DNA from: Serratia rubidaea
Lineage (GTDB): Bacteria; Pseudomonadota; Gammaproteobacteria; Enterobacterales; Enterobacteriaceae
Length of the DNA stretch: 64,000 nt
Direction of reading: 5' to 3'
Assembly (NCBI GenBank): GCA_901472405.1
Contig: LR590463.1
Span: 1,240,001-1,304,000, forward strand
Shown: piece by piece, positions 1 to 64,000 of the stretch
How positions within the stretch are numbered: position 1 is the stretch's first letter
Layout of the letters: each line of letters begins with the position of its first letter
Notes under the pieces: model-generated
Seen by the model: only the letters and a program-made list of their open reading frames with translations
Told to the model about the DNA's origin: nothing
Database searches by the model: none
Position numbers and translations under genes: made by a program

Positions 1-1
1 C

Positions 2-466
2 GCCCAGCTGTGGAGCGAGGTGGTGCGAACCGATCCGCAGATGGAGTATATGATCTTCCCACGTGCGCTGTCGGTGGCCGAGCGCGCCTGGCACCGCGCC
101 GACTGGGAGCTGGACTATCAGGCGGGCCGCGAGTACAAGGGTGGGGAAACCCGCTTTGTCGACGGCAAAAAGCTGGCGCAGGAGTGGCAGGTTTTTGCCA
201 ATATCCTGGGGCAGCGTGAACTGGCCAAGCTGGATGCGGGCGGTATCCGCTATCGCCTGCCGGTGCCGGGCGCACGCATTGACGGCGGCAGGCTGGAGGC
301 CAATATTGCACTGCCGGGCCTGACCATCGAGTATTCGACCGACGGCGGTCAGAGCTGGCAGCGCTATGATGACGCCGCCAGACCGGCGGTGCAGGGCGAG
401 GTGCAGGTGCGTTCGGCAAGCCCGGACGGCAAGCGCTTCAGCCGCGCGGAGCCGGTAACGGCCTAA
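2..466 (+). CDS. chb: Chitobiase (beta-N-acetylhexosaminidase, GH20), C-terminal part
   Basis: The reading frame is open from the window edge, so the gene starts upstream and only the last 154 residues are seen. They match my recollection of Serratia marcescens chitobiase: the end of the GH20 barrel (AQLWSE, then TDPQMEYMIFPRALSVAERA) followed by the small C-terminal immunoglobulin-like domain ending in VRSASPDGKRFSRAE. The enzyme hydrolyses chitobiose and short chitin oligomers to N-acetylglucosamine in the periplasm. In Serratia it usually follows the chitoporin genes chiP and chiQ, which would lie outside this window. No signal peptide or catalytic residues can be checked here. Confidence 0.9.
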   Translation, partial: AQLWSEVVRTDPQMEYMIFPRALSVAERAWHRADWELDYQAGREYKGGETRFVDGKKLAQEWQVFANILGQRELAKLDAGGIRYRLPVPGARIDGGRLEANIALPGLTIEYSTDGGQSWQRYDDAARPAVQGEVQVRSASPDGKRFSRAEPVTA

Positions 467-532
467 GCCAAACGTCTGCGGCGCCCATCGCTATAACGGC
501 GGGCGCCGCAGCGGCTCCTCGATCGACAGGCA

Positions 533-556
533 TAAAAAAACCGCCGTGCGGCGGTT
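533..556 (-). terminator. Rho-independent terminator of fur
   Basis: On the minus strand the stem AACCGCC/GGCGGTT (loop GCA region) is followed by a run of seven T. It lies 26 bases beyond the fur stop codon. The converging chitobiase gene ends 66 bases away on the other side, so it may serve both genes. Confidence 0.8.
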
Positions 557-581
557 CCTGATTTACGCTGGCAGGCCAGCT

Positions 582-1028
582 TTATTTCTTGTTATGCAGC
601 GTATCGTTTTCACGGCAGTCACCGCTGGTGCAGTGGCCATACAGGTACAGGCTGTGGTTGGTGAGCTTGATGCCGTGCTGTTTGGCGATATCACGCTGAC
701 GCGCTTCGATGGACTCATCGCTGAACTCGATCACTTTGCCGCAGTCCAGGCAGATCAGGTGATCGTGGTGATGCTGTTGGGTCAGCTCAAATACGGACTT
801 GCCGCCTTCGAAGTTGTGACGGGTAACGATACCGGCGTCGTCAAACTGGTTCAGTACGCGGTAAACCGTCGCCAGACCAATCTCTTCGCCCATGTCGATC
901 AGTTTCTTATACAAATCTTCCGCACTGACATGATGGCAAGCCGGATCTTGCAGCACTTCCAGGATTTTGAGTCGCGGAAGCGTGACTTTTAAGCCGGCCT
1001 TCTTCAATGCGGTGTTGTTGTCAGTCAT
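582..1028 (-). CDS. fur: Ferric uptake regulator
   Basis: This 148-residue protein matches E. coli Fur at the usual length. It is the iron-responsive repressor that binds Fe2+ and closes promoters carrying a Fur box. Residues 1-80 form the winged-helix DNA-binding domain (LKVTLPRLKILEVLQ, then LATVYRVLNQFDDAGIV). The dimerisation domain contains the histidine-rich HHHDHLICLDCG segment, which supplies the zinc and regulatory metal ligands, and a second CTSGDC pair near the C-terminus. fldA lies upstream on the same strand, the conserved fldA-fur order of enterobacteria. A Fur box before gpmA at 58080-58098 in this same window is a likely target. Confidence 0.97.
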   Translation of the reverse strand: MTDNNTALKKAGLKVTLPRLKILEVLQDPACHHVSAEDLYKKLIDMGEEIGLATVYRVLNQFDDAGIVTRHNFEGGKSVFELTQQHHHDHLICLDCGKVIEFSDESIEARQRDIAKQHGIKLTNHSLYLYGHCTSGDCRENDTLHNKK

Positions 1029-1342
1029 GCGGATTCAGTCCTGTTACTATGCTAATCAGTTGAGGCATTGTTGCCTGTGGCATCGGTCGGCACAAAGCGT
1101 TAATAGCGACTCATTATAGAACCGGTTGACCTAAATGGAAACCGCCGGTTGTTAACAAAAGTCTATTGCGCCGTTACATGTTGCGCGTGCAACATCTTGA
1201 TGAATGGGATAAACCGGGGCCAGAGTCTACCGTGACGGGGAGGGAAGTTACTAATATGTAGCTTCTATTGCTTCAATCCGTGATGCCGATAACGGCCCCG
1301 CCGGTCAGCGGGAGCCGTCTCGCAGCATTGCGGAGCATAATA
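1029..1342. other. fldA-fur intergenic region
   Basis: This 314-base stretch has no convincing gene besides the fur promoter noted separately. E. coli has a small translated leader (uof) upstream of fur, but I could not identify a clear counterpart. A GC-rich stem near 1296-1320 just after the fldA stop lacks a T run on the minus strand, so some read-through from fldA into fur is possible. Confidence 0.5.
1113..1141 (-). promoter_or_regulatory. Probable fur promoter
   Basis: On the minus strand a perfect -10 hexamer TATAAT occupies 1113-1118, preceded at 17 bases by TTTCCA (4 of 6 against TTGACA). It sits about 85 bases upstream of the fur start codon. This is inferred from consensus match only. 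Confidence 0.45.
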
Positions 1343-1882
1343 TCAGCCGATGATATCGGCCAGGCTCAGCTCTGCGACGATCTGTTTGACCCAGGCTTCT
1401 ACGCGTTCGTTGGTCAGTTCCGGCTGGCGGTCTTCATCAATGGCCAAACCGATAAAGTTGTCGTCGTCCGCCAGACCCTTGGAGGCTTCGAAATGGTAGC
1501 CTTTGGTTGGCCAGTGGCCGACGATAGCGGCGCCGCGCGGTTCGATAATATCGCGGATGGTGCCCATCGCGTCGCAGAAGTACTCGGCATAGTCTTCCTG
1601 ATCGCCGCAGCCGAACAGCGCAACCAGCTTACCGTTGAAGTCTATTTCTTCCAGCGTCGGGAAAAAGTCGTCCCAGTCACATTGTGCTTCACCGTAGTAC
1701 CAGGTCGGGATGCCCAGCAGCAAAATGTCGAATGCGTCCAGATCTTCTTTGCTGCTTTTGGCGATGTCGTGAATCTCAGCAACATCATCGCCGAAGTCTT
1801 TGCGAAGGAGCTTTTGAATCATCTTGGCAATGTTTTCGGTATTGCCCGTGTCGCTGCCAAAGAAAATGCCTACGTTAGCCAT
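1343..1882 (-). CDS. fldA: Flavodoxin 1
   Basis: FldA is a long-chain flavodoxin of 179 residues that carries electrons to flavoprotein and radical SAM enzymes such as biotin synthase, MetH reactivation and pyruvate formate-lyase activation. The FMN phosphate loop GSDTGNTE is at residues 9-16. The two isoalloxazine-flanking loops are PTWYYGEAQ around 55-63 and GCGDQEDYAEYFCDA around 91-105. The insertion in the last strand typical of long-chain flavodoxins is present (GYHFEASKGL). It is three residues longer than the E. coli protein and ends in LADIIG. It lies upstream of fur and in the same direction. Confidence 0.97.
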   Translation of the reverse strand: MANVGIFFGSDTGNTENIAKMIQKLLRKDFGDDVAEIHDIAKSSKEDLDAFDILLLGIPTWYYGEAQCDWDDFFPTLEEIDFNGKLVALFGCGDQEDYAEYFCDAMGTIRDIIEPRGAAIVGHWPTKGYHFEASKGLADDDNFIGLAIDEDRQPELTNERVEAWVKQIVAELSLADIIG

Positions 1883-2104
1883 ATTGCGTATAACCTTTTA
1901 ATTCAATAAATTACAATACGTTTCGCCTGCTGATCGCATCGGTATCGTTGTAAAGTAGCGTCTTGGTAAAGACCTGGGTCCCACCGGTAAACGCCTATCA
2001 TGCCAGAAATTTGCTCCGGGGTTTTATCGCGTTCATGCGATGCCGGAAAGTAAGGCGGCGTTAAGCGGGCATCGCCTTACGCCGTGTGCGGCTGCCGCAC
2101 GTTA

Positions 2105-2392
2105 TTATTGCGACGGCTGTTCGTCCGCCAGCTGCGCCAGCAGCATTTGCTCGATCAGTTCGCTGCGGCTGATGTTGCGCTGTTCGGCCAGCCTGTTCAG
2201 CGCTTCCACCGCTTCCGCGTTGATTTTCAGTTCCACACGCCGTAACCCGCGGACTTTATCGCGCCGTAACTGATTACGCTTATTGATTCTAAGCTGTTCA
2301 TCACGGGATAACGGGTTGGTTTTCGGGCGCCCCGGACGGCGTTCATCTGCGAACAGATCCAGCGTCGTGCGATCCGTTTGTTCTTTTGCCAT
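2105..2392 (-). CDS. ybfE: YbfE family ribbon-helix-helix type protein
   Basis: A 95-residue basic protein nearly identical to E. coli YbfE over its first 75 residues (MAKEQTDRTTLDLFA, GRPKTNPLSRDEQLRI). The C-terminal half (VELKINAEAVEALNRLAEQ, then SRSELIEQML) has the beta-helix-helix pattern of ribbon-helix-helix DNA-binding proteins. In E. coli this gene is LexA-regulated, but I found no CTGT-N8-ACAG box in the 170 bases upstream here. The extreme C-terminus (LADEQPSQ) differs from E. coli. No enzymatic role is known. Confidence 0.9.
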   Translation of the reverse strand: MAKEQTDRTTLDLFADERRPGRPKTNPLSRDEQLRINKRNQLRRDKVRGLRRVELKINAEAVEALNRLAEQRNISRSELIEQMLLAQLADEQPSQ

Positions 2393-2597
2393 AGGTAGCG
2401 GTACTGCAAGGGAATTAGCATCAAAAAGCGATGGTCTGCTTTCCGGACGCTGTGGTTAATACCGTTCAGGTCGTTACAACCTAAGCCAACTTTGCCCCCA
2501 ATCTGGCGCCGGACAGCACGCTGGGGATGGCGGCAAAAATTATAGCGCGCCATCTTACCCCAGCAGGCGTCGCAACGACAATGCCTAACTGAGGCGC

Positions 2598-2632
2598 AAA
2601 CGCGCTAAGCCGTTATCTTTAGCGCGTTTTTT
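2598..2632. terminator. Stem-loop with T run on the plus strand
   Basis: The inverted repeat AAACGCGCTAA/TTTAGCGCGTTT with a short loop is followed on the plus strand by TTTTTT. It sits between the end of ybfF and ybfE, both on the minus strand, where only three T follow the stem. It may act in both directions, weakly for ybfF. Confidence 0.5.
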
Positions 2633-2644
2633 CGCCACCTGCGT

Positions 2645-3415
2645 TCAGGGCTGGCCCAAAAAGCGGTGAATGGCGCGCAGCACCGCCTGCGGTTTTTCCG
2701 CATGCACCCAGTGTCCGGTGCCGGCCACCTCGTAGGCGCGCGCCTGCGGAAACTGGCGCGCGATGGCGTCGCGATAGCTGTTTTGCACGTACTCTGACAG
2801 CCCGCCGCGGATAAACAGCGTTGGGTGGGGCCAGGCGGGCACTTCGCGCCAGCCGATAATCGCCGCGTAGTTGGCGATCAGCACCGGCAGGTTGAAGCGC
2901 CACTCTCCCTGGTGAAAGGATTTCAGCAGGAACTGAATGACCCCTTCTTCATCCAGATAGTCGCGCATCAGCTGCGCCGCCTGCTGGCGCTGGGTAAGGC
3001 CGGCGTCGCTGACCGCCGTCAGGGCGGCGAAGATGTCGTCATGGTGGCGGCTCGGGTAGGCCACCGGGGCGATATCGATCACCACCAGCCGTGCAATGCG
3101 GTCGGGCGCCAGCGCGGTCAGCGCCATGGCGGCCTTGCCGCCCATCGAATGGCCGATCACGATGGCGCGGGCGATCTGGAGGTCGTCCAGCAGCGTCAGC
3201 AGGTCTTGCGCCATCGCGGCATAGCTCATCTCATCGGAACGCGGCGACAGGCCGTGGTTACGCAGATCGACTTTAATCACGCTGTGCTGCTGATTCAGAT
3301 CGCGCGCCAGCACCCCGAGGTTGTCGAGATTGCCGAACAGGCCGTGGATCAGCAGGATAGGCAGGGTATCGGTGTTCTCCGCCTGTGCGGCCAGCAATTG
3401 ATAATGTAATTTCAT
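2645..3415 (-). CDS. ybfF: Alpha/beta-hydrolase esterase YbfF
   Basis: A 256-residue soluble alpha/beta-hydrolase, matching E. coli YbfF (254 residues), a small acyl-ester and acyl-CoA thioesterase. The oxyanion-hole region is ILLIHGLFGNLDNLG, the nucleophile elbow is GHSMGGKAAM, and the catalytic histidine lies in GTGHWVHAEKP near the C-terminus. The acid is probably in DIAPVAYP or downstream. I chose the ATG at 3415 (MKLHYQL) by alignment with E. coli. A second in-frame ATG at 3427 (MNFAMKL) is equally placed relative to a weak ribosome site, so the true start is uncertain by four residues. Confidence 0.92.
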   Translation of the reverse strand: MKLHYQLLAAQAENTDTLPILLIHGLFGNLDNLGVLARDLNQQHSVIKVDLRNHGLSPRSDEMSYAAMAQDLLTLLDDLQIARAIVIGHSMGGKAAMALTALAPDRIARLVVIDIAPVAYPSRHHDDIFAALTAVSDAGLTQRQQAAQLMRDYLDEEGVIQFLLKSFHQGEWRFNLPVLIANYAAIIGWREVPAWPHPTLFIRGGLSEYVQNSYRDAIARQFPQARAYEVAGTGHWVHAEKPQAVLRAIHRFLGQP

Positions 3416-3624
3416 CGCGAAGTTCATGATCTTGAGAGGTTCTGATAGGGTATCATACTCATTATCTGCAAAGGTGATGGATTGGCAGTGCTGACGCACC
3501 CCGTGATCCACCGTCGTTCCCGCCCGCCCGTGCCGGCAGGATAAAAAATGACGGGGATATAGGTAATAGTCTGCTTTTGCCCGCGAACGGCACTTTGTTG
3601 TGTCTGCCCCCGCGCTTTTAACTT

Positions 3625-3630
3625 TATAAT
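3625..3630 (+). promoter_or_regulatory. Possible -10 element for seqA
   Basis: A perfect TATAAT lies 64 bases upstream of the seqA start codon. No good -35 element is seen at 16-18 bases, so this rests on one hexamer only. The 3428-3693 region between ybfF and seqA, which are divergent, otherwise holds no recognisable gene. Confidence 0.35.
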
Positions 3631-3693
3631 CCCTCGGCCTGAAACCAGAACCTGGCTTCGGGCTTTAAGTAGAAAACACAGTACTGGATAAAG

Positions 3694-4227
3694 ATGAAAA
3701 CTATTGAAGTCGACGAAGAACTTTACCGTTATATTGCCAGCCACACGCAACATATCGGGGAAAGTGCGTCCGATATTTTACGGCGTATGTTGAAGTTTTC
3801 CGCAGGGCAACCTGTGCGTAGCGCAAGCGTTGTGGCCCAGAATCAGGAGCCGGAAAAAGCGGCGCCGTCACGCCCGCGCGATCGCGTCCGCGCCATGCGC
3901 GAACTGCTGCTGTCGGATGAATACGCCGAGCAGAACAAAGCCGTAAATCGCTTTATGCTGGTACTTTCTACGCTGTATACCCTGGATGCTGCCGGCTTCG
4001 CCATGGCGACCGAGGCATTGCATGGCCGTACCCGCACCTATTTTGCCGGCGATCAGCAAACGCTGCTGGCAAATGGAACGCACACCAAACCGAAACACGT
4101 TCCGGGCACGCCTTACTGGGTGATCACCAATACCAATACCGGCCGTAAACGCAGCATGGTGGAACACATTATGCTGGGCATGCAGTTCCCGACGGAGCTG
4201 ACTGAAAAGGTTTGCGGGACTATTTGA
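3694..4227 (+). CDS. seqA: Replication initiation negative regulator SeqA
   Basis: SeqA binds hemimethylated GATC clusters behind the replication fork and sequesters oriC. The 177-residue protein has the N-terminal oligomerisation segment [19 protein letters not shown] and a variable linker around residues 40-65. The C-terminal GATC-binding domain includes [20 protein letters not shown] and [15 protein letters not shown], the latter carrying the asparagines that read hemimethylated DNA. The next gene pgm begins 76 bases downstream in the same direction, the conserved seqA-pgm pair. Confidence 0.97.
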
Positions 4228-4303
4228 TTTAGCGAACTGCTCGTCTCGTCGGCCGTTGCCGCATTGCGTCCGGCCGTTTGAGAAGGGAAAGGGAGAGATG
4301 TTG

Positions 4304-5947
4304 ATGGCGAACCATCCACGTGCCGGGCAACCGGCTCAGCAAAGCGATCTGATCAACGTGGCGCAGCTGACGTCGCAGTACTATGTGCTGCAGCCGGAAG
4401 CCGGCAATGCCGCCCATGCGGTGAAATTCGGCACGTCCGGCCACCGCGGCAGCGCCGAGCGTCACAGTTTTAATGAAGCGCACATTCTGGCCATTGCCCA
4501 GGCGATTGCCGAAGTGCGTCGCCAGCAGGGCGTGACCGGCCCGTGCTACGTGGGTAAGGATACGCACGCGCTGTCTGAACCGGCATTTATCTCGGTGCTG
4601 GAAGTTCTGACCGCCAACGGCGTGGATGTGATCGTGCAGGAAAACAACGGCTATACGCCAACGCCGGCGATTTCCAACGCCATCCTGAGCTACAACAGCA
4701 AAGGCGGCGCACAGGCGGACGGCATCGTCATCACGCCTTCCCACAACCCGCCGGAAGATGGCGGCATCAAATACAACCCGCCTAACGGCGGCCCGGCCGA
4801 CACCAACCTAACCTCGGTGATTGAAAAACGCGCCAACGAACTGCTGAGCGCCAAGCTGCAGGGCGTGCAGCGTCAGTCGCTGGACAAGGCCTGGAACAGC
4901 GGCCATTTGCATGCGCAGGATCTGGTGCAGCCGTATGTTGAAGGGCTGGTGGACGTGGTGGATATGCCGGCTATTCAGAATGCCGGCCTGAAGCTGGGCG
5001 TCGATCCGCTCGGCGGCTCCGGCATCGCCTACTGGCAGCGTATTGCCGAACATTACAAACTGGATCTGACGCTGGTGAACGACGCCGTCGATCAGACCTT
5101 CCGCTTTATGCGTCTGGACCACGACGGCGTGATTCGTATGGACTGCTCCTCCGAATCGGCGATGGCGGGTCTGCTGGCGCTGCGCGACAAGTTCGACCTG
5201 GCGTTCGCCAACGATCCGGACTACGACCGTCACGGCATCGTGACGCCGGCCGGCCTGATGAACCCGAACCATTATCTGGCGGTGGCGATCAACTACCTGT
5301 TCCAGCATCGCCCGCAGTGGGGCGCTGACGTCGCCGTCGGTAAAACGCTGGTATCCAGCGCGATGATTGACCGCGTGGTGGCCGATCTGGGCCGCAAACT
5401 GGTGGAAGTGCCGGTCGGTTTCAAATGGTTCGTTGACGGCCTGTACGACGGCAGCTTCGGCTTCGGCGGTGAAGAGAGCGCCGGCGCCTCCTTCCTGCGC
5501 TTCGACGGCAAGCCGTGGTCCACCGACAAAGACGGCATCATCATGTGCCTGCTGGCGGCGGAGATCACCGCGGTGAGCGGCGAGAACCCGCAGCGTCACT
5601 ACGATCTGCTGGCGGCTCGTTTCGGCGCGCCAAGCTACAACCGTCTGCAGGCGCCGGCCAGCCACGCGCAGAAAGCGGCGCTGTCCAAGCTGTCGCCGGA
5701 AATGGTGCAGGCCGACACGCTGGGCGGCGATGCCATCACCGCCCGCCTGACGGCGGCGCCGGGCAACGGCGCATCGATCGGCGGCCTGAAGGTAATGACT
5801 GACAACGGCTGGTTTGCCGCGCGTCCGTCCGGTACGGAAGAGGCTTACAAAATCTACTGCGAGAGCTTCCTCGGCGCGGAACACCGCCAGAAAATCGAGC
5901 AGGAAGCGGTGGAAATCGTCAGCGAAGTGCTGGCCTCCGCAAAATAA
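4304..5947 (+). CDS. pgm: Phosphoglucomutase
   Basis: Interconverts glucose 1-phosphate and glucose 6-phosphate, linking glycolysis to UDP-glucose and glycogen synthesis. The 547-residue protein fits the E. coli length of 546. The phosphoserine loop is [11 protein letters not shown] near residue 146, the metal loop is DPDYDRHG near 304, the sugar-specificity loop GFGGEESAG near 389, and the phosphate-binding RPSGTE close to the C-terminus. I chose ATG at 4304 (MANHPRAGQ) rather than 4298, because the GGGAGAG ribosome site is correctly spaced only from the former and the alignment supports it. Confidence 0.97.
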
Positions 5948-5968
5948 TCTCTCCTCAATAATCGTAAA

Positions 5969-5996
5969 GAGCGCTGTTTTTACAGCGCTTTTTTTA
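5969..5996 (+). terminator. Rho-independent terminator of pgm
   Basis: Stem AGCGCTGT/ACAGCGCT with a four-T loop, followed by seven T, 22 bases after the pgm stop codon. Confidence 0.9.
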
Positions 5997-6006
5997 TGCC
6001 TGTCAT

Positions 6007-6020
6007 TTAGATATATCTAA
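6007..6020. promoter_or_regulatory. PadR-type operator, distal palindrome
   Basis: A perfect 14-base palindrome TTAGATATATCTAA upstream of the PadR-family gene. The same TTAGATATATC core recurs at 6043 and twice in the proximal operator, so this is part of an operator array (see findings). Confidence 0.7.
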
Positions 6021-6042
6021 TATCAATATTTCGCTTGCTGAT

Positions 6043-6094
6043 TTAGATATATCGATCTAGATTAGATATATCGAATCTGATTCGATATATCTAA
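6043..6094. promoter_or_regulatory. PadR-type operator, proximal sites
   Basis: 6043-6053 carries a third TTAGATATATC copy. 6062-6094 is a perfect inverted repeat with 15-base arms (TTAGATATATCGAAT and its complement) around the spacer CTG. It ends 19 bases before the regulator start codon and so would cover the promoter or ribosome entry region. Autoregulation by the adjacent protein is an inference from position and symmetry. Confidence 0.75.
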
Positions 6095-6113
6095 AACCAC
6101 CTGAGAGGTAAGT

Positions 6114-6767
6114 ATGATGTTCCATCGATTTCGTTCAGATCGCTTCGGCGATCGTCACGGCGAAGCGCGCGAACGCCGCTGCCATCACCACCGCGCCGGG
6201 CGCCACGCGATGGGCGGCCACGGTCACGGCGAAGGTCACGGCGAAGGGCACGGCCGCGGGCGCGGCAGTAAACTGCACCGCCTGTTTGAACACGGCGATC
6301 TGCGTATGGTGCTGCTGGCGCTGGTAGAGCGCAAACCGAGCCACGGCTATGAGTTAATCAAGGCGATTGAAGAGGCCTCCTCCGGCCTGTACGTGCCCAG
6401 CCCCGGCGTGATCTATCCGACGCTGACGCTGCTGGAAGAGCAGGATTTTCTGGAGGCGGAAACCTCGGGCAAGGGGCGCAAGAGCTACCAGATTACCGAG
6501 GCCGGTAAAGCGGAGCTGGCGCAGCATCAGACCGCGGTGGACGTGATCTTCGCCCGCCTGGCCGATGCCGGCCGCCGCCGCGAGGGCAACCTGGCCGAAG
6601 GCATTGCCGATACCATGCAGCGGCTGAAACGCGTACTGCGCGGCAATATGATGCGCGCCGATCTGACTCAGCAGCAGGTTGAACGTATTAACCAGGCGCT
6701 GCTGGACGCAGTCGGCCGTATCGAGGCCGAAGTGGCCGCAGATGACAACGCAGAGGAGAAGGCCTGA
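6114..6767 (+). CDS. PadR-family regulator with His-rich N-terminus (YqjI-like)
   Basis: A 217-residue protein. Residues 1-52 are rich in His, Gly, Arg and Glu (RRCHHHRAGRH, then HGHGEGHGEGHGRGRG), a likely metal-binding extension. Residues 53-135 form a PadR winged helix: LFEHGDLRMVLLALVERKPS, HGYELIKAIEE, then SPGVIYPTLTLLEEQDFL. A helical dimerisation region follows. The arrangement is that of E. coli YqjI, the nickel-responsive repressor of the ferric reductase gene yqjH, but no yqjH-like gene is adjacent here. The next gene overlaps by one base (TGATG). The upstream palindromes suggest autorepression. Metal identity is unknown. Confidence 0.85.
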   Translation: MMFHRFRSDRFGDRHGEARERRCHHHRAGRHAMGGHGHGEGHGEGHGRGRGSKLHRLFEHGDLRMVLLALVERKPSHGYELIKAIEEASSGLYVPSPGVIYPTLTLLEEQDFLEAETSGKGRKSYQITEAGKAELAQHQTAVDVIFARLADAGRRREGNLAEGIADTMQRLKRVLRGNMMRADLTQQQVERINQALLDAVGRIEAEVAADDNAEEKA

Positions 6768-7072
6768 TGCCGGGACACCGTTTTCGTATTACCGTCGAGG
6801 CGCTGAGCGACCGCAAAGGCGCGCCGGTAGAAAAGACGCCGCTGGTGTTTGAAGTAGAAAATCATGACGACATTCTGGATATTGTCGAACGCATTCAGGG
6901 GCGGGAAGATTTGGCCTTTGGTCAGGAAAAAAGCGCCGCGTTTGCCGTCGGGCTAAAGCTGTTTTCCGAAGTGATGATCGAAAACCGCAAACATCCGGTG
7001 TTTGCGCCGCTGCGCGACGCGTTCAAAGCGTTTATGGTCGGCCTGAAGAAGGGGCCGCAGGCCGGCGAGTAG
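6767..7072 (+). CDS. DUF3861 family protein
   Basis: A 101-residue soluble protein beginning MPGHRFRITVEAL. I recognise the DUF3861 family, whose members are about this length and have no assigned function. It has no signal peptide or membrane segment. Its start codon overlaps the stop of the PadR-type regulator by one base, so the two are almost certainly cotranscribed and translationally coupled and should share the same control. It ends 11 bases before the end of the converging kdpE, with no room for a separate terminator. Confidence 0.75.
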   Translation: MPGHRFRITVEALSDRKGAPVEKTPLVFEVENHDDILDIVERIQGREDLAFGQEKSAAFAVGLKLFSEVMIENRKHPVFAPLRDAFKAFMVGLKKGPQAGE

Positions 7073-7083
7073 CCTGCGCCGCT

Positions 7084-7767
7084 TCAGGGCATAAAGCGGT
7101 AGCCGACGCCGGTTTCGGTCAGCAGATGTTTAGGCCGTGCCGGATCGGCTTCCAGCTTCTGCCGCAGATGCCCCATATAAATACGCAAGTAATGGCTGTG
7201 TTCGACGTAGTTCGGCCCCCAGACGTGGCTGAGCAGCTGGCGCTGGGTCAGCACCTTGCCGGCGTTGGCCAGCAGTTCCGCCAGCAGGCGGAACTCAATC
7301 GGCGTCAGGTGCAGCTCTTCGCCGCCGCGCGTGACCTGGCGGTTAAGCAGATCGACGCTGACGTCGGCAAAGCTGACCTGCGGGCTCTCCTGCTGACTGG
7401 CGGCATGGCGGCGCAGCGCCACGCGCACCCGCGCCAGCAGTTCGCCGATGCCGAAGGGCTTGCTGAGGTAGTCGTCGGCGCCGGCGTCCAGCGCGGCGAT
7501 CTTGTCCTCTTCCGCCAGGCGGGCGGACAGCACGATGATCGGGATGCTGCTCCACTGGCGCAGATCGCGGATAAAACTCAGCCCGTCGCCGTCGGGCAGC
7601 CCCAGATCGAGAATAATCAGATCCGGCTTGCGCGTACCGGCTTCAATCAGACCCCGCTGCAGCGTATCGCTTTCAAACACCCGCAGTCCTTCCGTTTCCA
7701 GCGCGCTGCGGACAAAGCGCCGGATCTCTTTCTCATCTTCCACGATCAGAACGTTAATCGGGGTCAT
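7084..7767 (-). CDS. kdpE: K+-responsive response regulator KdpE
   Basis: An OmpR-family response regulator of 227 residues. The receiver domain has the acidic pair VEDEKE, phosphorylated Asp in LIILDLGLPDGDG near residue 54, and the switch lysine in DDYLSKPFG. The winged-helix effector domain ends LLTETGVGYRFMP. It activates kdpFABC under K+ limitation or osmotic upshift when phosphorylated by KdpD. I chose ATG at 7767 (MTPINV) because it has an AAGG ribosome site, rather than the TTG two codons upstream. It follows kdpD after 18 bases. Confidence 0.96.
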   Translation of the reverse strand: MTPINVLIVEDEKEIRRFVRSALETEGLRVFESDTLQRGLIEAGTRKPDLIILDLGLPDGDGLSFIRDLRQWSSIPIIVLSARLAEEDKIAALDAGADDYLSKPFGIGELLARVRVALRRHAASQQESPQVSFADVSVDLLNRQVTRGGEELHLTPIEFRLLAELLANAGKVLTQRQLLSHVWGPNYVEHSHYLRIYMGHLRQKLEADPARPKHLLTETGVGYRFMP

Positions 7768-7785
7768 GCTCAACCTTGTCCTCGC

Positions 7786-10476
7786 TTATAAATCGAAGTC
7801 TGCGCCGTCCATTTCCGGCATGCTTTCCAGCGGCAGCAGAAACTTAAAGCTGGCGCCGCCGTGGCTGCTGCTATCCGCCCAGATCCGCCCGCCGTGCAGC
7901 TCGATAATCGCGCGGCAGATCGCCAGCCCCAGACCGACGCCGGGAATGGCGGATTCTTTATCGCCGCGGGAGAATTTGTCGAAGATATGCAGCCTTTGCT
8001 CGGCGGCAATGCCGGGGCCGTTATCCCAGATTTCCACCTCCAGCCACTCCGGCAACGTGCGGGCGCGAATACCGATAATAGCATCCTGCCCGGCATATTT
8101 ATCGGCATTTTCCAACAGGTTGGTGAAGACACGCTCCAATAAACTGCCGTCGCAGTTGATCAGCACCATTTCGTCGGGCAGTTCCACCTTGATCTCATGC
8201 TGGTTAAAGATCGGCTCCAACATATGCAGCGATGCGCCGACGATCTCCTCCAGCGACTGCCACTCTTTACGCAGGATAAACCCGCCGGACTGAATGCGCG
8301 CCATATCCAGCAGATTATTCACCAGCCGGGTGGTGCTCAGCACCTGCTGACGGATCTGGCTGGCCTGCGGGGCGTGCTTGGAGCCTTCCGCCGCCAGGTC
8401 CAGCGTCAGAATCTCCGCCTGCCCGAACAGCACCGTCAGCGGGGTGCGCAGATCGTGCGACAGCGCCGCCAGCAGCGAATTGCGCAGCTGTTCGCGTTCG
8501 GTATCCAGCCGCGCCTGCGCGGCGCTGCGCGCCAGCTGCTGACGTTCCAGCGCGCTGGCGATCAGCACGCTGAAGGTTTGCAGCAGCCGCTGCTGTTCCG
8601 GCACCATCAGCTGGCGCAGGTTGGTCGGTTCGATGGCCAGCAGGCCGAAGGTGTGCTGCGAGGTTTTCAGCGGCAGCAGTTGGTAAGGCACGCCGGGCAG
8701 CGTATCGGTGCCCGCGCCGGCAGGCTGCCCCTTGTCATAGCTCCAGCGGGCGATGGCCTCATCCACCGACAGCATGCCGCCGTCCTGACCGGTCATCTGC
8801 CGCAGCTGGCCGTCTTCCTGCGCAGCATCAGCACGGTTTTGGCGTGGAAACTGCTGGAGAGGAAATGGCGGCTGGTGTCGGCGACGTCCTCGGCGGTCAG
8901 CGCCTGGCTCAGGCCGTGCGACATTTCGTACAGGTGACGTGCCGCTGTTCGCGGTAGCGCGCCACCCGCGCCTGATAGCGCACGCCGGCGGTAAGGTTAC
9001 CGATGGTGATGCCGACGGTCAGCATCACCGCAAAGGTCAGCAGATACTGCACATCGCTGACGGCGAATGACCAGTGCGGCTGGACAAAGAACAGATCGAA
9101 GCTGGCGACGTTGATCACCGCGGCCAGCACCGACGGCCAGCGGCCGAAGAACAGCGCGACAATCACCACGCCGAGCAGGTACACCATCACCAGGTTGGCC
9201 TGATCGAACCCCGGCAGCAGCCATTGGGAGAGCAGGGTGATCAGCGCGCACAGCGCGAACGCCACCGCGCAGCCGCGCAGCTGCATGCGCCACTTCTCGC
9301 TGAAGCTGCGGTTGTCGGGGTCCTTCAGTACGCTCGGCGGACGTTCATCCTCCAGCGCCACGATCACCAGATCGAGATCCGGCCCCAGCTGGCCGAGGCG
9401 GTCGGCGAAGCTGCTGCGGAACTTCCAGCGTTGCTCGCCGCGCCGGCCGATAATGATTTTGCCCAGGTTATGTTCGCGGGCGTAGCGCAGCACCGCGCGC
9501 TCTTCCGACGGCGCGGCCAGCGTGGCGGTTTCTGCGCCCAGCTCCTGCGCCAGACGCAGCGCGCGCAGAATGGCGCGGCGGCGGGTTTCCGGCAGCCGGT
9601 GCAGTTTGGGGTTTCCACATAGACCGCGTGCCAGTGGCAGCCGAGCCGCGCCGCCAGGCGGGCGGCGATCCGCACCAGCTTTTCGCTGCCGCTGTTGTGG
9701 CCGACGCACAGCAAAATGCTGTCGCGGGTATGCCAGACTTTCTCCCGCCCCTGGGTATCGCGGAAGGCGCGCATCTGGTCGTCCACCCGGTCGGCGGTGC
9801 GGCGCAGCGCCAGCTCGCGCAGGGCGATCAGATTGCCCTTACGGAAGAAGTGCTCAATGGCGCGTTCGGCGTGGCCGGGCAGATACACCTTGCCTTCATT
9901 CAATCGCCGCTGCAGATCGTCCGGCGGCAGGTCGACCAGCACCACCTCAGTGGCCTGATCGAAGACGTGATCGGGGACGGTTTCGCGCACGCGTATGCCG
10001 GTAATGCCGCCGACCACGTCGTTCAGGCTCTCCAGGTGCTGTACGTTGACGGTGGTCAGCACGTCGATGCCGGCATCCAGCAGCTCCTCCACATCCTGCC
10101 AGCGCTTGGGGTGGCGCGAGCCGTGGGCGTTGCTGTGGGCCAGTTCATCCATCAGGATCAGCGCCGGGTGACGCGCCAGCGCGGCGTCCAGATCGAATTC
10201 GCGCACCACGCGGCCGCGGTGCTGGATCCGTTTTTGCGGCAGTACGCTCAGCCCGTCCAGCAGCGCGGCGGTTTCATTGCGGCCGTGGGTTTCCACCACC
10301 CCGACCAGAACGTCAAGGCCCAGAGCGCGTTGCCTCTGGGCCTCTTGCAGCATGGCGTAGGTTTTGCCGACGCCGGCGCAGGCGCCGAAAAACACCTTCA
10401 GGCGGCCGCGCGGTTTTTCGTTGGCGACCGCCAGCAGGCTGTCCGGGTCGGGGCGCTGCTGTTCATCATCAACCAT
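7786..10476 (-). CDS. kdpD: Sensor kinase KdpD (three single-base deletions)
   Basis: Spans the full KdpD length (about 897 codons after correction). The N-terminal domain has the Walker-like GACAGVGKT and the KdpD domain, then a universal-stress-like domain, four membrane segments (ALCALITLLSQWLL onwards), a GAF-like region, the H-box LAALSHDLRTPLTVLFG, and ATP-binding WDNGPGI and GVGLGLAICRA. It senses low K+ and turgor and phosphorylates KdpE. The frame breaks near 9610-9617 (VETP|KLHRL), near 8942 (EQR|TRHLYEM) and near 8820 (MLR|QEDGQL). Each break is restored by adding one base, and the flanking protein is intact throughout. Sequencing error is much more likely than a real pseudogene. 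Confidence 0.9.
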
Positions 10477-10504
10477 GGAAACTCCTTGTCTGGCAACGAA
10501 AAAG

Positions 10505-10530
10505 GGGTTCGCCGCGGCGAACCCGTAGAA
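10505..10530 (-). terminator. Stem-loop between kdpC and kdpD
   Basis: A perfect 20-base palindrome GGGTTCGCCGCGGCGAACCC at 10505-10524, followed on the minus strand by CTTTTT. It lies in the 75-base gap between kdpC and kdpD and could attenuate transcription from the structural genes into the regulatory genes. Confidence 0.6.
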
Positions 10531-10551
10531 AAATGGACATCCCCGTCACGC

Positions 10552-11121
10552 TTATTGCAGCGCGTCCAGCGCCTGGTTCAGCTGCAGCACATTGACCGTG
10601 GTCGTACCGATAAAGCTCGGCACCGGCCGCTCGCTGTATTCGGCGATTAAGCGCGCCACCTGCGCCGGCGGCAGCTGGCGGGCGGCGGCCACGCGGGCCA
10701 GCTGATACTGCGCCGCGGCGACGGAGATCTGCGGGTCGAGGCCGCTGCCGGAGGCGGTCAGCAGGTCGACCGGGATCGGGCCGTGCATGGTCGGGTTGGC
10801 CTGGCGCAGCAGGGCGGCCCGTTCGGCGAAGGCTTTATCCAGTTCCGGGTTCGACGCCGCCAGATTGCTGCCGCCTGACGCTTCGGCATTATAGGCCGAA
10901 TCGGCGGTGGCGGAAGGGCGGCCCCAGAAATAGCGCGGCTGGGTAAAATTCTGGCCGATCAACGCCGAGCCGGCCAGTTTGTCGCTGTGATACAGCAGCG
11001 AACCGTTGGCCTGCTGGGAAAACAGCAGCTGCGCCAGGCCGGTGGTCAGCAGCGGGTAGGCGATGCCGGTGAGCAGCGTCAGCAAAATCAGCATCACCAG
11101 CGCAGGACGTAAATAAGACAT
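10552..11121 (-). CDS. kdpC: K+-transporting ATPase subunit C
   Basis: The 189-residue KdpC subunit of the KdpFABC complex. It has a single N-terminal membrane segment (LVMLILLTLLTGIAYPLL) and a periplasmic domain with SALIGQNFTQPRYFWGRPSA and ASGSGLDPQIS, both conserved in the family. KdpC helps K+ enter the KdpA channel-like subunit. The gene follows kdpB after 18 bases and has a GGAGAAAC ribosome site. It is intact, unlike its neighbours kdpB and kdpA. Confidence 0.96.
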   Translation of the reverse strand: MSYLRPALVMLILLTLLTGIAYPLLTTGLAQLLFSQQANGSLLYHSDKLAGSALIGQNFTQPRYFWGRPSATADSAYNAEASGGSNLAASNPELDKAFAERAALLRQANPTMHGPIPVDLLTASGSGLDPQISVAAAQYQLARVAAARQLPPAQVARLIAEYSERPVPSFIGTTTVNVLQLNQALDALQ

Positions 11122-11139
11122 GGTGTTTCTCCTTAACGG

Positions 11140-13210
<2,071 letters not shown>

Positions 13211-13233
13211 AACTATTTCTCTCTAAGAAGCCG

Positions 13234-14924
13234 TTAACGGGCCAGCCAAATCTGTAAATGCTCGGCCACCGGGCCCAGCGCCAGAGCAGGAATAAAGGTC
13301 AGGGCGCCAACCAGCAGTACGGTGCCGATCAGCAGGCCGACAAACAGCGGCCGTAGGTCGGCAGGGTGCCGTTCCCCGCCGGCTGACGATTTTTGGCGCA
13401 AGAGTGAACCGGCGATCGCCAGCACCGGCAGGATCACGCCGAAGCGGCCAACCAGCATGGCGAAGGCCAGCAGCAGGTTGTAGAACGGCGTGTTGACGCT
13501 CAGCCCGGCGAAGGCGCTGCCGTTGTTGTTGGCGGCGGAGGAGAAGGCGTACAGCACTTCGCTCAGCCCGTGGGCGCCGGGGTTGAGGATACCGCTGCGT
13601 CCGGCGTCGGTTGCCAGCGCCAGCGCGCTGCCCAGCAGCACCAGCGTCGGCGTCACCAGGATTCGCCAGCGCGGTCATTTTCATCTCATCGACGTCGATT
13701 TTTTTCCCCAGATACTCCGGCGTGCGGCCAATCATCAGCCCGGCGATAAACACCGTCAGCAGGACGAACAGCAGCATGCCGTACAGCCCGGAGCCGACGC
13801 CGCCGAACACCACTTCGCCGATCTGCATCAGCCACATCGGCACCATGCCCCCCAGCGCGGTGAAGGAGTCATGCATGGCGTTGACCGCGCCGCAGGAGGC
13901 GGCGGTGGTGACCACGGAGAACAGGCTGCTGGCAAGGATGCCGAAGCGCGACTCTTTGCCTTCCATATTGATCATGCTGTCGGCGCCGGCTGCGCTCAGG
14001 TGCGGGTTGCCCGCCTGTTCGGCGTACATCACCACCACCACGGCGACGACGAAGATCAGCGACATCGCCCAGAGCAGCGTATGACCCTGACGGTTTTCAC
14101 CGGCGGCCTGGCCGAAGGCGAAGCACAGCGCGCTGGGGATCAGGAAGATCGCCAGCATCTGCACCATATTGCTCAGCGCGGTGGGGTTTTCAAACGGATG
14201 CGACGAGTTGGCGCCAAAGAAGCCGCCGCCGTTGGTGCCGAGCATCTTGATCGCTTCCTGAGAGGCCACCGGCCCCATCGGCAGCACCTGTTGGCCGCCT
14301 TCCAGCGTGGTCAGATGCAGGTAAGGCGACAGGTTCTGCAGCACGCCCTGGCTGACGAAAAACAGCGCGATAAGCAGTGACAGCGGCAGCAGGACGTACA
14401 GCGTGATACGCCAGATATCCAGCCAGGCGTTGCCGATGGTGGCGCTGGAGCGGCGGCTGAACGCGCGGATCAGCGCAAAGGCGACGGCGATGCCGCTGGC
14501 GGCGGAGAGGAAGTTCTGCACCGTCAGACCGGCCATCTGGCTGAGGTAGCTGAGGGTGCTTTCACCGCTGTAAGCCTGCCAGTTGGTATTGGTGACGAAG
14601 CTGACGGCGGTGTTCAGCGCCAGATGCCAGGACATGCCCGGGAAGCCCTGCGGGTTGAGCGGCAGCGCGCCCTGGCCCATTAACAGCGCCATCAGCAGGA
14701 TGATGCCAAGCAGGTTGAAGAGCAGGATCGCCAGCGCATACTGACGCCAGTTCATCTCTTCCCCGCGGCTGCCGCTGCAGCTGCGGATAAAGCGTTCGCT
14801 GTGACGCAGCACGGGCAGGGGGCTCGCCTTCAATCAGGCGCGCCAGAAAATAGCCCAGCGGGCGTGACAGAAGCAGCAGAACCAGCAGGAAGCTGGCGAT
14901 AAACAGAAAGGCTGATGCAGCCAT
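13234..14924 (-). CDS. kdpA: K+-transporting ATPase subunit A (two one-base insertions)
   Basis: The K+-binding, channel-like membrane subunit, about 562 residues after correction. The start MAASAFLF is supported by a GGAGG ribosome site and by TGATG overlap with kdpF. Selectivity-filter-like loops are visible: [37 protein letters not shown] and NNNGSAFAG. Frame breaks occur at the G run 14818-14822 (RLIEGEP|LPVLRH) and at 13662-13663 (KMTALA|ILVTPTL). Both are repaired by removing one base. The C-terminus [17 protein letters not shown] matches the family. Confidence 0.92.
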
Positions 14925-15013
14925 CAGAAATCCTCCGCGTTGAACAGGGCGTAAACCAGATAGCCCAACAGCAGCAGGACCAACAGCGCGCCAGCGATAA
15001 CGCTGATACTCAC
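14924..15013 (-). CDS. kdpF: Small Kdp subunit KdpF
   Basis: A 29-residue membrane peptide starting with GTG, read as MSISVIAGALL, then VLLLLGYLVYALFNAEDF. The sequence matches E. coli KdpF closely (LLLGYLVYAL core). KdpF is a single transmembrane helix that stabilises the KdpABC complex. GTG at 15013 has an upstream GGAGGT ribosome site at proper distance, and the stop overlaps the kdpA start (TGATG). It is the first gene of the operon. Confidence 0.93.
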   Translation of the reverse strand: MSISVIAGALLVLLLLGYLVYALFNAEDF

Positions 15014-15418
15014 GGGGCACCTCCACAGGTGACGGTTTTTGATAGCGGGAGTGTAGGAAGGCGGGTGGAAAGAAGATGAAAAAATCGCGTCGCAGGCTGT
15101 AAAAAAAGTATAAAAACGCCTGAATCATCGACATTTTTGCCGGCAGCGGCGCGGTGGAAAGGTCACCGTGAGTAACTTTTTGAGCAGGATAACCATAAGG
15201 TAACCAATGTTTAGTTAATAATTAACCATCCTGTAACAAACTTTCAGTATAAAGAGCAAAATGCGCTTTTTTTACTGATTTTAGTGGTCGGATGAGTAGT
15301 AAAATTTCATCAGTTGCGCTAAAATTTTGCGCAGTTACCAAATTCATCCGTTTATCTGTTTTTACGCCGTCGCTGCGCCTGACAGCCATGCAGCCGGCGT
15401 GCTTTTAAGGAGGTTCGC
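15014..15418. other. kdpF-ybfA divergent intergenic region
   Basis: A 405-base AT-rich region holding the kdp promoter (KdpE-like site noted separately) and the ybfA promoter. It contains the near-palindrome GTTAATAATTAAC around 15212-15224 and the symmetric TGCGCTAAAATTTTGCGCA at 15315-15333. I see no additional gene. Confidence 0.6.
15099..15116 (-). promoter_or_regulatory. Probable KdpE binding site of the kdp promoter
   Basis: On the minus strand the T-rich TTTTTATACTTTTTTTAC lies about 90 bases upstream of kdpF, the type of sequence KdpE is known to bind at the E. coli kdpFABC promoter. The assignment rests on composition and position only. Confidence 0.5.
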
Positions 15419-15625
15419 ATGTCTACCTATCAAGCTTATCCATTGCATCGGATTCTCCTGCGCCGCGGCGCAGTGATCCTGGCCGGCGTTCTGGCCCTGC
15501 CGGTGATGCTGTTCCGCTCCGATCGCGCGCGTTTTTACAGCTATCTGCACCGCGTCTGGTCAAAAACCAGCGATAAGCCGGTCTGGCTGCAACAGGCGGA
15601 ACTGGCCTCCGGCGATTTTTACTAA
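15419..15625 (+). CDS. ybfA: YbfA, DUF2517 family small membrane protein
   Basis: A 68-residue protein with one membrane segment ([16 protein letters not shown]) and a conserved C-terminal half [20 protein letters not shown] that is almost identical to E. coli YbfA. The gene has a strong AAGGAGG ribosome site and is divergent from kdpFABC, the conserved position. Function is unknown. The protein is likely in the inner membrane with the conserved tail on one side. Confidence 0.9.
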
Positions 15626-15644
15626 GCCGCGCCTATCCCCTGCA

Positions 15645-15671
15645 ACCCTCGCTTCGGCGGGGGTTTTTTTA
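15645..15671 (+). terminator. Rho-independent terminator of ybfA
   Basis: Stem AACCCTCGC/GCGGGGGTT with TTCG loop, followed by a T run, about 20 bases after the stop codon. Confidence 0.85.
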
Positions 15672-15836
15672 TGCCCGTCGCCGGCGGGCGGCGTCGTCTT
15701 AACCGTCGAATTCTTCTATACTTTTAGTATTGTTCAACGCTGCGGCGGTCAATCTCCCGGTTGTCGCGCCGCCCGGCGTCGCGCGTGATTTTTGGTGTTC
15801 TCCGTCAGCGCGGCGGGGATTGATGGAAGGAAGGTT

Positions 15837-17267
15837 ATGACCACCCATCTGGTCTGGCTGCGCAACGATCTGCGCATTACGGACAATAAGGCGCTGCACG
15901 CCGCCTGCCGCGATCCGCAGGCGCAGGTGGTGGCGCTGTTTATCGCCACGCCGCAGCAGTGGCGACGGCATGAGATGGCGCCGCGTCAGGCGGCGTTTAT
16001 CTACGCCAACCTGCTGCAGCTGCGGTCGCAGCTGGCGCAGCGCGGTATTCCGCTGCGGGTGCAGCAGTGTGATGACTTTGCCGCCGCGGCGCGCTGGCTG
16101 GTCGATTATTGCCGCGCCACCGGCGTCGACGCGCTGTTTTACAACCGGCAGTATGAACTGAATGAGCGGCGGCGTGACCGGCAGGTTGAAAGCGCACTGG
16201 CGGAGACGCTGACCTGCCACGCGTTTGATGACGCGTTGCTGCTGCCGCCCGGCAGCGTGCAGACCGGCAGCGGCGAGATGTATCAGGTCTTTACGCCGTT
16301 TCGTAAGGCGTTTTTACAGCGTCTGCTCAGTGCGGATGTGCGCTCCCTGCCGGCGCCGTCGGTGCGGGCGGGCGGCGCGATTGCCGAGCCGGCGGCGCCG
16401 GAGCCGTTTGCGTACCCCGATGCCGAATGGGATGCGGCATTTCCGCCGGGTGAGGAGCACGCCCTGCGCCGGCTGCGCGCCTTCTGCCGCGAGCAGGTCG
16501 AGGATTACCGGCAGCGGCGCGATTTTCCGGCGCTGGACGCCACCAGCGGCCTGTCGCCGTATCTGGCCCTGGGGGTGTTATCACCGCGTCAGTGCTTCAA
16601 CCGGCTGCGGCTCACCTGCCCTGACTTGCTGACGCAGCCGGAGAGCGGCGCATTTACCTGGCTGAATGAGTTAATCTGGCGTGAGTTTTACCGCCATCTG
16701 CTGGTGGCTCATCCGGCGTTGTGCCGTCACCGCCCGTTTATCGGTTGGACGGACGCCGTCCGCTGGAACCCGGACGCCGAGGCGCTGCAGGCCTGGCAGC
16801 AGGGGCGAACCGGCTACCCGATTGTTGATGCGGCCATGCGGCAGCTGAACCACACTGGATGGATGCATAACCGCCTGCGGATGATCGTCGCCAGTTTTCT
16901 GGTGAAGGATCTCCTGATCGACTGGCGCGCCGGCGAGCGCTACTTTATGCGCCAGCTGCTGGATGGCGACTTTGCCGCCAACAACGGCGGCTGGCAGTGG
17001 GCGGCGTCGACCGGCACCGATGCGGCGCCTTACTTCCGCATCTTCAACCCGACAACGCAGGGCGAACGTTTTGATCCGCAAGGCGCTTTTATCCGTAAAT
17101 GGTTGCCCGAACTGGCGGATGTACCGGACAATGAGCTTCATCATCCCCATCGCTGGGCGGAACAACAGGGCGTGGCGCTGGCGTATCCGCCGCCGATCGT
17201 CGACCACCGCCAGGCGCGGCTGACGACGCTGGCGGCGTTTGAGGCGGCGAAACGCGGGGGAGAGTAA
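15837..17267 (+). CDS. phrB: Deoxyribodipyrimidine photolyase
   Basis: Light-driven repair of cyclobutane pyrimidine dimers. The 476-residue protein aligns along its length with E. coli PhrB. The N-terminal antenna-binding domain starts MTTHLVWLRNDLRITDN. The C-terminal FAD domain carries WLNELIWREFYRHLL, GYPIVDAAMRQLN, GWMHNRLRMI and GDFAANNGGWQWAASTGTD, with the tryptophans of the electron-transfer chain. ATG at 15837 has the AAGGAAGG ribosome site. In E. coli the gene also follows ybfA, so the order is conserved. Confidence 0.96.
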   Translation: MTTHLVWLRNDLRITDNKALHAACRDPQAQVVALFIATPQQWRRHEMAPRQAAFIYANLLQLRSQLAQRGIPLRVQQCDDFAAAARWLVDYCRATGVDALFYNRQYELNERRRDRQVESALAETLTCHAFDDALLLPPGSVQTGSGEMYQVFTPFRKAFLQRLLSADVRSLPAPSVRAGGAIAEPAAPEPFAYPDAEWDAAFPPGEEHALRRLRAFCREQVEDYRQRRDFPALDATSGLSPYLALGVLSPRQCFNRLRLTCPDLLTQPESGAFTWLNELIWREFYRHLLVAHPALCRHRPFIGWTDAVRWNPDAEALQAWQQGRTGYPIVDAAMRQLNHTGWMHNRLRMIVASFLVKDLLIDWRAGERYFMRQLLDGDFAANNGGWQWAASTGTDAAPYFRIFNPTTQGERFDPQGAFIRKWLPELADVPDNELHHPHRWAEQQGVALAYPPPIVDHRQARLTTLAAFEAAKRGGE

Positions 17268-17290
17268 CGGTCACCGCAAGGAGCAAACTT

Positions 17291-18271
17291 ATGTTGAAGA
17301 CAATACTGGCCGTCTGTCTGAGCGGCTATTCGGCGCTGGCGCTGGCCGGGTTTGACGTGGTGGCGCTCGGCGTCGACGGCGGGGTCAGCGACGGCAATCT
17401 GACCTCTTATCTTATCCGCAGCGACGGTCAGACGCAGTATGTGGCGCTGGACGCCGGCTCGCTGCTGCCCGGTATCGGCAAAGGGCTGGAGCAGGGCAGC
17501 TTCCCGCAGGTAACGCCGGAAGCGGCGGCGCCGTATACGCCGCAGGGCCATATTTTCCGCCGGCTGATCGGCGCCTATTTTATCAGCCATGCGCATCTCG
17601 ACCATCTGGCCGGCCTGATTATCGCCTCGCCGGAAGACGCGAAAAAGACGGTATATGCCTCGAACGACACGGTATTGACGCTGCGCAACCACTATTTTAA
17701 CTGGAAGAGCTGGCCAAACTTCAGCGATTCCGGCAACGGTCAGCGCCTTGGCACCTACCGGCTGCAGCCGGTGCGCGAGCAGCAGCGCTTTACCTTCGGC
17801 ACCACCGGGCTGAGCGGGGTGATGTATCCGCTCAGCCATGCGGGTTACCACTCTTCGATGGTGTTGCTGTCCGACCGTACGGACGCTTTCGCCTATTTTG
17901 GCGACACCGGGCCGGACGCGCTGGAGAAGTCGCGCCAGCTGGACAGCGTCTGGCGGGCGTTGGGGCCGCTGATTGCCGATAAAAAACTAAAGGGCATGAT
18001 TATTGAAACCTCTTACCCCAATGAGGTGTCAGACAGCAAACTCTATGGCCACCTTACTCCGGCCTGGCTGCTGAAGGAGCTGAAGAATCTGCAAAAATAC
18101 AGCGGCGGCGACGGTTCGCTCACCGGGCTGCCGATCGTCATCAGCCATATCAAACCGAGCCTGAGGCAGGGAGACGATCGGCGCGCCGTGATTCAACAGC
18201 AGCTGGAGCAGGGCAACGATTTGGGTGTTAAATTTATTTTTATGGCGCAGGGCGAACGTCAGCAGTTTTAA
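17291..18271 (+). CDS. cpdP: Class II 3',5'-cyclic-nucleotide phosphodiesterase, secreted
   Basis: A 326-residue protein with a signal peptide (MLKTILAVCLSGYSALALA). The fold is metallo-beta-lactamase-like: metal ligands are in SHAHLDHLAG around residue 98, with further ligands at PLSHAGYHSS, FGDTGPD, and the C-terminal ISHIKPS. This pattern is that of PDEase II, such as Vibrio fischeri CpdP and yeast PDE1. It should hydrolyse cAMP in the periplasm, perhaps allowing use of external cAMP. It starts 23 bases after phrB, so the two may be cotranscribed. The symbol is by family resemblance. Confidence 0.85.
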   Translation: MLKTILAVCLSGYSALALAGFDVVALGVDGGVSDGNLTSYLIRSDGQTQYVALDAGSLLPGIGKGLEQGSFPQVTPEAAAPYTPQGHIFRRLIGAYFISHAHLDHLAGLIIASPEDAKKTVYASNDTVLTLRNHYFNWKSWPNFSDSGNGQRLGTYRLQPVREQQRFTFGTTGLSGVMYPLSHAGYHSSMVLLSDRTDAFAYFGDTGPDALEKSRQLDSVWRALGPLIADKKLKGMIIETSYPNEVSDSKLYGHLTPAWLLKELKNLQKYSGGDGSLTGLPIVISHIKPSLRQGDDRRAVIQQQLEQGNDLGVKFIFMAQGERQQF

Positions 18272-18337
18272 CTTCGCTCCCCGTCGCCCGGGAAAGCGGG
18301 CGCCGGGAGCCACGCACTATGTTGAAGAGAGATGAGT

Positions 18338-19081
18338 ATGAATAACCTCGATCTGGAAAGCTTGATTAACAATGTACTTAACAGCGCCGCGTTTCAGGAC
18401 TACGCGCCAAATGGCCTGCAGGTCGAAGGACGGGAAAACGTACAGCGCATCGTCACCGGCGTAACCGCCTGCCAGGCGCTGCTGGACGCGGCGGTGGAGC
18501 ACCAGGCCGACGCCATTGTGGTGCACCACGGCTATTTCTGGAAAAACGAGGCGCCGGTGGTGCGCGGTATGAAGCGCAACCGCCTGAAAACGCTGTTGGG
18601 GAACGATATCAACCTGTACGGCTACCACCTGCCGCTGGATGCGCATCCGCTGCTGGGCAATAACGCCCAGCTGGCGCAGCTGCTGGATATCCGCGTGCTG
18701 GGCGAGGTTGAGCCGCTGGTGCCGCACGGCGAGTTTGAACAGCCGCTCAGCGGCGCAGAGCTGCAGCAGCGTCTTGAAACGCGTCTGGGCCGTGCGGTAC
18801 TGCACTGCGGCGATAATGCGCCGGCGCAGATCCGTCGGGTTGCCTGGTGCACCGGCGGCGGCCAGGGCTTTATCGACAGTGCGGCGCGTTTCGGCGTGGA
18901 TGCCTTTATCAGCGGTGAGGTGTCCGAACAGACCATCCACAGCGCGCGTGAAATGGGCATTCACTTTTTCGCCGCCGGTCATCACGCCACCGAACGCGGC
19001 GGCGTCAAGGCGCTGGGCGAATGGCTGGCCGAGCACCATGGCCTGGATGTGACCTTTATCGATATCCCGAATCCCGCCTGA
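18338..19081 (+). CDS. ybgI: Nif3-like dinuclear metal centre protein YbgI
   Basis: A 247-residue member of the GTP cyclohydrolase I type 2/NIF3 family, matching E. coli YbgI closely. Metal-binding motifs are VVHHGYFWK near residue 63, GYHLPLDAHP near 97 and the C-terminal AAGHHATERGG. E. coli YbgI forms a hexameric ring with two metals per subunit. Its physiological role is unsettled, with DNA damage tolerance suggested. ATG at 18338 is preferred over 18332 because only the former is well spaced from GAAGAGAG. In E. coli ybgI also precedes pxpBCA and nei. Confidence 0.93.
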   Translation: MNNLDLESLINNVLNSAAFQDYAPNGLQVEGRENVQRIVTGVTACQALLDAAVEHQADAIVVHHGYFWKNEAPVVRGMKRNRLKTLLGNDINLYGYHLPLDAHPLLGNNAQLAQLLDIRVLGEVEPLVPHGEFEQPLSGAELQQRLETRLGRAVLHCGDNAPAQIRRVAWCTGGGQGFIDSAARFGVDAFISGEVSEQTIHSAREMGIHFFAAGHHATERGGVKALGEWLAEHHGLDVTFIDIPNPA

Positions 19082-19091
19082 TTTTCCCCCG

Positions 19092-19123
19092 AGGGTTCAG
19101 CATGCTGAACCCTTTCGTTTTCT
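19092..19123 (+). terminator. Rho-independent terminator of ybgI
   Basis: A perfect 22-base palindromic stem with core AGGGTTCAGCATGCTGAACC at 19092-19113, then TTCGTTTTCT. It starts 11 bases after the ybgI stop codon. Confidence 0.8.
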
Positions 19124-19249
19124 ATACCTTAAATAATTTGAGCTGCGGGAAGGCGGCAGGTGCAGGGACTCCGATGCGCTGACTCAGGTCAGTGATGCGG
19201 GGGACCGAGCGCCGAAAATGCATCCGCAGCTTACGGTATGATGGTTATA
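19123..19249. repeat. Intergenic imperfect palindrome, YPAL-like
   Basis: A 127-base element beginning TATACCTTAAATAATTTGAG and ending GGTATGATGGTTATA. Its two ends are related by inversion (GAGCTGCGG near the left, CCGCAGCTT near the right), and the centre GCTGACTCAGGTCAGTG is itself symmetric. I recall very similar sequences scattered through Yersinia and Serratia intergenic regions, the non-coding palindromic repeats called YPAL. The identification is from memory and not verified. It lies between the ybgI terminator and the pxp operon. Confidence 0.6.
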
Positions 19250-19340
19250 TATCCTTATTTTTACAGGGGTTGTTGTATTGACAGCCGGCCTGCGCTCGCG
19301 CATAACTGATACGTTTTTGCAAACAATAATAAGGAGAGTA

Positions 19341-20000
19341 ATGGTGCAACGAGCACAATATTACCTATTGGGTGAAAGGGCGATCGTGCTTGAATTGGCA
19401 CCGCCGGTGACGCTGCCCAGCCAGCAGCGGATCTGGGCGTTGGCGGAAAAATTTAACCACCATCCACATGTACAGGAAGTGGTGCCGGGGATGAATAACC
19501 TGACGCTGTTGCTGCAGACGCCGCAGGCGGATATCGCCGCGCTGCTGGAGCAGCTGCGCGAGGGCTGGGAGAGCAGTGAAACGCTGGTGCCGCCGGCGCG
19601 CGAGGTGGCGATTCCGGTGATTTACGGCGGCGAGATGGGGCCGGATCTGGATGAGGTGGCGCGCCATACCGGCATGACGCCGCAGCAGGTGGTGGAGTGC
19701 CACGCCGCGGCTGCTTATGTAGTGTACTTCCTCGGCTTTCAGCCGGGCTTCCCTTATCTCGGCGGCATGCCGGAACGGCTGACGATGCCGCGTCGCGCGG
19801 AACCACGCCTGAGTGTGCCCGCCGGCTCGGTCGGCATCGGCGGCAGCCAGACGGGCATCTACCCACAGGCCGCGCCGGGCGGCTGGCAGCTGATCGGCCG
19901 TACGCCGCTGGCGCTGTTTAACCCGCAGGATACCCCGCCGACGCTGCTGCGTCCGGGCGACAACGTGCGTTTTGTACCGCAGCAGGAGGGCGTATGTTGA
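19341..20000 (+). CDS. pxpB: 5-oxoprolinase subunit PxpB
   Basis: A 219-residue KipI/Allophanate hydrolase subunit 1 family protein aligned along its length with E. coli PxpB (YbgJ). Family-conserved blocks are [44 protein letters not shown] and [11 protein letters not shown]. It works with PxpC and PxpA in ATP-dependent opening of 5-oxoproline to glutamate, and PxpB and PxpC are thought to form the phosphorylating complex. ATG at 19341 has AAGGAGAG at proper spacing. It overlaps pxpC by seven bases. Confidence 0.95.
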
Positions 20001-20926
20001 AAATTCTGCGTGCCGGCATCTATACCACGGTGCAGGATCTGGGGCGAAACGGCTTCCGCAGCCTCGGCATCAGTCAGGGCGGCGCATTGGATGCGCCGGC
20101 GCTGAAAATCGCCAACCTGCTGGTGGGCAACCGCGCGGACAGCGCCGGGCTGGAGATTACGCTCGGGCAGTTCAGCGCTGAATTTACCCGGCCGAGCTGG
20201 ATTGCGCTGACCGGCGCCGGCTGCGACGCGCTGCTGGACGGTAAACCGCTGTGGACCGGCTGGCGTTATCCGGTGAAAGCGGGCCAGCAGCTGGTGCTGC
20301 AGAAGCCGAAACACGGCATGCGCAGCTATCTGGCGATTGCCGGCGGCATTGCGGTGCCGGAGGTGTTGGGTTCGCGCAGCACCGATCTGCGAACCGGCTT
20401 TGGCGGGCTGGAGGGACGGAAGCTGCAGGACGGCGACCAGCTGCCGCTGGGAGAGAGCGTCAACCCGCCGGGCAAGCCGTTCGGCGTCAAACAGCTGCTG
20501 TTTAACAACCGTATCCGCGCGCTGCCGGGGCCGGAGTACCAGGAGTTCAGCACCGCCGCGCGGGAGACCTTCTGGCGCACGCCGTGGCAACTGAGTCCGC
20601 AGAGCAACCGCATGGGCTACCGGCTGCAGGGCAGCGCGGAGTTAACGCGCACCACCGCGCGGGAAATGCTGTCGCACGGCCTGCAGCCGGGCGTGGTGCA
20701 GGTGCCGCATAACGGCCAGCCGATCGTCCTGATGGCGGATGCGCAGACGACCGGCGGCTACCCGCGCATTGCCTGCGTGATCGAAGCCGATCTCTACCAT
20801 CTGGCGCAGCTGCGTCTGGGAGAGCCGGTGCACTTTATTCCCTGTTCTCTGGAAGACGCGCAGCGCGCCAAAAAGGAGCAGGATCTGTTTATCCAACAAA
20901 TTGCCTGGGGGCTACATGATCGTTGA
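19994..20926 (+). CDS. pxpC: 5-oxoprolinase subunit PxpC
   Basis: A 310-residue KipA/allophanate hydrolase subunit 2 family protein, matching E. coli PxpC (YbgK). Diagnostic blocks are [55 protein letters not shown] and [10 protein letters not shown]. It partners PxpB in cytoplasmic 5-oxoprolinase. Start and stop overlap with pxpB and pxpA, indicating translational coupling in one operon. Confidence 0.95.
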
Positions 20927-21653
20927 TTTAAATGCCGATCTGGGGGAAGGGTGCGTTAACGACCAGGCGCTGCTGCAGCTGGTCAGTTCGGCCAATATCG
21001 CCTGTGGTTTTCACGCCGGCGACGCGCAGACCATGCGCCAGTCGGTGCGCTGGGCGCTGCAGTATGGCGTGGCGATTGGCGCGCACCCCAGCTTCCCCGA
21101 CCGGGAAAACTTTGGCCGTACGCGCATGCAGCTGCCGGCGGAAACCGTCTACGCGCAGGTGGTGTATCAACTGGGGGCGCTGGCGGCCATCGCCAGGGCG
21201 GAGGGCGGCGCGATGACGCACGTGAAGCCGCACGGCATGCTGTACAACCAGGCGGCGGTGGAGCCGGCGCTGGCGGACGCCATCGCCCGGGCGGTCAAGG
21301 ACGTCGATCCGGCGCTGCGGCTGGTGGGGCTGGCGGGCAGCGAGCTGATCCGCGCCGGAGAGCGGTTGGGGCTGGCGACCCGGCAGGAAGCGTTTGCCGA
21401 CCGCGGCTATCTGGCCGACGGCACGCTGGTGCCGCGCGGGCAAAGCGGAGCGCTGATCGAAGATGACCAGCAGGCGCTGCAACAAACGCTGGAAATGGTG
21501 CGCCATCATCGGGTGCGCAGCATTGACGGCAAATGGGCCGCAGTGCAGGCGGAAACCGTCTGCCTGCACGGCGACGGCGAGCATGCGCTGGCGTATGCCC
21601 GCAAACTGCGCGCCAGCTTTGCCGAACAGGGCATCAGCGTCAGCGCAGAATAA
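20916..21653 (+). CDS. pxpA: 5-oxoprolinase subunit PxpA
   Basis: A 245-residue LamB/YcsF family protein, matching E. coli PxpA (YbgL). It starts [13 protein letters not shown], followed by [46 protein letters not shown] and EVFADRGY-like [12 protein letters not shown]. These conserved acidic and histidine residues form the hydrolase site that opens 5-oxoproline. The gene overlaps pxpC by 11 bases. The DUF969 membrane gene starts 86 bases later. Confidence 0.95.
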
Positions 21654-21739
21654 CAATAAAAAAACCAATACAACATAACAGGCACAGGCCTTCGACCCGC
21701 AGCTTGCGGCTGCGGGCGGGGCATCAAGGGGAATACACA

Positions 21740-22471
21740 ATGGAACAGGTTGTCAATTACTGGCCGCTGATCGGCATTGCCGTGATCGTGGTCGGTTTTC
21801 TTCTGCGTTTTAATCCGGTGCTGGTGGTGATCGTCGCCGGTCTGGCCACCGGACTGGCGGCGATGATGCCGCTGACGGAAATCCTGGAGAGGATGGGCGA
21901 AGGGTTTCTGAACACCCGCAACCTGTCGCTGATCCTGCTGCTGCCGCTGGCGGTGATCGGTACGCTGGAGCGCCATGGCCTGAAGGAGCGGGCGCAGGCC
22001 TGGATCGCCAGGATCAAAAGCGCCACCGCCGGGCGTCTGCTGATCGTCTACCTGTTTGTGCGGGAAATCACCGCGGCGATGGGGCTGACCAGCCTGGGCG
22101 GCCATCCGCAGATGGTGCGTCCGCTGTTGGCGCCGATGGCCGAAGGGGCGACGGAGAACCGCTATGGCGAACTGCCGGAGCGCGTGCGCTACCGCCTGCG
22201 CGCCATGTCGGCGGCGACCGATAATGTCGGGCTGTTCTTCGGCGAAGATATCTTCGTCGCCTTCGGCGCGATTATTTTTATGCACAACTTTATGCTGGAG
22301 TCCGGCGGTATTCAGACCGAACCGCTGCATATCGCGCTGTGGGGCATTCCGACGGCGATTTTCGCCTTCCTGATCCACGCCTTCCGCCTGTACCGCATGG
22401 ACAAGCGGCTCAGCGCCGAGCTGGCGCAGCTTAATCAGGCGGCGTTGCAGGCCAAAGGAGACGCGCAATGA
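21740..22471 (+). CDS. DUF969 membrane protein, putative 5-oxoproline transporter subunit
   Basis: A 243-residue membrane protein with predicted helices near residues 7-25, 27-45, 60-80 and further along. Recognisable DUF969 segments are LILLLPLAVIGTLERHGLKE, REITAAMGLTSLGGHPQMV and DNVGLFFGEDIFVAFGA. DUF969 and DUF979 proteins are nearly always encoded together and are regarded as a two-part permease. The pairing here with 5-oxoprolinase and Pcp genes suggests pyroglutamate import, which is an inference from context. ATG at 21740 has AAGGGG upstream. The gene overlaps the DUF979 gene by four bases. Confidence 0.85.
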   Translation: MEQVVNYWPLIGIAVIVVGFLLRFNPVLVVIVAGLATGLAAMMPLTEILERMGEGFLNTRNLSLILLLPLAVIGTLERHGLKERAQAWIARIKSATAGRLLIVYLFVREITAAMGLTSLGGHPQMVRPLLAPMAEGATENRYGELPERVRYRLRAMSAATDNVGLFFGEDIFVAFGAIIFMHNFMLESGGIQTEPLHIALWGIPTAIFAFLIHAFRLYRMDKRLSAELAQLNQAALQAKGDAQ

Positions 22472-23475
22472 ACTTTCAGCTGCAATATCTCTACTGGCTG
22501 GCCGGGGTTATCCTGCTGATTGTTGCCGTGATGTCGCTGCGCGACCGCACCAACCCGCGTCGTTTTACCACCGGTTTATTCTGGGGGCTGTATGGCCTGG
22601 TGTTTATGGTCGGCGACTGGACCTATGACCTGTTCGGCGCCGGCGAGGAAGCCAGACGCCTGCTGCATATGGTCATCGGCGCGCTGGTGGTGCTGATGGC
22701 GCTGGTTGCCGGCCTCGGCGGCGTGCGGCTGGGCAGTTACCATCAGCGTACGCAGCAGCAGCGCGAAGAGAGCGCCAAGCGGCTCGGCAACCGGCTGTTT
22801 GTGCCGGCGCTGGCGATCCCGGTGGTGACGGTGATCGGGGTGCTGCTGTTCAACAACATTCCGGCGTTGCAGAACGCGGTGTTCGGCCCGGGCAACCACT
22901 CGACGCTGATTACCCTGTTCTCGATGGCGCTGGGAGTGATCCTCGGCGGCGTAATTGCGGTGAAAATGACCCACGAACGCGTGGCGCAGCCGCTGCAGGA
23001 GGCGCGCCGGCTGCTGGATTCCATCGGCTGGGCGTTTATTTTGCCGCAGATCCTCGCCATGCTGGGGCTGCTGTTCACCAGCGCCGGGGTCGGCACGGCG
23101 GTGGCGCACCTGACGCAGGAGTATCTGGCGGTGGATAACCGCTTTATCGCCGTGGCGGTGTATGCGGTCGGCATGGCGCTGCTGACCATGGTGATGGGCA
23201 ACGCCTTTGCGGCATTCCCGATTATCACCGCCGGCGTCGGCATTCCGATTCTGGTGCTGCAGCATGGCGGCAACCCGGCGGTCATGGCGGCCATCGGCAT
23301 GTTTTCCGGCTACTGCGGCACGCTGATGACGCCGATGGCGGCTAACTTTAATATCGTACCGGCGGCGCTGCTGGAACTGCCGGACCGCAACGCGGTGATT
23401 AAGGTTCAGGTGCCGACCGGCGTCCTGCTGCTGACGGTAAACGTCTTTCTGCTCTATTTCCTGATGTTCCTGTAG
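22468..23475 (+). CDS. DUF979 membrane protein, putative 5-oxoproline transporter subunit
   Basis: A 335-residue protein with about eight to nine hydrophobic helices and the DUF979 signature blocks [51 protein letters not shown] and [19 protein letters not shown]. The start codon overlaps the DUF969 stop by four bases. The operon continues into pcp after eight bases. No direct biochemical function is known to me for the pair. Transport of 5-oxoproline is inferred from the neighbours. Confidence 0.85.
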
Positions 23476-23483
23476 GAGAACGC

Positions 23484-24131
23484 ATGCAACACACAGTATT
23501 GATTACCGGCTTTGAGCCGTTTGACGGTGAGCGCGTCAATCCTTCCTGGGAAGTGGTGAAGCAGCTTAACGACATGGAACTGAGCGGCGTGCGCATCGTG
23601 GCGCGCCAGCTGCCCTGCGTATTCGGCGCCTCGCTGACGGCGCTGAACGCGGCGATTGATGAACTGGCGCCGCAGATGGTGCTGGCGGTCGGTCAGGCCG
23701 GCGGCCGCAGCGATATTTCGCTGGAGCGGGTGGCGATCAATATTGATGATGCACGCATTCCGGATAATCAGGGGCAGCAGCCGATTGATGAGCCGATCGT
23801 GGCCGACGGTCCGGCGGCGTATTTCAGTACGCTGCCGATCAAGGCGGTGGTTGACAGTATGCGCGAGGCCGGTATTCCGGCCTCGGTATCGCAAACCGCC
23901 GGCACCTATGTGTGCAACCACGTGATGTACGGCCTGCTGCACCGGCTGCGCGACCAGCCGGCGATCAAGGGAGGATTTATTCATATTCCCTATCTGCCGG
24001 AGCAGGCGGCGGCGCATCCGGGCCAGCCGAGCATGGCGGCCGGCACCGTGCTGTTCGCGCTGGAGCTGGCGATCTCGGTTGCCCTGCAGGTGGAACACGA
24101 TCTGAAGGTGGTGGGCGGCGCCACGCACTAA
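23484..24131 (+). CDS. pcp: Pyroglutamyl-peptidase I
   Basis: A 215-residue cysteine peptidase of family C15. It removes N-terminal pyroglutamate from peptides. The substrate pocket [14 protein letters not shown] is at residues 9-22. The catalytic residues are Glu in [11 protein letters not shown] near 80, Cys in [12 protein letters not shown] near 143 and His in [11 protein letters not shown] near 167. It closes the pxp operon: Pcp releases pyroglutamate and PxpBCA converts it to glutamate. E. coli K-12 lacks pcp at this site, so this is an addition relative to E. coli. Confidence 0.95.
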
Positions 24132-24184
24132 GCCGCGTTAAGGCGTCCTCAGCGGCGCCGGTATGCTAAACCAAGGAGCAGTAT

Positions 24185-24975
24185 ATGCCTGAAGGACCGG
24201 AAATACGCCGGGCGGCGGACCAATTGGCGGCGGCGATCCTCAACCAGCCGCTGTGCGATGTCTGGTTTGCCTTTCCCCGGCTGCAACACTACCAGCGCGA
24301 ACTGATCGGCGAGCGGGTGATTGCCATCGAACCGCGCGGCAAAGCGTTGCTGACCCACTTTTCCAACGGGCTGACGATGTACAGCCATAACCAGCTGTAC
24401 GGCGTGTGGAAAGTGGCGGCGGCGGGGGAAAGCCCGGCCACCAAACGTGAACTACGCGTGCGTCTGGAGACGGCGCAGCAGGCAATTTTGCTGTACAGCG
24501 CCTCGGACATCACCCTGGGGCCGCGCGGCGAAATTGAGCAGCATCCCTTTTTGCAGCGTATCGGGCCTGACGTGCTGGACGAGCGTCTGATGCCGCAGCA
24601 GGTCGCCGAACGGCTGCTGTCGCCGCCGTTCCGCCGGCGTCAGCTGGGGGCATGCTGCTGGACCAGGCTTTTCTGGCCGGGCTGGGCAACTATCTGCGGG
24701 CGGAAATTCTCTGGCAGGCGCAGCTGGCGCCGCAGCACCGGCCGCAGGAGTTAACCCCGGAGGCGCTGCAGCGGCTGGCGCAGGCGCTGCTGGCGGTGCC
24801 GCGTCTCTCCTACCATACGCGCGGACAGGCGGACGACGACCGTCACCACGGCGCGCTGTTCAGCTTCAAGGTGTTTCACCGCAGCGGCGAGCCGTGCCCG
24901 CGCTGCGGCGCGATGATTGAAAAAACCACGCTGTCGTCGCGGCCGTTCTACTTCTGTCCGGTCTGTCAGCGTTAG
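24185..24975 (+). CDS. nei: Endonuclease VIII (one-base deletion)
   Basis: A DNA glycosylase/AP lyase for oxidised pyrimidines, about 263 residues after correction. The N-terminal [12 protein letters not shown] carries the catalytic Pro-2 and Glu-3. The helix-two-turns-helix is [20 protein letters not shown]. The C-terminal zinc finger has [10 protein letters not shown] and FYFCPVCQR. The frame breaks at the G run 24646-24650, where one missing base separates RRRQLG from MLLDQAF. Both halves are otherwise intact. In E. coli nei also lies between the pxp genes and gltA. Confidence 0.92.
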
Positions 24976-24983
24976 CGCAGCAC

Positions 24984-25014
24984 AAAAAAAAGCGCCGCCC
25001 GAAAGGGCGGCGCC
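24984..25014 (-). terminator. Rho-independent terminator of gltA
   Basis: Stem GCGCCGCCC/GGGCGGCGC with a GAAA-type loop (24992-25013), followed on the minus strand by eight T. It stands between the converging nei and gltA genes. Confidence 0.9.
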
Positions 25015-25042
25015 GTGCTGCTTTATGTAGGGTAAAGCGGCA

Positions 25043-26331
25043 TTATTTGAGCTGGGATTTGAAATCACGCTCGGTGTAGCCGGTGTACAGCTGACGCGGA
25101 CGGGCGATTTTGATGCCCTCGTCGTGCATTTCGTTCCAGTGAGCGATCCAGCCGATAGTCCGCGCGATGGCGAAGATAACGGTGAACATGGAAGACGGAA
25201 TGCCCATCGCCTTCAGGATGATGCCTGAGTAGAAGTCGACGTTCGGGTACAGTTTCTTCTCGATGAAGTACGGGTCGTTCAGCGCGATGTGTTCCAGCTC
25301 CATCGCTACCTGCAGCAGGTTATCGTCTTTCTTGTTCAGCTCTTTCAGCACTTCGTGACAGGTTTCACGCATCACGGTGGCGCGCGGGTCGTAGTTCTTG
25401 TACACGCGGTGGCCGAAGCCCATCAGGCGGAAGGAGTCGTTTTTGTCCTTGGCGCGCTTGATGAATTCCGGAATGTGCTCAACGGTGTTGATCTCTTCCA
25501 GCATTTTCAGCGCCGCTTCGTTGGCGCCGCCGTGCGCAGGCCCCCACAGGGAGGCGATACCGGCCGCGATGCAGGCAAACGGGTTGGCGCCGGAAGAGCC
25601 AGCGGTACGTACGGTAGAGGTAGAGGCGTTCTGCTCGTGGTCGGCATGCAGGATCAGGATACGGTCCATCGCGCGTTCCAGCACCGGGTTCACCACGTAC
25701 TCTTCACACGGCGTAGCGAACATCATATGCAGGAAGTTGCCGGCGTAGGACAGGTCGTTGCGCGGGTAAACGAACGGCTGGCCCAGCGAGTATTTTGTAA
25801 CACATCGCCGCCACGGTCGGCATTTTGGACAGCAGACGGTAGGCGGTGATTTCACGGTGACGCTCGTTGTTGACGTCCAGCGCATCGTGGTAGAAGGCCG
25901 CCAGCGCGCCGGTCACGCCGCACAGCACCGCCATCGGGTGCGAGTCGCGACGGAAGCCACGGAACAGATGGGTGATCTGGTCGTGGATCATGGTGTGGCG
26001 GGTAACGGTGGTTTTGAAGGTTTCAAACTCTTCCGGCGTCGGCGTTTCGCCGTACAGCAGGATGTAGCACACTTCCAGATAAGAGGACTCTTTCGCCAGT
26101 TGCTCGATAGGGAAGCCGCGGTGCAGCAGCACGCCTTTGTCGCCATCGATAAACGTGATTTTAGATTCGCAGGAAGCCGTGGAGGTGAAGCCGGGATCGA
26201 ATGTGAAATAACCTTTGGAACCGAGGGTGCGAACATCAAGGACATCAGGGCCCAGGGTTGGGCTTAGTACGCCGAGCTCAATGGGAGGCGTCACCGTTTG
26301 GTACGGTTAGCGTCGCTTTCTTATCAGTCAT
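25043..26331 (-). CDS. gltA: Citrate synthase (two one-base insertions)
   Basis: Type II citrate synthase, condensing acetyl-CoA with oxaloacetate. It is 428 residues when corrected, against 427 in E. coli. The start [14 protein letters not shown] is preceded by GGAGACAG. Catalytic residues lie in [12 protein letters not shown] (His), [15 protein letters not shown] (His) and [13 protein letters not shown] (Asp). Frame breaks are at 26287-26288 (NGDA|PIELG) and the T run 25793-25796 ([13 protein letters not shown]). Removal of one base at each restores the sequence. Since the enzyme is needed for glutamate synthesis, these are presumably assembly errors. The gene is divergent from sdhCDAB. Confidence 0.95.
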
Positions 26332-27022
26332 TTACTGTCTCCTTAGCGCCTTATTTTAATAATCACTAACAACCGAAATACCTTAATTCTCCGCATGTTG
26401 CCCGCAAAAAGGGTATGCGGACATAAACTCTGTGAGCAACTGCGCAATAATGCGGTTAGGGTACAGAGCGATGACCCCGGCGCCTCCGTTTTGCGGCATA
26501 ATAGGCGGCAAACAGAAGTTGCTGGGCTGACCAGGCGAACGAGACGGGTGGCCGGTTGTTAACGATTTATTGAATTCGTTATTTTCTGTTGATCATTACC
26601 TACGACGTGTTCGGGGTTTTTTAACCGAATACACTGTTGCATAACTTCTACGTGGGGGAAGTGTATCCGGCGACCTATAGCGCATCATAGGCCTTTTGTG
26701 CCCCTATATGTAATGGAAATGTTGATCTCTTGTCAAATCAGATAATTAATTTTGTACTAAATGTGAAAATCGTGATCTAAATCACTGTTCGGGGGAAATG
26801 TCCCCAAAGGGATTGTATGGGAATTGTAATCAGAATGTGATCCTCCTATACTGCCGCCAGGTCTCCGGATTACCCTGAAGTAGGAGCACCCAGCGTTATA
26901 ACAATGCGCCGTTTAAGCACAGAGGATGTCGATGTTTGAGCGCGTGACGTGTAAGGGTTTTTGGCTCTTAACGCTGTCTGATCCCCACCCAGGCCCGGAG
27001 GAAGGAAAATAATAAGAGCTGT
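26332..27022. other. gltA-sdhC divergent regulatory region
   Basis: A 691-base AT-rich region between the divergent gltA and sdhC genes, with no coding gene that I can support. In E. coli the equivalent region carries gltA promoters and the ArcA- and CRP-controlled sdhC promoter. One clear CRP-like palindrome is listed separately. Other sites cannot be placed without alignment. Confidence 0.6.
26771..26786. promoter_or_regulatory. CRP-like site upstream of sdhC
   Basis: CGTGATCTAAATCACT matches the CRP core GTGA-N6-TCAC exactly on both arms. It lies about 250 bases upstream of sdhC. E. coli sdhCDAB is CRP-activated, but the distance from the promoter here is not known. An FNR-like reading (related symmetry) is also possible. 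Confidence 0.5.
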
Positions 27023-27412
27023 GTGGGCAAAACCGTGAAAAAACAAAGACCTGTCAACCTGGATCTGCAAACGATCCGGTTCCCTGTAACTGCGATAGCG
27101 TCCATCTTACACCGAGTCTCTGGCGTAATTACCTTCGTTGCCGTGGGTATTCTCCTCTGGCTGCTGGGCACGTCTCTCTCTTCCCAAGAGGGATTCCTGC
27201 AGGCTGCCGCCATCATGAATAGCTTCTTCGTCAAGTTCATATTCTGGGGGATCCTCACTGCGCTGGCCTATCACATTTGCGGTGGCATTCGTCACTTGTT
27301 AATGGATTTTGGCTATATCGAAGAGAGTTTAGCGGCTGGTCAGCGTTCTGCCCAGGTGGCGTTCGTTCTGACCGTTGTGCTGTCAATTCTGGCTGGAGTC
27401 CTCGTATGGTAA
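27023..27412 (+). CDS. sdhC: Succinate dehydrogenase cytochrome b556 subunit
   Basis: A 129-residue membrane anchor with three helices, matching E. coli SdhC ([35 protein letters not shown]). The heme and quinone site residues are in HRVSG, and the heme ligand region is [18 protein letters not shown]. The start is GTG at 27023 (MGKTVKK), as I recall for Serratia and Yersinia. No strong ribosome site precedes it. It is the first gene of the sdhCDAB-sucABCD cluster. Confidence 0.95.
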
Positions 27413-27753
27413 ACAATGCTTCCGCATTAGGGCGCAGCGGCGTACACGACTGGTTGTTACTGCGTGCTTCCGCTATCGTCATCACCCTGTATGTCCTCTA
27501 TATCCTGGGCTTTGTCGTCACGGCTCCGGACATCACCTATGAAATCTGGCGCGGCTTCTTCGCCACCTCAATTACGAAAGTCTTCACCGTGTTGACCTTG
27601 CTGTCGATTCTGGCGCACGCCTGGATCGGTCTGTGGCAGGTGCTGACGGATTATATCAAGCCGTTGGCGTTACGCCTGGTGCTGCAACTGGCGGTGGTCG
27701 TCCTGTTGCTGGTCTATTTACTGTACGGAACAATCGTAGTGTGGGGTGCGTAA
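27406..27753 (+). CDS. sdhD: Succinate dehydrogenase membrane anchor subunit D
   Basis: A 115-residue protein with three helices. It has the start [21 protein letters not shown] and the heme-ligand histidine in [19 protein letters not shown]. It forms the quinone-binding membrane anchor with SdhC. ATG at 27406 overlaps the sdhC stop by seven bases, so the two are translationally coupled. sdhA begins three bases after the stop. Confidence 0.96.
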
Positions 27754-27756
27754 AAA

Positions 27757-29522
27757 ATGAAACTGCCAGTCAGAGAGTTTGATGCAGTTGTTATCGGTGC
27801 GGGCGGCGCAGGTATGCGCGCGGCGCTGCAAATTTCCCAGTCGGGCTCAACCTGCGCCCTGCTGTCCAAAGTATTCCCGACCCGTTCCCATACCGTGTCC
27901 GCACAGGGCGGCATCACCGTCGCGCTGGCAACAGCCACGAAGATAACTGGGAATGGCATATGTACGATACCGTCAAGGGTTCCGACTATATCGGCGACCA
28001 GGACGCTATCGAGTATATGTGTAAAACCGGCCCGGAAGCGATTCTGGAGCTGGAGCACATGGGCCTGCCGTTCTCACGTCTGGACGACGGCCGCATTTAT
28101 CAGCGTCCGTTCGGCGGCCAGTCGAAAGAGTTCGGCGGCGAGCAGGCGGCGCGCACCGCGGCGGCGGCTGACCGTACCGGCCATGCCCTGCTGCACACGC
28201 TGTACCAGCAGAACCTGAGAAACCACACCACCATCTTCTCCGAGTGGTACGCGCTGGATCTGGTGAAGAACCAGGACGGCGCCGTGGTCGGCACCACCGC
28301 CATCTGCATCGAAACCGGCGAAGTGGTGTACTTCAAAGCCAAGGCGACCATTCTGGCCACCGGCGGCGCAGGCCGTATTTACCAGTCCACCACCAACGCC
28401 CACATTAATACCGGTGACGGCGTCGGCATGGCGATTCGCGCCGGCGTACCGGTGCAGGATATGGAAATGTGGCAGTTCCACCCGACCGGCATCGCCGGCG
28501 CCGGGGTTCTGGTGACCGAAGGCTGCCGCGGCGAAGGCGGTTACCTGCTGAATAAACACGGCGAGCGCTTTATGGAGCGTTATGCGCCGAACGCCAAAGA
28601 TCTGGCGGGCCGCGACGTGGTTGCGCGCTCGATCATGATTGAAATCCGCGAAGGCCGCGGCTGCGACGGTCCATGGGGCCCGCACGCCAAGCTGAAGCTG
28701 GACCACCTGGGCAAAGACGTGCTGGAATCCCGCCTGCCGGGCATTCTGGAATTGTCGCGCACCTTTGCGCACGTCGATCCGGTGAAAGAGCCGATCCCGG
28801 TTATCCCGACCTGTCACTATATGATGGGCGGCATTCCGACCAAAGTGAGCGGTCAGGCGCTGACCGTCAACGAGAAAGGCGAAGACGTCGTGATTCCGGG
28901 CCTGTTCGCCGTCGGAGAAATCGCCTGCGTATCGGTGCACGGCGCCAACCGCCTGGGCGGCAACTCGCTGCTTGACCTGGTGGTGTTCGGCCGTTCCGCC
29001 GGCCTGCATCTGCAGGAGTCTCTGGCAGAGCAGGGCGCAAGCCGCGACGCCAGCGAATCCGACGTGGAAGCGTCGCTGGATCGCCTGAACCGCTGGAACA
29101 ACACCCGCTCCGGCGAAGATCCGGTAGAAATTCGCAAGGCGCTGCAAGCCTGTATGCAACACAACTTCTCGGTGTTCCGCGAAGGTGATGCGATGGCGAA
29201 GGGCCTGGAAGAGCTGAAAGTTATTCGTGAACGTTTGAAGAACGCACGCCTGGACGATACCTCCCGCGAGTTCAACACCCAGCGCATCGAATGCCTGGAA
29301 CTGGACAACCTGATGGAGACCGCGTATTCCACCGCCGTGTCGGCCAACTTCCGTACCGAGAGCCGTGGCGCACACAGCCGCTTCGACTACCCGGAACGTG
29401 ATGACGCCAACTGGCTGTGCCACTCGCTGTATCTGCCGCAATCGGAAAGCATGGCGCGTCGTGAAGTGAACATGCAACCGAAACTGCGCCCGGCATTCCC
29501 GCCGAAAGTGCGTTCTTACTAA
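27757..29522 (+). CDS. sdhA: Succinate dehydrogenase flavoprotein subunit (one-base deletion)
   Basis: The FAD-bearing catalytic subunit, 588 residues after correction, the same as E. coli. The FAD site is [14 protein letters not shown], and FAD attaches covalently to His in [10 protein letters not shown] near residue 45. Active-site residues lie in [11 protein letters not shown] and in [19 protein letters not shown]. The frame breaks at 27927-27928, where one missing G separates GGITVAL from [11 protein letters not shown]. The rest is intact, so a functional gene with a sequencing error is the best reading. Confidence 0.95.
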
Positions 29523-29539
29523 TTCGCGGAGATCGATGG

Positions 29540-30256
29540 ATGAAACTCGAATTCTCAATATATCGCTATAACCCGGATGTCGACGACGCTCCGCACATGC
29601 AGGACTACACGCTTGAAGCGGAAGAAGGTCGCGATATGATGTTGCTGGACGCGTTGATCCAACTGAAAGAGAAGGATCCGACGCTGTCGTTCCGTCGCTC
29701 ATGCCGTGAAGGCGTGTGCGGTTCCGACGGTCTGAACATGAACGGTAAAAACGGCCTGGCCTGCATCACCCCGATTTCGTCGCTGCGCAAAGGCAACGGC
29801 AAAATCGTCATTCGTCCGCTGCCGGGCCTGCCGGTGGTGCGCGATCTGGTGGTGGACATGGGGCAGTTCTATACCCAGTATGAAAAGATCCGGCCTTATC
29901 TGCTTAACGACGGTAAAAATCCGCCGGCGCGCGAGCACCTGCAGTCGCCGGACGAACGCGCCAAGCTGGACGGTCTGTACGAGTGCATTCTGTGCGCCTG
30001 CTGCTCGACCTCTTGCCCGTCGTTCTGGTGGAACCCGGACAAATTCATCGGCCCGGCCGGCCTGCTGGCGGCATATCGTTTCCTGATCGACAGCCGCGAC
30101 ACCGAAACGGCAGAACGTTTAGACGATCTGGACGACGCTTTCAGTGTTTTCCGCTGCCATAGCATCATGAATTGTGTCAGTGTATGCCCTAAAGGCTTGA
30201 ACCCGACCCGCGCTATCGGGCATATCAAGTCGATGCTGCTGCAACGCAGCGCGTAA
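29540..30256 (+). CDS. sdhB: Succinate dehydrogenase iron-sulfur subunit
   Basis: A 238-residue protein with three iron-sulfur clusters. The 2Fe-2S ligands are in SCREGVCGSDG near residue 55. The 4Fe-4S and 3Fe-4S ligands lie in CILCACCSTSCPSFWW near 149 and in CHSIMNCVSVCPKGLNP near 206. It passes electrons from SdhA to the quinone site. It follows sdhA after 17 bases. The length is equal to that of E. coli. Confidence 0.97.
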   Translation: MKLEFSIYRYNPDVDDAPHMQDYTLEAEEGRDMMLLDALIQLKEKDPTLSFRRSCREGVCGSDGLNMNGKNGLACITPISSLRKGNGKIVIRPLPGLPVVRDLVVDMGQFYTQYEKIRPYLLNDGKNPPAREHLQSPDERAKLDGLYECILCACCSTSCPSFWWNPDKFIGPAGLLAAYRFLIDSRDTETAERLDDLDDAFSVFRCHSIMNCVSVCPKGLNPTRAIGHIKSMLLQRSA

Positions 30257-30307
30257 CAGCTTGTGATATCGCGCCGGAGCCGTTGGCCCGGCGCATATTG
30301 GCAGGAA

Positions 30308-30373
30308 GCCTCTAAAAACTGACCCGTGACTGCGGCAGCATGCAGTCAGGTTCCTCCCGCCGGTTTTTAGAGG
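30308..30373 (+). other. Nested stem-loop between sdhB and sucA
   Basis: Arms CCTCTAAAAAC (30308-30318) and GTTTTTAGAGG (30363-30373) are perfectly complementary and enclose an inner hairpin TGACTGC/GCAGTCA (about 30327-30348). It lies in the 282-base sdhB-sucA gap, and a smaller hairpin GGACCGCAAGGTCC follows near 30385-30398. It lacks a T run, so it is probably an mRNA processing or stability element or a weak attenuator rather than a terminator. Confidence 0.6.
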
Positions 30374-30538
30374 TTCCTTGTAAGGGACCGCAAGGTCCAA
30401 ACAGAACGTAAATACCCCCTCGCTGCGGTATGGCGAAGGGAGATACGTCGAGTGAACCGTTTTACGGCAAACCGTTTTAATCACGGTAATTATGTTAACC
30501 ACGGCGAAAACTGAAGCTTTAAAGCTTAAGGGATCATA

Positions 30539-33346
30539 ATGCAGAACGGCGCAATGAAGGCCTGGCTGGATTCCTCCTATCTGGCGGGCGCGAACCAGTC
30601 TTACATAGAGCAGCTCTATGAAGACTACCTAACCGATCCGGGCTCTGTCGAAGATAGCTGGCGTTCCATTTTCCAACAGCTCCCCACCGCGGGTGTTAAA
30701 CCCGATCAACTTCACTCCCAAACTCGTGAATACTTCCGCCGTCTGGCGAAGGATTCTGCGCGTTACAACGGCAGCATCAACGATCCGGACACCGATGCCA
30801 AACAGGTGAAGGTCCTGCAGCTGATCAACGCCTTCCGCTTCCGCGGGCATCAGCATGCCAACCTTGACCCGCTTGGCCTGTGGAAGCAGGACGCAGTACC
30901 TGACCTCGATCCTGCTTATCACAACCTGACCGAAGCCGACTTCCAGGAAACCTTCAACGTGGGTTCTTTCGCCATTGGCAAAGACACCATGAAGCTGGCG
31001 GACCTGTATGAAGCGCTGAAGCAGACCTACTGCGGCTCTATCGGCGCAGAATACATGCATATCACCAATACCGAAGAAAAACGCTGGATTCAGCAGCGTA
31101 TCGAATCGGTGGTTGGCCATGCCAGCTTCAGCAGCGATGAGAAACGTCGCTTCCTGAACGAGCTGACCGCGGCAGAAGGCCTGGAGCGTTACCTGGGCGC
31201 CAAGTTCCCGGGGGCGAAGCGCTTCTCCCTTGAAGGCGGGGACGCGCTGGTGCCGATGCTCAAAGAGATGGTGCGTCACGCAGGCAAGAACGGCACGCGC
31301 GAAGTCGTGCTGGGCATGGCCCACCGCGGCCGCCTGAACGTGCTGATCAACGTGCTGGGTAAAAAGCCTGCCGACCTGTTCGACGAGTTTGCCGGCAAAC
31401 ATAAAGAACACCTCGGCACCGGCGACGTGAAATACCACCAGGGCTTCTCGTCCGACGTGGAAACCGAAGGCGGCATGGTTCACCTGGCGCTGGCGTTTAA
31501 CCCGTCGCACCTGGAGATCGTCAGCCCGGTGGTTATGGGCTCCGTACGCGCCCGTCGCGACCGTCTGGATGAAGCGCGCAGCAACATGGTGCTGCCGATC
31601 ACCATCCACGGCGACGCCGCCATTACCGGCCAGGGCGTGGTGCAGGAAACCCTGAACATGTCTCAGGCGCGCGGCTACGAAGTGGGCGGCACGGTGCGCA
31701 TCGTCATCAACAACCAGATTGGTTTCACCACCTCCAATCCGCTGGATGCGCGTTCCACCCAATACTGTACCGATATCGCCAAGATGGTGCAGTCGCCGAT
31801 TTTCCACGTTAATGCTGACGATCCGGAAGCGGTGGCGTTTGTTACCCGTCTGGCGTTGGATTTCCGTAACACCTTTAAACGCGACGTCATGATCGATCTG
31901 GTTTGCTATCGTCGTCATGGGCACAACGAAGCCGATGAGCCAAGCGCAACCCAGCCGCTGATGTATCAGAAGATCAAGAAGCACCCGACGCCGCGTAAAA
32001 TCTACGCCGATGTGCTGACCGAAGAGAAAGTCGCGACGCTGGAAGATGCCACGGAAATGGTCAATCTGTATCGCGATGCGCTGGACCGCGGCGAGTGCGT
32101 GGTGGAAGAGTGGCGTCCGATGAACCTGCACTCCTTCACCTGGTCGCCGTACCTGAACCACGAGTGGGATGAAGAGTACCCAAACAAGGTGGAAACCAAG
32201 CGTCTGCAGGATCTGGCCAAGCGCATCAGCAGCGCGCCGGAGTCGGTTGAGATGCAGTCACGCGTGGCGAAAATCTACGCCGACCGCGCCGAGATGGCGG
32301 CGGGCAACAAGCCGTTTGACTGGGGCGCGGCGGAAACGCTGGCCTACGCGACGATGGTTGACGAAGGTATTCCAATCCGTCTGTCCGGCGAAGATGCCGG
32401 CCGCGGCACCTTCTTCCACCGCCACGCGGTGGTGCACAACCAGAAAGACGGTACTTCCTACGTGCCGCTGGCTAACGTGCACGCCGGGCAGGGCGAGTTC
32501 AAGGTCTGGGACTCCGTACTGTCTGAAGAGGCGGTGCTGGCGTTCGAATACGGCTACGCCACGGCGGAACCGCGCACCCTGACCATCTGGGAAGCGCAGT
32601 TCGGCGACTTCGCCAACGGCGCTCAGGTGGTGATTGACCAGTTCATCAGCTCCGGCGAGCAGAAATGGGGCCGTATGTGCGGCCTGGTGATGCTGCTGCC
32701 GCACGGCTATGAAGGCCAGGGCCCAGAGCACTCCTCCGCGCGTCTGGAGCGTTATCTGCAGCTGTGCGCAGAACAGAATATGCAGGTCTGCATCCCGTCC
32801 ACGCCGGCTCAGGTTTACCACATGCTGCGTCGTCAGGCGCTGCGCGGTATGCGCCGTCCGCTGGTGGTGATGTCGCCGAAGTCTCTGCTGCGTCACCCGC
32901 TGGCGGTCTCTTCGCTGGACGAACTGGCGAACGGCAGCTTCCAGCCGGCGATCGGCGAGATCGACGAGCTGGATCCGAAGGCGGTGAAACGCGTGGTGCT
33001 GTGCTCCGGCAAGGTGTACTACGACCTGCTGGAACAGCGTCGCAAAAACGACCAGAAAGACGTCGCCATTGTACGTATCGAGCAGCTGTATCCGTTCCCG
33101 CACCAGGCGGTGCAGGCGGTGCTGGAGCAGTATGCGCACGTCCATGACTTCGTCTGGTGTCAGGAAGAGCCGCTGAACCAGGGCGCCTGGTACTGCAGCC
33201 AACACAATTTCCGTGAAGTGATTCCGTTCGGAGCCTCTTTACGTTACGCCGGACGTCCGGCCTCTGCTTCTCCGGCAGTGGGTTATATGTCCGTACACCA
33301 GAAGCAGCAGCAGGCTCTGGTTAATGATGCGCTGAATATTGATTAA
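30539..33346 (+). CDS. sucA: 2-oxoglutarate dehydrogenase E1 component
   Basis: A thiamine-diphosphate enzyme of 935 residues that decarboxylates 2-oxoglutarate and passes the succinyl group to SucB. The start MQNGAMKAWLDSSYL matches E. coli. ThDP-binding and active-site blocks include FRFRGHQHANLDPLG, GMAHRGRLNVLINVLGK, HGDAAITGQGVVQE and the C-terminal transketolase-like domain with FGDFANGAQVVIDQF. The gene is complete and unbroken despite its length. Confidence 0.97.
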   Translation: MQNGAMKAWLDSSYLAGANQSYIEQLYEDYLTDPGSVEDSWRSIFQQLPTAGVKPDQLHSQTREYFRRLAKDSARYNGSINDPDTDAKQVKVLQLINAFRFRGHQHANLDPLGLWKQDAVPDLDPAYHNLTEADFQETFNVGSFAIGKDTMKLADLYEALKQTYCGSIGAEYMHITNTEEKRWIQQRIESVVGHASFSSDEKRRFLNELTAAEGLERYLGAKFPGAKRFSLEGGDALVPMLKEMVRHAGKNGTREVVLGMAHRGRLNVLINVLGKKPADLFDEFAGKHKEHLGTGDVKYHQGFSSDVETEGGMVHLALAFNPSHLEIVSPVVMGSVRARRDRLDEARSNMVLPITIHGDAAITGQGVVQETLNMSQARGYEVGGTVRIVINNQIGFTTSNPLDARSTQYCTDIAKMVQSPIFHVNADDPEAVAFVTRLALDFRNTFKRDVMIDLVCYRRHGHNEADEPSATQPLMYQKIKKHPTPRKIYADVLTEEKVATLEDATEMVNLYRDALDRGECVVEEWRPMNLHSFTWSPYLNHEWDEEYPNKVETKRLQDLAKRISSAPESVEMQSRVAKIYADRAEMAAGNKPFDWGAAETLAYATMVDEGIPIRLSGEDAGRGTFFHRHAVVHNQKDGTSYVPLANVHAGQGEFKVWDSVLSEEAVLAFEYGYATAEPRTLTIWEAQFGDFANGAQVVIDQFISSGEQKWGRMCGLVMLLPHGYEGQGPEHSSARLERYLQLCAEQNMQVCIPSTPAQVYHMLRRQALRGMRRPLVVMSPKSLLRHPLAVSSLDELANGSFQPAIGEIDELDPKAVKRVVLCSGKVYYDLLEQRRKNDQKDVAIVRIEQLYPFPHQAVQAVLEQYAHVHDFVWCQEEPLNQGAWYCSQHNFREVIPFGASLRYAGRPASASPAVGYMSVHQKQQQALVNDALNID

Positions 33347-33365
33347 AAATTTAAGGGAAAGCTAA

Positions 33366-34580
33366 ATGAGTAGCGTAGATATTCTGGTTCCTGACCTTCC
33401 TGAATCGGTTGCCGATGCGACGGTAGCGACCTGGCATAAAAAACCGGGCGACAGCGTTGAGCGTGACGAAGTTCTGGTGGAAATCGAAACCGATAAGGTG
33501 GTGCTGGAAGTTCCGGCCAGTGAAGCGGGCGTGCTTGACGCCATCGTGGAAGATGAAGGCGCCACCGTGCTTTCTCGCCAGATCCTGGGCCGTATCCGCC
33601 CGGGCGCCAGCGGCGACAAGCCGGCTGCGGAACCTGCTAAAGCAGCGGAAGCTGCGCCGGCAGCACAGGCGGCGCCTGCCGCTGCGGCAGAAGAAAGCAA
33701 CGATGCGCTCAGCCCGGCGATTCGTCGCCTGATTGCCGAGCACGACCTGGACGCCAGCGCCATTAAAGGCAGCGGCGTCGGCGGCCGTATCACGCGTGAA
33801 GACGTGGAAGCCCACCTGGCGAACGGTGGCAAGAAAGCGGCTCCGGCTGCAGAAGCCGCACCTCAGCCGGCGCTGAGCGCACGTTCTGAAAAACGCGTGC
33901 CGATGACCCGTCTGCGCAAGCGCGTGGCCGAGCGTCTGCTGGAAGCGAAGAATAGCACCGCCATGTTGACGACCTTCAACGAAATCAACATGCAGCCGAT
34001 TATGGACCTGCGCAAGCAGTACGGCGAAGCGTTCGAAAAACGTCACGGCGTGCGTCTGGGCTTCATGTCCTTCTACATCAAAGCGGTAGTAGAAGCGCTG
34101 AAGCGTTACCCGGAAGTGAATGCGTCAATCGACGGCGACGATGTGGTGTACCACAACTACTTCGACGTCAGCATCGCGGTATCCACGCCTCGTGGCCTGG
34201 TGACCCCGGTTCTGCGCGACGTAGACACCATGTCTATGGCTGAAATCGAGAAGAAAATCAAAGAGCTGGCGGTCAAAGGCCGTGACGGCAAATTGAAAGT
34301 GGAAGAGCTGACCGGCGGTAACTTCACCATCACCAACGGCGGCGTCTTCGGTTCTCTGATGTCTACGCCGATCATCAACCCGCCGCAGAGCGCCATTCTG
34401 GGCATGCACGCCATCAAGGATCGTCCGATGGCGGTCAACGGCCAGGTTGTGATTCAGCCAATGATGTATCTGGCGCTTTCTTATGACCACCGCCTGATCG
34501 ACGGCAAAGAGTCTGTCGGTTACCTGGTGACGGTGAAAGAGATGCTGGAAGATCCGGCTCGTCTGCTGCTGGACGTGTAG
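33366..34580 (+). CDS. sucB: Dihydrolipoamide succinyltransferase (E2)
   Basis: The 404-residue core of the 2-oxoglutarate dehydrogenase complex. It has a single lipoyl domain (residues 1-80) with the lipoylated lysine in [13 protein letters not shown] near residue 44. An Ala/Pro-rich linker (about 80-110) and a peripheral subunit-binding domain ([20 protein letters not shown]) follow. The catalytic trimer domain contains [14 protein letters not shown] near the C-terminus. It follows sucA after 19 bases. Confidence 0.97.
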
Positions 34581-34699
34581 TAAACCCTGCTTGGGCGCGG
34601 TACGCCGCGCCCACATTCTGTGCTATGTGGCCGTTCCGTCACGCGCGCTTTTGCGTCCGTGACCCGGCTGAAATTTCAGACTTGAATGGATAGAACATC

Positions 34700-35867
34700 A
34701 TGAATTTACACGAATATCAGGCAAAACAGTTGTTTGCTCGGTATGGTATGCCGGCACCAACCGGTTACGCCTGTACTACACCGCGTGAAGCAGAAGAAGC
34801 CGCGTCCAAAATCGGCGCCGGTCCGTGGGTAGTTAAATGTCAGGTTCATGCTGGCGGCCGCGGCAAAGCCGGCGGCGTTAAAGTGGTAAACAGCAAAGAA
34901 GATATCCGCGCTTTCGCTGAAGCCTGGCTGGGCAAGCGTCTGGTGACCTACCAAACTGACGCGCAGGGCCAGCCGGTTCACCAGATCCTGGTTGAAGCCG
35001 CTACCGATATCGATAAAGAGCTGTACCTGGGCGCGGTGGTTGACCGCGGCACCCGTCGCATCGTGTTCATGGCGTCTACCGAAGGCGGCGTGGAAATCGA
35101 GAAAGTGGCGGAAGAAACGCCGGAACTGATCCACAAAACCACCATCGATCCGCTGGCGGGCCCGCAGCCTTACCAGGGCCGTGAGCTGGCGTTCAAACTG
35201 GGCCTGAGCGGCAAGCAGGTCAGCCAGTTCGCCAAAATCTTCATGGGTCTGGCAACGCTGTTCCTGGAACGCGACCTGGCGATGGTTGAGATCAACCCGC
35301 TGGTAATCACCAAGCAGGGCGACCTGGTGTGTCTGGACGGCAAAACTGGGCGCCGACGGCAATGCCCTGTTCCGTCAGCCGGAACTGCGTGAAATGCAGG
35401 ATCTGTCTCAGGAAGATGAGCGCGAATCACGTGCGGCGCAGTGGGAACTGAACTACGTCGCGCTGGATGGCAACATCGGCTGCATGGTTAACGGCGCAGG
35501 CCTGGCGATGGGCACCATGGACATCGTCAAACTGCACGGCGGCGAACCGGCCAACTTCCTGGACGTGGGCGGCGGCGCAACCAAAGAGCGCGTGACCGAA
35601 GCGTTTAAAATCATCCTGTCCGACGACAAGGTGAAAGCGGTTCTGGTGAACATTTTCGGTGGTATCGTGCGTTGCGACCTGATCGCCGACGGTATCATTG
35701 GCGCAGTGGCCGAAGTGGGCGTTAGCGTCCCGGTGGTTGTGCGTCTGGAAGGTAACAATGCCGAACTGGGCGCCAAGAAACTGGCGGACAGCGGTCTGAA
35801 TATCATTGCTGCGACCAGCCTGACTGATGCGGCTCAGCAAGTTGTTGCGGCAGTGGAGGGTAAATAA
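34700..35867 (+). CDS. sucC: Succinyl-CoA synthetase beta subunit (one-base insertion)
   Basis: The nucleotide-binding ATP-grasp subunit, 388 residues after correction, as in E. coli. It starts [20 protein letters not shown]. The nucleotide-site blocks [17 protein letters not shown] and [19 protein letters not shown] are visible, as is the C-terminal [14 protein letters not shown] region. The frame breaks at the A run 35342-35345: removing one A restores [19 protein letters not shown]. It overlaps sucD by one base. Confidence 0.95.
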
Positions 35868-36737
35868 TGTCCATTTTAATCGATAAAAACACCAAAGTAA
35901 TCTGCCAGGGCTTCACCGGTAGCCAGGGACCTTCCACTCTGAACAGGCTATCGCTTACGGCACCAACATGGTTGGCGGCGTAACCCCGGGCAAGGGCGGC
36001 ACCACGCATCTGGCCTGCCGGTGTTCAACACCGTGCGCGAAGCGGTAGAAACCACCGGCGCGACCGCGTCCGTCATCTACGTACCGGCGCCGTTCTGTAA
36101 AGATTCCATCCTGGAAGCGATCGACGCGGGCATCAAGCTGATCATCACTATCACCGAAGGCATCCCGACGCTGGATATGCTGACGGTGAAAGTGAAGCTG
36201 GACGAAGCCGGCGTGCGCATGATCGGGCCGAACTGCCCGGGCGTGATCACCCCAGGCGAATGCAAAATCGGCATCATGCCGGGCCATATCCACCTGCCAG
36301 GCAAAGTGGGCATCGTTTCCCGCTCCGGCACCCTGACCTATGAAGCGGTAAAACAGACTACCGATGCCGGTCTGGGCCAGTCTACCTGCGTAGGTATCGG
36401 CGGCGACCCGATTCCAGGCTCCAACTTTATCGACATCCTGAAAATGTTCCAGGAAGATCCGCAGACTGAAGCGATCGTGATGATCGGCGAAATCGGCGGC
36501 AGCGCGGAAGAAGAAGCGGCCGCGTACATCAAGGATCATGTGACCAAGCCTGTGGTGGGCTACATTGCCGGCGTTACCGCGCCAAAAGGCAAGCGTATGG
36601 GCCACGCCGGCGCGATCATCGCCGGTGGTAAAGGCACCGCGGACGAGAAATTTGCCGCGCTGGAAGCTGCCGGTGTGAAAACCGTGCGCAGCCTGGCGGA
36701 CATCGGCGACGCAGTGAAAGCGGTTCTGAATCGCTAA
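35867..36737 (+). CDS. sucD: Succinyl-CoA synthetase alpha subunit (two one-base deletions)
   Basis: The CoA-binding, phosphohistidine subunit, about 290 residues after correction. The ATG at 35867 overlaps the sucC stop and begins [21 protein letters not shown]. The active-site histidine is in [13 protein letters not shown] near residue 246. Frame breaks occur near 35926-35928 ([13 protein letters not shown]) and 36012-36013 (TTHL|GLPVFNT). Each needs one added base, and the intervening sequence is conserved. The two breaks lie within 90 bases of each other. Confidence 0.93.
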
Positions 36738-36770
36738 TCTGCCACCGCATTATAAGATCTCGACATGTTT

Positions 36771-36797
36771 GGCCGCCTTCTGGGCGGCCTTTTTTAT
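36771..36797 (+). terminator. Rho-independent terminator of the suc operon
   Basis: Stem GGCCGCC/GGCGGCC with a short TTCTG loop, then seven T. It lies about 35 bases after the sucD stop. The short 3' UTR ending here is where E. coli releases the small RNA SdhX, so a counterpart could exist. Confidence 0.9.
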
Positions 36798-37088
36798 TGG
36801 CAAAGCGGAAAAAGCGCAGAATCTGCGATCAATGTCTCAATTTAGTCTATGATTAATTAGCCAAAGGGCAATGGAGAGTGGAACGCACTGCTACACTTTT
36901 AATGGAAATAAAAGGTTAATATAAATCGCAATATAATAGCCAAAAATACAATAACCCTCTTTTGGGGTTACATTTATTTAACACAAAAATATCAATAAAA
37001 AACAATTAAACCATTGCGTAACATACCCCCAAGAAAAATATGCGAAATCGTGTGATGAATCTGGAAATAAAGCTCAGATAGGCTTAAA

Positions 37089-37102
37089 TTGTTCCAGATC
37101 AA
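37089..37102. promoter_or_regulatory. FNR-like site upstream of cydA
   Basis: TTGTTCCAGATCAA matches the FNR consensus TTGAT-N4-ATCAA at nine of ten positions. It lies about 305 bases upstream of cydA. E. coli cydAB is repressed by FNR and activated by ArcA, so control by oxygen is expected. The site is a consensus match only. Confidence 0.5.
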
Positions 37103-37407
37103 ATTAAAGGGGCGTACTCATTTTGGCTAGCTTTTGACCTGTGGCCAAAAGTCCAACCCACATCACGCAAAAACCTATTTATTGTGTGGGTTTGGGCGAG
37201 TATCATCATACTGTCACCATGAATCTTTGATCTTGTTGTATTTGTTCCCCATCGTCGGTTTTCAGCATGCGGTTGAAAGCGCAACCATGGGATCGAAATT
37301 GTTGTTTTTTATGGCATTCACTGCGGGGCGTTATTGTCTGCTGCGTCATCGGGCGTAATAGCAATAGCCGCAATTCGGAGTCTTCCTGCGAGGAGCAAGG
37401 AGTCAAG

Positions 37408-38975
37408 ATGTTTGATATTGTCGAACTGTCGCGCTTACAGTTTGCTTTAACGGCGATGTACCACTTCCTATTTGTCCCATTAACGCTTGGCATGGCGTTT
37501 CTGCTGGCAATTATGGAAACGGTATATGTCCTGTCTGGCAAACAAATCTATAAAGATATGACCAAATTCTGGGGCAAGTTATTCGCAATTAACTTTGCCC
37601 TGGGGGTGGCCACCGGTTTGACCATGGAGTTCCAGTTCGGGACCAACTGGTCATATTTCTCCCACTACGTCGGCGATATCTTCGGGGCCCCTCTGGCTAT
37701 CGAAGGTCTGATGGCGTTCTTCCTTGAATCCACGCTGGTCGGCCTGTTCTTCTTCGGCTGGGATCGGCTGGGCAAGGTGCAGCACATGGCGGTCACCTGG
37801 TTCGTCGCTCTGGGCTCCAACCTGTCCGCGCTGTGGATCCTGGTCGCCAACGGCTGGATGCAGAACCCTATCGCTTCGGACTTCAACTTCGAAACCATGC
37901 GTATGGAGATGGTCAGCTTCTCGGAGCTGGTGCTGAACCCGGTTGCGCAGGTGAAGTTCGTCCACACCGTTGCCGCCGGCTACACCACCGGCGCCATGTT
38001 TGTGCTGGGCATCAGCGCCTACTATCTGCTGAAAGGGCGTGACGTGGCGTTCGCCAAGCGTTCCTTCGCCATCGCCGCCAGCTTCGGTATGGCGGCGGTG
38101 CTGTCCGTTATCGTACTGGGCGATGAGTCCGGCTATGAGATGGGCGACGTGCAGAAAACCAAGCTGGCCGCCATCGAAGCCGAGTGGGAAACGCAGCCTG
38201 CGCCGGCCGCCTTTACGCTGTTCGGCATTCCGAATCAGGACAAGCAGGAAAACGCCTTCTCCATCCAGATCCCGTATGCACTGGGCCTGATTGCCACGCG
38301 TTCCGTCGATACCCAGGTCACCGGCCTGAAAGATCTGATGGCGCAGCATGAAGTGCGTATCCGCAACGGGATGAAAGCCTACCAGCTGCTGGAAGAGCTG
38401 CGCGCCGGCAATACCGACCCGGGCGTCCGCGCCGAATTTAACAAAACCAAGCAGGATCTGGGCTACGGTCTGCTGCTGAAGCGTTATACCCCGAACGTCT
38501 CCGACGCAACGGAAGCGCAGATCGCGCAGGCGACCAAAGACTCTATTCCGCGCGTTGCGCCGCTGTACTTTGCGTTCCGCATTATGGTGGCCTGCGGCGT
38601 GTTGATGTTGGCTATCATCGGCCTGTCTTTCCTGAGCGTGGTGCGTGGCCGCATCGGCCAGAAAAAATGGCTGCTGCGTGCGGCGCTGTACGGCATTCCT
38701 CTGCCATGGATTGCGGTAGAGCGGGCTGGTTTGTGGCGGAGTACGGCCGTCAGCCGTGGGCTATCGGTGAAGTGCTGCCGACCGCGGTGGCGAACTCTTC
38801 CCTGACCGTCGGCGACCTGCTGTTCTCCATGGGGCTGATCTGCGGCTTGTACACCCTGTTCCTGGTGGCTGAAATGTACCTGATGTTCAAGTTTGCACGT
38901 CTGGGGCCAAGCAGCCTGAAAACCGGCCGCTACCACTTTGAACAACCGACTGCCTCCGTGCAGCAGGCGCGCTAA
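37408..38975 (+). CDS. cydA: Cytochrome bd-I ubiquinol oxidase subunit I (one-base deletion)
   Basis: The heme-bearing subunit, 522 residues after correction, as in E. coli. It starts [19 protein letters not shown] with the heme b595 ligand His-19, and the quinol-binding Q-loop follows. The ATG at 37408 has AAGGAG upstream. The frame breaks near 38721, where one missing G separates PWIAVE from [13 protein letters not shown]. The C-terminus continues to [17 protein letters not shown]. The enzyme is a high-affinity terminal oxidase for low oxygen. Confidence 0.95.
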
Positions 38976-38989
38976 ACAGGAGTCCACGT

Positions 38990-40128
38990 ATGTTTGAGTA
39001 TGAAGTACTGCGATTTATCTGGTGGGTGCTGGTTGGCGTACTGCTGATCGTTTCGCCGTCACCGATGGCTTCGATATGGGCGTCGGCATCCTGGTGCGTT
39101 TGATCGGGAAAACCGATACCGAACGCCGCGTGATGATCAACTCCATCGCCCCGCACTGGGACGGCAACCAGGTGTGGCTGATCACCGCCGGCGGCGCGCT
39201 GTTTGCCGCCTGGCCGATGGTGTACGCCGCAGCGTTTTCCGGTTTCTACGTGGCGATGATCCTGGTGCTGGCGGCGTTGTTCTTCCGCCCGGTCGGTTTC
39301 GACTACCGCTCCAAGCTGGAAAGCACGCGCTGGCGCAACATGTGGGACTGGGGCATCTTTGTCGGCTCCTTTGTGCCTGCGCTGGTGTTCGGCGTGGCGT
39401 TCGGCAACCTGCTGCAGGGCGTGCCGTTCCACATCGATGAGTACCTGCGTCTGTTCTACACCGGCAACTTCTTCCAGCTGTTGAACCCGTTCGGCCTGTT
39501 GGCGGGCGTGGTCAGCCTGACGATGCTGATTGCCCAGGGCGCTACCTACCTGCAGATGCGCACTACCGGTGAAATTCATCTGCGCTCCCGCACGGCGGCG
39601 CAGATCTCCGCGCTGGTGATGGCGGTGTGCTTCCTGTTGGCAGGCATCTGGCTGGTGAAAGGCATCGACGGCTACGTGATCACCTCGGCGCTGAATACCG
39701 CCGCGGAATCCAACCCGCTGCGTAAAGAAGTGGCGCATCAGGCCGGCGCATGGTTGATTAACTTCAACAACTATCCGCTGCTGTGGGCGTTGCCGGCGCT
39801 GGGCGTGGTGCTGCCGCTGTTTACCATCCTGTTCTCACGGATGGAAAAGGGCGCGCTGGCGTTTGTCGCTTCATCGCTGACCATTGCCTGCGTGATCCTG
39901 ACCGCCGGCGTGACCATGTTCCCGTTTGTGATGCCGTCCAGCACTAACCCGAGCATGAGTCTGACCATGTGGGATGCCACCTCCAGCCTGCTGACGCTGA
40001 AAGTGATGACCGTAGTGGCGATTATCTTCGTGCCTATCGTTCTGGCGTACACCAGCTGGTCGTACTACAAAATGTTCGGTCGCCTCGATAAGAACTTTAT
40101 CGAAAACAACAAGCATTCGCTGTACTAA
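38990..40128 (+). CDS. cydB: Cytochrome bd-I ubiquinol oxidase subunit II (one-base deletion)
   Basis: A 379-residue membrane subunit after correction. The start MFEYEVLRFIWWVLVGVLL is followed by a break at 39050-39051, where one missing G precedes FAVTDGFDMGVG. The remainder, with eight or so membrane helices, runs to FIENNKHSLY. It pairs with CydA and stabilises the hemes. The ribosome site CAGGAG precedes ATG at 38990. cydX follows after 17 bases. Confidence 0.95.
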
Positions 40129-40145
40129 GGATAAGGAGCTAACTC

Positions 40146-40259
40146 ATGTGGTATTTTGCCTGGATTCTCGGCACGCTTCTTGCCTGCGCTTTTGGCATCA
40201 TTACGGCGCTGGCGCTTGAGCAGAGCGAAAAAACGAAAGCGCAGCAAAACGGTGAATAA
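40146..40259 (+). CDS. cydX: Cytochrome bd small subunit CydX
   Basis: A 37-residue single-helix membrane peptide starting MWYFAWILGTLLACAFGII, followed by TALALEQSEK, matching E. coli CydX. It is needed for stability and activity of cytochrome bd. It has an AAGGAG ribosome site, and its TAA overlaps the ATG of ybgE (TAATG). Confidence 0.95.
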   Translation: MWYFAWILGTLLACAFGIITALALEQSEKTKAQQNGE

Positions 40260-40551
40260 TGAGTTCGTTAACCGATAAGCTGTATGCCATCGCTGACAAG
40301 GGCCCGCTGCGGCCCTTTCCCTGGTGTTGGCGCTGGCGCTGGCCGGCTGCGTGTTCTGGGACCCGACGCGCTTTGCCGCGCGCACCAGTTCACTGGAGAT
40401 CTGGCAGGGGCTGTTGCTGATTTGGGCCGTCTGCGCCGGCATGGTTCACGGCGTCGGTTTCCGGCCTCAGCGCATGCGCTGGCGGGCGTTTTTTGCGCCG
40501 TTGCCGGCGCTGATTATCCTGGTGGCAGGATTACTTTACGTTTCTTTATAA
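40259..40551 (+). CDS. ybgE: Cyd operon protein YbgE (one-base deletion)
   Basis: A 97-residue membrane protein after correction, the length of E. coli YbgE. It starts MSSLTDKLYAIADKGPLR. One base is missing near 40311-40312, where the frame should continue ALSLVLALALAGCVFWDP. The rest shows FAARTSSLEIWQGLLLIWAV and VHGVGFRPQ. The role is unknown. It is fixed in the cydABX operon, and its start overlaps the cydX stop. Confidence 0.9.
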
Positions 40552-40570
40552 ACTGCCGTCACTCCTTTGA

Positions 40571-40600
40571 TTATGGGCCTTTGCGGCCCATAATTATTTT
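40571..40600 (+). terminator. Rho-independent terminator of the cyd operon
   Basis: Perfect stem TTATGGGCC/GGCCCATAA with TTTGC loop (40571-40593), followed by TTATTTTTC. It separates cydABX-ybgE from the tol-pal genes. Confidence 0.85.
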
Positions 40601-40682
40601 TCGTTCCCTCCTTGCAACCCATTCCCAACCCGATCTCACTTGCGTATAGTAACAGCGTTAAATTGCCATGCTGGGAAGTAGA

Positions 40683-41767
<1,085 letters not shown>

Positions 41768-41779
41768 GTAGGAGGTTGT

Positions 41780-42208
41780 ATGGCGAGAGTACGTGGCCGT
41801 AACCGTCGGGAGCTGAAGTCGGAAATCAATATCGTTCCGCTGCTGGACGTGTTGCTGGTGCTGTTGCTGATCTTTATGGCGACGGCGCCGATCATCACGC
41901 AGAGCGTCGAGGTCGATCTGCCGGACGCGACCGATTCCAAAACGGTGTCCAGCGATGATAATCCGCCGGTGATCCTTGAGGTCTCGGGCGTCGGGCAATA
42001 TACCATCGTGGCCGATCACGACCGCATGGAGCTGTTGCCGCCGGAACAGGTGGCGGCAGAGGCCAAATCGCGGCTGGCCGCCAACCCGAAAACCGTCTTT
42101 TTGATCGGTGGGGCGAAGGACGTGCCGTACGATGAGATTATCAAAGCGCTGAATATTCTGCATCAGGCGGGCGTCGCTTCCGTTGGGTTGATGACCCAGC
42201 CAATTTGA
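41780..42208 (+). CDS. tolR: Tol-Pal system protein TolR
   Basis: A 142-residue ExbD-family protein. It has one membrane helix (PLLDVLLVLLLIFMATAPI) containing the functional Asp at about residue 23, and a periplasmic domain ending GVASVGLMTQPI. It forms the stator with TolQ. It lies 12 bases after tolQ. Confidence 0.97.
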   Translation: MARVRGRNRRELKSEINIVPLLDVLLVLLLIFMATAPIITQSVEVDLPDATDSKTVSSDDNPPVILEVSGVGQYTIVADHDRMELLPPEQVAAEAKSRLAANPKTVFLIGGAKDVPYDEIIKALNILHQAGVASVGLMTQPI

Positions 42209-42286
42209 GCATAGGGCGATGGACATCCCGGTCTCTGTCCTGCGGGACAGGGGCCTGGTCCAGGCGCCCGTTTTTGGGAATCTATT

Positions 42287-43456
42287 TTGGTAAAGGCAAC
42301 TGAGCAAAACGATAAGCTGAACCGCGCCGTTATTGTTTCGGTCGTTCTGCACATTGTATTGATTGCCCTGTTGATTTGGGGATCGCTGCACGAAAACGCC
42401 GAAATGAGCGCCGGCGGCGGCGGCGATGGCGCCGTGGTCGGCGCCGTGATGGTGGACCCGGCGCGGTGGTGGAACAGTACAACCGGCAGCAACAGCAGAG
42501 CAATGACGCCCAGCGTGCGGAGAAACAGCGGCAGAAGAAGGCGGAGCAACAGGCCGAAGAGCTGCAGCAGAAGCAGGCTGAGGAGCAGCAGCGCCTGAAG
42601 GCGCTGGAGCAGGAACGTCTGGCGGCGCAGGAGAAGGCGGCGGCAGAAAAAGCGGCGCAGGCCGAACAGAAAAAAGCGGCGGAAAGCGCGGCGGCGAAGG
42701 CCAGAGAACAGCAGAAAGTCGCAGAGCAGGCCGCCGCCAAGGCGAAGGCCGAAGCGGACAAGATAGCCAAGGCGCAGGCGGACGCGAAGCAGAAAGCCGA
42801 AGCGGAAGCCAAGAAGCAGGCTGCTGCCGATGCTGCGGCGAAGAAAAAAGCGGAAGAGGCCAAGAAAGCGGCCGAGGCAAAAGCTGCGGCGGAAGCCGAG
42901 AAGAAAGCTGCCGCCGAAGCGCAGAAAAAGGCCGCGGCCGAGAAAGCTGCAGCCGAGAAAGCCGCCGCCAAGAAAGCGGCGGAAGCCAAGAAGAAGGCCG
43001 CTGCGGAAGCCGCCAAGCAGTCGTCTGAGGTTGAAGACCTGTTCGGCGGGCTGGCGGACGGCAAAAAATGCGCCGAAGAGCAGCGGCAAGCAGCAGGGCG
43101 AAGGCAAGGCTGCCGGTAAGGGCAATGCCAAAACCGCCGGCGCCAGCGGTGCGGATATCAGCGGTTATATGGGACAGATCCAGGCGGCGATTCAGAGCAA
43201 GTTCTATGACGCCAGCTCATACGCCGGCAAGACCTGCGATCTGCGCATCAAACTGGCGCCCGATGGTCTGTTGATCAGCGTGCAGTCGGCCGGCGGCGAT
43301 CCGGCGCTGTGCCAGGCGGCGGTTGCGGCAGCGCGCCAGGCGCGTATTCCTAAACCGCCGAGCGACGCCGTTTACCAGCACTTTAAGAATTCGACCCTTG
43401 AATTCAAAACCGCAATAACGGTGGAGTACGTGCGTAATCTTGCAAGGATGTACTAA
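42287..43456 (+). CDS. tolA: Cell envelope integrity protein TolA (one deletion, one insertion)
   Basis: About 389 residues after correction. Domain I is a membrane helix (AVIVSVVLHIVLIALLIWG) starting from a TTG codon (MVKATEQNDKL). Domain II is a long Ala/Lys/Glu-rich helix (about residues 65-260). Domain III has the disulfide cysteines in AGKTCDLRIKLAPDG and GGDPALCQAAVAAAR. It links the inner membrane complex to Pal and TolB. Frame breaks occur at 42460-42461 (VMVDP|GAVVEQY, one G missing) and at the A run 43063-43068 (LADGK|NAPKSSG, one A too many). Confidence 0.93.
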
Positions 43457-43550
43457 GGTAACCAACAGGGATCATGTAGTTTTGTTTGCGTTGGTTTGTT
43501 AAAATTCTGCTAATTTATCGCAGGCATTCCGCCTGGATAAGGGAGATGAG

Positions 43551-44843
43551 ATGAAGCAGGCATTTCGAGTAGCGCTAGGTTTTTTGATTCTGTGGGCCTC
43601 CGTGTTGCACGCGGAAGTTCGCATTGAGATCACCCAAGGGGTCGACTCCGCGCGACCTATTGGCGTGGTGCCGTTTAAGTGGGCGGGGCCGGGCACGCCG
43701 CCGGAAGATATTGGCAAGGTGGTTGCGGCGGATTTACGCAACAGCGGTAAATTCAACCCGATCGACACGGCGCGCATGCCGCAGCAGCCGACCACCGCGT
43801 CTGAAGTGACGCCGGCGGCCTGGACTGCGCTGGGCATTGATGCCGTGGTGGTTGGCCAGGTTCAGCCCGGTGCGGACGGCAGCTATCTGATCTCTTATCA
43901 GCTGGTGGACACCTCTGGCGCGCCAGGCACCGTATTGGCGCAGAACCAGTACAAAGTGACCAAGCAGTGGCTGCGCTATTCCGCGCATACCGCCAGCGAC
44001 GAAGTGTTTGAGAAGCTGACCGGCATCAAGGGCGCCTTCCGTACGCGTATTGCTTACGTGGTGCAGACCAACGGCGGGAAATTCCCGTATGAGCTGCGCG
44101 TATCCGACTATGACGGCTACAACCAGTTCGTGGTGCACCGTTCGCCGGAGCCGCTGATGTCGCCAAGCTGGTCGCCGGACGGCAGCAAGCTGGCGTACGT
44201 CACCTTTGAGAGCGGTCGTTCCGCGCTGGTGGTGCAGACGCTGTCTAACGGCGCGGTGCGTCAGATTGCCTCCTACCCACGCCACAACGGCGCGCCGGCG
44301 TTCTCGCCGGACGGCAGCAAACTGGCATTCGCCCTGTCGAAGAGCGGCAGCCTGAACCTGTACGTGATGGATCTGAATTCCGGGCAGATGACCCAACTGA
44401 CCAACGGCCGCAGCAACAATACCGAGCCGGCCTGGTTCCCGGACGGTCAGTCGTTGGCGTTTACCTCTGACCAGGGCGGTCGCCCGCAGATCTATAAAAT
44501 GAGCGCCAGCGGCGGTGCCGCGCAGCGTCTGACGTGGGAAGGCGCTCAGAATCAGGATTCTGAAGTCAGCGCCGACGGTAAATTCCTGGTGATGGTGACC
44601 ACCAATAACGGTGTGCAGCATATCGCCAAACAAGATCTCGGATCGGGAGCCGTTCAAGTATTGACGGACACGTTCCTGGATGAAACGCCAAGTATCGCGC
44701 CAAACGGCACTATGGTGATCTATAGCTCCACGCAAGGTATGGGCTCTGTATTGCAGCTGGTATCGACCGATGGGCGTTTCAAAGCGCGTCTTCCGGCCAC
44801 TGATGGACAGGTAAAATCGCCTGCCTGGTCGCCGTATCTGTGA
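43551..44843 (+). CDS. tolB: Tol-Pal system beta-propeller protein TolB
   Basis: A 430-residue periplasmic protein, equal in length to E. coli TolB. The signal peptide is [21 protein letters not shown], and the mature start EVRIEITQG carries the TolA-binding N-terminal strand. The six-bladed propeller shows repeated [23 protein letters not shown] and [13 protein letters not shown] motifs. It binds Pal and TolA and helps relocate Pal to the septum. Confidence 0.97.
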
Positions 44844-44887
44844 TGCATGTGTAAATATGTATGGCAAACTATAAAAGGATCAAAGAA

Positions 44888-45403
44888 ATGCAACTGAACA
44901 AAGTGCTGAAAGGGCTTCTGCTGGCACTGCCAGTTCTGGCTGTAGCAGCTTGTAGTTCTAACAAAAGCGCCGATAACGACCAGTCTGGTATGGGCGCAAA
45001 CGGCACTACCGGTATGGAAAGCGGCAGCAGCAACCTGTCTTCCGAAGAGCAAGCGCGTCTGCAGATGCAAGAACTGCAGAAGAACAACATCGTTTACTTC
45101 GGTCTGGACAAGTATGACATCTCTTCTGAGTTCGCTCAGATGCTGGATGCGCACGCGACTTTCCTGCGTAACAACCCATCTTACAAAGTGACCGTAGAAG
45201 GTCATGCGGATGAGCGCGGTACGCCGGAATACAACATCGCCCTGGGCGAGCGTCGTGCTAACGCCGTGAAAATGTACCTGCAGGGTAAAGGCGTTTCCGA
45301 TGACCAGATCTCTATCGTTTCTTACGGTAAAGAGAAACCAGCTGTACTGGGCCATGACGAAGCGGCTTACGCTAAAAACCGTCGTGCCGTTCTGGTTTAC
45401 TAA
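44888..45403 (+). CDS. pal: Peptidoglycan-associated lipoprotein Pal
   Basis: A 171-residue outer membrane lipoprotein. The start at 44888 (MQLNKVLKG) gives a proper lipoprotein signal with lipobox LAVAAC. The OmpA-like domain carries the peptidoglycan-binding [21 protein letters not shown] and the C-terminal [10 protein letters not shown]. It anchors the outer membrane to the cell wall within Tol-Pal. cpoB starts nine bases after the stop. Confidence 0.97.
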
Positions 45404-45412
45404 GAGAATCGC

Positions 45413-46183
45413 ATGAACAGTAACTTCAGACGTCATCTGTTGGGTCTGTCGTTACTGGTTGGCGTAGCGGCCCCTTGGGCCGCTACTGCCCAAGCGCCAA
45501 TCAGTAATGTCGGCTCCGGCTCGGTCGAAGACCGTGTCACCACGCTTGAGCGTATTGCCAATGCTCAGAGCCAACTCTTGAACCAACTCCAGCAGCAAGC
45601 CTCCGACAACCAGCGTGATATCGACTCGCTCCGTGGTCAAATCCAGGAAAGTCAGTATCAGCTCAATCAGGTCGTAGAGCGCCAAAAGCAAATCTATGAA
45701 CAGATAGACAGCCTCGGACAGGGCGGCGGCCAGAGCGCCTCTGCGCCGGCAGCGACTGCTGCGGCGGGGGCTGGCAGCGCTGCGGCTTCTTCTGCAGCGC
45801 CTGCCAGTAAGGGCGATGAAAACAGCGATTACAACACCGCTGTTTCGCTGGCGCTGGAGAAAAAGCAGTACGATCAGGCGATCCCAGCCTTTCAGAGCTT
45901 CGTAAAACAGTATCCCAAGTCTACCTACCAGCCTAATGCCAACTACTGGCTGGGGCAGTTGTTCTACAACCAGGGTAAGAAAGACGATGCGGCTTACTAT
46001 TTTGCGGTGGTGGTGAAAAATTACCCGAAATCGCCAAAGGCGCCTGACGCTATGTACAAGGTCGGTATCATCATGCAGGAAAAAGGGCAGGCTGATAAAG
46101 CCAAAGCCGTGTTCCAGCAGGTGGTTAAACAGTACCCGAACAGCAGCGCAGCCAAACAGGCGCAAAAGCGTATTGCCGGCTAA
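45413..46183 (+). CDS. cpoB: Cell division coordinator CpoB
   Basis: A 256-residue periplasmic protein with signal peptide ending ATAQA. An N-terminal coiled coil (about 40-105: LERIANAQSQLLNQLQQQ) makes trimers, an Ala/Ser-rich linker follows, and three TPR units cover 135-256 (YNTAVSLALEKKQYDQAI, YWLGQLFYNQGKKDDA, YKVGIIMQEKGQADKA). It coordinates PBP1B with Tol-Pal during division. It is the last gene of the cluster. Confidence 0.95.
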   Translation: MNSNFRRHLLGLSLLVGVAAPWAATAQAPISNVGSGSVEDRVTTLERIANAQSQLLNQLQQQASDNQRDIDSLRGQIQESQYQLNQVVERQKQIYEQIDSLGQGGGQSASAPAATAAAGAGSAAASSAAPASKGDENSDYNTAVSLALEKKQYDQAIPAFQSFVKQYPKSTYQPNANYWLGQLFYNQGKKDDAAYYFAVVVKNYPKSPKAPDAMYKVGIIMQEKGQADKAKAVFQQVVKQYPNSSAAKQAQKRIAG

Positions 46184-46195
46184 TTTGGCAGAAAA

Positions 46196-46236
46196 CAAGC
46201 CCAGAAGTTGGTCGATACGACCGATTTTTGGGCTTG
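46196..46236. other. Stem-loop after cpoB
   Basis: Arms CAAGCCCA and TGGGCTTG enclose an inner TGGTCG/CGACC hairpin. It begins 13 bases after the cpoB stop. It has no T run on the plus strand, so it could be a weak terminator or an RNA stability element at the 3' end of the tol-pal mRNA. Confidence 0.5.
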
Positions 46237-46282
46237 ATCGCATGAAGAACCAGCAGTTGAACCTGATGCGTAAAAATTTAGG

Positions 46283-46310
46283 TTGCGCTGCTGAGATAAA
46301 ACAGTAATAT
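46283..46310 (+). promoter_or_regulatory. Promoter of the tRNA array
   Basis: -35 TTGCGC (46283-46288) and -10 TAATAT (46305-46310) are separated by 16 bases. A GC-rich segment ATGCCGCCG follows the -10, as in stringently controlled stable RNA promoters. It lies 51 bases upstream of the first tRNA. Confidence 0.6.
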
Positions 46311-46361
46311 ATGCCGCCGTTGCCCAGACATCTCGCAAGATGTTAAAGCAGCAGGGAAATT

Positions 46362-46437
46362 GGGTCGTTAGCTCAGTTGGTAGAGCAGTTGACTTTTAAT
46401 CAATTGGTCGCAGGTTCGAATCCTGCACGACCCACCA
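46362..46437 (+). tRNA. tRNA-Lys (anticodon TTT), copy 1
   Basis: A 76-base gene with acceptor arms GGGTCG/CGACCC, D-loop AGCTCAGTTGGTAGAGC, anticodon loop CTTTTAA with TTT, T-arm GCAGGTTCGAATCCTGC and encoded CCA. It is the first gene of the Lys/Val array, corresponding in position to E. coli lysT. Confidence 0.97.
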
Positions 46438-46470
46438 ATTTCCAAGAAGTAGTGCAGTAACCACATTAGT

Positions 46471-46546
46471 GGGTGATTAGCTCAGTTGGTAGAGCATCTC
46501 CTTTACACGGAGGGGGTCGGCGGTTCGAGCCCGTCATCACCCACCA
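46471..46546 (+). tRNA. tRNA-Val (anticodon TAC)
   Basis: A 76-base gene with acceptor GGGTGAT/ATCACCC, anticodon loop TTTACAC with TAC, T-arm with GGTTCGAGCCC and encoded CCA. In E. coli valT holds the same position between lysT and lysW. Confidence 0.97.
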
Positions 46547-46550
46547 CTGC

Positions 46551-46626
46551 GGGTCGTTAGCTCAGTTGGTAGAGCAGTTGACTTTTAATCAATTGGTCGC
46601 AGGTTCGAATCCTGCACGACCCACCA
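46551..46626 (+). tRNA. tRNA-Lys (anticodon TTT), copy 2
   Basis: Identical in sequence to copy 1, 76 bases including CCA. It starts only four bases after the tRNA-Val CCA. Its 3' end is followed by the first stem-loop module of the repeat region. Confidence 0.97.
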
Positions 46627-46718
46627 ATTCCTAAAGAATTGGCAGTAAGTGGAATCGGACAGGATGAGAACCGTAAGGTTCGAGTCTCACGACAGTGAGA
46701 CAACATCACACAGTGATG

Positions 46719-46745
46719 GCCCGAAGGGCGAGGCGTAAGCCGAGT
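46719..46745 (+). repeat. Stem-loop module 1 (GCCCGNAGGGC core)
   Basis: GCCCGAAGGGC at 46719-46729 followed by GAG, the hairpin GGCGTAAGCC and GAGT. Upstream are further small hairpins: GAACCGTAAGGTTC, GTCTCACGACAGTGAGAC and ATCACACAGTGAT from about 46668. The same core with different flanking hairpins recurs four times downstream. Confidence 0.75.
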
Positions 46746-46764
46746 AATCCTGCACGACCCACCA
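46746..46764 (+). repeat. Truncated tRNA-Lys 3' end, copy A
   Basis: AATCCTGCACGACCCACCA is an exact copy of the last 19 bases of the neighbouring tRNA-Lys genes (T-loop end, T-arm, acceptor arm, CCA). It is preceded by stem-loop-rich DNA instead of a tRNA body. The 69-base sequence after it is nearly the same as that following tRNA-Lys copy 3. Confidence 0.9.
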
Positions 46765-46833
46765 TTCTTAACGAATGGGCAAGCAGTAAACCGGCGCCAC
46801 GCTTCATGCCGTTCAGCAGTACACCACGTCAGT

Positions 46834-46909
46834 GGGTCGTTAGCTCAGTTGGTAGAGCAGTTGACTTTTAATCAATTGGTCGCAGGTTCGAATCCTGCAC
46901 GACCCACCA
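46834..46909 (+). tRNA. tRNA-Lys (anticodon TTT), copy 3
   Basis: Identical to copy 1, 76 bases with encoded CCA. It follows the truncated copy A by 69 bases. Confidence 0.97.
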
Positions 46910-46978
46910 TTCTTAAAGAATGGGCAAGCAGTAAACCGGCATCACATCTCAGGCCGTTCAGCAGTACACCACATCAGT

Positions 46979-47054
46979 GGGTCGTTAGCTCAGTTGGTAG
47001 AGCAGTTGACTTTTAATCAATTGGTCGCAGGTTCGAATCCTGCACGACCCACCA
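46979..47054 (+). tRNA. tRNA-Lys (anticodon TTT), copy 4
   Basis: Identical to copy 1, 76 bases with encoded CCA. The 69-base spacer before it is nearly identical to the one between truncated copy A and copy 3, showing tandem duplication of a tRNA plus spacer unit. Confidence 0.97.
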
Positions 47055-47178
47055 TTTCTAGAAAGTATTCCTAATCTTAAATATCTCGGCAATGTCATTG
47101 CATAACGCACGAGTCGTGTAGGTGAGAAGCTGCGTTCAGGTTCGAGCCGAGCGAAGCGAGACGACAACGCGTAGCGTT

Positions 47179-47207
47179 GCCCGTAGGGCGAGGCCGGAGG
47201 CCGAGTC
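47179..47207 (+). repeat. Stem-loop module 2 (GCCCGNAGGGC core)
   Basis: GCCCGTAGGGC at 47179-47189, then GAGGCCGGAGGCCGAGTC. It is preceded by ACGCGTAGCGT and by GAGCCGAGCGAAGCGAGACGAC-like DNA (start around 47138). The layout is the same as in module 5. Confidence 0.75.
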
Positions 47208-47226
47208 AATCCTGCACGACCCACCA
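47208..47226 (+). repeat. Truncated tRNA-Lys 3' end, copy B
   Basis: A second exact copy of AATCCTGCACGACCCACCA, preceded by CCGAGTC, the end of stem-loop module 2. A degenerate third start, AATCCTGCGCA, follows module 5 near 47516. Confidence 0.9.
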
Positions 47227-47957
47227 TCTCATAGAAATACTCCCATAGTGATTTAATACTTTAATTTTTCAGATCGCACGTGTCGTGCGGGTGAGACAAA
47301 AGCGTTTACGCTTTTGAACAGCGCTTGCGCTGGCCCGAAGGGCGAGTCTCGGAGAGACGAGTTACCTGCGTTCAGGTTCGACAAAATCGCCGGGAGCGAT
47401 TTTGAACAGCGTTTGCGCTGGCCCGCAGGGCGAGTCTCATGGATGAGACGAGTAATAAGCGAAGCGAGACGACAACGCGCAGCGTTGCCCGCAGGGCGAG
47501 GTCGGAGGCCGAGTCAATCCTGCGCAAGCTAGCGACGCTCCTTTAACCTTCCCCAACCATCAACGTTAACCCGCCGGTGGATATCCCATGACTGCGTTTT
47601 CGGCTATGCGCTCCTGTTTTTATTATCCGTCACATCATTCACGTAATTTCTTCTCTGGCAATAAAAATAAAATAATTAACGGATAAAATTCAATTTCGTT
47701 GACGATTTATTTAATTTGCTCGGCTGGATAAATAATTTTCCATTAGTGATTATTTTAAAGCGCATAAGATAATTAAAATCACACTTACTTATTAACAAAC
47801 AGAAACAAAGCAAATGACGGTAAGCGCTCCATTCATTACTACGCTTTAATGGTCGCCGAAAATTCTATTGCGTGACACGCCTTATTTTACTTCTGACCTT
47901 ATTGCCGCAGCGCCTGAGATTCTGCGGGCGCTCGTCATTGCTTTGGAGAAAGATAAT
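47227..47957. other. Non-coding stretch between the tRNA array and the bicupin gene
   Basis: Apart from stem-loop modules 3 to 5 I see no gene here. 47540-47957 is markedly AT-rich compared with the rest of the window and may contain the promoter of the downstream gene. Open frames through the modules are products of the repeats and do not look like real proteins. Confidence 0.6.
47297..47520 (+). repeat. Stem-loop modules 3 to 5
   Basis: Three adjoining modules. Module 3 has AAAAGCGTTTACGCTTTT, CAGCGCTTGCGCTG, GCCCGAAGGGC (47333-47343), GTCTCGGAGAGAC. Module 4 has AAAATCGCCGGGAGCGATTTT as paired 7-base arms, CAGCGTTTGCGCTG, GCCCGCAGGGC (47421-47431), GTCTCATGGATGAGAC. Module 5 has ACGCGCAGCGT, GCCCGCAGGGC (47487-47497) and GGTCGGAGGCCGAGTC. 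The order of hairpins is conserved while the outer stems differ with compensating changes. Confidence 0.75.
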
Positions 47958-49127
47958 ATGTTATCGCGTCGTGATATGTTGAAAGCCTCCGCCATCAGCG
48001 CGGCAGCGGCCGGTATGGTGGGGGGCATGGTGAAGTCCGCCGTTGCCGATGATCACCGCAATATTGTGCCGCCCAGCAGCTACCAGCCGCCCGCCGATGC
48101 GCGGGGCGTGTATAAATACAAATTTACCGACAGTAAAAAGCGCAGCCTGCCCAGCGGCTGGGCGCGGGAAGCCACCGTCGAACAGTTCCCGATCTCCGAA
48201 GGCGTAGCCGGGGTTGATATGACGCTGGAGCCTGGCGGCGTCCGTGAGCTGCACTGGCACGCCATCGCCGCCGAGTGGGCCTTTATGTTGGAAGGTCGGG
48301 CGCGTATTACCATTATCGATCCGGAAGGGAAATGCGAGGTGGCGGACTTTGGCCCCGGTGACGTGTGGTATTTCCCGAAAGGCTATGGCCATTCCATTCA
48401 GGCGCTGGCGGAGGGCGCGCATTTTATTCTGGCTTTTGATAATGGCCACTTCTCTGAATTCGGAACATTCAGTATTACCGACTGGGTGGCGCATATGCCG
48501 AAAGAAATATTGGAAAAAAGCGTTAATATGCCGGCCTCAATATTCTCCAAAGCCAAGCAGGGGGAAGCCTATATTGTCGGGGGAGCGGTGCCACCGGCGT
48601 TACCGTTAGCCAAAAACGACGGCGGCCTGAATAATTCCCCGTTGACGCACCGCTATCAATTAATGAAACAGAAACCGTTCTTTGAAAATGATGCCGGCAG
48701 CGTGCATCTGGTGTCATCAAAAGAATTCCCTATCTCCACCACCATGACCGGTATTATCGAGATCGTTAAGCCCGGCGCGGTTCGTGAACTGCACTGGCAC
48801 CCGAACGCGAATGAATGGCAATACTATATCTCCGGCAAGGGGCGCATGACGGTATTCAGTTCGCACGGTCATGTCCAGACCGAGGAGTATGCGCCTTCCG
48901 ACGTCGGCTATGTGCCGCAGGGTTTCGGCCATTACATTGAGAATCTCGGCGACGACGATCTGAAGGTGCTGATCGTGTTGGATAACGGCATCTATCAGGA
49001 TATCTCCCTGTCTGACTGGCTGGCGAAAACGCCGGCTTACCTGCTGGCGGACAACTTTAATAATCAGGTTGAGGACTGGCAGGCGCGGCCGAAGGACAAG
49101 CTGGTGATGTCGCGTCGCAGAAAATAA
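47958..49127 (+). CDS. Tat-exported bicupin, oxalate decarboxylase family
   Basis: A 389-residue protein. It begins with a twin-arginine signal MLSRRDMLKASAISAAAAG ending SAVADD. Two cupin domains follow, each with the Mn-binding motif: RELHWHAIAAEWAFM near residue 100 and RELHWHPNANEWQYY near 275, with later histidines in KGYGHSIQ and QGFGHYIE. The overall pattern is that of Bacillus OxdC, which splits oxalate to formate and CO2. The first-domain lid reads FSEFGTF where OxdC has SENST, keeping the key Glu. Decarboxylase rather than oxidase activity is therefore plausible but unproven. The ATG at 47958 has GGAGAAAG upstream. The gene is absent at this site in E. coli. Confidence 0.85.
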   Translation: MLSRRDMLKASAISAAAAGMVGGMVKSAVADDHRNIVPPSSYQPPADARGVYKYKFTDSKKRSLPSGWAREATVEQFPISEGVAGVDMTLEPGGVRELHWHAIAAEWAFMLEGRARITIIDPEGKCEVADFGPGDVWYFPKGYGHSIQALAEGAHFILAFDNGHFSEFGTFSITDWVAHMPKEILEKSVNMPASIFSKAKQGEAYIVGGAVPPALPLAKNDGGLNNSPLTHRYQLMKQKPFFENDAGSVHLVSSKEFPISTTMTGIIEIVKPGAVRELHWHPNANEWQYYISGKGRMTVFSSHGHVQTEEYAPSDVGYVPQGFGHYIENLGDDDLKVLIVLDNGIYQDISLSDWLAKTPAYLLADNFNNQVEDWQARPKDKLVMSRRRK

Positions 49128-49276
49128 CGGCGGCAAGAAAAACGGGAAGCGTCGGCGACAGGCTGGCGTTTTTCCGTTCCCCACTCATATTCATTCGCCC
49201 TCAAAGTTTCAACGGTTAAACAAAAATCGTCTATAGAGCAAATTTAAAGCGACTTTTGTCTTCTGGTTAGGTATTT

Positions 49277-49294
49277 TGTTTAGTATATAAAACA
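49277..49294. promoter_or_regulatory. NadR operator upstream of nadA
   Basis: TGTTTAGTATATAAAACA matches the NadR box TGTTTA-N6-TAAACA with one mismatch. It lies 67 bases upstream of nadA. NadR represses NAD biosynthesis genes in enterobacteria when NAD is plentiful. Confidence 0.75.
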
Positions 49295-49360
49295 TTGGGG
49301 CAGGACAGCCGTAGACAGCGGCTGCAACAGGTTCTCCAGACTAGCACAGAGATGACAGTG

Positions 49361-50422
49361 ATGAGTGAAATGTTTGACGCCAATGCGGCAATCTACCCGT
49401 TCCCAGCCAAACCGATACCGCTCGACCAGGCGGAAAAGGCCTTCTACCGTGAGAAAATTAAAACGCTGCTGAAGCAGCGGGATGCGGTGATGGTTGCGCA
49501 CTATTATACCGACCCGGAGATACAGGCGCTGGCGGAAGAGACCGGCGGCTGCGTTGCCGACTCCTTGGAAATGGCGCGTTTTGGCAGTCAGCACCCGGCC
49601 TCGACCCTGTTGGTGGCCGGCGTACGCTTTATGGGCGAGACGGCGAAAATACTCAGCCCGGAAAAACAGGTGCTGATGCCGACGCTGCATGCCGAATGTT
49701 CACTCGACCTCGGCTGTCCGGAGGCGGAGTTCAACGCCTTCTGCGATAGCCATCCGGATCGCACCGTGGTGGTCTACGCTAATACATCAGCGGCGGTAAA
49801 AGCGCGCGCCGACTGGGTCGTCACCTCCAGCATTGCCGTTGAGCTGATTGAACATCTCGACAGCCTGGGGGAGAAAATCATCTGGGCGCCGGACCGCCAT
49901 CTGGGCAGCTACGTGCAGAAGCAGACCGGGGCCGACGTTTTGTGCTGGCAGGGCGCCTGTATCGTCCATGACGAGTTTAAAACCCAGGCGCTGATGCGGA
50001 TGAAGGCGCTGTACCCTGAGGCGGCGATCCTGGTGCACCCGGAGTCGCCGCAGGCGGTGGTCGATCTGGCCGACGCGGTCGGCTCCACCAGCCAGCTGAT
50101 TCAGGCGGCGCAAAACTTACCGCAGCGGCAGCTGATCGTCGCCACCGACCGCGGCATCTTCTATAAGATGCAGCAGGCGTGCCCGGACAAAGAGCTGTTT
50201 GAGGCGCCGACCGCCGGCGAAGGGGCGACCTGCCGCAGCTGCGCGCACTGTCCGTGGATGGCGATGAACGGCCTGAAGGCGATTGCCGAAGGGCTGGAGC
50301 AGGGCGGATCGCAGCACGAAATTGTTGTCGACGGCGCGCTGCGGGAAAAAGCGCTGCTGCCGTTGAACCGCATGCTGGATTTTGCCGCCACGCTGAAGAT
50401 GCAGGTAAAAGGAAACGCCTAA
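49361..50422 (+). CDS. nadA: Quinolinate synthase
   Basis: A 353-residue 4Fe-4S enzyme that condenses iminoaspartate with dihydroxyacetone phosphate to quinolinate, the first ring-forming step of NAD synthesis. It shows [32 protein letters not shown], and [12 protein letters not shown]. The cysteine ligands include the C-terminal [15 protein letters not shown] chose ATG at 49361 (MSEMFD) by comparison with E. coli. An in-frame ATG at 49352 is possible. pnuC follows after 26 bases, as in E. coli. Confidence 0.95.
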
Positions 50423-50448
50423 GTTAACCCGAGAAAAAGGAAGGCCCG

Positions 50449-51173
50449 ATGAATTTTTTGAGTACCAGCAACATCATGGTGCATATCCCGCTGGGGGCGG
50501 GGGTTACGATCTGTCCTGGATTGAGGCGATAGGCACGCTGTTCGGCCTGTTGTGCATCTGGTACGCCAGCCAGGAAAAAATCATCAACTATCTGTTCGGC
50601 CTGATCAACGTGACGCTGTTCGCGGTGATCTTTTTCCAGATCCAACTGTACGCCAGCCTACTGCTGCAGCTGTTTTTCTTCGGCGCCAATATCTATGGCT
50701 GGTATGCCTGGAGCCGCCAGACGGCGGATCGCCAGGCCGAGCTGCAGATTCGCTGGATGCCGCTGCCGAAGGCGCTGGGTTGGGGAGCGGCGTGCGTTGC
50801 GGGCATTCTGCTGATGACCTTTAACATCGACCGCGTCTTCGCCTGGCTGACGCAGGCGGCGGTGGCGGTGATGCAGGCGCTGGGGCTGCCGGTGGAGCCG
50901 CCGACGCTGCAGCCGGACGCTTTCCCGTTCTGGGATTCGACGATGATGGTGCTGTCGATCGTGGCGATGATTCTGATGACGCGCAAGTATGTGGAAAACT
51001 GGCTGCTCTGGGTGGTGATTGACGTCATCAGCGTGGCGATTTTTGCCTACCAGGGCGTATACGCCATGGCGCTGGAGTACGTCATTCTGACCCTGATTGC
51101 GCTGAACGGCTCCTGGCTGTGGATCCGCAGCGCGGCCGACAAAGGGTCACGGCCGCTCTCTTCTCATTCTTAA
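50449..51173 (+). CDS. pnuC: Nicotinamide riboside transporter (one-base deletion)
   Basis: A membrane protein of about 241 residues after correction. It starts MNFLSTSNIMVHIPLGAG. One G is missing in the run 50499-50503, after which the frame continues GYDLSWIEAIGTLFGLLC. Further on, FFFGANIYGWYAWSRQT and FPFWDSTMMVLSIVAMILM match PnuC. It imports nicotinamide riboside for NAD salvage and is probably cotranscribed with nadA under NadR control. Confidence 0.93.
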
Positions 51174-51210
51174 TCTTGTGGCTCCCGCGGATGGCGCGGG
51201 AGCACGCCCG

Positions 51211-52166
51211 TCAGTGGTGATGGCCCAGATGCGAGTGTGAATGTGTGTGCTCACTCGCTTCTGGCGCCCGGTTGATGCCGCAATCCGGCGTATCGCAGTG
51301 TTGATACTCCATCTGAATGGTCACGTGGCCGATCTGGTAATGCTTCAGCAGGTAAGCCTCGATGCGGCGCAGCAGGGCGTCGTGGTCATGCGGCGGCACC
51401 ACCTGCGCGTGCAGCGTCATTAATTTCTGTTCGCCGATCTGCCAGACGTGTACGTGGTGAATATTACGCACCTCGGCGATATTCAGGCACAAATCCTTCT
51501 GCAGTTTGTCGATGTCGATCTCCTGCGCGTACCCTCAAGCAGCTCGTGGAAGCTTTCTTTCAGCAGGCGCCAGGCGCTGCGCACCACCAGACAGGACACC
51601 AGCACCGACAAAATGGGGTCAATCGGCGTCCAGCCGGTGGTGAGGATCACAATGGCCGCGGCGATGGCGCCGACCGAGCCGAGCAAATCCCCCAGCACGT
51701 GCAGCGCCGCAGCGCGCACGTTGATATTCTTCTCGCCACCGCCGCGGTGCAGCAGCCAGAAGGCGAACAGGTTCGCCAGCAGGCCGGCGATAGCGATAAT
51801 CAGCATTGGCGTGCCCATTACCGGCTGCGGCTCGAAGAAGCGTCGGATGGCTTCCCACAGAATAAAGATGACGATCGCCAGCAGCGCCGCCGCGTTGAGG
51901 AATGCCGCCAGCGTGGTCAGCCGCAGATAGCCGAAGGTGTGGCGGGCGTTTGGTTTGCGCTGTGAAAAGTGCACCGCCATCAGCGCCACCAGCAGCGCGG
52001 CGGCGTCGGTCAGCATATGTCCCGCATCGGCCAGCAGCGCCAGCGAGCCGGACAGCAGGCCGCCGATGGCTTCGGCCACCATAAAGCCGGCGGTGACTAA
52101 AAAAGCAGTTAGCAGGCGTTTACTATTGCTGTCTTTCGGCAGGTGAACGTGTGGGGTTTCCGACAT
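51211..52166 (-). CDS. zitB: Zinc efflux transporter ZitB (one-base deletion)
   Basis: A cation diffusion facilitator of about 318 residues after correction. The membrane domain contains the zinc-site [21 protein letters not shown] (helix 2) and [12 protein letters not shown] (helix 5). The cytoplasmic domain has [17 protein letters not shown] His-rich tail ([12 protein letters not shown]) ends the protein. One base is missing near 51528-51531 ([17 protein letters not shown]). The tail of pnuC and zitB converge here, as in E. coli. Confidence 0.92.
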
Positions 52167-52192
52167 CTTATGTCCTTAATTTAACGTGATAC

Positions 52193-55100
52193 TTAATCAT
52201 TATCCGTCGGCGCGACGGCGTCCAGCTGGCTTAACAGCTGCGCTACGGCCGCGTCAATCTCAGTATAGGCCTCTGCGGCGAATTCTCCGCGTCTGGCGGC
52301 GTCGATGGCCTGCTGGCAGCGCTGCGCCGCTGCGCTGAGCTGCAGCATCAGCAGGCTGCCTTTGATGCGGTGCGCCGCCTGGCCAGCGCCTGCCAGTCCT
52401 GCCGCTGCTGCGCCTCCTGCAGCCGCTGACGGTCGGCCAGCAGGGTAGTGCGCAGCGTGGCGGCCAGCCGCTGTTGCATGGCTACATTATCGCCGCCGAG
52501 CGCTATCAGCTGATTTTTTAGGTCAGTAAGGGCTAACTGGGGCTGGCTAAAACCGGGATTTTTGGCTAAAACCTGTTCGATCGCCGTCAGGGCGATCGGC
52601 TTGGTGAGGAAATGGTCAATATTCAGCTGTCCGGCGGGGATGCGGGTAAACTCCTGCACGTCGGCGGAACACAGCACGATATGGCTGGCGGGCAGCCCGC
52701 GGCGCTGTTCATCTCGGCGGATCAGACGCGCCAGCGTCAGGCCGTCCGGACGCGGCATATTGTAGTCGATAAACAGCAGATCGAAAGGATGCCGGCGGTG
52801 GGTTAGCAGCAGCGGGTAGCCGCGTTCAAACAGCGTCGGCTGCAGGCCGAAATGACGCAGCTGGCGCTCCATCAGCAGCAGATTGGTCGGGTGGTCGTCA
52901 ATCAGCGCGACGCGCAGCGACGGCGTAAAGCGCAGCGCCGGCGCGGCATCCTGCGGCGACTGCGGAGCAGGCTGCGCCATTGGCGCCGGCAGCGTCACAT
53001 CCACCTGGGTGCCCACGCCCGGCTGCGAGCGCAGGGTAATCGCGCCGCCCATCTGTTCAACGATCTCTTTGCAGATTGACAGCCCCAGCCCGGTGCCCTG
53101 GACCGAAATACGCTGGGCGCCGCGCGCCCGGTAAAAGGGCTGGAACAGCTTATCCAGTTCATCGGCGGCGATGCCGCAGCCGCTGTCGGCGACGCTCAGA
53201 TGCAGCGTGCCATCCTGCGCTTGCCAGGCAAGCCCGACCTCCACATAGCCGCGGGTGGTAAATTTAATGGCGTTATTAATCAGGTTGTTGGCCACCTGAA
53301 GTAAACGCTCACCATCGATATTGACGGCGTCGGGCAAGCTCTCGTCGAGCTGTACGCTGAAGCTCAGCGCCTTGTTGCCGAGCAGCGGCCGGTACAGCGC
53401 CTGCAGATGCTGCCCCCACGGGCGCAGCGCCAGCGGCTTGGGCGCCAGGGTGAGCGAGCCGCTTTCCAGCTTGGCGTAGTCCTGCAGATCGTTCAGCAGA
53501 TTCAGCAGCGAGGCGGCGGAGCTATAAATCACCGGCAGCCCCGCCGGCGCCGGCGTTTTTTTCAGCTCCAGCTCCAACAGGCCGAGGATGGCGTGCATCG
53601 GCGTGCGCAGTTCATGGCTGACCGTCGCCAAAAATTTACTCTTCATGCGGTTTTCCGCTTCGGCCTGTTGCCGCGCCTGTTCAAGCTGGCGGCGCTCGCG
53701 CTGTTCACGGCGCTGTTGCCGGTAGCGACGCACAATCCACAGCAACAGCAGCAGGATAATCACCGCCAGCAGCGTCAGCAGCCAGGTGGTCTGCGGCGGC
53801 ATGCGGTTGTCATTCACCGCGTCGATCAGACTGCTGCGGTCGACAATCCACGCTTCACGCAGCGACTGCAGCGTCTCCGCCGGGATCTGCATCAGGTTCT
53901 TGTCCAGAATGCTGAGCAGCAGCGGCCGATCGGGGCGCACGCCAAAGGCGATGGGGTAGGCGATATTATTAGCGGGAAAGGCCAGTCGGATGGCGCCGGC
54001 ATAGCGTGAGAGCGCCAGGAAATTGGCGGAAATCACGTTATCCACCAACGCGTCGACCTGGCCGTTGGCCAGCGCGTCATACAGGCTTTTGGCATCGCTG
54101 AACGGCACCGCCCGATCGCCGGCGGGGATCAGGCTGCGGCCCAAATCGCCCTGCACAAAGCCGATACGCTTGCCCTGCAGCGCGGCCCAGCCGGAGACAT
54201 TTTCGGCGTAACGACCCACATAGACGCCCCATAACGCGCGGTGCAGCGGCATACTGGCGCTGTAGCGGGTTTTGGCGTCGGCGGTGAGCGGCAGTGCGGC
54301 GCGCATCAGCGCCTGGCCGCTGCTGACCAACGCATCGGCCTGTTCGGCGTTGGGCGCCCAGACCGGGGTGAACTGCAGGCCGCTGTTTTGGCCGATGGTG
54401 GTGAGAATATCAACCAGATAGCCGCGCGGCTGGCCGTCGGCGCCGCGGTAGACAAAGGGGAAGTTATTCTCAACGGCGGCATAGGGCACGCTGCGCTGCG
54501 CGGCGACCCAGCTTTTCTCCATCGGCGTCAGATCGGCGTTGCCGGTATCCAGATAGCTGGGGATCTTGTTGCTCCAGCGGCTCTGCAGGCTGTTCATCAG
54601 TTCCATCGGCGTCTCGGCGATGGCGTTATTCAGCATAGCGATCAGCCTGGCGTCGTTGCTGGCAAAGACGAACGACAGCGCGCCCAGGTTAACGCTGCTT
54701 TCCACCTGATACAGCTGCCCCAGCTGCAGCTGGTCGATAATAAAACTGGCGCTGGCCTCGTCGGCAATAAAGTAATCATCGCTGCCGTTCAGCAGGGCGT
54801 AGACCGCCTGGAAGTTATTATCATAGCGCTGTACCTGAGAGGTGATGCCGCGCAGCGCTGCGCCGGCCTGCATATCGGTCAGGGCGGTGACGGCGACGCG
54901 CGCCGTCGGTGAGTTGAGCATCACCGGCCGTTGATTGTTGCGGTCGCGCAATACCCGCAGGTTGCTGACGTAATAGGGTTGCGACAGCGGAAAACGGCCC
55001 GCGAGCGCGCGCTGCGGTATGCCATACAGCAGATCGACCTCGCCGCGCCGCAGCGCCTGCTGCAGCCGGGAGAGATCGGCGAAGCCGAGGACCTCAAAGC

Positions 55101-55365
55101 GGATGCCGGTCACCTGCTGTATATAGTCGAGATAGTCGGCGTTCAGCCCGTACAGATCGTCATCGACCAGAATGTTATAGGGGCTGGTGTTTTCGCTGAT
55201 AATGCCGACGCGCAGCGTTTTGCCGCGCCAGGGGTTTTTCTCCTGCGCCAGCAGCATGTCATTCGGCAGCGACAGGTTGCCCACCAGGTGATAGCGCGTC
55301 GGCTGTGCGGCCAGCGCCGAGGCGCACAGCGTCAGCAGGCTGAACAGCAGCAGCAGGCGTCTCAC
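52193..55365 (-). CDS. Hybrid sensor histidine kinase, EvgS/BvgS-like (one-base deletion)
   Basis: About 1057 residues after correction. A signal peptide (MRRLLLLFSLLTLCASALAA) precedes two periplasmic solute-binding-protein-like domains (about 45-260 and 280-515). One membrane helix (WLLTLLAVIILLLLLWIV) follows. Then come the H-box FLATVSHELRTPMHAILGL, ATPase boxes NNLINNAIKFTTRG and GTGLGLSICKEIV, a receiver with LLFIDYNMPRPDG and LTKPI, and a C-terminal phosphotransfer domain (AHRIKGSLLMLQ). One base is missing at about 52380, just before AHRIKGS. The ligand is unknown. The response regulator gene lies directly upstream. Confidence 0.9.
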
Positions 55366-55961
55366 GGCGTCAGCTCTTTAAACACCGCCGCCAGCTCCAG
55401 CAGATTGGCCGCGCCGGTTTTGCGCAGGATGTTTTTCTTGTGGGTGCTGACGGTTTTATTGCTGATATTCAGCATGTCGGCAATCTGCAGGTTGGACAGC
55501 CCTTTACTCAACAGGCCCAGCACCTGCAGCTCTTTGGCGGTCAGCTGCGGGCCGGCGCCATGATCCTCCTGCCCGCCGGCGGCCGGGAAGACGCGCTCTC
55601 CCTGCATCACCCGTTCAATGCACCGCACCAGCTGCTCCAGCGAGGCGCCCTTATGGACAAACCCGTTGGCGCCGGCCTGCTCGGCCAGGCGGGCGTACGG
55701 CGTCTCCTCTTGCGCGCTGTAGATGACGATACGCTGCTGCGGATAGTGGCGGCGGATCTTCTTCAACAGCTGCAGGCCGTCAACCTGCGGCAGGCCGATA
55801 TCCAGAATCAGCACCTCACAGCGGTGCTGGCCGAGCCAGGCGAGCGCCTGCGCATCGTCCGCCAGCGCGGTCAGGGAATAGGGATGGCCGGATTTTATCA
55901 GCGCCGCTTCCAGTGCGACATGAACCAACGGGTGATCGTCAACCAGCAGCAGGGAAAGCAT
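55362..55961 (-). CDS. NarL/EvgA-type response regulator
   Basis: A 199-residue response regulator. The receiver domain starts MLSLLLVDDHPLVHVAL, with the phosphorylated Asp in EVLILDIGLPQVDGLQ near residue 54 and the switch lysine in GFVHKGASLE. The C-terminal LuxR-type helix-turn-helix is LTAKELQVLGLLSKGLSN, then IADMLNISNKTVSTHKKNIL. It overlaps the kinase start by four bases and is the first gene of the pair. Domain layout is that of EvgA or BvgA. Targets are unknown. E. coli has ybgS in this location. Confidence 0.9.
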   Translation of the reverse strand: MLSLLLVDDHPLVHVALEAALIKSGHPYSLTALADDAQALAWLGQHRCEVLILDIGLPQVDGLQLLKKIRRHYPQQRIVIYSAQEETPYARLAEQAGANGFVHKGASLEQLVRCIERVMQGERVFPAAGGQEDHGAGPQLTAKELQVLGLLSKGLSNLQIADMLNISNKTVSTHKKNILRKTGAANLLELAAVFKELTP

Positions 55962-56171
55962 CGTTATGTTCGTCCATTGTCCATCAGGGGTCTGAGACTA
56001 GCATAGCGAAAAAGGAGCTTCTGCGCTGCCGTTATCTGACAGCACATTCTGCTGCCAAATCGGTGGTTAAAAGTCAGCAGGGCAAAGTGATTTACAGCGC
56101 CTGTCGCACAGGCTAGATTGGTTGGATCCGCGCATTGCGATATACCCTTCTTGATACCGAATGGAAAAGTT

Positions 56172-57227
56172 ATGAATTACCAAAACGACGATTTACGCAT
56201 TAAAGATATTAAGGAACTTTTACCGCCTGTGGCACTGCTGGAGAAGTTTCCGGCGACGGAGCAGGCGGCGGAGACGGTGTCATTGGCGCGCAACGCGATT
56301 CACAACATTCTCAAAGGCAGCGACGACCGCCTGCTGGTGGTGATCGGCCCTTGCTCTATTCACGATACGCGCGCCGCCAAGGAGTACGCGCAGCGTCTGC
56401 TGCAGCTGCGTCAGGAGCTGAACGGCGAACTGGAAGTGGTAATGCGCGTGTACTTTGAAAAGCCGCGCACCACCGTGGGCTGGAAAGGGTTGATCAACGA
56501 TCCGCTGATGGACAACAGCTTCCAGATTAACGAAGGCCTGCGCCTGGCGCGTAAGCTGCTGCTGGATATCAACGACAGCGGCCTGCCGGCGGCGGGTGAA
56601 TACCTGGATATGATCACGCCGCAGTATCTGGCGGATCTGATGAGCTGGGGCGCGATCGGCGCGCGCACCACCGAATCGCAGGTGCACCGCGAGCTGGCTT
56701 CCGGCCTCTCCTGCCCGGTGGGCTTTAAAAACGGCACCGACGGCACCATCAAGGTGGCGATCGACGCCATTAACGCCGCCGGCGCGGCGCACTGCTTCCT
56801 GTCGGTGACCAAGTGGGGCCATTCGGCGATTGTGAACACCAGCGGCAACGGCGACTGCCACATTATTCTGCGCGGCGGTAAAGAGCCGAACTACAGTGCG
56901 GAACACGTTAAAGCGGTGAAAGAGGGGCTGAGCAAAGCCGGCCTGCCGACCAATGTGATGATCGACTTCAGCCATGCCAACAGCAGCAAGCAGTTCAAGA
57001 AGCAGCTGGACGTCAGCGCCGACGTCTGCCGGCAGATTAGCGGCGGCGAAAAGGCGATTATCGGCGTGATGATTGAGAGCCACCTGGTGGAAGGCAACCA
57101 GAGCCTGGAAAGCGGTGAGCCGCTGGTGTACGGCAAGAGCGTCACCGACGGCTGCATCGGCTGGGAAGACACCGAAACCGTGCTGCGCGATCTGGCGGCG
57201 GCGGTGAAGGCGCGCCGCGGCCGTTAA
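56172..57227 (+). CDS. aroG: Phe-sensitive DAHP synthase
   Basis: A 351-residue type I DAHP synthase that condenses PEP and erythrose 4-phosphate at the entry to aromatic amino acid synthesis. The start MNYQNDDLRIKDIKELLPP matches E. coli AroG. Active-site blocks are GPCSIHD, YFEKPRTTVGWKG, RTTESQVHRELASGL and MIDFSHANSSKQ. It is identified as AroG rather than AroF or AroH by close match to the Phe-regulated enzyme. I saw no convincing TyrR box upstream. Confidence 0.95.
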   Translation: MNYQNDDLRIKDIKELLPPVALLEKFPATEQAAETVSLARNAIHNILKGSDDRLLVVIGPCSIHDTRAAKEYAQRLLQLRQELNGELEVVMRVYFEKPRTTVGWKGLINDPLMDNSFQINEGLRLARKLLLDINDSGLPAAGEYLDMITPQYLADLMSWGAIGARTTESQVHRELASGLSCPVGFKNGTDGTIKVAIDAINAAGAAHCFLSVTKWGHSAIVNTSGNGDCHIILRGGKEPNYSAEHVKAVKEGLSKAGLPTNVMIDFSHANSSKQFKKQLDVSADVCRQISGGEKAIIGVMIESHLVEGNQSLESGEPLVYGKSVTDGCIGWEDTETVLRDLAAAVKARRGR

Positions 57228-57245
57228 TCCCGCAGGCGGACGCAT

Positions 57246-57280
57246 AAAAAAAGCCCCCGGCGCAAACCGGGGGCTTTTTT
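57246..57280. terminator. Bidirectional terminator between aroG and gpmA
   Basis: Stem AAGCCCCCGG/CCGGGGGCTT with A run on the left and T run on the right, so it works for both converging genes. Confidence 0.95.
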
Positions 57281-57295
57281 ACCTCAGGGCGCTAA

Positions 57296-58048
57296 TTACT
57301 TCGCTTTGCCCTGGTTGGCTACCGCCGCGGCTTTAGCGGCGATTTCGTCCGCGTTGCCCAGGTAGTAGTGTTTGATCGGTTTCATGTTTTCGTCGAACTC
57401 ATACACCAGCGGCACGCCGGTCGGGATGTTCAGTTCGAGGATCTCATCTTCGCTCATGTTATCCAGGTATTTCACCAGCGCACGCAGGGAGTTGCCGTGG
57501 GCGGCGATGATCACACGCTCACCGCTCTTGACGCGCGGCAGGATCTCTTCGTTCCAGTAAGGGATAACGCGGTCGATGGTCAGCGCCAGGCTTTCGGTCA
57601 GCGGCAGCTCCTGCTCGCTCAGTGACGCGTAGCGTGGGTCGTGACCAGGGTAGCGCTCGTCATCTTTGGTCAGCTCCGGCGGGGTAACGGCGAAGCCGCG
57701 ACGCCACTGTTTCACCTGCTCGTCGCCGTATTTCTCAGCGGTTTCCGCCTTGTTCAGACCCTGCAGCGCCCCGTAGTGACGTTCGTTCAGTTTCCAGGAT
57801 TTTTCGGTCGGCAGCCAGGCCTGATCCAGCTCATCCAGGATGTTCCACAGGGTGTGGATAGCGCGCTTCAGTACGGAGGTGTAAGCGAAATCGAAATTGA
57901 AACCTTCATCTTTCAACAGTTTGCCTGCTGCTTTCGCTTCGGTGCGGCCTTTATCGGACAGGTCAACATCGTACCAACCGGTGAAGCGGTTTTCGTTGTT
58001 CCACTGGCTTTCGCCGTGGCGCACCAGAACCAGCTTAGTTACAGCCAT
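57296..58048 (-). CDS. gpmA: 2,3-bisphosphoglycerate-dependent phosphoglycerate mutase
   Basis: A 250-residue glycolytic mutase, as in E. coli. The phosphohistidine is in [12 protein letters not shown] (His-11). Other active-site residues are in [22 protein letters not shown] (Glu near 89) and [12 protein letters not shown] (His near 184). I chose ATG at 58048 (MAVTKLV) with AAGGAG upstream. The Fur box 32 bases upstream implies iron control, as in E. coli. Confidence 0.96.
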
Positions 58049-58079
58049 GCTTAACTCCTTAATAATCTGACATTTCAAT

Positions 58080-58098
58080 GATAACGAAAATCATTATA
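58080..58098. promoter_or_regulatory. Fur box upstream of gpmA
   Basis: GATAACGAAAATCATTATA agrees at 16 of 19 positions with the Fur consensus GATAATGATAATCATTATC. It lies 32 bases before gpmA, which is Fur-regulated in E. coli. Confidence 0.75.
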
Positions 58099-58258
58099 TT
58101 GCCGCGGCCGGGGGCACGGCAATCGATAGTGCTTAACCATAGCCAATTTATTGCCGTTAAGTAAGGTCTGAAAGGATGAAAAAGCTGAATCGTTCAAGCG
58201 TGCGGGAAGTGCGGCGCGCGCGGGGAAAAATGCGGCGCGCCGTGGCAAAGGCCGGCGA

Positions 58259-58605
58259 TTAGGCGGCTTTTTTCAGACAGCTGCTCATAAAGGTTTTACG
58301 CGCGTCGCCCTTCAGGCTTTGCTTGGCGGCGTCGGCATTACAGCCTTTCATTTTCTGCTGCTGCGGGGTCAGCGCCTTACCGGCGGCCTGATGGCCTTCG
58401 GCTTTCAGGCAGGTGCTCATGAAGGTGGTACGATCGGCGCCCTTCAGCGATTTGGCAGAAGCCTGTTGATTACAGTCCGGTCATACGTTTTTGCTGGGCG
58501 GCCTGCGCCGGAGACGGGGCTTTTTTGGCCGGGGGCTTCTGCGGCCATCAGGTTGGCGCTCAGCAGCAAACCTGCCAGTAACGGAAGTGCAGTAATCAGT
58601 CGCAT
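58259..58605 (-). CDS. psiF: PsiF family repeat protein (two one-base insertions)
   Basis: After correction a 114-residue secreted protein: signal peptide MRLITALPLLAGLLLSANLM, ending near LMAAEA. Two copies of the PsiF repeat follow, each with the pattern Q-Q-x-M-x-x-C-N and LKG-D-x-R-x-x-FMS-x-CL. E. coli PsiF is phosphate-starvation inducible, of unknown function, and has the same two-repeat form. Insertions are at 58528-58535 (MAAEAP|AKKAPS) and 58477-58478 (QKRMT|DCNQQA). Without correction a stop appears early. No Pho box was identified. Confidence 0.85.
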
Positions 58606-58752
58606 AGGTGTTCCTTCAGCTATTAACCGGCCGGAATGGCCGAAAATTGTGACGCGGCAACAGGAGGTTGTGCTTATCACCGTAGGCTGATTTTAGTGTG
58701 CGTCCGGGTATAAAGGAAGGAAGCGGGCGGCAGGAAAAGGGTAAGCATTTAT

Positions 58753-58783
58753 AACAAAACTCCCCGCGCCGCCAGCGCGGGGA
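58753..58783 (-). terminator. Rho-independent terminator of the gal operon
   Basis: On the minus strand the stem TCCCCGCGC/GCGCGGGGA is followed by GTTTTGTT. It begins just after the galM stop codon. Confidence 0.8.
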
Positions 58784-58789
58784 CGCCGG

Positions 58790-59833
58790 TTAACGCGGAG
58801 AAAAGTGATAGCGGGTGATGCTGTGATAGCGTTGCCCGGCTGCAGCCAGCAGCTGGGCTGCGCCATTCCGGATGGTGCGGGCTGTCCGGCAGGTATTCGC
58901 TTTCCAGCGCCACGCCGGCGTAATCGGCGTAGCTGCCGCCGTCGCGCGCCGGCGTGCCGGCGAGATAATTGCCGCTGTACAGCTGCAGCGCCGGCGCGTT
59001 GGTGAAAACGCGCATTTCCAGCCGGCCGTCCGCAGACCACAGCTGCGCCGCCGGCGTGTCCAGCGTCTGGCAGTCGCGCTGCAGCAGATAGGCGTGATCG
59101 TACCCTTTAACCCGCTGCTGGTCGGCGTCGCGCAGCAGATCCTGCGCCAGCGTTTTCGGCCGGCGGAAGTCCATGCCGCTGCCGTCGACCGCGTTCAGCG
59201 GCGCACAGGGGATCCCCTGTTCATCGACCGGCAGATAATAATCCGCGCGCAGCTGCAGCGTCTGGCGGCGCGCGTCCTGCCCGGTGCCGTCCAGGTTGAA
59301 GTAGGCGTGGTTGGTCAGGTTGACCGGGCAGGGGCGGTCAACCTGCGCCTGATAGTCGATCTCCAGCTGGTGGTCGTCCGTCAGGCGGAAGCGGGCGCTG
59401 ACCTGCAGATTGCCGGGAAAGCCCTGATCGCCGTTGGGCGAGTGCAGCTGATAGGTCACCTGCTGCCGATCCTGCTGGGCGATGCGCCAGCGGCGGGCGT
59501 GGAATCCCTCCGGCCCGCCGTGCAGCTGGTGCGGCCCCTGATTGGCCAGCAGCGCCTGCGTACCGTCGTCCAGCGGCAGGCTGGCATCGGCGATGCGGTT
59601 GGCGTAGCGGCCACCGTGGCGCCCAGATAGGCGCTTTGGCGCAGATAGTCGGCCGGCGTGGCGCAGCCGAGCAGCACCTCACGCATTTCACCGTCGCCGA
59701 GCGGCAGACGCGCCGAGAGCCAGGTGGCGCCCCAGTCCATCAGCGTCACCGTCATTCCGCCGGCGTTGCGCAGGGTCGTCAGGGTAAACGGCCGGCCGTC
59801 CGGCGCGAGCTGTTGTTCCGTGGCGTTTAGCAT
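58790..59833 (-). CDS. galM: Aldose 1-epimerase (three one-base deletions)
   Basis: Galactose mutarotase, interconverting alpha and beta anomers, about 348 residues after correction (346 in E. coli). It starts [16 protein letters not shown]. The catalytic residues lie in [16 protein letters not shown] (His) and [18 protein letters not shown] (Glu). One base is missing at 59611-59612 ([14 protein letters not shown]), about 58861 ([13 protein letters not shown]), and about 58833 ([10 protein letters not shown]). The ATG overlaps the galK end by seven bases. Confidence 0.9.
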
Positions 59834-60978
59834 GAGCCGGCTCCTGCGGATGCGGTGCAGACGTAGAAGGTTTCCTGCAGGCCGCCGGAGCGCTGCGGGT
59901 ATTCCTGCCGCACCGCGGCGCGCACCGTCTCGACCAGCCGCTGCGGCATCAGTGCGACGATACAGCCGCCGAAGCCGCCGCCGGTCATGCGCACGCCGCC
60001 GTGTTCGCCGATCGCCGCTTTTACGATCTCCACCAGCGCGTCGATCGGCGGCACGGTAATTTCAAAGTCATCGCGCATGGAGATGTGCGACTCGGCCATC
60101 AGTTGACCCATGCGGGTTAAATCGCCGCTGGCCAGCGCATCGGCGGCGGCCTGGGTGCGGGCGTTTTCACTGATGATATGGCGAGCGCGTTTGGCGACTA
60201 ATGGGTCCATCTCATGCATACGTTCGTTGAACTGTTGCCAGCTGACGTCGCGCAGCGCCTTGACGCCAAAGAAGGCGGCGGCCTGTTCGCACTGCTGGCG
60301 GCGGGTGTTGTATTCACTGTCGACCAGGCCGCGCTTGACGTTGGAGTTGATGATCACCACCGCCACATCGTCCGGCAGCGGCACCGCGCGGGTTGCCAGC
60401 GAGCGGCAGTCGATCAGCAGCGCGTGATCCGGCTGACCGAGCGCGGAAATCAGCTGGTCCATAATGCCGCAGTTGCAGCCGACGAACTGGTTTTCGGCCT
60501 CCTGGCCGTTCAGCGCCAGCGCCACGCCGTCGAGCGGCAGCTGATACAGCATCTGCAGAGCCTGGCCGACGGCCACCTCCAGCGAGGCGGAGGAGCTGAG
60601 GCCGGCGCCCTGCGGCACGTTGCCGCTAATCACCAGATCGGCGCCGCCAAACTGGTCGTTGCGCTGCTGCAGGTGCTTCACCACGCCGCGGACGTAGTTG
60701 GCCCACTGTAATTGTTCATGCGGTACGATCGGCTGGTCGAGGTCAAACTGGTCTACCTGATGGTCATAATCGGCCGCCAGCACGCGAATCTGGCGATCGT
60801 CGCGCTTGGCAATGGCGATCACGGTCTGATAGTCGATGGCGCAGGGCAGCACGAAACCGTCGTTATAGTCGGTGTGCTCGCCAATCAGGTTGACGCGCCC
60901 CGGCGCCTGTACGGTAAGGGTCGGCGCGTAACCGAAATGCTGGGTAAAAACGTTCTGGGTCAGCGGTGGCAAACGCAT
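59827..60978 (-). CDS. galK: Galactokinase
   Basis: A 383-residue GHMP-family kinase that makes galactose 1-phosphate. The signature is [16 protein letters not shown] near residue 25, the phosphate loop is [15 protein letters not shown] near 125, and motif 3 is [14 protein letters not shown] near 340. It overlaps galT (TAATG) and galM, so the three form one operon. It is intact. Confidence 0.97.
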
Positions 60979-62027
60979 TATTGGGCTCCGGCTTCACGGT
61001 AATGGATATCGCTGACCGCCCGCAGGCGTTCGGCGGCCTGCTCGGCGGTCAGATCGCGCTGGGTTTCCGCCAGCATTTCGTAGCCCACCATAAATTTGCG
61101 CACCGAGGCGGAGCGCAGCAGCGGCGGGTAAAAGTGGGCGTGCAGCTGCCAGTGATCGTTGTCGGCGCCGTTGAACGGCGCGCCGTGCCAGCCCATGGAG
61201 TAGGGGAAAGAGCACTGGAACAGATTGTCATAGCGGCTGGTCAGCTTTTTCAGCGCCACGGCCAGGTCGGCGCTCTGCGCCGCGTCAAGATCGGTCAGAC
61301 GTTGTCGCGCGCTTTTCGGCAACAGCAAGGTTTCAAACGGCCAGGCCGCCCAATAGGGCACGACCGCCAGCCAGTGTTCGGTTTCCACCACTGTGCGGCT
61401 GCCGTCCTGCTGTTCGCGGCGGACGTAATCCAGCAGCATGGCGCGGCCGTGCTGCTGATAATAGTCGCGCTGCAGCCGATCTTCGCGCTCGGCCTCGTTC
61501 GGCAGAAAGCTGTTGGCCCATACCTGCCCGTGGGGGTGAGGGTTGGAGCAGCCCATGGCCGCGCCTTTATTTTCAAACACCTGCACCCAGGGGTAGTCAC
61601 GGCCGAGTTCGGCGGTCTGCTGCTGCCAGGCCGCCACCACCCGCTCCAGCGCCGGCAGGCTGAGCTGCGGCAGGGTTTTGCTGTGGTCCGGCGAAAAACA
61701 GATCACCCGGCTGGTGCCGCGCGCGCTTTGGCAGCGCATCAGCGGGTCGTCGCTTTCCGGCGCCTGCGGCGTATCGCTCATCAGCGCGGCAAAGTCGTTG
61801 GTAAACACATAGGTGCCGGAATAATCCGGGTTCTGGTCGCCGGTCACGCGGGTATTGCCGGGACACAGGAAGCAGTCGGGATCGTGCTGCGGCAGGCTTT
61901 CCTGCGCCGGCGCTTCCTGCTGACCCTGCCAGGGACGCTTGGCGCGGTGAGGCGAAACCAGCACCCACTGGCCGGTCAGCGGATTAAAGCGGCGGTGGGG
62001 GTGATCGATAGGATTAAAGTCCGTCAT
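60978..62027 (-). CDS. galT: Galactose-1-phosphate uridylyltransferase
   Basis: A 349-residue enzyme that exchanges UMP between UDP-glucose and galactose 1-phosphate. The catalytic HPH triad is in [11 protein letters not shown] near residue 165, and zinc-site cysteines are in CFLCPGN near 52. I chose ATG at 62027 ([13 protein letters not shown]) as in E. coli, with AAGGA at suitable spacing. An ATG two codons upstream is possible. It is the first gene of the operon here, since galE is not present at this site. Confidence 0.97.
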
Positions 62028-62055
62028 AGTCATTCCTTCGGAATTTTCATACTGA

Positions 62056-62071
62056 ATGGTAGCGGTTACAT
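62056..62071. promoter_or_regulatory. gal operator, internal-type site
   Basis: ATGGTAGCGGTTACAT corresponds closely to the E. coli gal OI operator (GTGGTAGCGGTTACAT), bound by GalR and GalS. In E. coli this site lies inside galE. Here it is 29 bases before galT. Confidence 0.8.
62065..62065. other. gal operon leader: site of missing galE
   Basis: This point marks the internal operator region where the galE reading frame would begin in E. coli. Between 62028 and 62311 no epimerase-like sequence exists in any frame. The epimerase needed for the Leloir pathway must be encoded elsewhere. Confidence 0.6.
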
Positions 62072-62120
62072 TGGCGTAATACGGTATTCAATGGCTACCT
62101 TCAGCTAAATAATGGCAGAA

Positions 62121-62126
62121 ATATAG
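62121..62126 (-). promoter_or_regulatory. Probable gal promoter -10 element
   Basis: On the minus strand TGCTATATT resembles the extended -10 TGCTATGGT of E. coli galP1 and lies at a similar distance from the external operator. The match is to recalled E. coli sequence. Confidence 0.5.
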
Positions 62127-62164
62127 CACGTCTGCGGGAAGGAAAAGGTGATCTGACGCGAATA

Positions 62165-62180
62165 ATGGAATCGTTTACAT
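62165..62180. promoter_or_regulatory. gal operator, external-type site
   Basis: ATGTAAACGATTCCAT on the minus strand corresponds to the E. coli OE operator GTGTAAACGATTCCAC. Its centre is 109 bases from that of the internal-type site (about 114 in E. coli), which keeps the DNA-loop geometry roughly intact. Confidence 0.8.
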
Positions 62181-62278
62181 TAAACTAGGAATCTTTACCG
62201 GCGGGTGCTGTAGGGCTGTGGGCGCGCTGTTTGCGTATGGATCAATTGGCTGAGTGGTAGCGTTTTCATCCCTGTGAT

Positions 62279-62305
62279 CCGCCGGCAGGCAAGCGCTGCC
62301 GGCGG
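62279..62305. other. Stem-loop after the CPBP protease gene
   Basis: Perfect 10-base arms CCGCCGGCAG/CTGCCGGCGG with a 7-base loop. There is no T run on the minus strand, so it may be a 3' stability element or a weak terminator. Confidence 0.5.
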
Positions 62306-62311
62306 CGGGGA

Positions 62312-63132
62312 TTAAGGATGCTGGTAAAACGGATAGGTAAAGAACAGCAGATGGGTCATATTCAGGCCAAAGTGCAGCGCGATCGGCACCCACAGGCGCC
62401 CGCTCCACATCCAGGCCAGGCCGTACAGCAGGCCGGTCAGCGTGGCAAACACCATCATCAGCATGCCGGCGGGGAAGTGCGCCGCGCCAAACAGCAGGGC
62501 GGCAATCACCAGCGCCGGGTAGGCCCCAGCCATTGGGTCAGCCGCTGTTGCAGGTAGCCGCGGAACAGCGCTTCTTCCGCCAGCGATACAAAGAACAGGT
62601 TGGCCATCATGAAAGGCAGTATCCAGCTCGGGAAGTGGCTTTCCAGCTTCAGGCCGCCCAGCGCCACCGCCAGCAGCAGCAGCAGCGGCACGCAGACAAT
62701 CAGCAGCAGCCAGGCCAGCGCACCGACGCTTTTCGCCGCTTTGCCGCTGTTGAACAGCGTCGGCAGACAGGCAAACAGCAGAAACGGCAGCAGCGCCTTA
62801 TCAAAGTTGTAGCGCAGCGTATAGGGCGCGCTGAGCGGCCCGGCCTTGCTGTTGTCTACCATAATCTGATTATTGATGCCGGGCAGCAGATGGAAAAACA
62901 GCGCCACGCAGCTGGCGACCAGCAGGGCTTCCAGCGTGGCGGACAGTCCGGCATTGGCGCGGTAGTGATGGCGCAACCCGGCGGCCAGGGCGATAACGGC
63001 CAGACACGCCGCGCCCAGTGGCGTAATGATTTGATGATAGATGCCCATACCGGCCGATGCCGCCAGCATCAACCAGGCGATCAGCCGGTTAAACGGCAAG
63101 AAAAATAGTGCAGTTGACAGTACGCCCCACAT
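62312..63132 (-). CDS. CPBP family intramembrane metalloprotease (one-base deletion)
   Basis: About 273 residues after correction, with seven to eight hydrophobic helices. The conserved motifs of the CAAX protease/bacteriocin-processing (Abi) family are present: SLAEEALFRGYLQQRL (EExxxR), ALLFGAAHFPAGM (FxxxH) and PIALHFGLNMTHLLFF (HxxxN/B-like). One base is missing in the C run 62525-62528 (QWLG|AYPALVIA). I chose ATG at 63132 (MWGVLSTALFF), with AAGGG upstream, over a GTG 11 codons earlier. The substrate is unknown. It stands where galE would be expected between galT and modF. Confidence 0.85.
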
Positions 63133-63317
63133 AACGATTATCCCTTTAACATAAATATGCGACACCCGCTTTCAAAGACCGCCATTGCTCCGTCAACCTG
63201 TTATATATGGCCGGCTAAATGGGGTAAGGCGGATAGTAACACAAGCTAATACCGGTAAAGGTCGGTGCAGTCAGTAAAAATATGCGTCGGGCGGCCTTAT
63301 TGCCGTACAGAAGGAAG

Positions 63318-63340
63318 CAGGCGGAGCGAACCCCGCCTGA
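63318..63340 (-). terminator. Possible weak terminator of modF
   Basis: Stem CAGGCGG/CCGCCTG just after the modF stop, followed on the minus strand by CTTCCTTCT. The T run is interrupted, so it is weak. Confidence 0.4.
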
Positions 63341-63344
63341 TAGA

Positions 63345-64000
63345 TCAGTGTAGCTGCTCTTGCTGATAACGGTAGCCGTCGCCGGCAGGGACAAAGCTCA
63401 GGCGGTGGGTAATACACTGCGGCGCGTCTTCCGCGTGGTGCGAGACAAACAGCAGCTGCGTGGCGCCCTCACCGATCAATACATCGATAAAACGGCGCAC
63501 CAGCTGGCGGTTGAGCGGATCCAGCCCCTGCAGCGGCTCATCCAGGATCAGCAGCGCCGGGTGCTTCACCAGCGCGCGGGCGATCAGCGCCAGACGCTGC
63601 TGCCCCCAGGAGAGGCTGTGGAACGGCGTCTCGCCCCGTGCGCCGTCCAGGCCCAGCAGCTGCAGCCACTGTTCGCTCAGCTGGCGCTGACGATCGGACA
63701 CCGCCTGATAGATGCCGATCGAGTCAAAGAAACCGGAAATGATCACGTTGCGTACGCTGCTGCTGACGCGGTATTCCAGATGCAGGCTGCTGCTGACGTA
63801 GCCGATATGGCGCTTGATGTCCCAGATGGTTTCACCGCTGCCGCGCCGCCGGCCGAACAGCGTCAGATCGTTACTGTAGCCCTGCGGATGATCGCCGGTG
63901 ATCAGGCTGAGCAGCGTGGATTTACCGGCGCCGTTCGGGCCGACGATCTGCCAATGCTGGCCGGGATCCACCTGCCAGCTGAGCCGATCGATGATGGCGC
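63345..64000 (-). CDS. modF: ABC-type ATPase ModF, C-terminal part
   Basis: The gene runs off the window end. The visible 218 residues form the second ABC domain of ModF: Walker A in QIVGPNGAGKSTLLSL, the signature FHSLSWGQQRLALI, Walker B ALLILDEPLQGLDP, and the switch histidine in LLFVSHHAEDAP. Sequence NDLTLFGRRRGSGETIWDIK is nearly that of E. coli ModF. ModF lies beside modE and is linked to molybdate metabolism, though its precise role is unclear. Confidence 0.92.
   Translation of the reverse strand, partial: AIIDRLSWQVDPGQHWQIVGPNGAGKSTLLSLITGDHPQGYSNDLTLFGRRRGSGETIWDIKRHIGYVSSSLHLEYRVSSSVRNVIISGFFDSIGIYQAVSDRQRQLSEQWLQLLGLDGARGETPFHSLSWGQQRLALIARALVKHPALLILDEPLQGLDPLNRQLVRRFIDVLIGEGATQLLFVSHHAEDAPQCITHRLSFVPAGDGYRYQQEQLH

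Follow-up and report, generated by a model that had tools for sequence, protein, structure and literature searches.

The lysine tRNA array of the window

The window, the whole 64-kb stretch of Serratia rubidaea DNA that was analysed, contains a tRNA array with the gene order cpoB - tRNA-Lys - Val - Lys - Lys - Lys - cupin gene - nadA. ARAGORN recovered five intact tRNAs in the array, in the order Lys, Val, Lys, Lys, Lys (Table 1). A Pfam scan of the six frames around the array identified proteins of the OmpA type (Pal by position), the CpoB type, a cupin, NadA and an NMN transporter; no integrase was found in these frames and a 72-codon frame was without a match. No intrinsic-terminator-like site was found at 46180-47960.

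Some further features of the surroundings were recorded. The two-domain cupin gene (47868-49127) separates the tRNA array from nadA; in E. coli, nadA comes directly after lysQ. At 45304-45442 lies the CpoB/ybgF thermometer RNA (RF02782, 156.6 bits). On the minus strand, antisense to 46979-47052 and to two further tRNA-Lys genes, there were Rfam matches to Plastid-ycf2 below threshold (28.5 bits, gathering 65.7), which are probably tRNA-derived noise.

Table 1. Features of the lysine tRNA array, with positions in the window
Feature	Position	Strand	Basis
tRNA-Lys (TTT), intact	46362..46437	+	ARAGORN
tRNA-Val (TAC), intact	46471..46546	+	ARAGORN
tRNA-Lys (TTT), gene preceding RtT unit 1	46551..46626	+	ARAGORN
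RtT (tRNA-linked repeat) unit 1	46644..46764	+	RF00391 73.4 bits; R1 92.6 bits (46643-46764)
Unit 1 closing-helix 5' strand, pairing with the tail	46656..46664	+	R1 alignment; two non-standard pairs
Unit 1 tail, exact copy of the last 19 nt of tRNA-Lys	46746..46764	+	19/19 identity
tRNA-Lys (TTT), intact, inside 145-bp tandem duplication	46834..46909	+	ARAGORN
tRNA-Lys (TTT), gene preceding RtT unit 2	46979..47054	+	ARAGORN
RtT (tRNA-linked repeat) unit 2	47102..47226	+	RF00391 89.2 bits; R1 95.0 bits
Unit 2 closing-helix 5' strand GTCGTGTAGG, predicted partner CCTGCACGAC in the tail	47113..47122	+	fold and R1 alignment
Unit 2 tail, exact copy of the last 19 nt of tRNA-Lys	47208..47226	+	19/19 identity
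Fused, decayed RtT stretch	47259..47534	+	R1 matches; RF00391 matches below gathering score

The 19-mer AATCCTGCACGACCCACCA occurs six times in the window, always on the plus strand, at a chance expectation of about 5e-7 copies per 64 kb for a given 19-mer and even composition. Four copies form the ends of intact tRNA-Lys genes (at 46419, 46608, 46891 and 47036) and two lie outside tRNA genes (at 46746 and 47208). The search thus recovered the two exact 19-base tRNA-Lys ends that an earlier note on this DNA had reported, and ARAGORN agrees with that note in placing them among intact tRNA genes. The DNA ahead of the tails, which the note called non-tRNA and rich in stem-loops, can be given a name: both blocks match the RtT family of Rfam (RF00391) above the gathering score of 45 bits, so that the parallel drawn with the rtT repeats of E. 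coli tyrT was correct. The blocks are RtT, or tRNA-linked repeat, units in a lysine tRNA array, and they are complete units with a tRNA-copy 3' end rather than truncated tRNA genes. Both were also recovered with R1, a covariance model that we built from multiple hosts. The distance to the preceding same-strand tRNA-Lys is 17 nt for unit 1 and 47 nt for unit 2. The consensus closing helix of RF00391 is present in both, in unit 2 with one non-standard pair and one deleted position. Compared with shuffled sequences, the predicted RNA fold reached a z of -5.70 for unit 1 (46627-46764) and of -1.65, little better than shuffled, for unit 2 (47090-47226).

Behind unit 2 lies a stretch in which RtT sequence is fused and decayed. 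R1 matched it at 47259-47381 (40.7 bits) and 47409-47534 (56.1 bits), and RF00391 at 47271-47380 (26.3 bits) and 47410-47534 (28.4 bits), both under the gathering score. A Lys-type 5' strand, GTCGTGCGGG, can be recognised by eye at 47282-47291, together with body modules, and the tail is shortened to the eight bases AATCCTGC (47516-47523), all that remains of the decayed third start noticed earlier near 47516. The stretch therefore falls short of the 18-19 bp tail identity that units 1 and 2 show. The array also contains a 145-bp tandem duplication (46746-46890 / 46891-47035, 94%), of which the first copy starts inside the tail of unit 1 and the second at a tRNA-Lys end, which suggests that exchange takes place between tails and tRNA ends.

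The lysT array of E. coli K-12, which likewise comes after cpoB, yielded five R1 matches, and the last 18 bases of tRNA-Lys occur in it nine times, five in tRNAs and four in tails. The tRNA-linked repeats (TLRs) are a named family: extracts of PMC8144298 count 22 at ten loci in K-12, each of which is stated to match the RNA ahead of it over the final 18-19 bp, date the family in E. coli back to 1978 and cite Rudd 1999 for the K-12 repeats. Because the K-12 lysT array has such units and TLRs are a named family, the units of the window are ordinary members, and the idea of an undescribed kind of locus, raised by the earlier note, which knew of no description of such repeats at a lysine array in Serratia, was not upheld. 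In Actinobacillus, RtT members have been reported near Lys and Asn tRNA genes, where they are called upstream of the tRNA (PMC4986893, in part).

The tail copies the end of the local upstream tRNA

The genome from which the window was taken holds 11 RF00391 units, which have a tRNA-Tyr, Lys, Pro, Arg or Ser gene in front of them; the Lys units number three and are spread over two loci. Every one of the 11 follows a same-strand tRNA, and eight have a tail that is identical over 18-19 nt to the end of their own upstream tRNA; the remaining three (one Arg and two Ser units) have a tail copy with changed final bases. The comparison was extended to 17 genomes, comprising this one and 16 picked non-randomly, for their many or weak matches, from 83 others with RF00391 matches. 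Around three quarters of the matches checked (150 of 203; one of the 204, G074:C19, was left out) showed no mismatch over 18 nt to an upstream tRNA end, when a shift of the tail end of up to 6 nt was permitted. The other 53 were divided over 25 with 1-2 mismatches, 5 with 3-5, 15 with more than 5, and 8 without a tRNA in the fetched stretch.

The tail also follows the individual tRNA gene variant. From the 175 matches with at most two mismatches, 156 unique elements remained after removal of duplicates and one tRNA-spanning match. Within the isotype, the tail was closest to the tRNA variant of its own locus in 153 of these; three were ties and none was closer to another variant. Tails with at least three mismatches (20 of the 195 matches having an upstream tRNA) were only marginally commoner in the last unit of an array than in others (13/83 versus 7/112, p 0.054), and the idea that decay is limited to the last unit was dropped on this ground.

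One could envisage a neutral tandem DNA repeat, which spreads and persists via unequal crossing-over between the 19-bp tails and the tRNA ends and whose RNA has no role. The 145-bp duplication, which starts in an RtT tail and resumes from a tRNA end, fits with it, as do the evenly spaced tandem units of equal score that are common among the genomes compared. Extracts from the literature list rtT with a 175-bp repeat that varies from one Salmonella serovar to another (PMC2658671) and describe a viable E. coli laboratory mutant that lost a tRNA-Tyr gene together with RtT (PMC12584984). Nevertheless, we consider this explanation rather unlikely, since recombination alone does not predict covariation: the 5' strand is no direct copy of contiguous tRNA sequence and yet its changes tend to go along with those of the tail, and the covariation extends to the inner hairpins.

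Changes in the 5' strand of the closing helix

The covariation was analysed in two hand-chosen alignments, A1 (36 elements, five tRNA types, with both hosts and genomes chosen by hand) and A2 (43 elements, among which Gln, Glu and tmRNA hosts are represented too). For the whole structure of 33 pairs in A1, 85.5% of the cells were paired, versus 72.9 +/- 0.7 in shuffled alignments, and 152 cells were double-changed versus 51.2 +/- 6.0, a number reached by none of 500 shuffles. As judged from this alignment, the inner hairpins thus covary too. For the closing helix alone, 83.8% of the cells were paired (71.3 +/- 1.4 shuffled), 50 cells were double-changed (19.4 +/- 4.1 shuffled) and the covariation score was 0.394 (0.204 shuffled), each reached by 0/500 shuffles. 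In A2, where some rows (two tmRNA and some Lys) are out of register, which lowers the counts, the closing helix was paired in 81.4% of the cells (66.7 +/- 1.5 shuffled) with 73 double-changed cells (27.2 +/- 5.1 shuffled), again reached by 0/500. Slid versions of the structure, which start with a handicap since the structure itself derives from the same sequences, gave 36-45% paired cells for the whole of A1, 47-57% and 3-29 double-changed cells for its closing helix, and at most 63.3% and 40 for that of A2.

Two measures, the number of pairs changed on both sides and the number of further pair types, are rated by the covariation tool as least misled by relatedness, which the shuffles ignore. 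In the closing helix of A1 neither exceeded the shuffles (6 pairs, reached by 217/500, and 15 types, reached by 340/500), and the same held for the whole structure (19 pairs, 40/500, and 46 types, 302/500). In A2 the pair types of the closing helix were above the shuffles (6/500), the pairs changed on both sides were not (440/500).

Exchange of tails between elements provided another view. When tails were permuted over the five variable pairs, the observed pairing of 0.721 compared with 0.499 +/- 0.026 and was reached in 0/20000 permutations. With the 36 elements kept in register, the own tail scored 0.853 over the five variable pairs versus 0.575 for tails of other isotypes; it was better than the mean of the others in 33/36 elements and better than the best other isotype in 24/36, with 6 ties. 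Two weaker tests were less discriminating: the own tail paired better than the best other-isotype tail in 48/156 elements (73 with ties), and by duplex energy it surpassed the mean of each other isotype in 90/156. This is partly because G-rich strands pair with many C-rich tails and because many Arg 5' strands lay outside the stretch used.

Individual hosts illustrate the pattern. A Glu host combines CCCCAAGGGGAT with ATCCCCTTGGGG, and a Gln host GGCGCCAGGAT with ATCCTGGCGCC. Genome G115 has two tRNA-Lys variants, and there the 5' strands GCCGT or CCGT occur with ACGGC tails and GTCGT with ACGAC; one of its four Lys unit types (5' strand GAGTG) is mismatched to its own tail variant. The closing helix is moreover present in the structure line that Rfam itself provides for RF00391, independent of A1 and A2. 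Taken over the alignments, the 5' strand of the element is predicted to pair with the copied tail and tends to change along with it. That RtT has a structure backed by covariation was already known, including a covarying tandem GA motif (PMC7657543, in part); what is new is only the evidence that the helix persists from host to host. We found no account in the open-access literature searched of a 5' strand that follows the host tRNA. Mimicry of an RNase P minihelix is not claimed, because the outermost counted pair (A1 column 14) is present in only 17 of 34 rows; the closing helix corresponds to the T stem and only part of the acceptor.

Range across genomes and hosts

At an E value of 0.001, RF00391 matched 84 of 149 genomes of the family (82 above the cut-off) and 62 of 295 genomes of the order (43 above the cut-off). 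Among 26 hand-chosen matches at 20 loci outside the family, 16 were exact 18-base copies behind Tyr, Glu, Ser or Pro tRNAs, 3 had 1-2 mismatches and 6 had at least 4; the remaining match, without an upstream tRNA, follows a tmRNA gene and shows 3/18 mismatches to its end. At the level of the class and the same E value, R1 matched 94 of 274 genomes and RF00391 51, 19 of them above its cut-off. All 29 new loci were checked, and 23 had exact copies of an upstream Gln, Ser, Tyr or Glu tRNA or tmRNA; the rest comprised one locus with 1 mismatch, one with 2, one with 10 (a partial match) and three without an RNA gene in the stretch. Within the phylum, 57 of 299 genomes had matches, 31 of which were outside the class (30 of one family and one of another). 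The check covered 13 of the 17 new loci, four of the own family being omitted: nine of the ten loci of the out-of-class family were exact and one had 7 mismatches, and three further in-class loci included two exact ones (Lys and Arg) and one with 2 mismatches.

In two rRNA operons of the own genome there is an R1 match behind the 5S gene, which was recognised by eye from its likeness to annotated E. coli rrfB. E. coli rrnB has the same arrangement with a 5S copy, which has been published as the small RNA RrB (PMC8144298, in part). On the basis of the model matches and the tail copies, the element recurs throughout the class behind Tyr, Lys, Pro, Arg, Ser, Gln and Glu tRNAs, 5S rRNA and tmRNA, a range that is wider than we found described in the literature.

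Several single loci were noted. At L230 (366-894) an RtT unit lies directly behind a tmRNA gene, with 3/18 mismatches between its tail and the tmRNA end, and at L252 (1501-1639, minus strand) the tail of such a unit is an exact 18-nt copy of the tmRNA end; we found no account of RtT behind tmRNA in the open-access literature searched. In the rRNA operons, RtT-like units lie between two terminator-like hairpins (L201, 1501-1625, G000:C1:340767-340891 plus strand; L202, 3806361-3806485 minus strand), and their tails fall within a 28-base direct repeat of the local 5S end, in the GGACACTGCC variant that matches that 5S. At L200, the second lysine locus of the genome, an RtT unit and a terminator-like hairpin alternate twice, by eye like the T1/T2 of rRNA operons. 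Elsewhere in this genome, an RtT-like module antisense to tRNA-Phe is enclosed by two copies of a terminator-like hairpin at L206 (G000:C1:357343-357461), and L205 (G000:C1:1526782-1526854) has an isolated RtT-like module (29.5 bits), for which the 3 kb fetched contained no tRNA. L207, L209 and L210 are dispersed repeats with a central RtT/rrnB-like module, GGACAAATTTGCCGGGAGCAAATTTGAAC...GGCCCGTAGGGTGGG, in slight variations; their ends are roughly inverted (TGACAA...TTGTCA) and near terminator-like hairpins, and they gave weak R1 matches of 14-19 bits.

The alternation of RtT-like units with terminator-like hairpins, seen by eye at the second lysine locus and in the two rRNA operons, could be taken to mean that RtT controls the tRNA operon at the level of the transcript, through attenuation or by providing a zone of Rho-dependent termination. 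Candidate enterobacterial attenuators that form one cluster have in fact been tied to rtT-like, BIME-type sequence (PMC2965389, in part). In the window, however, the region 46180-47960 was without an intrinsic-terminator-like site and unit 1 has a mid-array position, followed by two more tRNA genes, and such control therefore appears very unlikely.

The least probable explanation, to which we give hardly any weight, is that the copies are scars of integrative elements at tRNA 3' ends, i.e. direct repeats of the att type. An intact tRNA followed by a 19-bp copy of a tRNA end does resemble an attL/attR pair. Against this, the six neighbouring frames had no integrase in Pfam, R1 matches the same array in E. 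coli, and copies are also found behind 5S and tmRNA. Together with the absence of an integrase, the compensatory changes and the occurrence of RF00391 in more than half of the family genomes led us to reject integration as the main reading. The same compensatory changes and occurrence disfavour the scars of recombination or integration that the earlier note had considered. The note would also have regarded the blocks as chance debris if all relatives lacked them, and the distribution within the family is at odds with that.

A proposed processed co-product of the tRNA operon

The likeliest of the readings put forward by the earlier note is that of a processed small RNA. More specifically, we are slightly inclined to see RtT as a structured RNA that is co-transcribed with its host gene, and the copied tail as a duplicated 3'-maturation signal by which the processing enzymes of the host would release it. 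At the locus in the window, the RtT units would be transcribed together with the lysine tRNAs. The 19 bases of the tail reproduce the neighbouring tRNA from the 3' half of its T-arm through the acceptor strand to the CCA, and the 5' strand would pair with this copy, such that a multi-hairpin body is held on a helix resembling the acceptor/T stem of a tRNA. The enzymes that act on tRNA 3' ends may then also cut and trim behind each tail, which would yield a discrete RNA ending in CCA. Through sequence exchange with tRNA ends the tails might stay identical to the local tRNA, and the 5' strand would follow the tail under selection for the RNA fold.

The annotated and mapped ends of related RNAs favour such a duplicated 3'-maturation signal, by which the unit would be set free from the transcript. 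The annotation of E. coli rttR has its 3' end at the CCA of the tail and its start at the 8th nt behind tyrV. In extracts of PMC8144298, the 3' end of RrB maps 3 nt behind its 5S copy, the ends of RrB are described as RNase E-type sites, and recognition of the repeat by RNase E is proposed for RrB. Counting against the proposal are the modest phenotypes that the same extracts give for deletion and overexpression of RrB, the viability of the E. coli mutant without RtT, the covariation measures that did not rise above shuffles, the two weak pairing tests, the misfit Lys unit type of G115, the tails with three or more mismatches and the low fold score of unit 2.

It is also conceivable that a regulatory small RNA or sponge is what is selected, one that binds a protein or RNA in the way RrB binds CsrA and Hfq, and that the tail is incidental. 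RrA, RrB and RrF, the TLRs of the E. coli rRNA operons, bind CsrA and Hfq (PMC8144298, in part), RtT-family RNAs were detected in Actinobacillus (PMC4986893, in part) and RtT was found to be up in the cold in Thioalkalivibrio (PMC8092127, in part). In extracts of PMC8144298, however, the 19 tRNA-linked TLRs scored < 0.01 in the CsrA prediction. The same source states that an early starvation role of rtT was retracted and attributed to a nearby reading frame; a role of rtT in the stringent response was dropped here in view of that retraction. Regulation would, moreover, not by itself explain that the tail follows the host gene, and as an alternative it appears unlikely, more so than the neutral repeat. 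The regulatory and the processed co-product readings are nonetheless compatible.

In a broader sense, we consider it an even question whether RtT is a portable RNA cassette that occurs across the class (presumably the Gammaproteobacteria) and in at least one family outside it, and that re-tailors its tail and 5' strand to the upstream stable RNA, such that the 3'-maturation machinery of the host would excise it. If so, RtT/TLR would be a general co-product of stable-RNA operons, far wider than the current Rfam cut-off shows. The contribution of the window itself is small, as it adds two more members to a known family. The comparative result is weightier, since a structured RNA with the 3' end of its local host and a pairing strand that follows this end offers a clear test of whether stable-RNA operons yield a second, processed class of small RNAs. 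It is relevant, too, to the dual terminators of rRNA operons, which have a related element between them and whose purpose is called unclear in extracts of PMC8144298, and to the rrnB terminator cassettes of plasmids, which are said there to carry the related element. The parts that are worth following are the host-to-host covariation and the class-wide range.

Comparison with known systems

With the att sites of integrative elements, the units of the window share the direct repeat of a tRNA 3' end. They differ in that the window repeat is without an integrase in six frames and represents a structured RNA with compensatory changes. RrA, RrB and RrF are closer, being counted as TLRs in extracts of PMC8144298, and K-12 rrnB has body-like sequence and a copied 5S end; unlike the window units, however, these elements copy a 5S end, sit between two terminators and bind CsrA, and rrnB scored only 23.4 bits with R1. 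The TLRs of K-12 resemble the units of the window in their 18-19 bp 3' identity with the upstream tRNA or rRNA, and the lysT array behind cpoB is comparable, although it concerns another genome in which the number and positions of the units differ, and the window has a fused, decayed terminal stretch. The RtT of RF00391 (rtT/RttR of the E. coli tyrT operon), finally, agrees with the window units in covariance model, length (similar), hairpin order, closing helix and tail copy, whereas the host in the window is tRNA-Lys instead of tRNA-Tyr, and both the tail and the strand that pairs with it are of the Lys type.
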